Below are positions 1 through 51,067 of a stretch of 51,067 nucleotides of DNA, one piece after another. Source of the stretch: Caldimicrobium sp. (GTDB taxonomy: Bacteria; Desulfobacterota; Thermodesulfobacteria; Thermodesulfobacteriales; Thermodesulfobacteriaceae). The notes beneath the pieces are model-generated. The model was not told the DNA's origin, did not search any database, and saw only the letters and a program-made list of their open reading frames with translations. The position numbers and the translations under genes are program-made. Each line of letters opens with the position of its first letter. Position 1 is the stretch's first letter. The DNA lies in contig JANXCE010000013.1 of NCBI GenBank assembly GCA_025059715.1, forward strand, positions 1 through 51,067. Reading direction: 5' to 3'.

Positions 1-498
1 TCCCTCCTCAAGCCTCTCAACCCTCTCCCTTAGCCTATCCCAAAAGTCCCTCTCCCTCTTACACAAAATAGCAAGCAACTGATCCTCCTCCACCTCACTC
101 TCAAGGAGCTCCCTACAACTAATCTTCCTCATCTCCACAACCTTAACTCGATGCTCAAGTCTTCCCAAACGATACCTCTCTCTGTAGGGACACTTTCCGT
201 CTCCTACCCAAAGTAAAATCTGTAAAGGATAGGCCCCGTATCTTTCATAAATCCTTAAGTAAAGCTCAATGAGCCTTAGAGGCAAAGTGGGATCATAGGT
301 GCTTTGAATTTCAAGGTGAACAATGGTGCCCTCTTCAAGCCTTCCTACAAAGTCTGCCTTTCTTTCTTTGGTTGTAGGGAAGGTGCTTTCAAGGACTTCT
401 GAGACCTTGGAGCCAAAGAGGATTTGGATGATTTTGAGAGGGAGCCTTTGTAGAACTTCTCTTAAGGTTCGGTCAAAGGGAAAGGATGGATGGGTCAT
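1..498 (-). CDS. Rpn/YhgA-like PD-(D/E)XK nuclease or transposase-like protein, C-terminus outside window
   Basis: The reverse strand is open from an ATG at 498 to the window edge (166 codons). The N-terminus starts MTHPSFPFDRTLREVLQRLP. A nuclease-like core follows: KADFVGRLEEGTIVHLEIQS supplies the Asp and the E-x-Q of a PD-(D/E)XK fold, as in the Rpn (recombination-promoting nuclease) and DUF4351-type families. The later part, EDQLLAILCKRERDFWDRLR, is charged and probably helical. The family is often linked to mobile DNA; that role is inferred. A good promoter lies just upstream (505-533). Because the 3' end is missing, intactness cannot be judged. Confidence 0.75.
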   Translation of the reverse strand, partial: MTHPSFPFDRTLREVLQRLPLKIIQILFGSKVSEVLESTFPTTKERKADFVGRLEEGTIVHLEIQSTYDPTLPLRLIELYLRIYERYGAYPLQILLWVGDGKCPYRERYRLGRLEHRVKVVEMRKISCRELLESEVEEDQLLAILCKRERDFWDRLRERVERLEEG

Positions 499-504
499 GA
501 AAAT

Positions 505-533
505 ATTTTAGTATATGTTTTGGGAATAGACAA
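505..533 (-). promoter_or_regulatory. Putative sigma70-type promoter of the Rpn-like gene
   Basis: On the reverse strand TTGTCT (528-533) and TAAAAT (505-510) are separated by 17 bases, ending 6 bases before the ATG at 498. The transcript would therefore be leaderless or nearly so. Seen by eye only. Confidence 0.45.
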
Positions 534-578
534 TTTTTCACCTGAAGGGAGATTAAAGCGGGGCAGTCCCTCTTTTTT

Positions 579-718
579 CAATCCCCTTTGAAGCGGGGCA
601 GGTTGCAACCCTATAACATACTTAGGAAGAAAGATCTACAACATTTGTCGCAATCCCCTTTGAAGCGGGGCAGGTTGCTTTTTCCCCATGCAATCCCCTT
701 TGAAGCGGGGCAGGTTGC
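579..718 (-). CRISPR. Remnant CRISPR array, three repeats, no cas genes
   Basis: Three copies of an identical 28-base repeat lie at 579-606, 651-678 and 691-718; the second and third are also preceded by the same G. Read on the reverse strand the repeat begins GCAACCTGCCCCGC and ends AAAGGGGATTG, like the ATTG(AAAC)-ending repeats of type I/III systems. The copy at 579 is followed on that strand by AAA, giving GATTGAAA. The spacer between the first two repeats is 44 bases. Only 12 bases separate the second and third, so that unit is damaged. A fragment, TTAAAGCGGGGCAG near 553-566, may be a fourth, eroded repeat. No cas gene is in the window. An orphan or dying array is most likely. Confidence 0.75.
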
Positions 719-1131
719 GAGTATTACAGGGCAGTTGTGATGGAGTATTTAAAGGAGAGAGGGACGAGTTTTATATAGCAGTTGACAAGGATGTAGCAGT
801 GAAGGAGGCGATAAAAGAGTGGAGACCATTTAGGGATAGAGATGGAATGATAACTTTTTTGCTTGGGATGGTTTAATTTAAGAAGCAGAGATAAAGCAGG
901 GAGAAGAGAGGTGGTGGTGTTTTTTTCTTTAAGGCAAAAAGGTAAGAATTTATTGAAGTTAAGGGGGATTAGATTTGCTGAAATTGTAGAGAAAGAAGGA
1001 TAGAGGAGAGAGTATAATACATTTTAAGGCTTAAGGCTTTAAAAAAAAGAGGAAAATAGATATATCTTTTCCATACTTGAATTTCTATTGGCAAAATTGG
1101 GTCTCATACAGCCTTTTGACAACTATTGTAT
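719..1131. other. Intergenic stretch with degenerate coding fragments
   Basis: No convincing intact gene. A 62-codon forward frame (688-876) runs through the last CRISPR repeat and is unlikely to be translated. Around 911-1003 a forward frame gives KGKNLLKLRGIRFAEIVEKE, loosely like the N-terminal part of BrnT toxins, but it has no start and stops at once. This looks like debris of older accessory genes. Confidence 0.35.
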
Positions 1132-1147
1132 TTCTTTGTACAAAGAA
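1132..1147. repeat. 16-bp perfect palindrome next to the methyltransferase stop codon
   Basis: TTCTTTGTACAAAGAA is self-complementary over all 16 bases. It lies a few bases beyond the stop of the methyltransferase gene. On the forward strand a TTGACA (1116-1121) stands 17 bases before TACAAA (1139-1144), so the palindrome would overlap the -10 of a possible promoter firing antisense into the methyltransferase. It could also form a weak AU-rich hairpin at the end of the operon. Confidence 0.45.
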
Positions 1148-1152
1148 TATAA

Positions 1153-3054
1153 TTACTTCTTTTGAAAAACAAGTATATCTTCAACTCTTATCTTCCCTTT
1201 GTCTGCCTTTGATAAACCATGTTCAATTACATCAATTAATTTAAATCCAACTGACTTACCTAAATCGCCCAATATCGAAGAGGTTTCAATTACTTCTTCT
1301 TTGCCATTTATTATCCAAGAATGGTATTTACTCACGACCATTAGGTAATATTTATCTTTCTTAAGGATTCTGTAACATTCCTCAAATGAAAGTTTCATCA
1401 TTTTAAGATAATTTTGAACAACTTCAGCCTTGTTCATCTTTCGAGATTTTCTAAGAATTTCTATAAGTTTTAAACTTGATTCTGGTAAGGAAATAGAAAA
1501 ATACTTATCACTTACAAAAAGGGACATGGTTTCATACTTATTTTCGTCTCTATGTTTTGCTTCGTAAATGTTCTTGGTTGATTCCCACTTAAGGTCTTCA
1601 TCCAAGCCTAATATCAATATAGAAATTTTATTATTTCCAATGTAGTCTAATGCATCAAAATAAGGTGGTGATGTAAGTATTCCATCAATGCTTTCGCTTT
1701 CTATCATAGACATATTAGTTGAATCTCCCTTAATAATTTTTACTTTTGCCCCGTTAAGGTTCACACCCAGCATTTTAGCCATTTCTTGAGTAGCGTATAA
1801 CACTAAGTATCTATCCTCTACATACGACTTAAATGAAGTAATTATATCCGATGCCCGACTTTTTTCAGAATATTCAATCACCTGTTGACTTAAGAGAATT
1901 AAAAGAAATTGTTTTATTTCATCATCTTCAAAAGCATCTATCTTTTCTTTCAGCAATAAAATTTTGTCAAGATAGGGTTCTATTTTTTTTAATGCACTGC
2001 TATTATACGTATTTTTGCGTATTTTCTCCTTCAATAGCATTGATTTAGCTTTGATATCACTTTTAGAAAAACCACTATCAATAAATTCAAATAATCTAAT
2101 TATTCCATTTCTTAATTTATTGATATCTATCCCAAGATTACATTTCGTCTCAGCAATCATTTTACCTATATTTAATACTTCGATTCCTATAGCATTTACT
2201 CCCATCGTCGGGGCATCAGCAATAAAGGTGCCTGAACCTGCAAAAGGATCAAGAATCGTATCACCTGGTTTAACTCTCAGAAGATTTATAAGAGCTCTTG
2301 ATATTCTTGGATCCCCTTTTCCCTTATATTTATGAAGGTAATGTAAAAAAGGCTTTCGTAAATCTGTAGATGCCCAATCAACAAAATCGCCTATGTGATT
2401 TTTCCCAAGTCCAAAATGAGGTGAACGATAATGGCCATTTTTAAGGTGTGCAAATAGGTCGTATAATCCTTTTTTAACCCCTGCTTCTTTTTCTGCAAAA
2501 TAATTTTCCCAATTCTCACTATTTTTAGGTCTGAAAACACAGGCAGGAAGTTTTTTTATTTCTGTAGCATATTCAAAAAGGGTTTGAAATGGTAAGAACC
2601 TTACTGTTATCAATTTGTAATTATCATTGAGACTCTGTATGAAAATTTGAGTCCAGAAATTTGAGTCTATTCTTTTTTTAGTATCAAATTTAGTATCTAA
2701 TAATTTCTGCTCAATGTTAATGCCTATTTTTTCAAGAATCTCTTCGGGTTTCAAAGACTCAAAAATTACATAAATCTCTCTAAAGAAAGTAGCTCTTTTT
2801 ACAATTTCCACTATGTTCATAGGAGGCACTTTTGCTAAAAAACCCTGCCACTCTCCAAGATAAACCAACCTACTCATTAGGTGGATTATCTCCTCATCGA
2901 GTAAGTTAAAAGGTCTTTCTTTAAAGAGAGCAGACAATGTTTTTATGAATTCTGTTTTCATTCCTAGCAGAGCCTCTATTTCTCTCTGAGCAAGATAAAT
3001 TTCGCCTGGATCTCTTAAATCAAATTTTAGTTTTGATAAACAATATAAAACCAT
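1153..3054 (-). CDS. Type II restriction-modification DNA methyltransferase, amino-methyltransferase type (N4mC or N6mA)
   Basis: A 633-residue protein. Residues 269-277 DPFAGSGTF form the SAM-binding motif I and 461-465 TSPPY the catalytic motif IV; the SPPY form is most common among N4-cytosine enzymes. Motif I precedes motif IV by about 190 residues. The first 100 residues (LSKLKFDLRDPGEIYLAQREIEALL) recall the N-terminus of Trm11-type RNA methyltransferases, but the neighbour is a restriction enzyme, so DNA is the likely target. It starts at an ATG overlapping the last base of the endonuclease stop codon (TAATG), so translation is probably coupled. The recognition sequence cannot be read from the protein. 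If it protects the HinP1I-like partner it should methylate the same site, possibly GCGC. Confidence 0.85.
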   Translation of the reverse strand: MVLYCLSKLKFDLRDPGEIYLAQREIEALLGMKTEFIKTLSALFKERPFNLLDEEIIHLMSRLVYLGEWQGFLAKVPPMNIVEIVKRATFFREIYVIFESLKPEEILEKIGINIEQKLLDTKFDTKKRIDSNFWTQIFIQSLNDNYKLITVRFLPFQTLFEYATEIKKLPACVFRPKNSENWENYFAEKEAGVKKGLYDLFAHLKNGHYRSPHFGLGKNHIGDFVDWASTDLRKPFLHYLHKYKGKGDPRISRALINLLRVKPGDTILDPFAGSGTFIADAPTMGVNAIGIEVLNIGKMIAETKCNLGIDINKLRNGIIRLFEFIDSGFSKSDIKAKSMLLKEKIRKNTYNSSALKKIEPYLDKILLLKEKIDAFEDDEIKQFLLILLSQQVIEYSEKSRASDIITSFKSYVEDRYLVLYATQEMAKMLGVNLNGAKVKIIKGDSTNMSMIESESIDGILTSPPYFDALDYIGNNKISILILGLDEDLKWESTKNIYEAKHRDENKYETMSLFVSDKYFSISLPESSLKLIEILRKSRKMNKAEVVQNYLKMMKLSFEECYRILKKDKYYLMVVSKYHSWIINGKEEVIETSSILGDLGKSVGFKLIDVIEHGLSKADKGKIRVEDILVFQKK

Positions 3055-3884
3055 TATTTCACCTCAAATAATTCACAAGGTTTTATCTTAAATTGTAGTT
3101 TTGTTGGGTCAGGAGTTCCTCCTTTTCTTTGCATAATAATTCTTCCAATATGCAAATTCCCTTTAGGTGACATCTTTACTTCACCTGAACCAAAGAAATT
3201 CATTACAGTATTAATATCTTTCAATATCCAAGTAGTAGTATTATCGGATTTATTATATCTCGTAACGAGCATCCAATTAGCAGATAATCCTCCTCTTCCT
3301 TTTAGAATATCTGAAACTACAAGAATCTTATTTTCTTTAAAAAAAGTTATTATTTTGTTTCTTAACTTTTCAGGCAATTCATCAAGGAACATTCTTCTTT
3401 TATCTCTTAAGGTTCTATTTCTTATAATTTCAGGGCAAGAATATGGATTAATTTCACCAGTAAATAATTTTAAACCAAATGCAATTTCATCATCAAACTT
3501 CCAGATTTCTTTATACGAATCTACCCATCTTTTGTCTACTTGATTATAATCAGCATCCGAGTTGGCTTTTTTCAATGATAAGTTTTCTATCTTTACGATT
3601 TTACCAATTGTAATTATAATTCTTATCTGCACATCTGCCTTTTTAAATTTCATTAATTCGTCGAGACTTTCCTTTAATCCTAACTTTTCCACATCTTCCT
3701 TTTTCATACGAGTCGGTATTAGAATTGCTTGTACCGAATCTATTGACCTAGTTTCATATCCCATAATTTTAAGCCATATCTGGGCTTCAGTATCTTTCTC
3801 CCAATTGTTAAATTTTTTGCAAATTTCCTTTTCGTTCGCAAAACCACCTTTGGCAGTAGCAGAACCGATTTCAAATGTTGACAT
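3054..3884 (-). CDS. HinP1I-like type II restriction endonuclease
   Basis: A 276-residue protein matching, from memory, R.HinP1I (cuts GCGC) along most of its length. Shared blocks include the N-terminal GSATAKGGFANEKEI, AQIWLKIMGY, YNQVDKRWVDSYKEIWKFDD, FTGEINPY, DKRRMF, ILKGRGG, MSPKGNLHIGRIIMQRKGG and LQFKI near the C-terminus. HinP1I uses Asp62, Gln81 and Lys83. With identical spacing this protein has Asp84, Ser103 and Lys105 (ADVQI, then NLSLKKA), so the glutamine is replaced by serine. It is first in an operon with the methyltransferase and has a strong promoter at 3981-4009. Cutting at GCGC is inferred from family only. Confidence 0.85.
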   Translation of the reverse strand: MSTFEIGSATAKGGFANEKEICKKFNNWEKDTEAQIWLKIMGYETRSIDSVQAILIPTRMKKEDVEKLGLKESLDELMKFKKADVQIRIIITIGKIVKIENLSLKKANSDADYNQVDKRWVDSYKEIWKFDDEIAFGLKLFTGEINPYSCPEIIRNRTLRDKRRMFLDELPEKLRNKIITFFKENKILVVSDILKGRGGLSANWMLVTRYNKSDNTTTWILKDINTVMNFFGSGEVKMSPKGNLHIGRIIMQRKGGTPDPTKLQFKIKPCELFEVK

Positions 3885-3980
3885 ATATTTTCTCTTTTTT
3901 TTTATTCATTTTTTTGTTTAGAAAATAAACCAATCTTTCTTGTCATTCTTCCAAAAGATTCATCGCTTATCCATTCATCT

Positions 3981-4009
3981 ATTATATTAGAGACCTTTGC
4001 AAAATTCAA
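3981..4009 (-). promoter_or_regulatory. Putative promoter of the restriction-modification operon
   Basis: Reverse strand TTGAAT (4004-4009), 17-base spacer, TATAAT (3981-3986). The leader to the endonuclease ATG at 3884 is about 90 bases, with a short purine-rich stretch before the start. The promoter lies between the gene and the end of an IS relic. Confidence 0.55.
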
Positions 4010-4045
4010 TTGTTTAATAAAAATTTTAGGATAGTATAACAAAAA

Positions 4046-4983
4046 AACAAGAAGGGGGTGTATGAGTCCATAGAATTTTTGACTGAAGAGAATTCTCATA
4101 AAATTTATAACAAATCCACTCCAAAGGTGATACATTCCCAAGACTACTTCGCACCCTCGCCGTATTATACCACATCAAATACCTCATAAGTTCTATATAC
4201 TCAATAAACTCCTCCTCTAATGTCCTGTTAAACCCTTCTACAGACCCACTCCCTCCTCTCAAACTTAGTCTGTATACCTTTTACCTCAAAAGGGAGTTAT
4301 CGCCTTAAACTTACTTAGCATCAGACTTTCTCCAAAAGTCCCGCCCACTTCTAATCGATAAATGACTACTCTACATAGGCAAATCCAAATCTACTAACCA
4401 CATCCTTTGCTACCCAGACATACCTCCTAATCCCATCCAAGAATACATAATTGCATGTATATGCATCAACTCCCTTGGCTGTAATCCCTCCTACCACCTC
4501 TATACTCCTTCTTTTCTCGCCTCTTATCCCTATCTATAAACCTCCCAGTTCTCCATAATAGCCAAAGCCTCTCTACCATCTCTTCTCAAACTTTCTCTTT
4601 CAAGTATCTTATGATTCTTCCAATCGCAGATAGGGACATCAAAGCTATACCCCATTCCTACAAAGTCAATCCGCCAATGCCTTGAGCTTCTCCTTGCAAG
4701 GAGCTTCTCTTCTTTAGTTCAGTGTATAGTTCAGTATGAACTCAATTTCCCCCCTTTTGCTATCTCTTGGAGTATTTCTTCTTTGGTCAATAGTAGCTTA
4801 TGTGCCAAAGGAGTTATGAAATTCGATGCCCTTTAGCCTAAAGGCAACTTCTTTTCTTGGAGATGCATCTTTGATTGCTTCAAGTCTTCATAGCATCTTT
4901 AAGTCTTTGAGGAGAGATGGGGTTAGTTGAGAGGATAAAAAGACTCTGAACTTTATGCAAAACAAAAATTTTTTAACTTGACG
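4046..4983 (-). mobile_element. Decayed IS481-like insertion sequence, copy A
   Basis: The last part of a transposase is still readable on the reverse strand (4026-4262): VEGFNRTLEEEFIEY carries the final Glu of a DDE integrase, followed by LMWYNTARVRSSLGNVSPLEW. Toward 4935 the frame is broken, but MKTLEAIKDASPRKEVAFRL (near 4900-4840) matches the N-terminal region of copies B and C. The transposase-start end begins CGTCAAGTTAAAAAATTT (4983 inward), like the TGTTAAG end of copy B. The other end is eroded near 4046-4051. Many stops and shifts; not active. Confidence 0.7.
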
Positions 4984-5044
4984 GATCATTAAAAGGGAGT
5001 ATTTTTATAAAAAAACTCCTATCTTCAAAGGAGGTTGTTAGATT

Positions 5045-5263
5045 ATGCCAATTTTTGAATTTCAGTGTAAGGAATGTGGTGAGGTTTTTGAAGAACTGGT
5101 TTTTGGAAATAACTATGGAGATATAAAGTGTAAAAGGTGTAAAAGTTTACAAGTTCAAAAGATTATGTCCCAGGTAGCCTTTAAGTCAGGGGGTAAATTT
5201 GTAAGTGCCTCCAGCTCCGCCTGTGGTTCCTGTAGTAGTGGAGCTTGTAGTAGTTGTAAGTAG
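5045..5263 (+). CDS. FmdB-type zinc ribbon protein
   Basis: A 72-residue protein. CKECG (positions 8-12) and CKRCK (29-33) form the two Cys pairs of a zinc ribbon with the FmdB/CxxC_CXXC_SSSS start MPIFEFQC. The tail is Ser/Gly/Cys-rich (SSSACGSCSSGACSSCK), which is typical of this family. A strong Shine-Dalgarno (AAAGGAGG, ending about 9 bases before the ATG) supports the start. It is first in a forward run with hemC. Family members are often called putative regulators, but no function is established. Confidence 0.85.
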   Translation: MPIFEFQCKECGEVFEELVFGNNYGDIKCKRCKSLQVQKIMSQVAFKSGGKFVSASSSACGSCSSGACSSCK

Positions 5264-5283
5264 AACTTTATTGAGGTTCTTTC

Positions 5284-6210
5284 TTGCTTCTCCGTGTTGG
5301 CACCCGTGGAAGCAAACTTGCTCTTGCGCAAACGGATTGGGTAATAGCACAGCTTTCCAAGGCTTATCCTGATCTTAAAATTGAAAAGGTCATAATAAAA
5401 ACCACGGGTGACAAGATTTTAGATGCCCCTCTTAGCAATATAGGTGGAAAGGGTCTTTTCGTGAAGGAGATCGAGGAGGCGCTTCTTAGGGGAGAAATAG
5501 ACTTTGCAGTTCACAGCATGAAAGATGTTCCCTCTCATCTTCCTGATAATTTGGAGATAGCGGTAACACCCCTTCGGGAATCGCCTTTTGATGTATGGAT
5601 TTCAAATTACGAAAATATAAAGGCACTACCCAAAGGAGCAAGGATCGGCACAAGCAGTCTAAGAAGGCTCTCACAGATTAAAAGACTTAGGGCTGACCTT
5701 GAAGTTGTGCCTCTACGGGGAAATGTTGATACTCGCTTAAAAAAATGGAAGGAAGGACAATTTGAAGGGATTGTGTTGGCCGAGGCCGGATTAAAGAGAT
5801 TGGGAATAAACTTACCCTATCGTAGGTTTGATCTCGAAGAGATGATTCCTGCAGTGGGGCAAGGTGCCCTTGGTTTAGAAGTTAGAAAGGATGATCAAAG
5901 AACAAAGAATATACTCAGTGTTCTTCATTCTGAGGAGACAGCCTTGGCCCTTGAGGCGGAGAGGGCCTTTCTAAGGGTTATGGAAGGTGGATGCCAAGTT
6001 CCCTTAGGAGCTTTTGCTTATCTTCATGGTTCAAGCTTAATTATTACGGGTTTTATTAGTGATCTTGAAGGTAAGTTGTTCTTTCGAGAAACCTTAAAGG
6101 GAGAGCCAAGGGAAGCGCAAGCCTTAGGAGAAAATTTGGCCCAAAGACTCCTCTCTATGGGTGGTAAAAGTATTTTAGAAGTTCTATATAAAAGGGAACG
6201 CCATGAGTAA
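5284..6210 (+). CDS. hemC: Hydroxymethylbilane synthase (porphobilinogen deaminase)
   Basis: Joins four porphobilinogens into hydroxymethylbilane in tetrapyrrole synthesis. In the 308 residues, SMKDVPS carries the catalytic Asp (D81), GTSSLRR (122-128) contacts substrate, and C237 in EGGCQVPLGA is the dipyrromethane attachment site. Length is normal. The start is TTG (5284), with GAGG about 8 bases upstream. The next gene starts inside the end of this one (8-base overlap) and carries out the following steps of the pathway. Confidence 0.95.
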   Translation: MLLRVGTRGSKLALAQTDWVIAQLSKAYPDLKIEKVIIKTTGDKILDAPLSNIGGKGLFVKEIEEALLRGEIDFAVHSMKDVPSHLPDNLEIAVTPLRESPFDVWISNYENIKALPKGARIGTSSLRRLSQIKRLRADLEVVPLRGNVDTRLKKWKEGQFEGIVLAEAGLKRLGINLPYRRFDLEEMIPAVGQGALGLEVRKDDQRTKNILSVLHSEETALALEAERAFLRVMEGGCQVPLGAFAYLHGSSLIITGFISDLEGKLFFRETLKGEPREAQALGENLAQRLLSMGGKSILEVLYKRERHE

Positions 6211-7726
6211 AGTAGGAAAAGTCTATTTAGTAGGGGCGGGGCCTGGAGATCCAGGGCTTCTTACATTAAAGGGGAAATCTCTGCTGGAGAAAGCTGAGGT
6301 TTTAATATACGATTATTTGGCTAATCCTGAACTTCTCAGGTTTTGCTCTCCTAACTGTGAATTTATCTATGTGGGAAAACGGGGAGGAGACCACACTCTA
6401 CCTCAAGAGGAGATTAACAAGCTCCTCGTTAGAAAGGCCAAAGAAGGCAAGTTAGTGGTAAGATTAAAGGGAGGGGATCCCTTTCTTTTTGGTCGAGGTG
6501 GAGAGGAAATAGAGGAGTTAGTTAGGGAAAAAGTGCCCTTTGAAGTCGTTCCTGGTATTACCTCAGCCATTGCGGTTCCGGCCTATGCAGGAATCCCTGT
6601 AACTCATAGAACATATACCTCAACCTTAGCTATTGTGACTGGGCATGAGGCGGAAGATAAAGAGGAGAGTAGAATTAATTTTTCCGCTCTATCCAAGATT
6701 GGAACAGTGGTTTTTCTCATGGGAGTTAAAAACTTGCCGCTAATTGTAGAAAATCTTTTGAGGGAAGGTAAGCCTTCTTCTACTCCCTGTGCGGTTATTC
6801 AGTGGGGGACTATTCCTTCTCAGAAAACTGCTGAAGGGACCTTAGAAAATATTGTTGAGAAGGTTAAGGAGAAGGGCATAAAGGCACCTGCTATAATTAT
6901 TGTTGGTGAAGTTGTAAAACTCAGGGAACATTTTAATTGGTTTGAGAGGAAGCCTCTATTTGGAAGGACCATCATTATAACCCGGACCAGAGAACAGGCA
7001 AGTAAGTTAAAGGATGGTCTGTCGGAACTTGGAGCAAAGGTCATAGAGGTCCCCACTATTGAGGTAAAACCTCTATGGGAAGAGTCCTATAGGAACATAT
7101 ATTATCGTCTTAGCGATTATCATTGGTTAATTTTTACCTCTGAAAATGGAGTAAAGCATTTTTTTGAGGGGCTTTTTAAATTAAACCTCGATGTAAGAGC
7201 CCTTGGCAGTGTTAAAATTGCAGTAATAGGGCCTGCCACTAAGCAAGCTCTTTGGGAAAGGGGTATTAGGGCAGATCTTTTTCCCGAAGGAGAATTCACT
7301 CAAGAAGGCTTAGTCAAAGCCTTTCAAAAAGTAGATCTTCTAAACAAAAAAGTCCTTTTAGTGAGGGCTAAGATTGCTCGAGATCTTTTACCTGAAGCCT
7401 TGAGAGAACAGGGGGCAAAGATAGAAATTCTCCCTATTTATGAAACAGTATTACCTGAAACCTCTGGTGAACTATTAAAAGAGGCTTTTTCTTCCAAAGT
7501 AGACATGATCACCTTTACAAGTTCCTCTACGGCGGAGAATTTTTTCAAACTATTACGGGCGGAATCTCTAAGCCTACCCAAGGATACCTTTATTGCCTCA
7601 ATAGGACCTATTACTTCTCAAACTCTAAAAAACTTAGGTTATATGCCTCATGTTGAAGCTAAGGTATTCACCATTCCGGGATTAATAGAAGCTATAGAGG
7701 ATTTTTTTAAGGAGAGGCAAGGATGA
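6203..7726 (+). CDS. cobA-hemD: Fused uroporphyrinogen-III C-methyltransferase / uroporphyrinogen-III synthase
   Basis: A 507-residue two-domain enzyme. Residues 5-245 are the SAM-dependent methyltransferase (SUMT): [15 protein letters not shown] near the N-terminus, then [15 protein letters not shown] and [19 protein letters not shown]. From about residue 250 the uroporphyrinogen-III synthase domain follows ([16 protein letters not shown], then IFTSENGV and [10 protein letters not shown]). It takes the HemC product to uroporphyrinogen III and on to precorrin-2, for siroheme, heme or cobalamin. It overlaps hemC by 8 bases and tyrS by 4 (ATGA). Confidence 0.95.
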
Positions 7727-8931
7727 GAGCAGAGATTTTGTCCGCTTTAAACCTAATAAAAAGAGGTATAGTGGATCTAATAGAGGAAGAGGAACTAATC
7801 AAGAAACTGGAAAAGTCATACCGGGAGGGAAGACCCCTCAGAGTTAAGGCAGGTTTTGATCCTACCGCCCCAGATCTTCACCTCGGTCATACAGTGCTGT
7901 TGCGAAAACTAAAACACTTTCAGGATCTGGGGCATGAGGTTTATTTTCTCATAGGAGATTTTACAGCTCTAATAGGTGATCCTACGGGTAGATCGGAGAC
8001 CAGACCTGCCTTAACTAAAGAACAAGTCCTTGAAAATGCCAAGACCTATCAAGCCCAAGTATTTAAGATCCTTAAGCCTCAAAAAACTAAAGTGGTGTTC
8101 AATAGTGAGTGGTTTTCCCAAATGAAAGCGGAGGAAGTGATTAAACTTTGTGCTAAATATACCTTGGCAAGGATTTTAGAGAGAGAGGATTTCAAAAAGA
8201 GATATGAAAGTGGGATACCTATAGCTATTCATGAACTTATTTATCCCCTTTTTCAAGCTTACGACTCAGTAGCTCTAAAGGCGGATGTGGAGTTAGGTGG
8301 AACCGATCAGCTTTTTAATCTTCTCATTGGTCGGGACATACAACGAGAGTATGGACAAGAGCCTCAAGTCATAATCACTACGCCTTTATTAGAAGGTTTA
8401 GATGGTGTTCAAAAGATGAGTAAAAGTTTGGGAAATTACATAGGAATTATGGAGACACCATTTGAAATGTTTGGAAAAATCATGAGCATTCCCGATCATC
8501 TTATGTGGAAGTATTATGAGTTGTTGACTGACCTTCCATTAGAGGAGATAGCGATAATGAAAAAACAAGTAAGTGAGGGAAACTATCATCCCATGGAGGC
8601 CAAGAAAAGACTGGCATTTACTTTGGTTGCCCAATACCATTCTCCAGAAGAGGCCAAGCGGGCCCAGGAAGAGTTTGAAAAAGTTTTTAGTAAACGAGAA
8701 CTACCTTCTGAGATGGAAACCTTTGAGATACCCGCTGGTATAATTTACATACCAAAATTATTTAAAGACTTGGGTCTCTTTAAATCCAGCTCTGAGGTTA
8801 GAAGACTTCTCAGTCAAAGAGCAATAGATATAAATAAAAAACCCCTTGAAAAAGAGGAATTAGAACTCTTGCCTGGTGAATATGTCTTTAAGATTGGAAA
8901 GAAGAGATTTATAAAGTTGGTAGTTAAGTAA
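7723..8931 (+). CDS. tyrS: Tyrosyl-tRNA synthetase
   Basis: Class I aminoacyl-tRNA synthetase, 402 residues. [15 protein letters not shown] (43-57) contains the HIGH signature as [13 protein letters not shown] near residue 230 is the KMSKS loop. [11 protein letters not shown] is a family block. The last 60 residues form an S4 RNA-binding domain ([19 protein letters not shown]). Its start overlaps the preceding stop, so it is co-translated with the tetrapyrrole genes, though no functional link is evident. Confidence 0.95.
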
Positions 8932-8936
8932 ATTAG

Positions 8937-10034
8937 ATGCCCCTCTTTAGCTTACTTCAACTAAGTAAACTCTCTGACCTTGCTAGACAAAATCGTATTG
9001 CTCCCGTTTATCTCTTTATAGGTCCTTCAGAGATAGCCTTAGATAAAGCTAAAGAAATTTATTCCCTTCTCCTTGAGAGAGGCGCTTCTTTAGAAATATA
9101 CGATCTGAGAGATAGAGAACAAAGGAGGGCTTTTCTTCAGTTACGCGGTTTTCAAGAGGGACTCTTCGGTATTAGAAAGATTTATTTGGTTATGGGAGGT
9201 GAGGAAATACCTGAGGTTAAAAGGGAAGAGATTGTCAATTTTCTTAAGGAAGGAAAGAATCTCTTTACTTGGTTCATACTTGCGGAAAAAATGGGAGAGG
9301 ACAATATTCTCTATCAATATGCCCTGGAGAAGGGTGCGATCATTCCCCTTTCCAGCAAAAGAAGAGAAGACCTATTGGAAAGCGAGCTTTGGATGACTCT
9401 CAAAGATTTTAATCTCTTCATGGATAAAAAAACTGCCTCTCTCTTTTTAAATTTAGTGGGAGAGGATTACCATCACTTTAAAAGAGAGTTAGAAAAGTTG
9501 TTACTCTATTGTAGAGATGAAGGAAAAATAAGTGAGGAAAAAATTTTAGAGATAGTAGTGCCCTCAGAAGACAAAGAGCTTTTCCTACTTGGAGACATGC
9601 TATTTAAACAAAATCCTCATAGGGTTATTAAGTTTGTATCCAACCTCCTCGATAACAAAAGAGAACCCGGAGAAATACTAACTTATCTATTCCGTTATTT
9701 TAAAAGATTAAGAATTTTTAAAGATTTTTTGCAGGATAATCCTGAGTTAGAAAAGAAAGAGAGCTATAGCGCCTTTGACAAAGCATGGCAGGCTCTTAAA
9801 GAGGATCCCCTAAAAAATATTCCCAAAATTTTATTGGATACCCATCCCTATGTCTTATATAACGCTAAACAACACTTGAGAAAAATATCTAATTTTGATA
9901 GGCTCTTTGAACTCCTCTTTAAAGCGGAGATAGAGTTAAAAATGGAGTATAAAACACCCTTGAAGGTTTTTAGCAACTTCTTATTTGATTTTTGGAGGAG
10001 CCTCCAAGAGGATTCTACCCTAAAGCATTTCTAA
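8937..10034 (+). CDS. holA: DNA polymerase III subunit delta
   Basis: A 365-residue clamp-loader subunit. The N-terminal RecA-like fold begins NRIAPVYLFIGPSEIALDKA; the middle and C-terminal helical domains contain EDKELFLLGDMLFKQNPHRVIKFVSNLL, typical of HolA. No Walker A lysine is present, as expected for delta. It begins 5 bases after tyrS and ends the forward operon. Its 3' end overlaps the oppositely oriented Fe-S ORF by 15 bases, with no visible terminator. Confidence 0.85.
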   Translation: MPLFSLLQLSKLSDLARQNRIAPVYLFIGPSEIALDKAKEIYSLLLERGASLEIYDLRDREQRRAFLQLRGFQEGLFGIRKIYLVMGGEEIPEVKREEIVNFLKEGKNLFTWFILAEKMGEDNILYQYALEKGAIIPLSSKRREDLLESELWMTLKDFNLFMDKKTASLFLNLVGEDYHHFKRELEKLLLYCRDEGKISEEKILEIVVPSEDKELFLLGDMLFKQNPHRVIKFVSNLLDNKREPGEILTYLFRYFKRLRIFKDFLQDNPELEKKESYSAFDKAWQALKEDPLKNIPKILLDTHPYVLYNAKQHLRKISNFDRLFELLFKAEIELKMEYKTPLKVFSNFLFDFWRSLQEDSTLKHF

Positions 10035-10217
10035 CTGTGGTAGAGAAGATGAGTCAATATGGGGACAATCCCTAAGTTCTGCCTCTGCTATAGAGAATTT
10101 TGCAGCAAGGGCAAGACAACTTAATTCTCCACAATCGCCACAATTGCTCTTAGGAAGGGCTCTATTTCGTCTAAGCTGAGAAGGACCTCCCTTAAAAAGG
10201 CGGAAAGCTTGAACCAA
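10020..10217 (-). pseudogene. Fe-S cluster domain (CX2CX4CX16C), probably the frameshifted 3' part of the upstream gene
   Basis: This 65-codon frame contains LPKSNCGDCGELSC followed by CP after 16 residues, the four-cysteine 4Fe-4S motif found in the corrinoid Fe-S protein and related small proteins. It has only a TTG start, with no Shine-Dalgarno at a usable distance. It overlaps the preceding gene by 97 bases in another frame. Reading the preceding frame up to DEIEPF and then shifting by -1 gives a natural join into PKSNCGDCG. A frameshift (mutation, sequencing error or recoding) is therefore more likely than two separate genes. Confidence 0.5.
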
Positions 10218-10510
10218 ACCCTCTGAGCCTCTCTAATATCATTCACGATCCCCCAAGTAAATGAATCCTTTCCTATAGACACTTTGTAATATTTCTCCTC
10301 AAAATACCACTTAAAAACTAAACATTCCTCTGGATTGAAGAAAATCACCCTGACTTTTACCCTCAGATAGGGTAAGAAAAAGGATAAATCACCTGGAGAT
10401 TTAACCTTGGCAGTATAACATCCCTGAGGTTTATTACAGAAAGCCTGCTCAATAGATATCCCTACTTTCTCTGCTTCACTTAAAAATTTCAAAAGCTCTG
10501 TAGCCTTCAT
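10121..10510 (-). CDS. Hypothetical protein, probably the N-terminal part of an Fe-S protein
   Basis: 129 residues from ATG 10510, with no family recognised. The sequence is soluble and mixed alpha/beta (LSFFLPYLRVKVRVIFF, VFKWYFEEKYYKVSIG). Its start overlaps the end of the ParB-like gene by 35 bases. Its last 20 residues (EIEPFLRAIVAIVEN) look like out-of-frame reading of the Fe-S motif encoded next door. The undamaged product would probably be about 170 residues, ending in the 4Fe-4S domain. Confidence 0.6.
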   Translation of the reverse strand: MKATELLKFLSEAEKVGISIEQAFCNKPQGCYTAKVKSPGDLSFFLPYLRVKVRVIFFNPEECLVFKWYFEEKYYKVSIGKDSFTWGIVNDIREAQRVWFKLSAFLREVLLSLDEIEPFLRAIVAIVEN

Positions 10511-11408
10511 TTTGGAGAAAATTTAGTATCCGCTCTAATTCTTTTTCGTTAGATACCTTAAAGCTACACAAGATCTCTTTTTTTTCCAGATAAGGAGCAA
10601 ATTTTAAAGAAATACCCTGACTCTCAAAACTAGAGCAAATTTTATTCATAGCCATTTTGTATAAGTGAAAATTTGGAAATTTAATTTTTTCGAGCGCTTC
10701 CCAAAAAAGTCTTCTTCTCTTATTGACATCTTCTTCAAAGAGGATATTTCTCAATTCTTCAGGCAATAAGGTGTCTCCATTAGATCTTCTTTTGTAATCC
10801 ATAAGGGTGTTTATTACTTCCCTTTGTTCACTAAAAGAGAGAGAAAGTTTTTTTAATAAAAAGAGGAATTCTTCTCTCTCCTTAGCTGTTAAGGCCCATA
10901 GCTCTTCAATTATTTTTGGATTTAATTTCTCTTCTGCTAAAAGCTGTAGATAGGGGATTTCAAGTGACGTTATCATTAAAAGCCAAGATATCCATTTTTT
11001 ATGTTTAGTAAAATTGAGCTTTTCTAAAAGGGACAGAAGCTCTTCTTCGTCAAAATAGGACTGGGCCTTTGCCAAAAATTGAGCTTTCTCCACTAAATTG
11101 AGACCTCTCCAAAGATTACTTTCTAAAGATATACTTATAAGCTCTTTCGGACTTAGGTTGGGTTCAAGTATGAGAGCTGGCACATGGTGCCAGCCAAGTT
11201 CTAAGGCCGCTTTAATTCTTCCTTCTCCACTTATTATAACTAATCCCTCATCTGAGGGAAATAAGAGAGGTGGCTCAAGGAGTCCGACCTCCCGGATACT
11301 TTTTAAAACATATTCTTTTCTTCCTGGAAAGGAAAAGAGATAATCTCTGCGATTGAGATTGATTTCTCTGAGGGAAAGTTGTTTAAACTCCTTGAAGGGA
11401 AGCTTCAC
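10476..11408 (-). CDS. ParB/Spo0J-like nuclease-domain protein
   Basis: 310 residues. The first 110 form a ParB N-terminal domain: LREINLNRRDYLFSF, SIREVGLLEPPLLFP, then SGEGRIKAALELGWHHVPALIL, the variant of the GERR box that binds CTP in true ParB proteins. ESNLWRGLNLVEKAQFL corresponds to the helix that starts the HTH region. The C-terminal half is helical and not recognised. There is no parA nearby, and the gene overlaps the purC end by 4 bases, so a chromosome-segregation role is doubtful; a regulatory or adaptor role is possible. Confidence 0.75.
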   Translation of the reverse strand: MKLPFKEFKQLSLREINLNRRDYLFSFPGRKEYVLKSIREVGLLEPPLLFPSDEGLVIISGEGRIKAALELGWHHVPALILEPNLSPKELISISLESNLWRGLNLVEKAQFLAKAQSYFDEEELLSLLEKLNFTKHKKWISWLLMITSLEIPYLQLLAEEKLNPKIIEELWALTAKEREEFLFLLKKLSLSFSEQREVINTLMDYKRRSNGDTLLPEELRNILFEEDVNKRRRLFWEALEKIKFPNFHLYKMAMNKICSSFESQGISLKFAPYLEKKEILCSFKVSNEKELERILNFLQNEGYRAFEIFK

Positions 11409-12298
11409 TCTTTGAGGGTTTTACCTGTTAATCTGTATAGGGCTTCTAAGTATTTCTCTCTGGTCTTGGCTACGATGTCAGGAGGTATTTCTGGGGGTGG
11501 GGTCCCCTCTTGCCAGCCCGAATTTTTAAGCCAATCTCTAATAAATTGTTTATCAAAGCTTTTTTGAGATCTACCAGGCACATATTCATCCTTGGGCCAA
11601 AATCTGGAGGAATCTGGGGTCAAGACCTCATCTACTAAAATAAGCTGGTTATCAATAAGTCCAAACTCAAACTTAGTGTCCGCTATAATTATCCCCTTGG
11701 TTTCCGCATATTTTGATGCCCTTTGATAAAGCCTAAGAGATAAAAGTCTCATCTTCTCTGCTAAGTCTTTACCAACAATATCAATCATCTCCTCAAAGGT
11801 TATGTTTATATCATGGGCTCCCTTTTTTGCTTTAGTGGAGGGAGTAAAAATTGGCTCAGGGAGTTTTTCACTCTCCCTTAACCCCCTTGGTAGCAAAATG
11901 CCACAGACTTTACCCCTTTCGAGATATTCTCTCCATGCGGATCCAGATAAGTAACCTCTCACTATACATTCAACTGGTAATACAAAGGCTTTTTTTACAA
12001 TCATACTTCTCTCTTTGAGTATTTCTCTGTAGGGAGCTAATATTTCAGGGTATTCTTCCACATTAGCAGTTAGGAGATGATGGTCCGTAATATCTTTGAG
12101 ATAATCCAGCCAAAAGAGAGTCATGATGGTGAGAACTTTTCCTTTATCGGGAATAGGTGTTGGGAGCACCACATCAAAGGCTGAAATTCTATCGGTTGCC
12201 ACAATAAGTAGCTCTCCTCCTAAATCATAAATGTCCCTAACCTTACCCCGGTGCAGTAAGGGAAGGACAGGGATGTTAGTTTCAAATAGAGATGACAT
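11405..12298 (-). CDS. purC: Phosphoribosylaminoimidazole-succinocarboxamide synthase (SAICAR synthetase)
   Basis: Couples aspartate to CAIR with ATP in purine synthesis. The 297 residues include HRGKVRDIYDLG near the N-terminus, VATDRISAFDVVLP, ECIVRGYLSGSAWREY, and IIADTKFEFGLI with VDEVLTPDSSRFWP toward the C-terminus. The length (about 297) matches the longer bacterial form. It lies 3 bases downstream of the Rho_N-domain gene; purD, purE and purK are 33 kb away in the same window. Confidence 0.95.
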   Translation of the reverse strand: MSSLFETNIPVLPLLHRGKVRDIYDLGGELLIVATDRISAFDVVLPTPIPDKGKVLTIMTLFWLDYLKDITDHHLLTANVEEYPEILAPYREILKERSMIVKKAFVLPVECIVRGYLSGSAWREYLERGKVCGILLPRGLRESEKLPEPIFTPSTKAKKGAHDINITFEEMIDIVGKDLAEKMRLLSLRLYQRASKYAETKGIIIADTKFEFGLIDNQLILVDEVLTPDSSRFWPKDEYVPGRSQKSFDKQFIRDWLKNSGWQEGTPPPEIPPDIVAKTREKYLEALYRLTGKTLKE

Positions 12299-12301
12299 CT
12301 A

Positions 12302-12643
12302 TTAAGCTTTTGAAAGTTGAGCTAGCCTTCTTGACTTCTTTTTAAAGGCCTTAGCCAGTCTTCTAAATCTTTCGTATTTGATAAGGTCATTGTTTCTTCT
12401 GGCCTCTTCCGCTAAAGCCTTAAATTTTTTGATCTTTGCCTTTATCTCTCTAATTGATCCCCCGATCTTCTTGGGCTCTTCCTTGATACCGTAAACTTTC
12501 TTTAAAGCAGATATAAGTTCCTCTTTATTCATACCATGAACACCACTTATCTCTGGTATTTGAAGAGCAATATCTCTTAGTTCTTTGATGGTCATTTTTT
12601 CTAATTTTTTTTCCAATTTGGGAAGAGTTGCCTTCTCCTCCAT
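12302..12643 (-). CDS. Small basic protein with Rho N-terminal (SAP-like) domain
   Basis: 113 residues from the ATG at 12643, chosen because GGAGGAGG stands 7 bases upstream; a longer frame to 12703 lacks a ribosome site. Residues 13-50 (LEKMTIKELRDIALQIP, then GVHGMNKEELISALKK) form a Rho_N/SAP-type helix-extended-loop-helix that binds nucleic acid. The C-terminal half is strongly basic and helical (IKAKIKKFKALAEEARRNN, FKKKSRRLAQ). The role is unknown. The position directly before purC suggests a shared transcript. Confidence 0.75.
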   Translation of the reverse strand: MEEKATLPKLEKKLEKMTIKELRDIALQIPEISGVHGMNKEELISALKKVYGIKEEPKKIGGSIREIKAKIKKFKALAEEARRNNDLIKYERFRRLAKAFKKKSRRLAQLSKA

Positions 12644-12725
12644 GGAAAGCCTCCTCCTACCACAAAATTTTTTCTCCTTTGAAGTTTTGTTCAAGCTTAA
12701 CATAGGTTACAGAAATCTCAAGCTC

Positions 12726-14987
12726 CTACTTTTGATTGGAAACTTCCCTTAAGATTTTTAAAAGATTTTCTATAGTGTATGGCTTGAGTAGATAGGCATC
12801 AAATCCAAAGGTCTTATGATGAGTGATAATGGGAATGTCTGTGTATCCTGTAGATAAAATAGACTTAAAATTAGGATAGATTTCCTTTAGTCTCAGGAGT
12901 AGTTGATCTCCAGTGAGTTCCGGCATAGTATAGTCTGTAATGACTAAATCGAAGGGTTTACCCTGGTCAAGACTCTTTTGAAAGATCTCTATAGCCTCCG
13001 TGGCTCTGCCGGCAGTGGCCACTTCATGTCCAAGGTCTTGGAGAATAAACTGTAAACCCTCTCTTATGTCTGCTTCATCATCAACTACAAGGATTCTTAA
13101 TTTGGGGAAAGTGATTGATAAGGTTTCTGGTTCCTCAACGGGGAGTTTTTCCTGACCGACTTCGTAGGGAAGATAGACATAGAAGGTAGTGCCCTTACCC
13201 TTTTGAGATTCAACCCTTATGTGCCCTCCGTGATTTCTAACGATTTGAAAACTTGTAGTTAAACCTAAGCCAGAGCCTTTCTCTTTAGTAGAAAAAAAAG
13301 GATCAAATATTTTGGGTAAGATTTCTGGAGCAATTCCCATCCCTGTATCTCTAACTGAGATCTCTACATAGGTGCCCTTGGAAAGAGGAGGAATCTCTTC
13401 TTCTCCTAAATGTCTTAGATTTATATTCACAGTTACCTTTCCTCCCTCAGGCATTGCCTCTCTTGCATTAATAAATAGATTCTGAAATACTTGCCCCATT
13501 TGGTAAGGATCAAAGAGAATTCTCTCCACAGGTGCATTAACTACAAGCTCAAATTCAACGGGAAAGCCAGAAAAACAAAAGTCTGCAATGTCAGAGATAA
13601 GTTGTTTCAAATCTCCAACTCCCTTTAGGGGAACGCCTCCCTTTGATAGGGTCAATAACTGATTGGATAGAACGGTAGCTCTATTAAGTAAGTTCTCTAT
13701 TTTCTCTTGTAAATCTTTATTTTGGTAAATCTCACTTATAGGTTTAGACTTGAGGAGATAAAAATAATTGTAAATACCAGCTAAAATGTTTCTAAGGTCA
13801 TGAGCTACACCTCCTGCTAATCTATCAATAGCCTCAAACTTCTCTATCTTAGATAATTCCCTCTCAATAAGTTTTTCCTTGGTAACATCGCGACATACGA
13901 AAAGATAACCTTGCCAGTACTCACTTTTAAGGGGAGCGAGCTCAAAGTCTATTACTTTGGAATTTCCATTTATAAAGTAGTAAGCACTGTGTTGAGAGAT
14001 CTGGTGTTCGAGTAGCCTCTCCTGAAGTAAGGGAGTAATGGTCTGCCAATAATTTATCTCCCTTTTTTCATCGTAGAGAGGAAGGACCTCATCTAATCTT
14101 CTCTCTCTAATATCCTGCTCTCGCAGAGACTCAACTATGTAGTAAAAGGCTTGATTAAAGTATTTAATCTTTAGCTCAAAATCGGTAACCACTATCCCTT
14201 CGTGCAGAGTCTTAAGAATTTCCTCCAATTTATCTCTCTCCTGTTGAACAAGAATATCCTGTTCCTTTAAGAGCTTTGATAGCTCCTCTCCCACGGCCTT
14301 TAATTCCTGAAGTTCTCTACTCCAGGGAACCATCGGTAAGAGTTCTCCCTTTCTAAACGGAAGCTCCTTAAGAAACCTCAAAGCTTTCTCTAAACTTGTT
14401 TTATAGACTCTAAATATACCATTTATTAATAAAGTAACCATTAAAATTGTTACTAATATTAAACCTGAAAATAACAAAATTTTTTCTTTTTGACATTTTA
14501 TGTATTTTTCTTTTGAATAAACAATATTAATCCACGATAAGTTTTCATTTGTGTATTCTACTTTTATAGGAAATAAGATTTCAATACTTTTTCCGTAATC
14601 CTTAACTGTTTCCATTAAATTAGCAATAGTTTCCTGAGTGTATATTCTTTTAAATTTCTCATCATATCTAACAATAGATAACAGCACATTACCTTTATTG
14701 TCTATCAACTTTATTTTTTCGATGTGTGGACTCTTTAGTATATTTATCAAATAATGTTCAACTAAATCATATCTTTCAGATATAATGTGAGGTGCAATTG
14801 CAGGATTAATAATTTCTCTTATGAGATTAAGTTCGTCTAAGATTAATCTATTTATAAATCTATTATTAATTGTTAAAAAAAATATTAGATATATAATACT
14901 AACAAAAGAAATGGTGAAAACAAAGATTGAAAGTGTTTGATACTTAAGGGAAAAATTTTTAAATTTTTTTAGAAATTTTAGCGCCAT
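12726..14987 (-). CDS. Membrane hybrid sensor histidine kinase with PAS and receiver domains
   Basis: 753 residues. Transmembrane helices at about 18-40 and 169-193 enclose an extracytoplasmic sensor of roughly 125 residues. A PAS-like region follows at 250-370. The phosphoacceptor is His396 in AGGVAHDLRN; the ATPase domain has NLFINAREAM, DTGMGIAPEILPKIFDPFF and GSGLGL. A receiver domain starts at 631 (RILVVDDEAD) with phospho-acceptor Asp685 (LVITDYTMPE). No output regulator gene is adjacent, so phosphotransfer goes to an unlinked partner or the receiver tunes kinase activity. The binding protein gene 33 bases upstream is probably its ligand sensor. The DNA of the sensor part is more AT-rich than the kinase part. 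Confidence 0.9.
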   Translation of the reverse strand: MALKFLKKFKNFSLKYQTLSIFVFTISFVSIIYLIFFLTINNRFINRLILDELNLIREIINPAIAPHIISERYDLVEHYLINILKSPHIEKIKLIDNKGNVLLSIVRYDEKFKRIYTQETIANLMETVKDYGKSIEILFPIKVEYTNENLSWINIVYSKEKYIKCQKEKILLFSGLILVTILMVTLLINGIFRVYKTSLEKALRFLKELPFRKGELLPMVPWSRELQELKAVGEELSKLLKEQDILVQQERDKLEEILKTLHEGIVVTDFELKIKYFNQAFYYIVESLREQDIRERRLDEVLPLYDEKREINYWQTITPLLQERLLEHQISQHSAYYFINGNSKVIDFELAPLKSEYWQGYLFVCRDVTKEKLIERELSKIEKFEAIDRLAGGVAHDLRNILAGIYNYFYLLKSKPISEIYQNKDLQEKIENLLNRATVLSNQLLTLSKGGVPLKGVGDLKQLISDIADFCFSGFPVEFELVVNAPVERILFDPYQMGQVFQNLFINAREAMPEGGKVTVNINLRHLGEEEIPPLSKGTYVEISVRDTGMGIAPEILPKIFDPFFSTKEKGSGLGLTTSFQIVRNHGGHIRVESQKGKGTTFYVYLPYEVGQEKLPVEEPETLSITFPKLRILVVDDEADIREGLQFILQDLGHEVATAGRATEAIEIFQKSLDQGKPFDLVITDYTMPELTGDQLLLRLKEIYPNFKSILSTGYTDIPIITHHKTFGFDAYLLKPYTIENLLKILREVSNQK

Positions 14988-15020
14988 TTTTTAAATCTCA
15001 AGGCTTTATTTTAATAAATT

Positions 15021-15854
15021 CTACTTGAGAGGCAAAAATTTTTCCAGATTATAAATCTCCAATTGTTTGTAATCTCTATTATAATCAGCTTTTACGGGAT
15101 GGGAGATTTGTAATTTCTGTAAAGCCTGTTGGAACTCAGGAGCTTCCTTTAATCCAAGAAAATTCTCCACAAAGAGGTTTCTTATCCTTTGAGGAACTCG
15201 GTAATGAGCTACGATAGCTCTTGAGGGAAAGGGTGGTGATTCGTGCAGTATTAAAAAATTGTTTAGAATCTCATCTCCTTGAGCTAAGAGGACAGGCTTC
15301 ACTACAGCACCGACTTGGGCTAACCCAAGAAGCACATGTTTGATAACATTTTCTGGGGTCTCAACATACTTAGGAGTGATCTTTAATTTAAGATAATCAG
15401 AGAGGAATTGTTTATAAAATATGCTTGCCATAACGTGAGGAGAGGGAAGGGCAATAGTTGCATTGTCTAAGTCTTTAACACTCTTAAATTTTGAATTTTT
15501 ATTTACAAATAAAACCACTGACAAGGGTTTTATATTTCTAATGAGGGGTATATATTTTCTTTTTTTATATCCCCAGATAACAAACGGAGGGGGAACTAAG
15601 GCAAAGTCAAACCTTTCCCCAAAGTAGTCTTTTTCAAATTCTGAGGAGCTTGAATAAACCCTAAATTCCAATTCTACCCCCATTTTTTGAGCAAGGTTTT
15701 TAGTTATTTTTTGACCAAAATAGTAATTTTCTTCAACAGATAGGTAGGGATAAATACTAAAGATAAGGACCCTCTTTGAACTTAGGTTTTGACCAGCTAA
15801 GTCTTGAGGAAAACTTAAAAAGGTTAAATAAAATAGTATTGTTAAAAATAACAT
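15021..15854 (-). CDS. PhnD-like periplasmic substrate-binding protein, probable co-sensor for the kinase
   Basis: 277 residues with a signal peptide (MLFLTILFYLTFLSFPQDLAG). The body resembles phosphate/phosphite/phosphonate-type binding proteins (PhnD, PBP type 2): VLIFSIYPYLSVEENYYFGQ, FDFALVPPPFVIWGY, KDLDNATIALPSPHVMAS and LLGLAQVGAVVKPVL. There is no ABC permease or ATPase nearby. Instead it precedes a membrane histidine kinase by 33 bases in the same direction, an arrangement known for binding-protein-assisted sensing (compare TorT-TorS). The ligand is unknown; an oxyanion is only a family-based guess. Confidence 0.8.
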   Translation of the reverse strand: MLFLTILFYLTFLSFPQDLAGQNLSSKRVLIFSIYPYLSVEENYYFGQKITKNLAQKMGVELEFRVYSSSSEFEKDYFGERFDFALVPPPFVIWGYKKRKYIPLIRNIKPLSVVLFVNKNSKFKSVKDLDNATIALPSPHVMASIFYKQFLSDYLKLKITPKYVETPENVIKHVLLGLAQVGAVVKPVLLAQGDEILNNFLILHESPPFPSRAIVAHYRVPQRIRNLFVENFLGLKEAPEFQQALQKLQISHPVKADYNRDYKQLEIYNLEKFLPLK

Positions 15855-15862
15855 TTACGCCT

Positions 15863-15890
15863 AATATAATCTTCTACTATTTAAATTCAA
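15863..15890 (-). promoter_or_regulatory. Putative promoter of the binding protein-kinase pair
   Basis: Reverse strand TTGAAT (15885-15890), 16-base spacer, TATATT (15863-15868). The -10 ends about 8 bases before the ATG at 15854, so the message would be almost leaderless. Confidence 0.45.
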
Positions 15891-15931
15891 GCTCATGTGA
15901 TTAAGTAAACAAACAATTTTGTTAAAATAGT

Positions 15932-16816
15932 TTACTTCCATCTTCCCCGTAAATAGACGAAGATGCCTGGGAGGGATGAAAGGAGAATAAGACTGTAAGC
16001 TAAAAGTCCAAGGGATAAGCCATATTCAAGGGGATAGTTTAACAGGAAGAGAAAATAGCTAAGAGTTCCCTCTCTTAAACCAAGCCCAGAAATGCTGATT
16101 GGTAAAGCGGATAGGAAACTAATAATGGGGATGATGATGAAATAGTAGTTGGGTTTAATAGAAAAATTGAGGGCTAATCCTAAGAAGATAAACTGAAAGA
16201 CAAAGAGAACCTGTATGATGAGGCCTAAGAGGAGAGGTTTAAAAACCGTGGGGATCTCCAGCGGTTTAAAAAAGTCTCTGTTTAAAAACTTAAATAGTAA
16301 GGATAAAATTAAGAAACCTATGATGGAGCCATAGGAAACAGTGTATAGAAACAATTTCAAAGGCTGAGGCAAGAAGTGATCCCCCAGGGGAAGAGAGATG
16401 GATAGTATGAGGAGTATACCCATCAACCCCAAACCTCTATCTAAGAGAACACTAAAACCAGCCTTTTTCCAGTCTAAACCTGAACGGGTTAAAAATATAC
16501 TTCTTAAGGTATCTCCAGCCACAATGCCTGGAAATACCGTATTTATTGAAAAACCAAGAAGATAGTTTTTTAAATAGTATCTAAAGGATGCCTCAAAATT
16601 CCAGGCTTTACAAATAGTTCTCCAGCGAAGGGCAACTAACATCTGGAAGGTTATAACGCATCCTAAGGCAAGCAAATAATAGGAGATTTGGAGATTGGAA
16701 ATTATAGCTCTTAGTTTTTCCCAATCAGTTTTCTTAAAGAGATAGAAGAGAATTCCAAAGGATATTAAAACTCTGAGTATGAAGAGTAGGGAACCTTTGA
16801 ATTTTTTAAGATTCAC
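15932..16816 (-). CDS. Lysylphosphatidylglycerol synthase/flippase-like integral membrane protein (UPF0104)
   Basis: 294 residues, almost entirely hydrophobic helices (about 7-8). It matches the AglD/MprF transmembrane family: ISFGILFYLFKKTDWEKL at the start, then GFSINTVFPGIVAGDTLRSIFL and SVLLDRGLGLMGILLIL, and PISISGLGLREGTLSYFL late. It lacks the cytosolic lysyl-transferase domain of MprF. Members are thought to move lipids or polyprenyl carriers; the substrate here is unknown. It overlaps the truB end by 11 bases and is last in the infB operon. Confidence 0.8.
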   Translation of the reverse strand: MNLKKFKGSLLFILRVLISFGILFYLFKKTDWEKLRAIISNLQISYYLLALGCVITFQMLVALRWRTICKAWNFEASFRYYLKNYLLGFSINTVFPGIVAGDTLRSIFLTRSGLDWKKAGFSVLLDRGLGLMGILLILSISLPLGDHFLPQPLKLFLYTVSYGSIIGFLILSLLFKFLNRDFFKPLEIPTVFKPLLLGLIIQVLFVFQFIFLGLALNFSIKPNYYFIIIPIISFLSALPISISGLGLREGTLSYFLFLLNYPLEYGLSLGLLAYSLILLSSLPGIFVYLRGRWK

Positions 16817-17756
16817 CTCTAAAGACTCTAAAGTAACTTATAAAGGATTTTTCCTTTTCCAGAAGAGGGTTGATTATAATAGCGACTAATTTGCCATGAG
16901 AGTCTATTAATCTTAGCCATTTCTCAGAGGGAGTTATAGAGAGCTTTTGAAATTTCACGAAGGATAGAAAGGTTTGCCGGGGAATTTCCTTTCCCTCTCT
17001 TACTTTTTTAGCAAACTCTTCGCTTATTATAATTTTTGGCAAAAATTCTAAAGCCTTCTCTAAGGAGATTAAATATGGTTTTATCTGTTCTAAATCCCCT
17101 TCTACAAGCTCCTTTAATTTATCTAAGCTTAGAGCTTTATCTATGGTAAATATACTCTTTTGGAGCCTTTTCAATCCAACAAGGACTGCTCCACATTCTA
17201 AAATTTCTCCTAATTTATGAATGAGGCTACGCACATAGGTGCCTTTACTACACTTTAAATAAAAGGTTGCTTTGTTATTAGAAAAATCTAAAATGTCAAA
17301 TTGATAGATGGTTACCTTTTTAGGCTCCTTTGGAATGAGTAGCCCATCTCGGGCATATTTATATAAAGGTCTCCCTCTAAATTTGGCAGCGGAATAAGGC
17401 GGAGGAATTTGTTCTATTTCTCCTTCAAAGCTTTTGGCCAATTTTTTAAGTTTTTCCAAAGTTACCCCTTTAACTTCATAACGACCTAATATCTCTCCAG
17501 TTATGTCGTAGGTATCGGTAGTAATTCCCAGTTCAAAGAGCCCTTCGTAAACCTTGTCTCCTTCCAAAAAGATCTGGACTACCTTTGTAGCTTGGTTTAA
17601 AAAGATTGGTAATACACCCGTGGCAATTGGATCTAAGGTGCCTCCATGACCTGCCTTTTTGACTTTTAAGAATTTTTTAACTTTTTCTAAGGCCTCCGTA
17701 GAGGTTAAGCCCTCGGGCTTGTCTAATACTAAGATCCCAGAAAGCTCCCTTTTCAT
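16806..17756 (-). CDS. truB: tRNA pseudouridine(55) synthase
   Basis: Makes pseudouridine 55 in the T-loop of tRNAs. The 316 residues include LDKPEGLTST (11-20) and AGHGGTLDPIATGVLP, in which Asp42 is the catalytic residue; further blocks are YEGLFELGITTDTYDITGE, PPPYSAAKFRGRPLYKYARDG and CSKGTYVRSLIHKLGE. A PUA-like C-terminal region follows. It overlaps nrnA by 4 bases (ATGA) in the conserved infB-rbfA-truB neighbourhood. Confidence 0.95.
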   Translation of the reverse strand: MKRELSGILVLDKPEGLTSTEALEKVKKFLKVKKAGHGGTLDPIATGVLPIFLNQATKVVQIFLEGDKVYEGLFELGITTDTYDITGEILGRYEVKGVTLEKLKKLAKSFEGEIEQIPPPYSAAKFRGRPLYKYARDGLLIPKEPKKVTIYQFDILDFSNNKATFYLKCSKGTYVRSLIHKLGEILECGAVLVGLKRLQKSIFTIDKALSLDKLKELVEGDLEQIKPYLISLEKALEFLPKIIISEEFAKKVREGKEIPRQTFLSFVKFQKLSITPSEKWLRLIDSHGKLVAIIINPLLEKEKSFISYFRVFRGES

Positions 17757-18745
17757 GGAAGGCTCTCCAGTGTCTTTTTGAAGGTTTTAAGAAATTCCGA
17801 AAGGGATATTCCCTCGATACTAAAACCACAGGCATATTTATGGCCCCCACCATTAAATATTCTGGCAATCCTTAGGGCTTCAAAGGGAGCTTTACTTCGT
17901 AAGCTTACCTTAATTAAATTCTTTCCCACCTCTTTGACTAAAGCAGAAAGTATGACGCCCTTAATACTTCTAAGGTATCCTGCTAAATCGTTCAAACTCT
18001 CTTCGCCCCCCAACCTCTGAAAGTCCTCCCAGGTGAGATAAGACAGAGCAAAGGCTCCATCTTTTAAAAACTCTACCCTCTCTAACACAAGTTTAAGAAA
18101 TTTAACTTGAGATAGGGGTATATTTTCATAAAGGGTTTGAGCAATATAGGAGGGTCTTGCTCCAAGCTTCATTAGGTCGTAAGCTACTTTAAAGAGATCC
18201 CCCCTCACATTTTCATAGCGAAAGCTTCCTGTATCGTAGTAAATACCAGCTAAGAGGTTCTCTGCAACCTGAGGAGTAAGGGGAATTTTAGCCCTCTTTA
18301 AAAAACGATAAAAAAGTGAAGAGGTTGAAGCTTCTTGAGGGTCAACTATCCAATAGGTTTTCCCTTGAAATAGACTCTCACAATCTTCCTTTTGATGATG
18401 ATCAAATACGATTGCACTTCTTGTTTGCTTTATTTTAGCCTTTATTCTTTCATCAATCCTTCTTTCGCAGCTGGCATCAAACAACACAATTAGATCTACT
18501 TCTAAAGAATCAGGAACAACCTCAGGCTTTATTAGACTTTGATAGCCATGAAGAAAGGAGGCATTTTCGGGTATCTTTTCTACAATGGGAAAAACCCTTT
18601 TTTGCGGAAAAAGAAGTTTAAAGGATAGCATACAGGATAAACCATCAATATCGGGATTTTGATGGGTTAACAATATTATTGTATGAGCTTCTTCCAGTAG
18701 TTTATGAGCTTCTTCCAGTAGTTTAAGCAGGGCTTTTTTAGCCAT
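17753..18745 (-). CDS. nrnA: DHH-family phosphoesterase (NrnA-like oligoribonuclease / pAp phosphatase)
   Basis: 330 residues. Metal ligands sit in TIILLTHQNPDIDGLSCML (near 25-43), VLFDASCERR, VFDHHQKED (the DHH box) and GIYYDTGSFRYENV. The C-terminal DHHA1 domain has NGGGHKYACGFSIEG. Family members degrade short RNA oligomers and dephosphorylate pAp. The N-terminus contains LLEEAHKLLEEAH, coded by a perfect 21-base tandem duplication (18683-18724). It shares one base with rbfA. Confidence 0.9.
   Translation of the reverse strand: MAKKALLKLLEEAHKLLEEAHTIILLTHQNPDIDGLSCMLSFKLLFPQKRVFPIVEKIPENASFLHGYQSLIKPEVVPDSLEVDLIVLFDASCERRIDERIKAKIKQTRSAIVFDHHQKEDCESLFQGKTYWIVDPQEASTSSLFYRFLKRAKIPLTPQVAENLLAGIYYDTGSFRYENVRGDLFKVAYDLMKLGARPSYIAQTLYENIPLSQVKFLKLVLERVEFLKDGAFALSYLTWEDFQRLGGEESLNDLAGYLRSIKGVILSALVKEVGKNLIKVSLRSKAPFEALRIARIFNGGGHKYACGFSIEGISLSEFLKTFKKTLESLP
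18683..18724. repeat. Perfect 2 x 21-bp tandem duplication in nrnA
   Basis: Units 18683-18703 and 18704-18724 are identical. They add seven residues in frame to the helix before the DHH core. Their identity suggests a recent slip event. Confidence 0.9.
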
Positions 18746-19086
18746 TATTTTTCTTTCTTAATTTTTTCTAAGAGCTCGAGCAAGCGCCTTTCTTCCTCTT
18801 CCGAAGTATCAATCTTGAATTCTATATCAGGCATAAATTTCAATGTTATCTTTTTAGAAAGTAATTTTTTTATATAACCCTTAGATTGATTTAAAGCGTT
18901 TTCTACCTCTTTAGGATCTGCAGAAAATACTCGAAAATATACGGTTGCCTTTCTAAGGTCTCCTCCAATTCGAATTTCAGTGATACTCAAGAAATTCTTA
19001 AAGAGGGGATTGTTAAGTTCATATAAAATAATTTCTGAAAGGGCTTCTCTTAGAAGGCTTGCCACTTTTTCAGAGCGTCTTGTCAC
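18745..19086 (-). CDS. rbfA: Ribosome-binding factor A
   Basis: 113 residues with the KH-like fold of RbfA: TRRSEKVASLLREALSEII at the start, LSITEIRIGGDLRKATVYFRVF in the middle and KFMPDIEFKIDTSEEEERR near the end. It assists 30S maturation at the 16S 5' helix and is important in cold adaptation in other bacteria. It lies between DUF503 and nrnA in the infB operon. Confidence 0.93.
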   Translation of the reverse strand: MTRRSEKVASLLREALSEIILYELNNPLFKNFLSITEIRIGGDLRKATVYFRVFSADPKEVENALNQSKGYIKKLLSKKITLKFMPDIEFKIDTSEEEERRLLELLEKIKKEK

Positions 19087-19097
19087 TTAATAATCCT

Positions 19098-19388
19098 TTA
19101 GTAGTCTAAAAAATCGACTTCCGCCTTAACTATTTCAAGGGTGCTATTTCTTTGAATAAAATCGAGAATGGAGGTTAGCTTACTATCTACAAAGGCTCGA
19201 TCCCTTCCAACTACACTAAATCCAATTATGGCGCTTTGCCAAAGATCGTGCCCGTCCACTTCCGCAAGAGAAATTCTCTTAAAGTTTGCTTCAATTTTTT
19301 GTATTAGTGCCCGCAAAATTTGTCTTTTTGCCTTTAATGAATTAGGTTCAGGAATAAAGAGTTCTACTTTAGCCACACCCACAACCAT
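19098..19388 (-). CDS. DUF503 family protein (YlxP-like)
   Basis: 96 residues: MVVGVAKVELFIPEPNSLKAKRQ at the start and IEANFKRISLAEVDGHDLWQ in the middle are clear DUF503 marks. The family is regularly encoded between infB and rbfA, as here (2 bases after infB, 9 bases before rbfA), and is suspected to act in ribosome assembly. The precise function is unknown. Confidence 0.9.
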   Translation of the reverse strand: MVVGVAKVELFIPEPNSLKAKRQILRALIQKIEANFKRISLAEVDGHDLWQSAIIGFSVVGRDRAFVDSKLTSILDFIQRNSTLEIVKAEVDFLDY

Positions 19389-19390
19389 AA

Positions 19391-21928
19391 CTATAAGATT
19401 TGGGCTACCTCTCTAATTTCGAAGGTCTCTAAGAGATCTCCTTCCTTAACATCGTTAAAGTTTTCTATTTTAATTCCACATTCATATCCTGCGGAAACTT
19501 CTCTTACATCTTCCTTGAATCGTTTAAGACTGGCAATCTTTCCTGTATAAATTACCACTCCATCTCTTATAACTCTTATTTTGTGATTTCTATTAACTAT
19601 GCCTTCTTTCACATAGCACCCTGCAACCACACCAACCTTAGGCACCTTAAAGGTAGCTCTTACCTCGGCAACACCGCCAATTACTTCTTCCAGTTTAGGC
19701 TCAAGGAGTCCCACCATAGCCTTTTTAATGTCCTCAAGAAGATGATATATAACATCATAAAATCTAATATCAACTCCCTCTTTTTTAGCAATTTCTTTAG
19801 CTTGTGAAGTGGGTTTCACGTTAAAGCCGATTACTATTGCCTCAGAAGCGGAAGCCAACATGACATCACTCTCGCTAATTGCTCCCACCCCAGATCTAAT
19901 GACATTGACCTTAACTTTTTCTGTGCTTAATTTTTGAAGGGAATTTTGAATGGCTTCTAAGGTGCCTTGGGTATCTCCCTTCAAAACAATTTTTAGTTCC
20001 TTGAGTTCTCCTTCTTTTAGTTTTTCAAAGACCCTTTCAAGGCTTATTTTAGCAGCTTTGGCGGACTCTGCTTCTCGGGCTTTCCTTTGGCGGTATTCTG
20101 CTACTTTTCTCGCTTTTTCTTCGTCTTCTATAACAAAGAAATCATCCCCCGCAGAAGGTAATTCCTCAAATCCCAGTATTTCTACTGGAGTTGCTGGTGT
20201 GGCGAACTTAACCCTGTTTCCCAGACAGTCAAACATGGCTCTAACTCTGCCGTAGGTGTTTCCACTGACAAAAACATCTCCTTCCTTAAGAGTTCCCTCT
20301 TGGATTAGAATAGTAGCTACCGCTCCTCTCCCTTTATCTACTTTGGTCTCTATAACTCTTCCTCTTGCAGGTCTTTCGTAAGCAGCCTTTAAATCTAAAA
20401 CCTCTGCTTGAAGTAAGACTAACTCTAAGAGTTCCTCAATGCCTATTCTGTTTCTGGCAGAAATCTCCGCCATAAGCGTATCTCCACCCCATTCCTCAGG
20501 AACTAATCCCAGTTCAGCTAATTGAGCCTTAACTCTCTCCGGATTAGCATTGGGTTTATCAATTTTGTTTATAGCAACAACTATGGGAACTCCTGCTGCT
20601 TTGGCATGTTCGATGGCCTCTTTTGTCTGCTCCATCACTCCGTCATCCGCTGCTACAACAAGAATAACAATATCTGTGACTTGCGCACCCCTTGCCCTCA
20701 TAGAAGTGAAGGCCTCATGTCCTGGAGTGTCAATAAAGGTTATTTGCTTGTTATTTTCTAAGGTTACCGTATAAGCGCCAATGTGTTGAGTTATCCCCCC
20801 TGCCTCTCTGCTGACCACATCGGTTTTTCTAATAGCGTCAAGCAGAGTGGTTTTACCATGATCCACATGCCCCATAACCGTAACCACTGGAGGTCTCGGC
20901 TTTAACTCCTCTGGCGATGGGGGTATATATTGTAAAAGAATTTCCTCTTCTAAAGTAGCTCTCTCTATTTGATATCCAAATTCATCTGCCAAAATGGCGG
21001 CGGTATCTGGATCTATAGATTGAGTAATTGTAAGAGGCATTCCCAACTGAAGGGCTTTTTTGATAAGGTCGCCAACTTTTACCCCCATAAGTTTAGCTAA
21101 CTCACCCACTTGGATGGACTCGTATATCTTTATTTTTCTCTCTTTTGGAGGTAGCGTTGCCGGACGCTCTGAAACCTTCTCTTTTTTAATTGGAGGTTTT
21201 ACAATCTCCCTTGCCTCAATCTCTTCAGGTAATTCCTCAAATAGAGATTCCACCTCTTCTTCAAAGAACTCTTCAAATTCTTCTCTTCTACCTCTTTTAA
21301 AACTGGTAGCTTTTTTCTTTGGTTTTTTTCTTTCCTCTATACCCTCAGTCTCTTTTCTCTTCTTTTTGATTTCTTCTTTCTCTGGTAAGGGAGGAATCTC
21401 CGTAATTATAGGTTTTGTTTCCACCAAAGTGGGCTTACTACGCCATGGCTTCTCCTTCCTGGGCTTAAATTCTGTGACCACTCGGCGTTCGACCTGAGCT
21501 TCCTCCACAGGTAAAGCTCCTTCTATTGAAGGTGGCACTTCCTCTGAGGGTTTTTCTGCAAGGGACTTTTCTTCAAAGATGAGAATTTCCTCTGGCTCAG
21601 GTCCTTTTGGGGGAACTTCCTCTACCTTGGGTTCTTCTTTTATTTCTGCTTTCTTCTTTACAATTAGCTTCTTTTTTTTGGGTGCTTCAACTTCTAATGG
21701 GAGGTGCTCCGGTGAGATTACAGAAGGCTCTTCTTTTTTCATCTCCTCTTTTTTTATCACAATAACTTCTCTCTTAGTAAAGAGCCTTCTGATTTCCTCC
21801 CCTTCATTTTCCGTAACAGTAGAGTTAATAGACTTATAAAAATATCCCTTTTCTCGTAACTTCAGTAATAATTCCTTAGGATCTAATCTTAATTCGCTGG
21901 CTAAATCTGCTATTCTAAGTTTACCCAT
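19391..21928 (-). CDS. infB: Translation initiation factor IF-2
   Basis: 845 residues. The IF2 N-terminal domain ([26 protein letters not shown]) is followed by a long Lys/Glu/Pro-rich linker up to about 260, then a second N-domain ([20 protein letters not shown]). The GTPase shows [19 protein letters not shown] near 356, [16 protein letters not shown] and [11 protein letters not shown]-terminal domains II-IV follow. The start has GAGGAGAT upstream. It heads the operon; kdsB diverges from it across about 100 bases. Confidence 0.97.
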
Positions 21929-22031
21929 AAAAATTTATATCTCCTCGAAAAGTTTTATTAATCTTAATCTTAAAGCGCCAAAATTCAAGGGCTATCTTTC
22001 CATTTTTGAAGAATAGATTATTATTGTAATT

Positions 22032-22763
22032 ATGAGAAAGGTAATTGTAATTCCAGTTCGTTATGGTTCAACTCGCTTTCCCGGTAAACCCTTAGTCCAC
22101 CTCCATGGTAAACCCCTAATTCAATGGGTTTATGAATGCGCCTTAAAAAGTGATATTAGGGAGATTTATGTAGCAACTGATGATAAACGTATCTTTGATA
22201 CTGTGATAAATTTTGGTGGCAAAGCTGTGCTTACTGGAGAGCATCCTTCAGGCACCGATAGAGTTGCGGAGGCGGTAAACATTTTAGGTTTTTCTAAAGA
22301 GGATCTTATCATCAATCTTCAAGGAGATCAGCCTTTTTTCCCTGCGGAATATTTTCCCCTCCTTCTTCAGCCCTTGCTTCTCAATCCCGAAATTCCCATG
22401 GCTACTCTGGCGACCCCTATAAGAGACAAAAAAGATCTGGAAAATCCCAATAAAGTGAAGGTTGTTGTTGATCGAAGTGGTCGAGCATTATACTTCTCTC
22501 GAAGTCCTATTCCCTACTTTAGACCTCCTGGCAAAGAACCTGTATATCTAAAACACCTGGGAGTTTATGCTTTTAGAAAGTTTTTTTTAGATGACTTTGT
22601 GAAACTTCCTCAAGGAGATCTGGAAAAGGCGGAAAAATTAGAACAATTGAGAGCCTTAGAATATGGATTTACCATTGCAGTTAGTTTAGCACCTCAGGAT
22701 ATTCCTGAAGTGAACACTCCAGAAGACTTGGAACTCTTAAAGACTTATCTGAGGGTCCCATGA
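22032..22763 (+). CDS. kdsB: 3-deoxy-manno-octulosonate cytidylyltransferase (CMP-KDO synthetase)
   Basis: Activates KDO with CTP for lipid A core synthesis, so it marks an LPS-making cell. The 243 residues contain VIPVRYGSTRFPGKPL, the nucleotide-binding start, ATDDKRI, TGEHPSGTDRVAE, NLQGDQPF and HLGVYAFRK. There is no clear Shine-Dalgarno before the ATG; a leaderless or short-leader message is possible. Overlaps the next gene by 4 bases. Confidence 0.95.
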   Translation: MRKVIVIPVRYGSTRFPGKPLVHLHGKPLIQWVYECALKSDIREIYVATDDKRIFDTVINFGGKAVLTGEHPSGTDRVAEAVNILGFSKEDLIINLQGDQPFFPAEYFPLLLQPLLLNPEIPMATLATPIRDKKDLENPNKVKVVVDRSGRALYFSRSPIPYFRPPGKEPVYLKHLGVYAFRKFFLDDFVKLPQGDLEKAEKLEQLRALEYGFTIAVSLAPQDIPEVNTPEDLELLKTYLRVP

Positions 22764-23575
22764 AGAGAGAGCCTGTAGTAGCAGGTTATTTTTATCCTGG
22801 AAAAAGGGAAACTCTATTAACTAATTTAAGGGAATTAATAATTTTTGAGGATCTTAAGATTTCAGCTCTGGGAATTGTGGTGCCCCACGCTGGATATGTT
22901 TATTCGGGAAAAGTAGCTGGTAAGGTATATGGGAGGATTGAACCTCCAGATACCGCTATTATCTTAGGACCTAATCATACTGGTTTGGGTTGTAGAGTGG
23001 CTCTTTTTCCTGAGGGTAGCTTTTTAACACCCTTAGGGGAAACTCCAATAGACAGAGATTTACTACTTCTGATAACTGAAGAAACACCCTTTACAACCTT
23101 GGATGTCTTAGCCCATTTAAAGGAGCATTCTCTTGAAGTGCAAGTGCCCTTTCTTCAATTTCTGAATCCGGAAATAAAAATAGTAGCCCTTACTCTAAGA
23201 GATCTTGCCTTGGAAGAGATAAGAAAAATAGGAGAGGGGTTATCTAAAGCTATAAACCGGTATAAGGAAATTAGCGGTAAAAATGTTCTGTTGATAGCAA
23301 GTTCAGATTTTTCTCACTATGAACCCCATACAGAGGCTCAAAACAAGGATAGATTGGCTATAGAGGCAATTCTTAAGCTCTCGGAGAGGGAACTTTTGGA
23401 GGTAGTGAGTAGGGAGAGGATTTCTATGTGTGGCGTATTTCCAGTGGCAGTGCTCTTAGTTACATGTAAAAGCTTAGGGGCTAAAGAGGCCCATTTGATT
23501 GAGTATAAAACCTCAGGTGACATAACAGGTGATTATTACTCAGTAGTTGGGTATGCTGGAATAATAATTCAGTGA
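22760..23575 (+). CDS. MEMO1 family protein (AmmeMemoRadiSam system protein B)
   Basis: 271 residues. Family blocks: VAGYFYPGKRETLLTNL, GIVVPHAGYVYSGKVAGKVY, ILGPNHTGLG, HSLEVQVPFLQFLNP, IASSDFSHYEPHTEAQNKD and MCGVFPVAVLL. The His residues in PHAGY, PNHTG and HSLEVQ match the metal-site positions of this fold. It often accompanies a radical SAM protein and an AMMECR1 protein, but neither is beside it here. The function is not settled in bacteria. Confidence 0.88.
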   Translation: MKREPVVAGYFYPGKRETLLTNLRELIIFEDLKISALGIVVPHAGYVYSGKVAGKVYGRIEPPDTAIILGPNHTGLGCRVALFPEGSFLTPLGETPIDRDLLLLITEETPFTTLDVLAHLKEHSLEVQVPFLQFLNPEIKIVALTLRDLALEEIRKIGEGLSKAINRYKEISGKNVLLIASSDFSHYEPHTEAQNKDRLAIEAILKLSERELLEVVSRERISMCGVFPVAVLLVTCKSLGAKEAHLIEYKTSGDITGDYYSVVGYAGIIIQ

Positions 23576-23588
23576 GGATGTTTAAAAT

Positions 23589-24986
23589 ATGGTTGTAACA
23601 AGATTTCCTCCCAGCCCCACCGGACATCTTCACTTAGGTGGCGCAAGAACAGCTCTTTTTAATTATCTTTTTGCAAGACACCAAGGAGGAAAGTTTATTC
23701 TTCGTTTTGAAGACACAGATAAAGAGCGTTCCAAAGAAGAATATGTGGAATCCATAATATCTGCTTTAGAATGGCTTGGCCTTAAATGGGATGAGGGGCC
23801 TTATTTTCAGAGTAAGAGATTTTCGCTGTATCAGGAATATGCCCAAAGGCTTTATGAAGAGGGCAAAGCCTACTACTGTGAATGTTCTAAAGAGCTTTTA
23901 GAGGCCAGAAAAAAGGAACTGCAGGAGAGGGGTTTAAAGACACGATATGATGGAACTTGTAGAGATAAGAATCTTTCTCCAGCTCCCGGCAGGGCCTTAA
24001 GAATAAAGATTCCCGAAATTAGTGAAATCATCTTTGATGATCTTCTGAGGGGAAAAATTGTTTTTCCACCTGATGAGGTAGATGATTTTATAATACTTCG
24101 TTCTGACGGAAGTCCCACTTACCAGTTTGCCGTGGTAGTAGATGACATAACCATGGGAATAACCCATGTTATCCGAGGAGACGATCATATATCTAATACT
24201 CCCAAACAGCTTGTGATCTATCGTGCTTTGGGGGTAGATCCTCCTCTTTTTGCCCACATTCCCATGGTCCTCGGACCTGATGGAAATAGGCTTTCTAAAA
24301 GGCATGGAGCCAGGTCAATTTTGGAGTATAAAGAGGAGGGCTATTTGCCTCAAGCCATAATTAACTATCTTGCAAGACTTGGATGGGGCTACGGAGATCA
24401 AGAGTATTTCACAATGGAAGAACTAATTGAAAAATTTGACTTGCAAAAAGTTAATTTAGCTCCTGCCAGATTTGATCCAGAAAAGCTCCTTGCCTTCAAT
24501 GGCTACTGGATAAGAACTATACCTACTGAAGAGCTTCTTCCCCACTTAAAACCCTTCCTTACTAATTACCCCTTTCAAAAGTATTCTGAGGATTATCTTA
24601 TCAAGATATTAGAAAGCATTAAGCCAAGAGTTAAAACTCTTAAAGAAATGGCGGAAATGATGGATTTTTATTTTTTCGAGGAACTTTCTTACGAGAAGGA
24701 GCTCTTGGAGAAATACATACCTCCTAAAATAAAGGAAGTTTTAAAGAGGCTTTTTCAAGATCTCAATATCTTCAATTTTGAAGATGAAAAAAGTTTAGAG
24801 TTACAATTTAGAGAACTTGCGGAGAAAGAGGGAATAAAATTAAGGGATTTAGCACAAGCCTTAAGAATAGCACTTACTGGAAAGCCCATAAGTCCCCCCC
24901 TCTTTGAAGTCATGAAGTGTCTTGGGAGGGAGAGGGTAAAGGCAAGGATTGAGAGAGTTATAAAATTAAGAGAGGAGGTAGAATAA
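23589..24986 (+). CDS. gltX: Glutamyl-tRNA synthetase
   Basis: 465 residues, class I. The HIGH region is FPPSPTGHLHLGGARTALFNYL at the N-terminus; the KMSKS equivalent is NRLSKRHGA near residue 233. RFEDTDKERS, DDHISNTPKQ and YQFAVVVDD are family blocks. The zinc-binding type Cys residues (YCECS near 96, CRDKNLSP) are present. Its stop is 1 base before the next small gene. Whether it is discriminating or non-discriminating cannot be told by eye. Confidence 0.95.
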   Translation: MVVTRFPPSPTGHLHLGGARTALFNYLFARHQGGKFILRFEDTDKERSKEEYVESIISALEWLGLKWDEGPYFQSKRFSLYQEYAQRLYEEGKAYYCECSKELLEARKKELQERGLKTRYDGTCRDKNLSPAPGRALRIKIPEISEIIFDDLLRGKIVFPPDEVDDFIILRSDGSPTYQFAVVVDDITMGITHVIRGDDHISNTPKQLVIYRALGVDPPLFAHIPMVLGPDGNRLSKRHGARSILEYKEEGYLPQAIINYLARLGWGYGDQEYFTMEELIEKFDLQKVNLAPARFDPEKLLAFNGYWIRTIPTEELLPHLKPFLTNYPFQKYSEDYLIKILESIKPRVKTLKEMAEMMDFYFFEELSYEKELLEKYIPPKIKEVLKRLFQDLNIFNFEDEKSLELQFRELAEKEGIKLRDLAQALRIALTGKPISPPLFEVMKCLGRERVKARIERVIKLREEVE

Positions 24987-24987
24987 A

Positions 24988-25170
24988 ATGACAGACTTAT
25001 TTGTTATTTTTGGCTTAGTGATAAGTTTAATTATTCTGACCAGGTTGCTTTATACCAAAGGTAAACTCCCTGTCTGAGATATTCCAAGTTCCTCCCAGGG
25101 TGGGGTGAAGAATAATAAATGTCAGGGCGTATGTGAGAGTGATCCTCAGAGAGAAAATACTTTAAAGTAA
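24988..25170 (+). CDS. Candidate small membrane selenoprotein with in-frame TGA at codon 30
   Basis: An ATG with a strong Shine-Dalgarno (AGGAGGT, 24973-24979) opens MTDLFVIFGLVISLIILTRL, one transmembrane helix, then LYTKGKLPV and TGA (25075-25077). The same frame continues DIPSSSQGGVKNNKCQGVCE and ends TAA at 25168-25170. If the TGA is read as selenocysteine the protein has 60 residues: an N-terminal helix, Sec30 and a CxxxC pair (KCQGVC) 15 residues later. The longer reading packs tightly between gltX (1 base) and trpS (20 bases), as elsewhere in this genome; the short reading leaves a 113-base gap. A SECIS-like hairpin follows the TGA. If recoding is wrong, the gene is the 29-residue ORF 24988-25077. 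No family recognised. Confidence 0.5.
25089..25109 (+). promoter_or_regulatory. Possible bacterial SECIS hairpin after the TGA
   Basis: RNA arms UUCCUCCC and GGGGUGAA pair as U-A, U-A, C-G, one C/U mismatch, U-G, then three C-G, closing a five-base loop AGGGU (25097-25101). The loop begins 19 nucleotides after the TGA; known bacterial SECIS loops lie about 16-37 nucleotides after it and have a G in the first two loop positions. The E. coli fdhF element likewise has an irregular U in the 5' arm and an AGGU-type loop. By-eye folding only. Confidence 0.45.
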
Positions 25171-25190
25171 GGGATAGAAACTCTTAGGTT

Positions 25191-28305
<3,115 letters not shown>

Positions 28306-28389
28306 TCACTCCTTCTTTATCTTAATCCTTCAATAGTTATTTTAGTAAGTCTTTCCCTTTTTCAGAAGATTACTTTCTTACGCTATTTT

Positions 28390-28416
28390 TTTATAGAAAT
28401 TTGTTCCAAAAGTCAA
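28390..28416 (-). promoter_or_regulatory. Possible promoter of ligA beside mobile-element debris
   Basis: Reverse strand TTGACT (28411-28416) and TATAAA (28390-28395) are separated by 15 bases, shorter than ideal. The -35 is adjacent to the degenerate element that follows. Confidence 0.3.
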
Positions 28417-28428
28417 GAGGAAAGGAGA

Positions 28429-29165
28429 TGACCCCTAATTTTGGACCACTAAAAAGTTGCAGCACTTCATTTTTAAATACCCTCCTATCCAAATATTCCA
28501 TTCTCAATACCCTATGGGAACTCTCTATATGACCTTTGTGGTAGGATTCTCTTAAGATGAATTACCTCCTCTTGGTCTTTAGATTTAAGCCCCATACTCC
28601 ATAAAATATATGCCCTAAATGCTCATCTACATTCTTTTCCGTTAAACCAAAATCAACCAATGCTTAAAGCACATATATGAGAAAATACCTATCTGTTGAG
28701 TCCTCCTTCCGTTCATAGCCTTAATACCTTCTTATGACTTCCTTGACTGCCCTTACCCCTAAGTCAAAAGGACTAATTTCCTCTATTTTAGTCTGAACAC
28801 CATATAACCGTGCCTCTTTTATTTCCTTATCTTTTGACTCTATTTCTTTTTTTGGTAACAGAAAGCTGAAGGAAGGGAGTGTTTCCTTGTTTGTATTGCA
28901 GGCTCTTTGTGCGGGGATAACCTTTTTAAGTTATGTCTCTTTCGGTTTCAAAAGTTCATAGTTCTTTGAGAGGCTTAATAGGAGCCCTTATATTTTAGTT
29001 TCTATTCGGTGAGGGTTTATTTGGCAATTTATTTTCAAAGAGGATAAGGCGAAGCTAAAAAAATTCAAGGAAAAGTTTGAGAAGGAGAGGTTGGGAGAAG
29101 GAGTAAAATTATCAGAGAATTAGGGAAGATGAGGTAGGATTAGAGTAACCTATCAAAAAGCTTCA
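28429..29165. mobile_element. Debris of one or more transposable elements between ligA and lnt
   Basis: No intact gene. On the reverse strand, conceptual translation across stops gives GHIESSHRVLRMEYLDRRVF near 28520-28460, like the end of an integrase-type transposase, and further up SPFDLGVRAVKEVIRRY and DFGLTEKNVDEHLGHIF. The forward strand near 29025-29120 reads FKEDKAKLKKFKEKFEKERL. The edge sequence TGACCCCTAATTTTGGACCA (28429-28448) looks like an insertion-sequence terminus. The family was not identified. Confidence 0.45.
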
Positions 29166-29201
29166 TGTTTATCTCCAGAAAAGGGATAAGACTTACGGCA
29201 T

Positions 29202-30827
29202 TCATTTTCGTCTAAATTTACTGTCGATAACCCCATAGAAAACTGTTATCAAAAGGGATATCATTAGTGCAAAAAAGGGAAATACATAACCTATATTTAC
29301 AAAAAAGGTCTTGTTTGAAATAATCTTTAAATTACCCAAGACTATTGCTTCTACTTCTAAGGCACTTTTTGTTTCAATCAGCCCCAGAGGATTAATTACT
29401 CCAGAAATTCCTGTATTACCTGCTTGAATTGTATAGCGCCTACTTTCTACGGCTCTTACAACTGCCATCTGGAAATGTTGATAGGGAGCAGAAGTTTTCC
29501 CAAACCAGGCATCGTTAGTAGCTATGAAGACAAAATCTCCTCCCTGGCGCAATCTCTTCACTAAGATTTGAGGAAAAGCAGATTCAAAACAAATTAAGGG
29601 AACAATTTCAAAGGAAAGGTCTCCTCGATAGACTCTTAGATTCTTAGATTCTCCAGGTTTCAAAATGTCAGAAACTACAGAAATTCTCTTCAAAAAGGGA
29701 AAGTATCTGACAAGGGGAACATATTCTCCAAAGGGCACCAATTTCTCTTTGTCGTAAATGTCCGCAATGTTATTACCATCCCATATCATTAGACTGTTGT
29801 GAACCTTAGGTGGCGTGAAGGCATAGTTTACTCTGAAGGTGCCAAACACAAAAAGGGGGTTATTTTGAAGATCACCTCCGAGGTGCTCTCTTACTCTATT
29901 AAGAAAGGTGATAAATTTTAACGAAGGTTCTCTATCATGGGGAAAGTAAAAGGGTAAGGCAGTTTCAGGAAAAAAAATAAATTGGGGTTTTTTTTCTAAG
30001 GCCTTCCAAGAGAGACGTTCATAAACTTGGAGTGAAAATTCTGTCTGTTTAGCCTCTTTTATCTCTTGGGGAACATTTCCCTGTAGAATTGCCAAAGAGT
30101 AATGAGTGTGATCTGCTTTTAAAGTATTTTCCCAGACTTTAATGGCATAAAATCCGTAGAGGAAAATAGCGGAGATAAATGCTCCAAAGAGGAGTTGAGA
30201 TACTAAAAAAGACTTATTTTTATAGGTATTTGAAATAAAATTTTTAAAGGTATAAAAAAAATAATAATTTATAATAATAACCAGAAAAGAAAGTCCCCAA
30301 ATACCAAACAAATCTGCTATTTGGAGAAGGATAAGATAGGAGGAGAGGGGATATCCTATTAATCCCCAGGGAAAGCCTGTTAGTAGGGTAGATCTTAAGA
30401 ATTCGCAGGAAACCCAGATCAGACCTAAAAGAAATCCTTTGATCATACTAACCTCGGAAAAGGCTTTTATTCTCATAGAAAGCAATAGAAAGATGAAGAT
30501 ATATAGGCTAAGGTAAAGGGAAAGAAGAAATAAAAGGAACAGGGCTCCAATCCAAGGTATATTGCCAAACCGATTAAGAGTGTAAGCAATCCAATAGATA
30601 AGCGTAGAAAAATGGACAATTCCAAAGATTAAACTAATTTTTAAAACATTTTTATAGGACTCTTCTTCCCGTGATAAAGCCCAAAAGAGGGGAACTAAAG
30701 CAAAAAAGATAAATACGGTAATATCAAAATTAGGAAAACTGAGAGTTAACAATAGAGCGGAAATAATAGTTAAAATGTAAGAGTTAGGGCAGAATTTTGA
30801 TTTTAACTTTATCAATCTTTCTTTCAT
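29202..30827 (-). CDS. lnt: Apolipoprotein N-acyltransferase
   Basis: 541 residues. Transfers the third acyl chain to outer-membrane lipoproteins in the inner membrane. About six N-terminal helices precede a nitrilase-like domain with the Glu-Lys-Cys triad: FFPETALPF (near 287), DKEKLVPFGEYVP (near 364) and VPLICFESAFP (near 413). AILQGNVPQEIK starts the nitrilase domain. The ATG lies inside the end of the corC-like gene (44-base overlap) with GAGG just upstream. Last gene of the envelope operon. Confidence 0.95.
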   Translation of the reverse strand: MKERLIKLKSKFCPNSYILTIISALLLTLSFPNFDITVFIFFALVPLFWALSREEESYKNVLKISLIFGIVHFSTLIYWIAYTLNRFGNIPWIGALFLLFLLSLYLSLYIFIFLLLSMRIKAFSEVSMIKGFLLGLIWVSCEFLRSTLLTGFPWGLIGYPLSSYLILLQIADLFGIWGLSFLVIIINYYFFYTFKNFISNTYKNKSFLVSQLLFGAFISAIFLYGFYAIKVWENTLKADHTHYSLAILQGNVPQEIKEAKQTEFSLQVYERLSWKALEKKPQFIFFPETALPFYFPHDREPSLKFITFLNRVREHLGGDLQNNPLFVFGTFRVNYAFTPPKVHNSLMIWDGNNIADIYDKEKLVPFGEYVPLVRYFPFLKRISVVSDILKPGESKNLRVYRGDLSFEIVPLICFESAFPQILVKRLRQGGDFVFIATNDAWFGKTSAPYQHFQMAVVRAVESRRYTIQAGNTGISGVINPLGLIETKSALEVEAIVLGNLKIISNKTFFVNIGYVFPFFALMISLLITVFYGVIDSKFRRK

Positions 30828-31533
30828 TGGCCTCTAAAATTTCAATCTGTAGGGGGGGAATAGATAGAGTTTCTCCCTTTGAGGGAATCCGCTTTAGGAC
30901 ATCTAAAATTAAACCCGATAGGGTTTCATAATTTCCTTCGGGCAATTTTATTTTGTAACACCTTTCAATTCTTCTCAATTTGGTTGAAGCAGGTATAGTT
31001 ATCCATCCCTGAGAATCAGGTTTATAGCACATGCCTATCTCAAGAAATAAATCTTCTACGATATCCTTAAAACGAACAATCCCTATGAATTCAGAATGTT
31101 CATCAACTATAAAGGCTAATTTGACATTTTCTTTGCGAAATTTTTCAACTGCAGAAAGAATTGGTAAGGTCTCGGGCAAAGTAAGGGCAGGGAAAAGGAA
31201 ATCGTGCCAGTTATAAAGGGTCTTATCAAGACCAGGCACTAAATCCCTTAATCTTATATATCCTACATAATTGTCAAGTGTATTTTTATATACAGGATAG
31301 TAATAATGGGTATAATTTATGATATATTCTTTTACTTCTTCCCAAGTGGAATTCAAGTCAAGGGCTTTTAAGTTTATTCTGGGAATGAGGAAATCTCTGA
31401 GTTCAAGCTCTTTAAAGTTTTGTAATAAAAATAAGAGTTCTTCTTTTTCTTCAGTGTTGCGTAAAGAAGTATTTTTAGGGAATTTCTTTAGGAAAAAATT
31501 TCTGATTAAATCAGAAATTTTTTCTTTGCCCAT
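30784..31533 (-). CDS. CorC/YbeX-like CBS-domain protein
   Basis: 249 residues. Two CBS repeats (DFLIPRINLKALDLNSTWEE, then YVGYIRLRDLVPG; SAVEKFRKENVKLAFIVDEH with FIGIVRFKDIVEDL) are followed by a CorC/HlyC C-terminal domain (GNYETLSGLILDVLKRIPSKG). There is no DUF21 membrane part, as in E. coli YbeX, which also lies next to lnt and is linked to Mg/Co efflux and ribosome function. A role here is inferred from that synteny. Confidence 0.88.
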   Translation of the reverse strand: MGKEKISDLIRNFFLKKFPKNTSLRNTEEKEELLFLLQNFKELELRDFLIPRINLKALDLNSTWEEVKEYIINYTHYYYPVYKNTLDNYVGYIRLRDLVPGLDKTLYNWHDFLFPALTLPETLPILSAVEKFRKENVKLAFIVDEHSEFIGIVRFKDIVEDLFLEIGMCYKPDSQGWITIPASTKLRRIERCYKIKLPEGNYETLSGLILDVLKRIPSKGETLSIPPLQIEILEANERKIDKVKIKILP

Positions 31534-31536
31534 GTA

Positions 31537-32520
31537 TTAGTCCATGTAGTAGGAAGAGTATCTTTCAAGGAAAGAGACATACTCTTTAACCGCCTCTTCC
31601 AACTCTCTCATTTTCCTATTATACCCAACTTGATATAACTTTGTAATATCCGCCTCCGTAAAATACTGATATTGATTTTTTAAATCTTCAGGCATTTCAA
31701 TGTATTCAATATTAGGGGTGAGGCCCAAGGAGTTAAACACTGCGGAAACAAGCTCTTTAAAAGATCTTGCTTTACCAGTTCCTACGTTATAAATGCCATT
31801 AATTTCTGGATGTTCCCAAAAAAAGAGAGTTACTTCCACAGCATCTTTCACATAAATAAAATCTCTTAGCTGACCCCCATCTTCATACTTTGGATTATAA
31901 GACTTAAAAAGTCTAACTTTACCTTCTTTTTTAATTTGTTCATAAGCTTTTAGAGCAACACTTCGCATTTCTCCCTTATGAAATTCCTTGTCTCCAAAGA
32001 CATTAAAATACTTCAAACCCACTACTTTTTTTAAAAGGCCTCTTCTTGAGAGCCACAGATCAAATAGATGTTTGAAAAAGCCATAGGGATTTAAAGGTTT
32101 CAGGCTATCCAGTTGGGCCTCATCGTCTTTAAAGCCCTGTGAGCCATCCCCATAGGTTGCCGCAGACGAGGCATAAATAAAACGAACTTCTTTTTTTAGG
32201 GCATATTCACAAAGTTTGAGGGAATATAAATAATTATTTTCGTAAAGATAATGGAGATCCTTTACAGTAGTGTCACTACAGGCTCCTAAGTGAAAAATTA
32301 CCGCAGGGGTTTCTATTTTATCTTCTTCTATTAATTTTAAAAAGTCTATTCTATCTATGTAATCCTTAAACTTAAGCCCTACCAGATTTTTCCACTTTGA
32401 ACCTTGGCTTAGATGATCTACCACTATAATTCTTTCTTCTCCTCTTTGATTGAGTGCTTCTATTAAATTTGATCCGATAAAACCTGCTCCGCCTGTTACA
32501 ACTATCGTAAAGGCTCTCAT
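31537..32520 (-). CDS. hldD: ADP-L-glycero-D-manno-heptose 6-epimerase
   Basis: 327 residues from the ATG at 32520; GGAGG 11 bases upstream favours it over an ATG six codons earlier that has no ribosome site. FTIVVTGGAGFIGSNLIEAL is the NAD(P) Rossmann motif. SSAATYGDG and the YxxxK catalytic pair (NPYGFFKHLFD) mark the short-chain dehydrogenase type. The KYEDGGQLRDFIYVKD block is typical of HldD. It makes the L,D-heptose used in the LPS core. Confidence 0.93.
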   Translation of the reverse strand: MRAFTIVVTGGAGFIGSNLIEALNQRGEERIIVVDHLSQGSKWKNLVGLKFKDYIDRIDFLKLIEEDKIETPAVIFHLGACSDTTVKDLHYLYENNYLYSLKLCEYALKKEVRFIYASSAATYGDGSQGFKDDEAQLDSLKPLNPYGFFKHLFDLWLSRRGLLKKVVGLKYFNVFGDKEFHKGEMRSVALKAYEQIKKEGKVRLFKSYNPKYEDGGQLRDFIYVKDAVEVTLFFWEHPEINGIYNVGTGKARSFKELVSAVFNSLGLTPNIEYIEMPEDLKNQYQYFTEADITKLYQVGYNRKMRELEEAVKEYVSFLERYSSYYMD

Positions 32521-32550
32521 TTTATCTCGTTCCTCCATCTATGTGTTTAA

Positions 32551-33729
32551 TTAATTCTTTACAATAGCTCTTACTAAGGGTAAAGGCAAGAGAGCGATTA
32601 AAAAGGTGAGGCCAAAGAAATTGAAATATCCTAATTGAGAGGCTCCCCATCCACTTATAGTTCGAGAAAAAGTCATGGTTAAACTAAAGAGAGTAGAAAA
32701 TAGGGCATATTGAGTGGAGGAGAATTCCCTTTTTGAATTGAATGTTAAAAAGGTTACAAAGGCGGAAGTGCCCATTCCACCGGTTAAACTCTCTATGGCA
32801 CTGGCAAGATAAACCCATTTTTTATCAATCTCAGGCAAAGCAACTAAGGTATAACCTAAATTAGAAAAAGCCTGAAGAAAGCCAAGAAAAAGAAGACTTC
32901 TGCGAAGGCCATATTTAGTGACAAAAAACCCTCCAAAAAGAGATCCTGCTATAGTTAGCATGGAACCAAGAGTTCCAGAAATAAGCCCAATCTCTAATCT
33001 ACTAAAACCTCTATCTACCCAAAAGGGATAAATCATCCCTCCAAGAAGGGCATCTCCAACTTTATAAGTAGCAATAAACAGAAATATTAAGACAATTTTT
33101 TCTCTCTCCATTATCTCTTTTAGGGGTTGGAGATATTGTTCTTTCAGACTTAGGATTTTTTGTGGTTTAGATGTAACCTGTAAGGATTTATTAGTAATTA
33201 TGAGGAGGGCAGCAAAGAGGGAAATAAAAGCTAAAATTTGAAATATAAACTTGAATTGAAGGTACTCTGAGATAGCGGTTAGGACACCACCGGAAAAGAT
33301 CAAGGCTATCCGGTAAGCGGACAGTCTTAGCCCATTAGCTGAGGCTAATTTTTCAGGTGGAATATAATCAATGATGAAGCCGTCAAGAGCGGTATCAAAA
33401 AGGGCAGAAAAAAAGGTTAGAAGAGATAAAAGAAGCCACAATTGAGAAACATCGTAGTTAGAAAGGGAGAGCAAGAAAATTGTTGTAGAAATTCCCAAGA
33501 GAGAGAAAGCCATCCAGTTCTTTTTTTGACTATATTTATCAATTAGGGGTGCCCATAAAGGTTTTAAACTCCAAAAAATACTTGCGGAGGAAAGTAATCC
33601 AATACTTACTAAGTCTACTCCTTGGAATCTAAAATAAACTGGTAGGAAGGTGTAGAAAAAACCCAGGGGTAGACCAGAGAAAAAATATAGGTAAAAAACC
33701 CAGAAAAATCTGCCTTCAAAAGACTTCAT
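32551..33729 (-). CDS. AmpG-like major facilitator permease
   Basis: 392 residues with about 12 hydrophobic helices. The start FYLYFFSGLPLGFFYTFLPV, the SLKPLWAPLIDKYSQKKNW loop and DTALDGFIIDYIPPEKLASA with NGLRLSAYRIALIFSGG are close to AmpG-type muropeptide permeases. Substrate could be anhydro-muropeptides for cell-wall recycling; this is inferred. Its start overlaps the M50 protease gene by 4 bases. Confidence 0.8.
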   Translation of the reverse strand: MKSFEGRFFWVFYLYFFSGLPLGFFYTFLPVYFRFQGVDLVSIGLLSSASIFWSLKPLWAPLIDKYSQKKNWMAFSLLGISTTIFLLSLSNYDVSQLWLLLSLLTFFSALFDTALDGFIIDYIPPEKLASANGLRLSAYRIALIFSGGVLTAISEYLQFKFIFQILAFISLFAALLIITNKSLQVTSKPQKILSLKEQYLQPLKEIMEREKIVLIFLFIATYKVGDALLGGMIYPFWVDRGFSRLEIGLISGTLGSMLTIAGSLFGGFFVTKYGLRRSLLFLGFLQAFSNLGYTLVALPEIDKKWVYLASAIESLTGGMGTSAFVTFLTFNSKREFSSTQYALFSTLFSLTMTFSRTISGWGASQLGYFNFFGLTFLIALLPLPLVRAIVKN

Positions 33730-34367
33730 TTAAAGAATATTGAGGTATAAGAGAGAAGAAGGTTTGATAAAAACTTCAAGATGGGATAAAGGGTTAAACC
33801 CAATATACCAGTTAAAGCAAGGAATAATATGATTAAAAAACCCACTAATTCTAATCTTAAGTAATTAACTCTCCAAGAGAGGGGTAAGAATTTTACGATT
33901 ACTTTACTTCCATCAAGAGGCGGAATGGGTAAAAAATTAAAGATTGCTAAACCTAAATTAATTCTAACTCCTAAATAGGAGATAAGAGCAAGTGGTTCAG
34001 ATATTTTAAGACTCCCTATGACTAAGTTTAGTGAATTTAAAAAATGATATAAAAGGGCAAAAGCTATTGCTAAGAGTAAGTTAGAAATTGGGCCGGCAGC
34101 TGAGGTTATGGCCATATCTCTCCAGGGATTTTTAAAGTAATTCGGGTTAATAGGCACTGGTTTAGCCCATCCTATAGCTTGAGTTAGTATCAAGGCTAAT
34201 GCTCCAAAGAAATCTAAATGTTTAATAGGATTTAAAGTTAATCTCCCCTCTCTATAGGGAGTGGGATCCCCTAAAAGGTGAGCAACAAAGCCGTGGGAAA
34301 ATTCGTGTAAGGTGAGGGACAAAAGAAGAACTGGAAGAATTAAGATAAAGACTTGTAAGTCTACCAT
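33726..34367 (-). CDS. Site-2 protease family membrane metalloprotease (M50B)
   Basis: 213 residues, five or so helices. The zinc site is HEFSH (21-25) with the second ligand in NFLPIPPLDGSKV. YREGRLTLNPIKHLDFFGAL and GWAKPVPIN are typical of the short YwhC/S2P-like group without a PDZ domain. Its substrate is unknown. It lies between ctpA and the permease, a protease-rich start to the envelope operon. Confidence 0.9.
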   Translation of the reverse strand: MVDLQVFILILPVLLLSLTLHEFSHGFVAHLLGDPTPYREGRLTLNPIKHLDFFGALALILTQAIGWAKPVPINPNYFKNPWRDMAITSAAGPISNLLLAIAFALLYHFLNSLNLVIGSLKISEPLALISYLGVRINLGLAIFNFLPIPPLDGSKVIVKFLPLSWRVNYLRLELVGFLIILFLALTGILGLTLYPILKFLSNLLLSYTSIFFK

Positions 34368-34381
34368 TTGGAGATAAACAT

Positions 34382-35611
34382 CTAATATTTTAATTGACTA
34401 ATAATTTTAATGTTTTTAAGGATATTAAGAGCCATTTTCACTTGAAAATCTTCTTCAGGAGAGGGGATAACTCTTGAAGTTCTATTTCCAACATGAGAGT
34501 CCTTTTCTCCTCTTTTAGCGAGATCAATAGAGGGTAGCTCAATATCGGGTATTATACCTTGTTTATTTATGGTAACTCCGCTTGGGGTATAATAAAGGGC
34601 AGTGGTTAAGCGGACTGCATAATTATCTTCAATAGGAATAACTGTTTGCACTGATCCTTTTCCAAAACTTTTTTCTCCAAGCACAAGGGCTCTTTTATGA
34701 TCTTTTAGGGCACCGGTAACAATTTCCGCTGCGGATGCTGTGCCATGGTTAATTAATATCACTATGGGATATCTATGTTTTCTGTCAGGAGGATTGGGTT
34801 GAGCCTTAAATTCCATTTGGTTGGCTTTACTTTTTCCTCTAATAGACACAATAGTTCCGTTTTCTAAGAATTCATCAGTAACTTCCACTGCTGCGGATAA
34901 AAGACCACCAGGATTGTTTCTGAGATCCAAAATAATTCCCTTTAAAGTTGTATCTTTCTCTAATTGTCTTAGAGCTTGAACTAATTCTTCCAGGGTTTTT
35001 TCTTGAAATTGACTTATTCTCACATAGGCATATTCCGGCTCTAAAAATTTAAATCTTACGCTCCTTATAGGTATCACATCTCTGGTTAAGACAATTTCAA
35101 AGACGTCCTTCTCATTTCTTAAGATGGTTAACTTTACCTTGGTTCCCTTGGGGCCACGTAAGAGCTTCACCGCCTCAGTTATTTTCATTCCCTTCGTAGA
35201 TTTTTCGTCAATTTTAAGAATCTTATCTCCAGGTTTTATACCTGCCTTCCAAGCAGGTGTATCCTCTATAGGGGCAACTACAGTGATAACATCGTCCTTG
35301 ATGGTGATTTCAATCCCGATACCAGTAAAAGCCCCTTTAGTTTCTATCTCAAGCTCTTTAAATTCATCTGGTTTCATTAAAGCGGAGTGAGGATCGAGCG
35401 AAGAAAGCATACCTTCTATAGCTCCAAGTATGAGATCTCGGGGATTTACATCAGTCACATAATTTTCTTCAACTAAACGAAAGATTTGGGAAAAAAGTTT
35501 AAGCGCTTTAAAGGTATCCTCTCTTCTCTCTAAAGAGAGTGCCTGTGAAAAGAGAAAAAAAGATATAAATCCCAAAAATATTAACATTAAAAACCTTTTG
35601 TAATTACCCAT
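34382..35611 (-). CDS. ctpA: Carboxy-terminal processing protease (S41 family)
   Basis: 409 residues. An N-terminal signal or anchor helix (MLIFLGFISFFLFSQALS) is followed by a PDZ domain at about 95-175. The protease has the Ser293/Lys318 dyad (HGTASAAEI and GEKSFGKGSVQ), spaced 25 apart as in the family. RNNPGGLLSAAVEV is a conserved core block. Exported, acting in the periplasm. First gene of the six-gene envelope operon. Confidence 0.95.
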   Translation of the reverse strand: MGNYKRFLMLIFLGFISFFLFSQALSLERREDTFKALKLFSQIFRLVEENYVTDVNPRDLILGAIEGMLSSLDPHSALMKPDEFKELEIETKGAFTGIGIEITIKDDVITVVAPIEDTPAWKAGIKPGDKILKIDEKSTKGMKITEAVKLLRGPKGTKVKLTILRNEKDVFEIVLTRDVIPIRSVRFKFLEPEYAYVRISQFQEKTLEELVQALRQLEKDTTLKGIILDLRNNPGGLLSAAVEVTDEFLENGTIVSIRGKSKANQMEFKAQPNPPDRKHRYPIVILINHGTASAAEIVTGALKDHKRALVLGEKSFGKGSVQTVIPIEDNYAVRLTTALYYTPSGVTINKQGIIPDIELPSIDLAKRGEKDSHVGNRTSRVIPSPEEDFQVKMALNILKNIKIISQLKY

Positions 35612-35742
35612 TTTTACATCACCTATGTGTTTATTTTTCTTACTTTCAAATTAAACACTTTATAAGAAAAAATCAAGTGATCAATAGCTCTGAAGACAGA
35701 TAGATCTGATGAAAAAAATTTAAAATGTGTTTTAATTAAACT

Positions 35743-36102
35743 ATGAAAAAGTGGGCATTCGCAACTTTTTTGTTGTTGACTGCATGTTTTTTTCTTTTAA
35801 CTGCCTGTGCCACAAAGCCAGGGCCTAATTTAGCTTCAAAGGCCTCCCTTATCCCTAAAGGCTCTACTAAAATGGAAGTTCTATCTCTACTTGGACCACC
35901 AGTGCAGGCCTTTCTCATGCCTGATGGGAAAGAAGAGTGGTATTATTACTATAGGGTTAAAAATTTTTGGGAAAACTTTCCCGTGATTAGGGCTTACAAA
36001 GGTGAAGATTACACAGAGGTCTTAAAAATTGTTTTTCAGGGAGATTATACTCAAGAAATTCATTACTATACCGTAGAAAATCCCCTTAAGAGGGATAGAT
36101 AG
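35743..36102 (+). CDS. SmpA/OmlA (BamE)-like lipoprotein
   Basis: 119 residues. The signal peptide has two successive lipobox-like strings, LLTAC ending at Cys15 and LLTAC ending at Cys22; the second, before ATKPG, is the likelier lipidation site. The mature part has [17 protein letters not shown], the usual start of a SmpA/OmlA-type domain, then [12 protein letters not shown]. It is predicted to sit in the outer membrane; a role in outer-membrane assembly is possible. It is 1 base before pcm. Confidence 0.75.
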
Positions 36103-36103
36103 G

Positions 36104-36763
36104 ATGAATTCCCATCATCAAGATTTTTATAGAATAGCTCGGGAGAAAATGGTCGAGACTCAGATTAAGGCCCGAGGTATTAAAGATGAGAGGGTCTTAC
36201 AAGCTATGCTAAAGGTTCCTCGGCATCTTTTTGTGGATGAGGCTTTAAGAGATCAGGCTTACGGAGATTTTCCACTTCCAATAGGAGAAAAACAGACCAT
36301 ATCGCAACCATATATTGTTGCTGTTATGACAGAGGCTTTAGAATTAAAGGGGAACGAAAGGGTCTTAGAAATAGGAACTGGATCGGGATATCAAACTGCT
36401 ATTTTAGCGGAATTAGCTTTATGGGTTTATACTATAGAAAAGTATGAGGTTCTACAGGAGAGGGCTAAAAAAATCCTCTTTGAGTTGGGATATAAAAACA
36501 TAACTTTTAGAGTTGGAGATGGCACCTTAGGATGGGAAGAGGTGTCTCCTTTTGATGCCATAATTGTCACTGCAGCTGCTCCTCAAATACCTCAACCTTT
36601 AATCGATCAATTAAAGGAAGGTGGGAAAATAGTTATACCTATAGGCGATGAATTCTCTCAGATGCTTGTAAAAGGCATCAAGAGGGGTGGAAGTCTCCAT
36701 ACTAAGGTTCTTGAGCCAGTAAGATTTGTAAAATTAGTAGGAGTTTACGGTTTCAAGGAGTGA
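36104..36763 (+). CDS. pcm: Protein-L-isoaspartate O-methyltransferase
   Basis: 219 residues. [23 protein letters not shown] and [30 protein letters not shown] are PCMT hallmarks; [18 protein letters not shown] is the SAM motif. It initiates repair of isoaspartyl damage in proteins, which is frequent at high temperature. The 3' end overlaps the opposing pseudouridine synthase gene by 19 bases. Confidence 0.95.
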
Positions 36764-37518
36764 GAAGGTAACGATTTATCCATTAACGATTTATCCATTG
36801 AAGAATTCTCCATCAATGCCATCAGGCTCTTAATTTCTTGATAATTCAAGGGTCTTATTTCCCCAGGTCTGAGGTCTTTAAGTTTGAGCGGACCGAAGGC
36901 AGTTCTAACTAATTTAGTTACCCTCCCTCCCAGAACGCTAACCATCTTTCGCACTTCTCTTTTAAGGCCTTCTTTTACAATTACTTCATAAACAAATCTA
37001 TGTCGAGAGCTTCCTATGAAGCTAAATTTTAAAGGCCTTATAACTTTACCTTCTATATTAATACCCTTTACTAATAGCTGTTGAATTCTTCTTTCATCCA
37101 GTTTAGGCTCTACCCATACACGATAGGTTCTTTTAATTTCATAGCGAGGATGAAGCAAAAAGTGAGCTAAATCTCCATCGTTAGTGAGTAATATTAACCC
37201 TTCGCTTTCCTTATCCAATCTTCCCACAGGAAACACCCTAAAAGGAATTTTTTCCAAAAACTTGCGGATGGTTAGTCTATGATGAGGGTCATAAAGGGAG
37301 GTTAGATAACCGCGTGGTTTGTAAAAAAGATAATAAACTTTTGGTGGAGCTTTAAGTTCTTTACCATCTAAGCAAACTAAATCTTTATTTAGATCAACTT
37401 TATAAGAGAGATCTTTGATTATTTCTCCATTTACAGTTATTCTTCCTTGTAAGATAAGATCTTTATTCTTTCTTCGCGATCCTAAGCCACATAGCGCTAA
37501 GTACTTACTCAGACGCAT
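36745..37518 (-). CDS. RsuA/RluB-family rRNA pseudouridine synthase
   Basis: 257 residues. An N-terminal S4 domain ([17 protein letters not shown]) precedes the synthase domain, with catalytic Asp102 in [22 protein letters not shown] and KTYR-type YRVWVE strand. The tail has a 15-base tandem duplication that writes MDKSL twice. The target (23S 2605-like or 16S 516-like) cannot be told by eye. Confidence 0.9.
36769..36798. repeat. Perfect 2 x 15-bp tandem duplication at the end of the pseudouridine synthase gene
   Basis: TAACGATTTATCCAT occurs twice in a row (36769-36783, 36784-36798), adding five residues in frame to the C-terminal tail. It lies just outside the pcm stop. Confidence 0.85.
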
Positions 37519-37522
37519 CTCT

Positions 37523-38917
37523 TCAATACAGAGGTATTTCCTCTAACAGATGTGGTAAGTAAATCTTTTCTGGGCAAAACCTGGTGGACAGAATATCTTT
37601 AAATATCTTCATTTTTTCAGGTTCTCCATGGATAAGAAATATCCTTTCTGGATCCTTTATTGGTGAAAGCCATTCTAAAAGTTCCCTTTGTCCTGCATGG
37701 GAAGAAAATCCATTTATAGTATATATCTGGGCCTTGACTGGAACTTCTTCTCCAAAAAGTTGTATTCTCTCTGCTCCGTCTACAATTTTTCTTCCTAAGG
37801 TTCCCTTGGGTTGATAACCAACAAAAACAAGGCTACATTCTTCTCTCCAGATATTATTTTTTAAATGATGCAAAATCCTTCCTCCTGTTAAAGTTCCATT
37901 GCCAGCTATGATGATAGCGGAGGATTTGATTAAGTTAATAGCCTTAGAATCTTCTTTATCTTCAGTTAGATATAGATTGGGAAGATGAAAGGGATCTATC
38001 CTCTGAAAGAGCTCCAGTGTCTCTTCATCATAAAAGGAGGGATTGTCCTTGTAAATTTTGGTAGCTTTAATAGCTAATGGGCTATCAAGAAAAACAAAAC
38101 AGGGCGGCAGTAGTTGCTGTTCATGAAACTCCCTTAGAATATATAGTATTTCTTGTGCCCTTTCTAAAGCAAAAGTAGGAATAAGAAGATTACCACCTTT
38201 TTCAAAGGTTTTTCTTATACACTGTAAAAATTCTAACTTTGATTCTTCAAAGCTTCTATGGTTTCTATCTCCGTATGTTGTCTCAATAAAAACAAAATTG
38301 GAATCCTGAGGAGGTAGATCAAAATCTCTTACAATAGGTTTATTTTTGTTTCCTAAGTCACCTGAGAAAAGAAACTTTTTAGAATTCTTAAGATCCTCAA
38401 TTTCAATGTAAGCAGATCCTAATATATGTCCTGCATCTCTGAGAGTTATTTTAATCTCACCTTTAAGGACTAAGGGAGTAGAATAGGGGAGTTCAATTTG
38501 AAAATATCTAAAGCATTCTACTACGTCCAGTTCGTCATAAAGAGGAGGCAAAGGTGGTTCTAATCCCTTTCTTAAGGATTTTTTATATAGAGTTTTATAG
38601 TGTTCTCGCATGACCTTAGCTGAATCTAACAGCATGATTTTAGCAATCTGAAAGGTAGGTTTGGTAGCTATGACTTTTCCTCTAAAGCCTTCCTTAACTA
38701 AACAGGGAAGACGTCCAATATGATCGATATGAGCATGGGTTAGCACAAGATAGTCTACATCTTGTAATTTGCAGGGATAGGGTAAATAATTATTTTCAAA
38801 CTCCAATCCTTGAAAGAGGCCACAATCAATTAAAATTTTAGTATCCCTTATTGACAATAAAAAAGAACTACCTGTGACACCATAAGCTCCACCGTAAAAG
38901 GCAATCTTTGCTTCCAT
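37523..38917 (-). CDS. Metallo-beta-lactamase/beta-CASP RNA-processing family protein (Ysh1/CPSF73-like)
   Basis: 464 residues. Metal motif HAHIDH (61-66) in LVLTHAHIDHIGRLP, then FSGDLGNKNKP and ETTYGDRNH. The beta-CASP insert contains LIPTFALERAQEILYIL and GNGTLTGGRILHHLK. The final motif is GFSSHAGQRELLEWL. Members are endo- or exonucleases on RNA. It starts 4 bases beyond the pseudouridine synthase start and probably shares its transcript. Confidence 0.9.
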   Translation of the reverse strand: MEAKIAFYGGAYGVTGSSFLLSIRDTKILIDCGLFQGLEFENNYLPYPCKLQDVDYLVLTHAHIDHIGRLPCLVKEGFRGKVIATKPTFQIAKIMLLDSAKVMREHYKTLYKKSLRKGLEPPLPPLYDELDVVECFRYFQIELPYSTPLVLKGEIKITLRDAGHILGSAYIEIEDLKNSKKFLFSGDLGNKNKPIVRDFDLPPQDSNFVFIETTYGDRNHRSFEESKLEFLQCIRKTFEKGGNLLIPTFALERAQEILYILREFHEQQLLPPCFVFLDSPLAIKATKIYKDNPSFYDEETLELFQRIDPFHLPNLYLTEDKEDSKAINLIKSSAIIIAGNGTLTGGRILHHLKNNIWREECSLVFVGYQPKGTLGRKIVDGAERIQLFGEEVPVKAQIYTINGFSSHAGQRELLEWLSPIKDPERIFLIHGEPEKMKIFKDILSTRFCPEKIYLPHLLEEIPLY

Positions 38918-39210
38918 TATAACTAACTCCTAAACATAAAATATCTCTTAACTTACCATAAACTCCTAGGGCAAATTTCTAAGGTTAAACCACATTAAGT
39001 TTATTATAAGTCTCCTTCCCAAGACTCGCAAGGATTAAGAAAGCCAATGTTTAATATTTCTTTCCATTTTTGGTATTTAGATAAAAAATTACTATAAAGG
39101 TTAAGAACCTTTAAGAGGCAAGCTAATATGCTCCAGATTGGAAACTTATATTAGACCAGTTTTTAAGGTGATTAAGCTTAGGGAATCTTTTACAGTTTGT
39201 TAGAGAACTG
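38918..39210. other. Intergenic region with a short inverted repeat
   Basis: No gene seen. At 39096-39112 AAAGGTT and AACCTTT form seven-base arms around a three-base loop. No T-run follows, so it is a poor intrinsic terminator. The region separates two reverse-strand genes and probably holds the promoter of the beta-CASP gene, but no clear consensus was found. Confidence 0.4.
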
Positions 39211-41217
39211 TCATCTAACAGTTACATCTAAAATTTGTTTTAATGTGGTTTCTCCTCTCAGAACTTTTAAAATACCATCTTGTTTTAGAGTTAAAAAGCC
39301 CTTTTTGAGGGCAACTTTTCTTATTTCTTGGGCTGGAGCGTTTCGAATTATTAGTTCTTTTAGCTCTTCATCGGGAACAAGTATCTCATGAATAGCAATT
39401 CTTCCCCTAAAACCAGTGTAATTACAATGTTCACATCCCACAGGTCGGTAAAAATTACCTTTACTTATTAATTCATCTGTTAGAGGTTTTAGAGGATTTT
39501 CTCCGTATTCAATTTTAAGCCTTGAAAGTTCCTCTGGCTCTGGTTTATAAGGTTGTTTACATTTGGAACAAAGGCGCTTGGCTAATCTCTGAGCTATAAT
39601 TCCTAATAAAGAATCCGCAAAGTTAAAGGGATCAATGCCCATACTCAAGAGTCTTGTCACAGTCTCAGGGGCTGAGTTTGTGTGCAGGGTGCTAAAAACT
39701 AAATGTCCCGTTAAAGAGGCTTCAATTAAGGTATGGGCAGTTTCTTGATCTCTTGTTTCACCAATCATGATGATATCCGGATCTGCTCTAAGAAAGGAGC
39801 GCAATACCCTAGAAAAGGTTAAACCAATTTTAGGGTTAACTTGAACCTGTCTTAGGCCATCCTGAACAATTTCTACTGGATCCTCTGCCGTCCAAATCTT
39901 TTTGTTTGGTTTATTGAGATACCTTAAACAGGCGTGTAAAGTAGTGGTTTTACCAGAGCCCGTTGGTCCTACACATAGAATTAAACCATAAGGTAGTTCC
40001 AAGAGTTTCTTCATAGTTTCATAATGCTCCGGATGTAAATCTAATTCTTCCAAGGCTCTAAATTCAATTCCACCTAAAATTCTCATCACTACATCTTCAT
40101 TATTTTCTATAGTTGGTATTGTTGCTACCCTGAGTTCAAAGGTTTTTCCCTCTTTAGTTCGATATTTTATCTTTCCATCTTGGGGAAGTCTCCTTTCCGC
40201 TATATCAAGATTGGCCATGATTTTTATACGAGATATACAGCCACGCTTTTGATGTTCAGGAATAGTAGTATACTCAAAACACTCACCATCCACGCGAAAC
40301 CTAACAAGTAGCCCCCTTTTACCCGTTAGGCTCTCCCAATGTATATCAGAAGCCCTTCTTCGGTAAGCTTCTTCAATGATAAGATTTACCAGATTAACTA
40401 TAGTACTATCAACAAGTTCAGTCTCATCTATCGCCTCTTCTACTTCCTCATAATAAGGCTCTACCATTTCAAAGGTTATATCGTAATATTTTTGGATAGC
40501 AAAAAGAATGTCCTCTTTTAGCGCAAAGGCTAATTTTAACTCCGGTATTTGTAAAACTCTTTTTACCTTTTCAATTCTTTCTTCGTCTTTAGGATTATAG
40601 GATACAAGATAGTTCTTTCCCTCTAATTCAAAGGCAATACATAAATTTTCTTCAAAAAAGTTCCTTTTTATTTGTAATACTTTGGGATTCCTCTTTAGTT
40701 TTCTTTTGTTTATAAGAAACTTTAGATCTAAGGCCGGAACACCGTAATACTTCTCCAGTGCCTTTAAAATCTCCTCTTTTGGTATGTTTTTCTTTTCAAT
40801 CAAAAGTGCCTCTATACTGGTTTCTTTTTCAATACTGCATATATAAATTTCTTGGAGATCATCAATTTTTAGATTATGTTTATCTGTTATAGATTTAAAT
40901 CTCTCAAGCCCCTTTAAAAATTTTAAATTTTCAACCTTTTCTAAATAACTTTGGGAAGGAAAGTTTTTCAGTAAAAAGCTATATATATCTATAGCCTCTT
41001 GAATATATAGTTCTCTATAGGCTTTTTCTCCTATAAACTCCAAGAGATACCTTTTTGTGCTTAGTGGTAGATTTTTATCTTGAGCAAGCACCATCAGATG
41101 ATGAGATAGAGTTGAGGTAGAAAATTCCTTACTTAAAGCTTCAAGATATAAGCTGATCTCCTCCAGAGCTTGAGGATTATTTTTGACAAAATTAATAAAG
41201 GTTTTTATTTTTTCCAC
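39211..41217 (-). CDS. GspE/PilB-type secretion or pilus assembly ATPase
   Basis: 668 residues. The N-terminal part contains a degenerate MshEN-type domain (GVPALDLKFL near 170). The ATPase has Walker A GPTGSGKTTT near 417, the Asp box, Walker B (PDIIMIGETRDQETAHTLIEA) and His box (TGHLVFSTLHTN). Two CxxC pairs (CSKCKQPY near 550 and CEHCNYTGFRGR near 592) form the zinc element of GspE/PilB. It powers type IV pili or type II secretion. No other pilus or secretion gene is nearby, so its partner machine is elsewhere. Confidence 0.93.
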   Translation of the reverse strand: MEKIKTFINFVKNNPQALEEISLYLEALSKEFSTSTLSHHLMVLAQDKNLPLSTKRYLLEFIGEKAYRELYIQEAIDIYSFLLKNFPSQSYLEKVENLKFLKGLERFKSITDKHNLKIDDLQEIYICSIEKETSIEALLIEKKNIPKEEILKALEKYYGVPALDLKFLINKRKLKRNPKVLQIKRNFFEENLCIAFELEGKNYLVSYNPKDEERIEKVKRVLQIPELKLAFALKEDILFAIQKYYDITFEMVEPYYEEVEEAIDETELVDSTIVNLVNLIIEEAYRRRASDIHWESLTGKRGLLVRFRVDGECFEYTTIPEHQKRGCISRIKIMANLDIAERRLPQDGKIKYRTKEGKTFELRVATIPTIENNEDVVMRILGGIEFRALEELDLHPEHYETMKKLLELPYGLILCVGPTGSGKTTTLHACLRYLNKPNKKIWTAEDPVEIVQDGLRQVQVNPKIGLTFSRVLRSFLRADPDIIMIGETRDQETAHTLIEASLTGHLVFSTLHTNSAPETVTRLLSMGIDPFNFADSLLGIIAQRLAKRLCSKCKQPYKPEPEELSRLKIEYGENPLKPLTDELISKGNFYRPVGCEHCNYTGFRGRIAIHEILVPDEELKELIIRNAPAQEIRKVALKKGFLTLKQDGILKVLRGETTLKQILDVTVR

Positions 41218-41233
41218 GATCTAAAATATAATT

Positions 41234-42181
41234 TTATTCTACTCTTTTGAGAAGAGCTACATAGAAACTCACAGCCCTAATTTTGTGACTATAAAATCTC
41301 TTAGTTTTTATCATATTAGGATGAAAGGGTTTGCTATCCCATTCGGTGAGTCCAGGTGTATAAGGAAAAGGGGAGGGCCAATCTAAAAGCTCTGTTTTTC
41401 GCTTGCGAAGAAGATAATCCACTACAGCTTCATTTTCTTCAGGATTAATAGTGCAAGTGCTATAAACAAGTATTCCACCAGGTTTAAGAAGATCAAAGGC
41501 TCTAATAAGCAGTCCCTTTTGTATAGAAGGGAGATTACTTCTCCCTGTTCCTCTCTGATATAATAGTTCACCCTCTGAACCCACTTTGTAGCGTCCTTCT
41601 CCAGAGCAAGGTGCATCCACCAAAATCTTGTCAAAGGATATTCCCATCGGAAAGAGCTCTCCCCTATAATGGGTTATTATAATAGAAGTAACCCCTAATC
41701 TTTTCATGTTTGCGGAGAGTGCGGTTAAGCGATCCAATCTTTTATCATTAGCAACAATCACCGCTCGATCCTGCGTAATCATAGCTATCAGGGCACTTTT
41801 CCCTCCTGGTGCCGCACAGAGATCTAAAATCAGTTCCTCAGGCTTAGGATCAAGGGCAATCACCGGTAGAGCACTTGATAAGGTCATTGAATGTATTAGC
41901 CCTAATTGATATTCCTCCAGGTTTCCCAGAGAAATCTCTTGATTATTAACGACTCTATAAAAATAGGGAACCTCTTTAATTTCCTCATACACTACACCTT
42001 TATTTTTTAAAATCTCCAGTAGCAGTTTTTCTCTTTCTTCATTGACCTTTAAAGTATTTATTCTAAAATATTGTTGATGGGGCTCCTCCAAATATTCTAA
42101 AAACTCATCAAATTCTGGAATAATCTCTTTATATTTTAGAAAATACTCAAGATAATCAAATCCTTTGTTCTCTTTGGCCAT
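41234..42181 (-). CDS. RsmB/NOP2/Sun-family RNA cytosine-C5 methyltransferase
   Basis: 315 residues. LDLCAAPGGKSALIAMI is the SAM motif; catalytic cysteines lie in DAPCSGEGRYK and YSTCTINPEENEAVV. It lacks the NusB-like domain of RsmB itself and the length fits RsmF/YebU-like or archaeal-type NSUN enzymes. The substrate (rRNA or tRNA m5C) is unknown. It overlaps the HAD gene by 26 bases. Confidence 0.92.
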   Translation of the reverse strand: MAKENKGFDYLEYFLKYKEIIPEFDEFLEYLEEPHQQYFRINTLKVNEEREKLLLEILKNKGVVYEEIKEVPYFYRVVNNQEISLGNLEEYQLGLIHSMTLSSALPVIALDPKPEELILDLCAAPGGKSALIAMITQDRAVIVANDKRLDRLTALSANMKRLGVTSIIITHYRGELFPMGISFDKILVDAPCSGEGRYKVGSEGELLYQRGTGRSNLPSIQKGLLIRAFDLLKPGGILVYSTCTINPEENEAVVDYLLRKRKTELLDWPSPFPYTPGLTEWDSKPFHPNMIKTKRFYSHKIRAVSFYVALLKRVE

Positions 42182-42821
42182 TTAAGAGATGTTTTTTTAA
42201 TTCTTGATGATTTTTCACGATGAGATCTGCTAAATTTAGATGTTTCGGTTCTAAAGTGGTAGTTATCCCAATACAATACAATTCTGCTCTTTTGGCGGAT
42301 AAGATCCCTGCAGGGGAATTTTCAACAACTAACGCATTATCCTTGGATGCTCTTAGAAGTTCTATGGCTTTTAAATAGGGCTCAGGGTGGGGTTTTCTCT
42401 TAGAGACCCGGTCTCCAGTGATAACTACATGGAAATAGGCTCTGATTTTTTCGGATAGAACTTCTTGAAGAATTTCTTCACTCGAAGAAGTTACTAAGGC
42501 GAGCTTTCGTCTCTCTTTCCTTAGTTCTTCCAGAATTTCAGGAATCTCTGGAAAGGGTCTAACTTTATTTGCAAACTTTTCTTTGAAAATCTTTTTTTGG
42601 AGTTCAAAGGCCTGTTTGAAAAATTCTACGGTAGGATAAAATCCTTTAGCAGTAAAGAGATTTAGGGCACTTTCAAGTTCAATTGCCCCTTCATGTAAAT
42701 AAATTTCCTCTTCGTTAAATTCTAATCCAAACTCACGGAAGGCTAAAATCCAAGCTTGAGCGTGGTAAGGCATAGAGTTTAAAATTACCCCGTCTAAGTC
42801 AAAAAACAGAAATTCTCTCAT
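42156..42821 (-). CDS. HAD-superfamily phosphatase/phosphoglucomutase-like
   Basis: 221 residues. The HAD motifs are FFDLDGVILNS (Asp8 nucleophile, Asp10), LVTSSSEE (motif II) and KRKPHPEPYLKAIELL with VVENSPAGILSAKRA (motifs III/IV). The helical cap identifies the beta-phosphoglucomutase/phosphatase subgroup. The substrate is unknown. It sits in the phoH-yggT run. Confidence 0.88.
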   Translation of the reverse strand: MREFLFFDLDGVILNSMPYHAQAWILAFREFGLEFNEEEIYLHEGAIELESALNLFTAKGFYPTVEFFKQAFELQKKIFKEKFANKVRPFPEIPEILEELRKERRKLALVTSSSEEILQEVLSEKIRAYFHVVITGDRVSKRKPHPEPYLKAIELLRASKDNALVVENSPAGILSAKRAELYCIGITTTLEPKHLNLADLIVKNHQELKKHLLNGQREQRI

Positions 42822-42840
42822 AGTCTTTATTTAGTAAGTC

Positions 42841-43116
42841 CTATGAATAAAAAACTTGGCGAAGTATCTCTTTGAGAAAATAAATAAAAAAAATAACTAC
42901 AATAGGAGTTAAGTCTAAGCCATAAATCGAAGGAATAATTCTTCTGAGCGGATGCAAAACTGGTTCAGTTACTTTATCCAAAAATCTAACCACAGGATGA
43001 TAAGGCGAGGGATTCACCCAGGAAATAATAGCTCGAGCAATTATCAACCAAACATATATAGTGAGAAGGAGATCAACTACTTCTACAAGTGCTCTTCCAA
43101 AGGCAGAAACTATCAT
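42841..43116 (-). CDS. YggT family membrane protein
   Basis: 91 residues with two hydrophobic helices and the YggT signature: LLLTIYVWLIIARAIISWVNPSPYHPVVRFL, then VTEPVLHPLRRIIPSIYGLDLTPIVVIF. The family is placed in the inner membrane and linked in some bacteria to osmotic tolerance or septation. It starts 3 bases after phoH. Confidence 0.9.
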   Translation of the reverse strand: MIVSAFGRALVEVVDLLLTIYVWLIIARAIISWVNPSPYHPVVRFLDKVTEPVLHPLRRIIPSIYGLDLTPIVVIFFIYFLKEILRQVFYS

Positions 43117-43119
43117 ATC

Positions 43120-44091
43120 CTAAGACCTTTCTTTCTTTTCATAGGCATCGATAATTTTCTGCACTATTGGATGTCTGACCACATCACCCTTAGTAAAATA
43201 CACAAAGGTAATGCCTTCAATTCCCTCAAGGATCTCCATAGCTTCAAGAAGCCCTGATTTTTTGGGATCAGGAAGATCAATTTGGGTAACATCTCCTGTT
43301 ATCACCGCCCTTGAACCCTGCCCAATCCTTGTTAAGAACATCTTCATTTGTTCCGTTGTCGTGTTTTGGGCTTCATCAAGAATTATAAAAGCCTCATTGA
43401 GAGTTCTACCCCTCATAAAGGCAAGAGGGGCAATTTCAATGACACCCTTTTGAAAGAGTTTTACTACCCGATCAAAGGAAAGCATGTCATAAAGGGCATC
43501 GTAAAGGGGTCTCAAATAGGGGTTAACCTTTTCTACAAGATCTCCTGGAAGAAATCCTAATTTTTCTCCCGCTTCAACAGCAGGTCTAACCAAGATAATC
43601 CGATTCACATCTCCTCTCATGAGGAAAGAAACTGCCATAGCAACAGCTAAATAGGTCTTTCCTGTGCCTGCAGGCCCAATTCCAAAAACTATCTCCGATT
43701 TTCTAATAGCCTCTACATACCTTTTTTGGGTTATGCCCTTAGGTGAAATTATCTTTCTTCCTGAAGTTATCAAAATAGTGTCAAGAAAGATGTCTTTTAA
43801 ATTGGCACGAGGATTCTCCAAAAGAATCCTTGAAGCATACTCCACATCAGAGGGATAAACACTGTATCCAGATTTAATAAGACTATAAAGTTCCTCCAGG
43901 GTTCTCTCCGTTAACTCCAAATCTTCAGGTTCTCCCGAAATAATAATATGATTACCCTTAAGGACTAATTTTACCTTAAAGGTATCCTCCAAAATTTTAA
44001 AATGAGAACCCCTCTCCCCATAAAGGGCTCTAACCATGGGATAATCTTCAAAAATAATTTCTTTAGTTTGAACCTGTTCTCTGTTACTCAT
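43120..44091 (-). CDS. PhoH family ATPase (YbeZ-like)
   Basis: 323 residues. A KH-like N-terminal region precedes Walker A GPAGTGKT (139-146). VRPAVEAGEKLGFLPGDLVEKVNPYLRPLYDAL, Walker B FIILDEAQNTT and RIGQGSRAVITGDVTQIDLP are typical PhoH/YbeZ blocks. YbeZ works with YbeY in 16S rRNA maturation; no YbeY is adjacent. Its own promoter is likely at 44126-44153. Confidence 0.93.
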   Translation of the reverse strand: MSNREQVQTKEIIFEDYPMVRALYGERGSHFKILEDTFKVKLVLKGNHIIISGEPEDLELTERTLEELYSLIKSGYSVYPSDVEYASRILLENPRANLKDIFLDTILITSGRKIISPKGITQKRYVEAIRKSEIVFGIGPAGTGKTYLAVAMAVSFLMRGDVNRIILVRPAVEAGEKLGFLPGDLVEKVNPYLRPLYDALYDMLSFDRVVKLFQKGVIEIAPLAFMRGRTLNEAFIILDEAQNTTTEQMKMFLTRIGQGSRAVITGDVTQIDLPDPKKSGLLEAMEILEGIEGITFVYFTKGDVVRHPIVQKIIDAYEKKERS

Positions 44092-44125
44092 CTTTTACCA
44101 CATCTTTGCTTAAATTTTTGAGTAT

Positions 44126-44153
44126 ATAATAAATTGTATAAAAAATTTTTCAA
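44126..44153 (-). promoter_or_regulatory. Putative promoter of the phoH-yggT run
   Basis: Reverse strand TTGAAA (44148-44153), 16-base spacer, TATTAT (44126-44131), about 35 bases before the phoH ATG. Confidence 0.45.
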
Positions 44154-44163
44154 GATTAGAAGT

Positions 44164-44535
44164 TTATTTCTTTTCCGCTGAGACCACAACAAAACCTCCT
44201 TCACCGTATCCTAATTTTACGGGTTCTAATTTGGTTATTCTATCAAGGCTTTGAAACAAGGTTTGCGTTATATTGAGCAATTTAAATTGAAAATCTTTTA
44301 GTAAAGAGAGAACTTCAGAGGGAGAATAAAAATTGGCTTGACTATAAAAACTACAATGAATTCCAAGGGCCTGTGAAAATCTACCAGTGCCGACACCTAC
44401 TTCCAGAGAAAGCCCTTCTATTAAATGGAGCCTTATTGCCTCTATTTCTGATAAATATACCCACTGATAGTTTTCGTACCAGAGATCATATTCTTCAGCG
44501 CGCCTTTCAAAGGCATTGTCCACCTTTTTAAGCAT
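44164..44535 (-). pseudogene. Class I SAM methyltransferase with an in-frame central deletion
   Basis: The start, FERRAEEYDLWYENYQWVYL and SLEVGVGTGRFSQALGI, is the normal N-terminus and SAM motif I of a methyltransferase-11 type protein. Directly afterwards comes FYSQANFYSPSEVLSLLKDF, normally found near the C-terminus, and the usual end GYGEGGFVVVSAEK. About 80-100 residues, including SAM motifs II-IV, are missing although the frame is kept. The enzyme should be inactive. The start is taken at ATG 44535, since a promoter (44543-44571) lies inside the longer frame to 44601. It is next to an IS relic, a plausible cause. Confidence 0.75.
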
Positions 44536-44542
44536 ATCCGGT

Positions 44543-44571
44543 AAAATATCCTTTACCAAAGGGATTGTCAA
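44543..44571 (-). promoter_or_regulatory. Putative promoter of the truncated methyltransferase gene
   Basis: Reverse strand TTGACA (44566-44571), 17-base spacer, TATTTT (44543-44548). The ATG at 44535 follows within about 8 bases, so the message would be nearly leaderless. Confidence 0.45.
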
Positions 44572-44693
44572 TAATTGTATTCCAATGCACAAATATTTCA
44601 TTCCGAATGGGTGCGCCTATTTAGGGCATTTCACCCTCCCTCATGCCCCTCTCCCTTTCTGCACAAATTCAAGGTCTTTTTAAGAAAAAAAGG

Positions 44694-45482
44694 TGTTAAG
44701 ATTGAAAATTAATTGCTTAGCTTCTTACTAACCCCTTCTCCCATCAAAGACTTAAAATGCTACAAAAACTTGAAGCAATCAAAGATGCATCTCCCAAAGA
44801 AAAGAAGTCGCCTTTAGACTAAAGGTCATCGAATTTCACAACTCCTTTGGCAAAGAAGCCACATTTGATCAAAGAGGAGAGGCTCAAAGAGGTGGCTACA
44901 GGAGGTAATAGAGTTTATCCTAAATAACAGGAGAGAAGATTCTCGCAAGGTGAAGTGTAAGCCCTTGGAGGATAGATATTGCAGGAAAAGGGATAAAGCT
45001 TTGGTGCCCGTATCTGCGATTAGAAGAATTATTAGAGTGTTTGAAAGAGGGAGGGTGGGTTAGAGGTGAGGTAGTAAGGGAGTTTTAGTTATTATGGGAA
45101 GAGGGAAGGGGAATAGTGGATTTGGATTTTTTCATGAAGAGTAGTCCTTTATCAAGCAGGGGGGAGGCACTTTTGAAGTAAGTTTAAGGGGGAAACTCCT
45201 TTTGAGACAAGGGGCGTTCAGAGAAACTTTGGGAGTTAAGTTTTTAGAGGAATTTGCAAAGGAGCTTAAGCGGAAGGGAATGGGTATGTTGAGTGGTTTA
45301 ACCGAACATGGGAGGAGGAGTCTATTGAGCATAGGAACCTTATGAGGTTTTTGATGTGGTGCGATATGGAGAGGGTGCAAAATAGGCTTGGGAATGAATC
45401 ACCTCTGGAGTGGATTTGTTACAAATTTTACGAAAGTTCCCCTCTGCTTAAAATCCAATGGAGTCATTTATTTTGCTTGACA
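44694..45482 (+). mobile_element. Decayed IS481-like insertion sequence, copy B
   Basis: About 790 bp bounded by TGTTAAG at 44694 and CTTGACA at 45482, near-inverted ends of the TGTCAAG type. Inside, the broken forward frame gives LQKLEAIKDASPKEKK (near 44759), matching copies A and C, and LGNESPLEWICYKFYESS near the 3' end, matching copy A. Frameshifts, stops and internal deletions prevent any full transposase. The right end provides the -35 hexamer of the bioY promoter. Confidence 0.7.
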
Positions 45483-45505
45483 GGGGAGTAATTTTTATTT
45501 ATAAT
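45477..45505 (+). promoter_or_regulatory. Perfect consensus sigma70 promoter of bioY
   Basis: TTGACA (45477-45482), exactly 17 bases, TATAAT (45500-45505). The -35 hexamer is the last six bases of IS relic copy B; the -10 lies in the flanking DNA. AGGAGG precedes the bioY ATG about 30 bases further on. Confidence 0.8.
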
Positions 45506-45518
45506 AATTTAATTATTA
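45502..45518. promoter_or_regulatory. Operator-like palindrome over the bioY -10 and start site
   Basis: TAATAATTTAATTATTA has eight-base arms around a single T. It overlaps the -10 and the expected transcription start. It does not resemble the known BirA (TTGTAAAC-type) or BioR operators. Its AT-only makeup means chance is possible. Confidence 0.3.
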
Positions 45519-45544
45519 AAAATTAAAACAGGAGGCTTCAACTA

Positions 45545-46123
45545 ATGATATTTAAAGAGGAGTTTTTATCAGTGAAAAAGGCTTGGGTAGAAAGTTTACT
45601 CTATGTGGTTTCCTTTGCGTTCTTCTTGGCCCTTTTATCCCAGATTAGAATTCCCTTACCCTTTACACCAGTGCCACTTACTCTTCAAACTCTGGGAATA
45701 CTTTTTATAGGTTACTATCTTGGTGCAAAATTAGGTATTATTAGTGTTCTTACCTATCTAACTTTAGGTGCCTCAGGGCTTCCCTTTTTTGCGGGTCTTA
45801 AGGGAGGAATGTTAATTTTAAGTGGGCCAACAGGGGGTTATCTCTTGGGGTTTTTAGCTGGTGTTTACCTTGTAGGTAAGGCAAAAGAGTTGGGGTGGTT
45901 AAATCGGTGGTCGCAAAGTCTAATGGTGGCTCTACTTTGTCATCTTTTGATATACTTTTTTGGATTAATTTGGTTTTGGGTCGGTTTCAGTAAATTTAAC
46001 TCCTCCCTTGCCTTAAGGGATTTATTGGTCCTTACCGTAATTCCCTTTTTACCCACAGATCTTTTAAAATCAGTGATTTTTGTTAGCTTTCTTTCCCTTC
46101 ACCGAAAGTTTCGGGGGCAATAG
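45545..46123 (+). CDS. bioY: Biotin transporter S component BioY
   Basis: 192 residues with about six helices. LSQIRIPLPFTPVPLTLQTLGILFIGYYLG is the BioY signature; LTYLTLGASGLPFFAGLKGG and SGPTGGYLLGFLAGVYLVG follow. It binds biotin in the membrane, working alone or with an energy-coupling factor module elsewhere. AGGAGG precedes the ATG. The stop codon directly abuts the purD ATG, so the two are co-transcribed from a strong promoter. Confidence 0.93.
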   Translation: MIFKEEFLSVKKAWVESLLYVVSFAFFLALLSQIRIPLPFTPVPLTLQTLGILFIGYYLGAKLGIISVLTYLTLGASGLPFFAGLKGGMLILSGPTGGYLLGFLAGVYLVGKAKELGWLNRWSQSLMVALLCHLLIYFFGLIWFWVGFSKFNSSLALRDLLVLTVIPFLPTDLLKSVIFVSFLSLHRKFRGQ

Positions 46124-47404
46124 ATGAGGATATTGGTTCTCGGAGGAGGAGGCAGAGAGCACGCACTCTGTTATATGCTTTCAAAGAGTAAATACCTAAA
46201 GGCGCTATATTGTATACCTGGTAATGGGGGTATCTCAAAGGTCGCTCATATTCCCCCTGAAATTTCTCTCACTGATTTTGATAAAATAGCTGAATTTTGT
46301 CTTAAGGAGAGAATAGATCTTGTTATCCCAGGTCCAGAAGAGCCTTTAGTGAAAGGTATAAGAGACTTTCTTACTACGAGAGGAGTCAGAGTTTTTGGAC
46401 CTGATAGATGGGCTTCTCAACTTGAGGGCAGTAAAGCCTTTGCTAAAGAAGTTATGAAAAAAGCAGGGGTATTAACGGCGGACTTTGTGGTGTTTAACAG
46501 TTATGAAGAGGCAAGGGCTTATGTGCAAAAAAAAGATTCACCCTTGGTGGTAAAAGCAGATGGACTATGTGCTGGAAAGGGAGTTTTTGTTTGTAATAGC
46601 AAAGAAGAAGCTTTAGAGGCTTTAAAAAAAATCTTTATAGAGCGAGTCTTTGGCGAAGCGGGGGATAAGGTAGTAATTGAGGAAAGGCTCGAAGGAGAGG
46701 AGGCTTCTTACATTGTGATTACTGATGGAGAACACTTTAAAGCCTTACCTACTTCCCAGGATCACAAAAGGTTGTATGATCAGGATAAAGGGCCAAACAC
46801 TGGAGGTATGGGAGCTTACTCTCCTGCTCCTCTTATAACTCCGGAAATTAAAACGCAAATTGAGGAGAATATTATTCTTCCCATATTAAAAACTCTCAAA
46901 GAAGAGGGCCATCCATACTTAGGTTTCCTATATGCGGGATTAATGATTTCTGAGGGAAAGCCCTATGTGTTAGAATTTAATTGTAGGCTGGGCGATCCGG
47001 AGGCCCAAGCTATTTTACCTCGCCTTGAGAATGACCTTTTAGAGGTCCTTCTCTCAGCCTTAGAAGGGAACCTAAAGTCCCTTACTCTTAAGGAGAAAGA
47101 AAAGGCCTCTGTTTGTGTAGTTATGGCCAGTAAAGGTTATCCAGAAAAGTATGTGAAAGGTTTGGAGATCTCTGGTTTAGATGAAGCTGAAAGCCTTGAA
47201 GATATTATAGTCTTTCACGCAGGGACTAAAAAAGAAGGAAATAAATTTTATACGAATGGCGGAAGGGTCTTGGGAGTAACTGCTCTTGGGGATACCATAC
47301 CAAAGGCTAAGGAAAAGGCTTATAAAGCGGTATCTCTAATTCACTTTGAAGGAGCTCACTATAGGAAAGATATAGGAGACAAGGCGTTGAAATATCTTGG
47401 CTAA
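46124..47404 (+). CDS. purD: Phosphoribosylamine-glycine ligase (GAR synthetase)
   Basis: 426 residues, ATP-grasp fold. MRILVLGGGGREHALCYML starts it; GPEEPLVKGIRDFL, KADGLCAGKGVFVC, TSQDHKRLYDQDKGPNTGGM and EFNCRLGDPEAQAILPRL are the core motifs. Second de novo purine enzyme. It ends 4 bases from the convergent purE stop. Confidence 0.96.
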   Translation: MRILVLGGGGREHALCYMLSKSKYLKALYCIPGNGGISKVAHIPPEISLTDFDKIAEFCLKERIDLVIPGPEEPLVKGIRDFLTTRGVRVFGPDRWASQLEGSKAFAKEVMKKAGVLTADFVVFNSYEEARAYVQKKDSPLVVKADGLCAGKGVFVCNSKEEALEALKKIFIERVFGEAGDKVVIEERLEGEEASYIVITDGEHFKALPTSQDHKRLYDQDKGPNTGGMGAYSPAPLITPEIKTQIEENIILPILKTLKEEGHPYLGFLYAGLMISEGKPYVLEFNCRLGDPEAQAILPRLENDLLEVLLSALEGNLKSLTLKEKEKASVCVVMASKGYPEKYVKGLEISGLDEAESLEDIIVFHAGTKKEGNKFYTNGGRVLGVTALGDTIPKAKEKAYKAVSLIHFEGAHYRKDIGDKALKYLG

Positions 47405-47408
47405 GGAT

Positions 47409-47918
47409 CTACTCAGACAAGAGATATTTATTAAAACCATCTTTTTCCAACTTTTGAGCTTTTTCTTCTACATTTTTTTTCATCTTTTCCCGATAAGCTT
47501 TAATCTTTTCCTTCAGGTGAGGATATTTCAGAGCTAAAATTTGAATTGCCAAGAGACCAGCATTTTTGGCGTTATTAATAGCTACTGTAGCCACAGGTAT
47601 ACCAGCTGGCATCTGAACTATAGATAAAAGAGAGTCAACTCCCTTTAAGGATTTGGTAAGAATAGGCACTCCTATAACAGGAATGGTGGTTAAAGAGGCG
47701 GTCATACCAGGTAAATGAGCGGATCCTCCAGCTCCTGCAATAATGATATCAATCCCTCTCTCTTCTGCAGATGTCGCATATTCAAACATTCTGTGAGGAG
47801 TTCGATGAGCTGAGACAATGGTGATCTCGTATGGAACTTCAAACTCTTCCAATACCTCCGCTGCCTCTTTCATTACTGGTAAATCGGAATCACTTCCCAT
47901 GATTATAGCTACTTTCAT
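47409..47918 (-). CDS. purE: N5-carboxyaminoimidazole ribonucleotide mutase
   Basis: 169 residues. Class I PurE marks: [34 protein letters not shown] and [17 protein letters not shown]. Converts N5-CAIR to CAIR, the substrate of PurC encoded elsewhere in this window. Overlaps purK by 4 bases, its functional partner. Confidence 0.96.
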
Positions 47919-49045
47919 AGTTTTATCTCACCTTTAACTTTTAAGAGTCTTTTGGCCTCAGCCATTTTCTGAAAAACCTCTTCTAAGGTGTCACCGAGGA
48001 TTGTGACATGGCCCATTTTTCTTAGAGGAAAGGTCTTAGCTTTGCCATAGATATGAAGAGAGACCCCAGGGATGGCTAAAACCCTCTCTAAACCTTCATA
48101 AATGGGTTTTCCGGTGTAGCCTTCTTCTCCAAGAAGATTGAACATGGCACAAGGTTTCATTAAGGTGGTAGCACCTAATGGAAGCCCAGTGACTACCCTG
48201 ATATGTTGTTCAAATTGACTGGTATAGCAGGCTTCAATAGTGTAGTGTCCTGAATTATGGGGGCGAGGGGCTATTTCGTTAATATATAGTTTTCCTTTTT
48301 TATCCAGAAATAATTCTACTCCAAATAAGCCTACCCCGTCTAAGGCTCTAACAGCTTCTATTGCAAGCTCCTTAGCCTCTTTTCTAACATCTTCAGAAAT
48401 TGATGCTGGACAAAATAAATAATCAAGAAGATTACCCTCTGGATGAAAGACCATCTCAACTACTTCGTAAACCGCTATATCTCCCTTCTCGTTTCGCGCT
48501 ACAATTACTCCTAATTCCTTTTCAAGATCAAGGAATTCCTCCACAAATGAAGGTTCATCTAAGGCCTTACTAAGGTCCTCAGGATTTCTGAGGATAACCG
48601 TTCCTCTTCCGTCGTATCCCCCTCTTACACTCTTTTGAACTACTGGTAAAAGCTCTGTTAGCTCCTCTTTATGGGTAATTTCTCTAAATTCTGGAACGGG
48701 TAATCGGGCATTTTTAAGCGTTTTTCTCTGCAAGAGTTTGTTTTGAATTATCTCTAAGACCTTAGGAGAAGGAATTATTCTCTTTTTATCTTCAAGAGTT
48801 TTAAGAGGGAAAATTTCTACATGTTCTAAATCAAAAGTGATTATATCACAGCAGGAGGCAAAGGAGATAATGGAGTCACTATCACGGTATGATCCTATTA
48901 TATGCTCCGCAACGGCGCTTGCTGGACAATTTGGTGTCGGATCAAGCACTTTTATATTAAAACCCATTTTTCTTCCAGCTTGGGCAGACATTTTAGCCAG
49001 TTGGCCCCCACCCAAAATCCCAATGGTGATATCTCCAGGATTCAT
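47915..49045 (-). CDS. purK: N5-carboxyaminoimidazole ribonucleotide synthase
   Basis: 376 residues from ATG 49045, with GAGGG 7 bases upstream; a GTG two codons earlier lacks spacing. ATP-grasp enzyme: [40 protein letters not shown] and [18 protein letters not shown]. Makes N5-CAIR from AIR and bicarbonate, feeding PurE. Confidence 0.95.
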
Positions 49046-49069
49046 GGGCACGCCCTCAAATTTTTTCCA

Positions 49070-49097
49070 AAGTTAATCCATTAGATTTAAATGTCAA
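49070..49097 (-). promoter_or_regulatory. Possible promoter of purKE
   Basis: Reverse strand TTGACA (49092-49097), 16-base spacer, TAACTT (49070-49075), about 25 bases before the purK ATG. The -10 is a weak match. No PurR-type palindrome was seen. Confidence 0.35.
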
Positions 49098-49258
49098 TGT
49101 CCTCTTTCCCTTTGAATGGGCATAGTTTTGGTTTATCTTAGCAGTAAACTCCGTTGAATCTGGGGTTTAAGATATTTATAGAGTAATAATTAAATGTATA
49201 AGTAAATCCTTTTTTGGATTCTAAAATTTTAGGCAAAATACAAGGCGAATAGGGAGAA

Positions 49259-50149
49259 TTAGAAAAACCACTTCAAAATGCCAAGAAGGGCAAAAACTTG
49301 ACCTGCCCAAAATACAAACAACCACTTAATTAAGCTTGCCTTCAGCTGATATATCTCCTTTGTTAAATCCGCCCGGACCTTTTCTATTTCCTTAGTCAGA
49401 TCTGCTCGGACCTTTTCTATTTCCTTAGTCAGATCCGCCCGGACCTTTTCTGTTTCTTTAGTCAGATCTGCTCGGACCTTTTCTATTTCCTTAGTCAGAT
49501 CCGCTCGGACCTTTTCTATTTCCTTAGTCAGATCCGCTCGGACCTTTTCTGTTTCCTTAGTCAGATCCGCCCGGACCAATTCTTTTTCTTTAGTCAGATC
49601 CGCTCGGACCAATTCTATTTCCTTAGTCAGATCTGCTCGGACCTTTTCTATTTCCTTAGTCAGATCTGCTCGGACCTTTTCTATTTCCTTAGTCAAATCT
49701 GCTCTTATTTTTTCTATCTCTCTTGTAAACTTTAACTCTATCTCCTTTAGCTCTTTAGTTAAATCCGACCTAACTTTCTCTATCTCTGCTCTAATTAATT
49801 CGATCTCCTTGCTAAATTTTAATTCTACTTCTCTAATTTCTTTAATTAACTCCCCCTTGACCTTTTCTACTTCTCCTCTAACTTTCTCTATTTCTAAGGT
49901 CAAATCCGCTCGGCCCTTTTCTATTTCAGCTCTTATTTTCTCCATTTCCACTTTTATTGTTTCAATCTCCTTTACCAAACGAGCCTCTAACTCCCTTATT
50001 TCTTTAGTTAATTTGAGAATACTTTCTTGATGTTCCTCTGAGGTGACCGCTTTTCTACGCTCTATCTCTTCTATATATTCCGCAAGAAGACGGGCTGGCT
50101 CTTCACCAAATTGTCTGAACGCCTCGTATATCCTCACTGCGTATACCAT
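49259..50149 (-). CDS. Membrane-anchored coiled-coil protein with hendecad repeats (DUF1640-like)
   Basis: 296 residues. The N-terminus (MVYAVRIYEAFRQFGEEPAR, then LLAEYIEEIERRKAVT) resembles the head of the DUF1640/CCDC90 coiled-coil family. From residue 45 on it is continuous charged coiled coil. Residues 144-264 are eleven near-identical 11-residue units of the form EIEKVRADLTK plus a twelfth diverged one, a hendecad pattern. The last 22 residues (WLFVFWAGQVFALLGILKWFF) form one membrane helix, so it is tail-anchored. AAGGAG precedes the ATG. Function unknown. Confidence 0.8.
   Translation of the reverse strand: MVYAVRIYEAFRQFGEEPARLLAEYIEEIERRKAVTSEEHQESILKLTKEIRELEARLVKEIETIKVEMEKIRAEIEKGRADLTLEIEKVRGEVEKVKGELIKEIREVELKFSKEIELIRAEIEKVRSDLTKELKEIELKFTREIEKIRADLTKEIEKVRADLTKEIEKVRADLTKEIELVRADLTKEKELVRADLTKETEKVRADLTKEIEKVRADLTKEIEKVRADLTKETEKVRADLTKEIEKVRADLTKEIEKVRADLTKEIYQLKASLIKWLFVFWAGQVFALLGILKWFF
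49358..49720. repeat. Eleven-unit 33-bp tandem repeat inside the coiled-coil gene
   Basis: Eleven consecutive 33-base units, most differing at only a few positions, each coding one 11-residue coiled-coil turn. A diverged twelfth unit follows at 49325-49357. The near identity at DNA level points to recent expansion or repeat homogenisation. Confidence 0.92.
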
Positions 50150-50177
50150 CTATTTCTCCTTTTAGTTTTATGTTTTA

Positions 50178-50205
50178 TTAATACTTCTAAAAATAAAAAA
50201 GTCAA
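50178..50205 (-). promoter_or_regulatory. Putative promoter of the coiled-coil gene
   Basis: Reverse strand TTGACT (50200-50205), 16-base spacer, TATTAA (50178-50183), about 28 bases before the ATG at 50149. Confidence 0.4.
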
Positions 50206-50482
50206 CTGAAATTATTCTTGATTCCAAACTAATTCCACAAAAACCGAATTAGTAACAGGAAAAGCTCTGTATGAGTAAAATTGTCATAATTAGTAGAACT
50301 AAGATGAGGCTGTTAGATATTGTAATATTTAACAAAAAAATATGGCTATATTTGGAGTTAATGTGGGGATAAGAGATTGAAAAGTTTTAGAGAGCCATCA
50401 AAAATGAAGTAAATCATAGAGGTTATCATATAGTCCAAACTGCATAAGTTTTGCCTCTTATTAGAATGCAAGAAAGTGGCAA
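50206..50482. other. Non-coding stretch, possible mobile-element debris
   Basis: No gene or RNA recognised. A forward frame near 50341-50370 reads WLYLELMWG before stopping, which might be a transposase scrap; the evidence is too thin to name it. Confidence 0.3.
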
Positions 50483-51067
50483 AGTCAAAAATCAAAAAAA
50501 ATAATTCTAATATCTAAGCAAGAGAGGGAGGAAAGCCAAGGGTAAGTATAAAATCTTTATGTTATTCTGGATAGACTCAACTCGGTTAAAGAGGCTTCTT
50601 TCAAGAAGGAATCTTTCTTTTGGTTAATGGTCATAAAATTTCAATAACAAACATGGCAATCAGGCTACTAGAGAGGCTTATGGAGTATCTTAGAGCACTG
50701 TTTACAGGTGGAAGAAACTTCTAACAGAGGAGGTAAGGTTTTAGCCGCCAAATGTGGGATTGAAAGAATGTGCATAAGTTCAAGATCTTTGAGGTGGCCA
50801 CAGGAGGTAATAGAATTTATCCTGAGTTACAGGAGAGAACATCCTCGCATAGGTAAGGAAAAGCTTAAGCCTTTGGTGGATAGATTTTGTTGGAAAAGGG
50901 GTATAGCTTTGGTAGCAGTATCTACGATTGGAAGGATTATAAGGTATTTGAAAGAAGGGGGTAAGTTTGAGGAGAGGTAGGGAAGAAGCTTTAGTTATTA
51001 TGGGAAGACGGGAAGGTTTATTGAGAGGGAGAAGAGGAGGAGGAAGAGGAAGCGGTATAGAGGTGGT
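50483..51067 (+). mobile_element. Decayed IS481-like insertion sequence, copy C, continues past the window
   Basis: The start is placed at AGTCAAAAATCAAAAAAAAT (50483), similar to the terminus of copy A. The forward frame, across stops and shifts, reads a helix-turn-helix (NQATREAYGVSYSTVYRWKK near 50655-50710). It then reads VIEFILSYRREHPRIGKEKL and IALVAVSTIGRIIRYLKEGG (50795-50965), the standard region before the DDE core. It is the best preserved copy of this part but is frameshifted. The downstream half lies outside the window. Confidence 0.65.

Follow-up and report, generated by a model that had tools for sequence, protein, structure and literature searches.

A 2026 review of bacterial selenoproteins (PMC13188914) lists 119 families and notes that nearly all selenoproteins have Cys homologues, and deep-Sep may filter out selenoproteins without Cys homologues (PMC12013277). 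In eukaryotes, selenoproteins K and S are small single-pass membrane proteins with a cytosolic Sec near the C-terminus. FeoB-associated Cys-rich membrane proteins (PF12669) have about 50 residues, a single helix, and Cys-containing tails, and they contain no Sec. Here we describe a microgene in a contig of Caldimicrobium sp. (GenBank JANXCE010000013.1; the whole analyzed stretch of 51,067 nucleotides is called the window), the product of which is very likely a bacterial selenoprotein and a member of a conserved family of UGA-decoded microproteins. We put the probability at roughly 0.95 for Sec decoding and at about 0.93 for this being the best explanation as a whole; the support is sequence evidence, without protein-level or 75Se data.

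Microgene in the window

The initial annotation, made from the sequence alone, had proposed a candidate selenoprotein gene at 24988-25170, and all the elements that it named (AGGAGGT, ATG, TGA, open frame, TAA, KCQGVC, and hairpin) were confirmed in place (Table 1). The ATG (24988) is one base past the gltX stop, and after the TGA the frame stays open for 30 more codons up to a TAA (25168-25170), which is separated by 20 nt from the trpS ATG (25191). KCQGVC corresponds to residues 44-49, and the hairpin arms, TTCCTCCC (25089-25096) and GGGGTGAA (25102-25109), form seven of eight stem pairs around an AGGGT loop starting 19 nt past the TGA. A search of the window against Rfam gave no match. The annotation had cautioned that a 30-codon open frame can occur by chance, and this held, the open frame alone being weak evidence. 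The selenoprotein claim itself is supported by the sequence evidence given below, and the family proved larger than had been thought.

Two other features of the window were observed. A MEMO/AmmeMemoRadiSam-B-like gene (22760-23575) lies upstream of gltX, and a similar arrangement of the MEMO-gltX-microgene order is found in Thermodesulfatator (L149). Besides, positions 49259-50149 encode a protein of repeated KVRADLTKEIE-type coiled-coil units followed by a C-terminal hydrophobic segment.

Table 1. Positions of the microgene, its elements, and its neighbors in the window
Feature	Position	Strand	Basis or remark
Microselenoprotein gene, 60 aa (very likely)	24988..25170	+	Sequence, homologues
Product sequence (putative) MTDLFVIFGLVISLIILTRLLYTKGKLPVUDIPSSSQGGVKNNKCQGVCESDPQRENTLK	24988..25170	+	
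Ribosome-binding site AGGAGGT, within gltX 3' end	24973..24979	+	Sequence
Transmembrane helix, residues 2-24 (predicted)	24991..25059	+	AlphaFold2, hydrophobic stretch in aligned members, C-terminal side net positive
Sec codon TGA (U30; very likely)	25075..25077	+	TGA in same column of listed family matches; one TGT Cys homologue
SECIS-like hairpin TTCCTCCC-AGGGT-GGGGTGAA	25089..25109	+	Sequence; family-wide test
gltX, upstream neighbor, 1-nt gap; adjoins the microgene in related loci too	23589..24986	+	
trpS, downstream neighbor	25191..26189	+	

Homologues and the codon at the Sec position

In four relatives within the genus (G003, G004, G001, and G005), gltX and trpS flank the gene, its codon 30 is TGA, and G-[IVF]-P comes next; two further relatives (G006 and G002) also carry the microgene. 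In another genus of the same family, TGA is found at codon 30-32, and several copies are located upstream of a dapB-like gene. A first profile, built from these genus and family relatives, matched 120 of 395 genomes of the phylum, and a second profile matched 173 of the 395 (113 of 245 genera). TGA was inside every match apart from the weakest ones, which this statement does not cover. The family consensus is M-x-[DE]-L-L-x-L...W...[IL]-[LF]-P-[KR]-[ML]-G-[VI]-x-T-U-M-x-x-[SA]-C...KKK. Since the profile writes U as C at the Sec column, Cys homologues would score at least as well, and thus the scarcity of Cys is not a search bias.

We also scanned 84,980 species with a codon-neutral DNA pattern, which allowed TGA, TAA, TAG, TGT, TGC, TGG, TAT, or TAC at the Sec position. 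Eighty loci were read; all the family members among them (76/76, a lower bound for the family) had TGA, and the other four (L124, L137, L148, and L176) were discarded as chance matches. Judging from record titles, the members include Citrifermentans bremense, Geomobilimonas luticola, Desulfocicer vacuolatum, Thermodesulfatator autotrophicus, and an Olavius symbiont in the Desulfobacterota, as well as MAGs of KSB1, Acidobacteria, Planctomycetes, Verrucomicrobia, Cyanobacteria/Obscuribacter, Margulisbacteria, and Spirochaeta. This spread rests partly on single assembled genomes, which can be mis-binned; the Acidobacteriota were then searched directly, and 81 of 347 genomes matched, about 78-79 with TGA and one with a Cys codon (TGT).

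The Cys homologue (L275 in G618) reads ...WVLPAMGIGT-C-MSGACKVPAP... around the Sec position. Its genome is absent from the 221 of 347 Acidobacteriota genomes having selA, and its hairpin score is 3, compared with a mean of 17 and a first percentile of 9 in 167 TGA members. In this one genome, the lack of a selA match, the replacement by Cys, and the loss of the SECIS-like hairpin coincide. The initial annotation had named homologues all stopping at codon 30 with TAA or TAG as a refutation; the same codon was TGA or, once, TGT, and neither TAA nor TAG was seen there in any member of the family. An in-frame UGA that is conserved and exchanged with Cys, as expected of a bacterial selenoprotein, is therefore found here, with a single TGT copy on the Cys side.

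A locus with Trp at the Sec position (L288) was discarded as a chance match and not a family member, and a weak match in G507 was also discarded. A scan of genome contigs with the single protein gave no match, and a plasmid search for the family was empty. Obscuribacter-type genomes (G421, G423, and G430) have two or three paralogues each (L236, L237, L247, and L250-L253), all with TGA. An acidobacterial subset (L282-L287) has the motif GVPT-U-[GSA]-V, which is like U-G-V-P of the window genus and unlike U-M-x3-C.

Conserved tail, cysteine, and predicted topology

The tails are open for at least 13 codons in all 168 TGA members; of the two remaining frames, one is open for 12 codons in only 65% of cases and the other in 57%. 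A Cys follows within 25 residues in 163 of the 168 members, and U-x4-C is present in 129; in the window genus, the Cys is further from U than in the U-x4-C members. The conserved feature in these 168 members is U with a downstream Cys, not the CxxxC that the initial annotation had emphasized, which is common only to the window protein and its nearest relative (G003). AlphaFold2 predicted a helix at residues 2-24 of the window protein, with a pLDDT of about 92 over residues 1-20 that falls thereafter, and a disordered tail. Family members carry a net charge of about -0.5 at the N-terminus and of +2.6 near the end of the helix and beyond it, from which, by the positive-inside rule, we infer that Sec is placed on the cytoplasmic face.

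Sec machinery and its co-occurrence with the gene

The initial annotation would have been refuted by a genome without selB and selC, and selA, selB, and selC were all found. The selB match scored 378 bits (cut-off, 242), the selA match scored 605 bits, and the tRNA-Sec gene scored 79 bits against a gathering threshold of 47; ARAGORN called it tRNA-SeC with anticodon tca. The Sec machinery required for a bacterial selenoprotein is thus present in the window genome. Among the 173 positive genomes of the phylum, selA was found in 166, and the other 7 had selB matches (only in pieces in G205). In the Acidobacteriota, selA was present in about 74 of 79 TGA-type genomes versus 147 of 266 genomes without the gene (odds ratio, 12; p = 1e-11), where the counts were made manually and the 74 include one chance match (G725). 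Five of the TGA-type Acidobacteriota genomes gave no match to selA, the only machinery gene looked for there; these assemblies are perhaps incomplete.

SECIS-like hairpin downstream of the UGA

On its own, the window copy is borderline. Its segment did not fold significantly better than shuffles (z = -0.24), and its hairpin gave p = 0.05 with codon shuffling and p = 0.086 with synonymous codons. Across the family the signal is clear: with scoring that required a G within the first two loop positions, the best-hairpin score in 121 members averaged 16.6 versus 9.1 in sequences encoding the same residues, and 67 of the 121 had p <= 0.05 in the synonymous-codon test (Fisher p = 3e-59). Since the members are related and do not count as independent observations, this combined value is an overstatement. 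The difference from the upstream control still stands: there, the 51 nt before the UGA reached p <= 0.05 in only 3 of 122 members. The loops are mostly 16-24 nt past the UGA. SECIS-like hairpins that satisfy the criteria for bacterial elements (just 3' of the UGA, 16-37 nt to the loop, and a G at loop position 1 or 2) are thus conserved family-wide at the expected distance.

Besides, in the U-x4-C-[QR] group we found a covarying pair at one fixed position (T-A in 23 and C-G in 17), the 5' base of which falls at position 3 of the Cys codon. It was paired in 89% of cases versus 71 +- 4% after shuffling (maximum, 83% in 1,000 shuffles). A fixed-register pair scan gave no signal for the group in which the hairpin position varies.

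A referee may suppose that the gene encodes a 29-residue membrane peptide ending at an ordinary UGA stop, with the downstream frame open by chance. Frames of about 30 codons do arise by chance, and the fold of the window hairpin is unremarkable; against this, the listed homologues from several phyla have TGA and not TAA or TAG, the Cys and the open frame are conserved past the TGA, structured RNA lies there, and a true Cys form exists. We consider this explanation all but excluded. The same holds for a UGA read as Trp or by leaky suppression instead of as Sec: the open frame past the UGA would agree with it, whereas the carriers are nearly all Sec-decoding genomes, the hairpin is present, and the one true member that has a sense codon instead encodes Cys, its genome being selA-negative.

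Gene neighborhoods and possible role

In the window's family, gltX is the partner of the microgene (14 loci in all). Some Desulfobacterales have an FeS/cytochrome b pair upstream (4-5 loci) and an ECF sigma-factor ORF downstream, and Geobacter-type loci have a glyoxalase-like gene and CcdA as neighbors. Outside the Desulfobacterota, the recurrent neighbor is a sulfane-sulfur gene, which may be MBL plus two rhodanese domains, a single-domain rhodanese, a CoA-disulfide reductase with rhodanese, or a YeeE/TsuA-like transporter that has an ArsR regulator close by. Rhodanese adjoins the microgene in 9 loci versus 0 of 219 distant ORFs, the persulfide-dioxygenase-type MBL is found in 4 loci, and the CoA-disulfide reductase is found in 4, including that of the Cys homologue. 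This co-location of sulfane-sulfur genes is seen in several Acidobacteria, Planctomycete, and Obscuribacter-type loci and not at the window locus. The comparison of near and far neighbors was post hoc, since the reference proteins were picked after the loci had been read, and it is suggestive without being a formal test.

In two related genera (L051-L053 and L055), the sequence after the microgene has a translation, RARRDSNPRPLAPEANALSN, that resembles a translated tRNA gene. Three acidobacterial loci (L136, L270, and L297) share a small methyltransferase-like gene (MNKKVHWETVY...), which lies close to the microgene and the rhodanese genes. The ECF sigma-factor ORF starts 40 nt past the Sec UGA, apparently within the microgene tail, at 10 loci (L078, L121, L126, L145, L152, L169, L178, L180, L182, and L185); it is possible that this overlap reflects translational coupling or a selenium-linked switch.

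Such an overlap, together with the tight gene packing at the window locus, might favor a chiefly regulatory explanation, in which the UGA and the SECIS element switch the following gene (trpS, or ECF sigma in some Desulfobacterales) in response to selenium, and the peptide itself is of secondary importance. We regard this as very unlikely, as the downstream genes vary by lineage while the protein sequence is kept, and the Cys version persists without a hairpin.

In our preferred reading, UGA30 would be decoded as Sec by SelB and tRNA-Sec via the hairpin just downstream, giving a product of about 50-60 residues with one predicted transmembrane helix (residues 2-24) in an N-out/C-in orientation. 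The Sec would lie about six residues past the end of the helix, on the cytoplasmic face of the membrane, within a flexible Lys-rich tail and with a Cys nearby, and the two may form a reversible selenenylsulfide, which is inferred and not shown. By further inference, also not shown, the protein may act as a membrane-tethered selenol/thiol relay for sulfane-sulfur (persulfide) or thiol redox handling. This role is proposed because rhodanese, persulfide-dioxygenase-type, and CoA-disulfide-reductase genes often adjoin the microgene outside the Desulfobacterota; it is tentative, and on balance we would sooner doubt than assert it. The case for it is thinnest in the lineage to which the window belongs: the Desulfobacterota neighbors (gltX/trpS, ECF sigma, FeS/cytochrome b, and CcdA) are not persulfide genes, and thus the role may not hold there, the window included. 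The initial annotation had suggested a redox or metal site; redox is plausible and unproven, and for a metal site there is no evidence either way.

It is also possible, though rather unlikely, that instead of handling persulfides the protein serves a membrane redox complex, either formate-dehydrogenase-like or a CcdA/thioredoxin system, as a Sec-containing accessory subunit. This is favored by the FeS and cytochrome b genes found upstream in 4-5 loci of the Desulfobacterales, by CcdA in the vicinity of 5 loci, and by thioredoxin in that of 4; against it, these associations are lineage-limited and none is present at the window locus. Returning to the persulfide reading, a bolder form of it is that nearly Sec-exclusive membrane-tethered microselenoproteins of the Desulfobacterota, Acidobacteriota, and other phyla use the selenol in sulfane-sulfur/persulfide redox at the membrane, with Cys hardly substituting; the present evidence falls somewhat short of making this the expected outcome.

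Comparison with known systems

No significant match was found in Pfam or NCBIfam (r20, June 2026) for the window protein or other members, nor in Pfam for an alignment of the family (A3); a PDB profile search was empty, and nothing similar appears in the 119-family table of PMC13188914. The family is absent from the curated catalogues searched, and a description in literature outside that searched is not excluded. Filtering out of selenoproteins without Cys homologues would explain this omission. The family is found in about 44% of the sampled genomes of the phylum and about 23% of the sampled Acidobacteriota, and it very likely comprises membrane proteins of about 50 residues in hundreds of bacteria of several phyla, often beside sulfur-handling genes. 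Discovery methods that depend on Cys homologues would tend to overlook it, and its existence suggests that further Sec-only small proteins are probably hidden. Besides, Sec seems almost irreplaceable in this family, which makes the question of "why selenium" testable.

The YeeE/YedE (TsuA-like), rhodanese, and persulfide-dioxygenase gene sets accompany the microgene outside the Desulfobacterota and have no homology with the microprotein. Compared with PF12669, the microprotein is alike in size, helix, and Cys tail, but it has no Pfam match, no feo neighbors were noticed, and it very likely has Sec. With selenoproteins K and S it shares, by analogy only and without a Pfam match, the layout of a small single-pass membrane protein with Sec toward the C-terminus and, as inferred here, facing the cytosol. 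It differs from known SelB/SECIS selenoproteins in being a single-pass membrane protein that is not thioredoxin-like and has almost no Cys homologues, whereas it resembles them in the UGA, the hairpin mostly 16-24 nt downstream, the early loop G, the Sec/Cys exchange, and the confinement of the microgene largely to Sec-decoding genomes.
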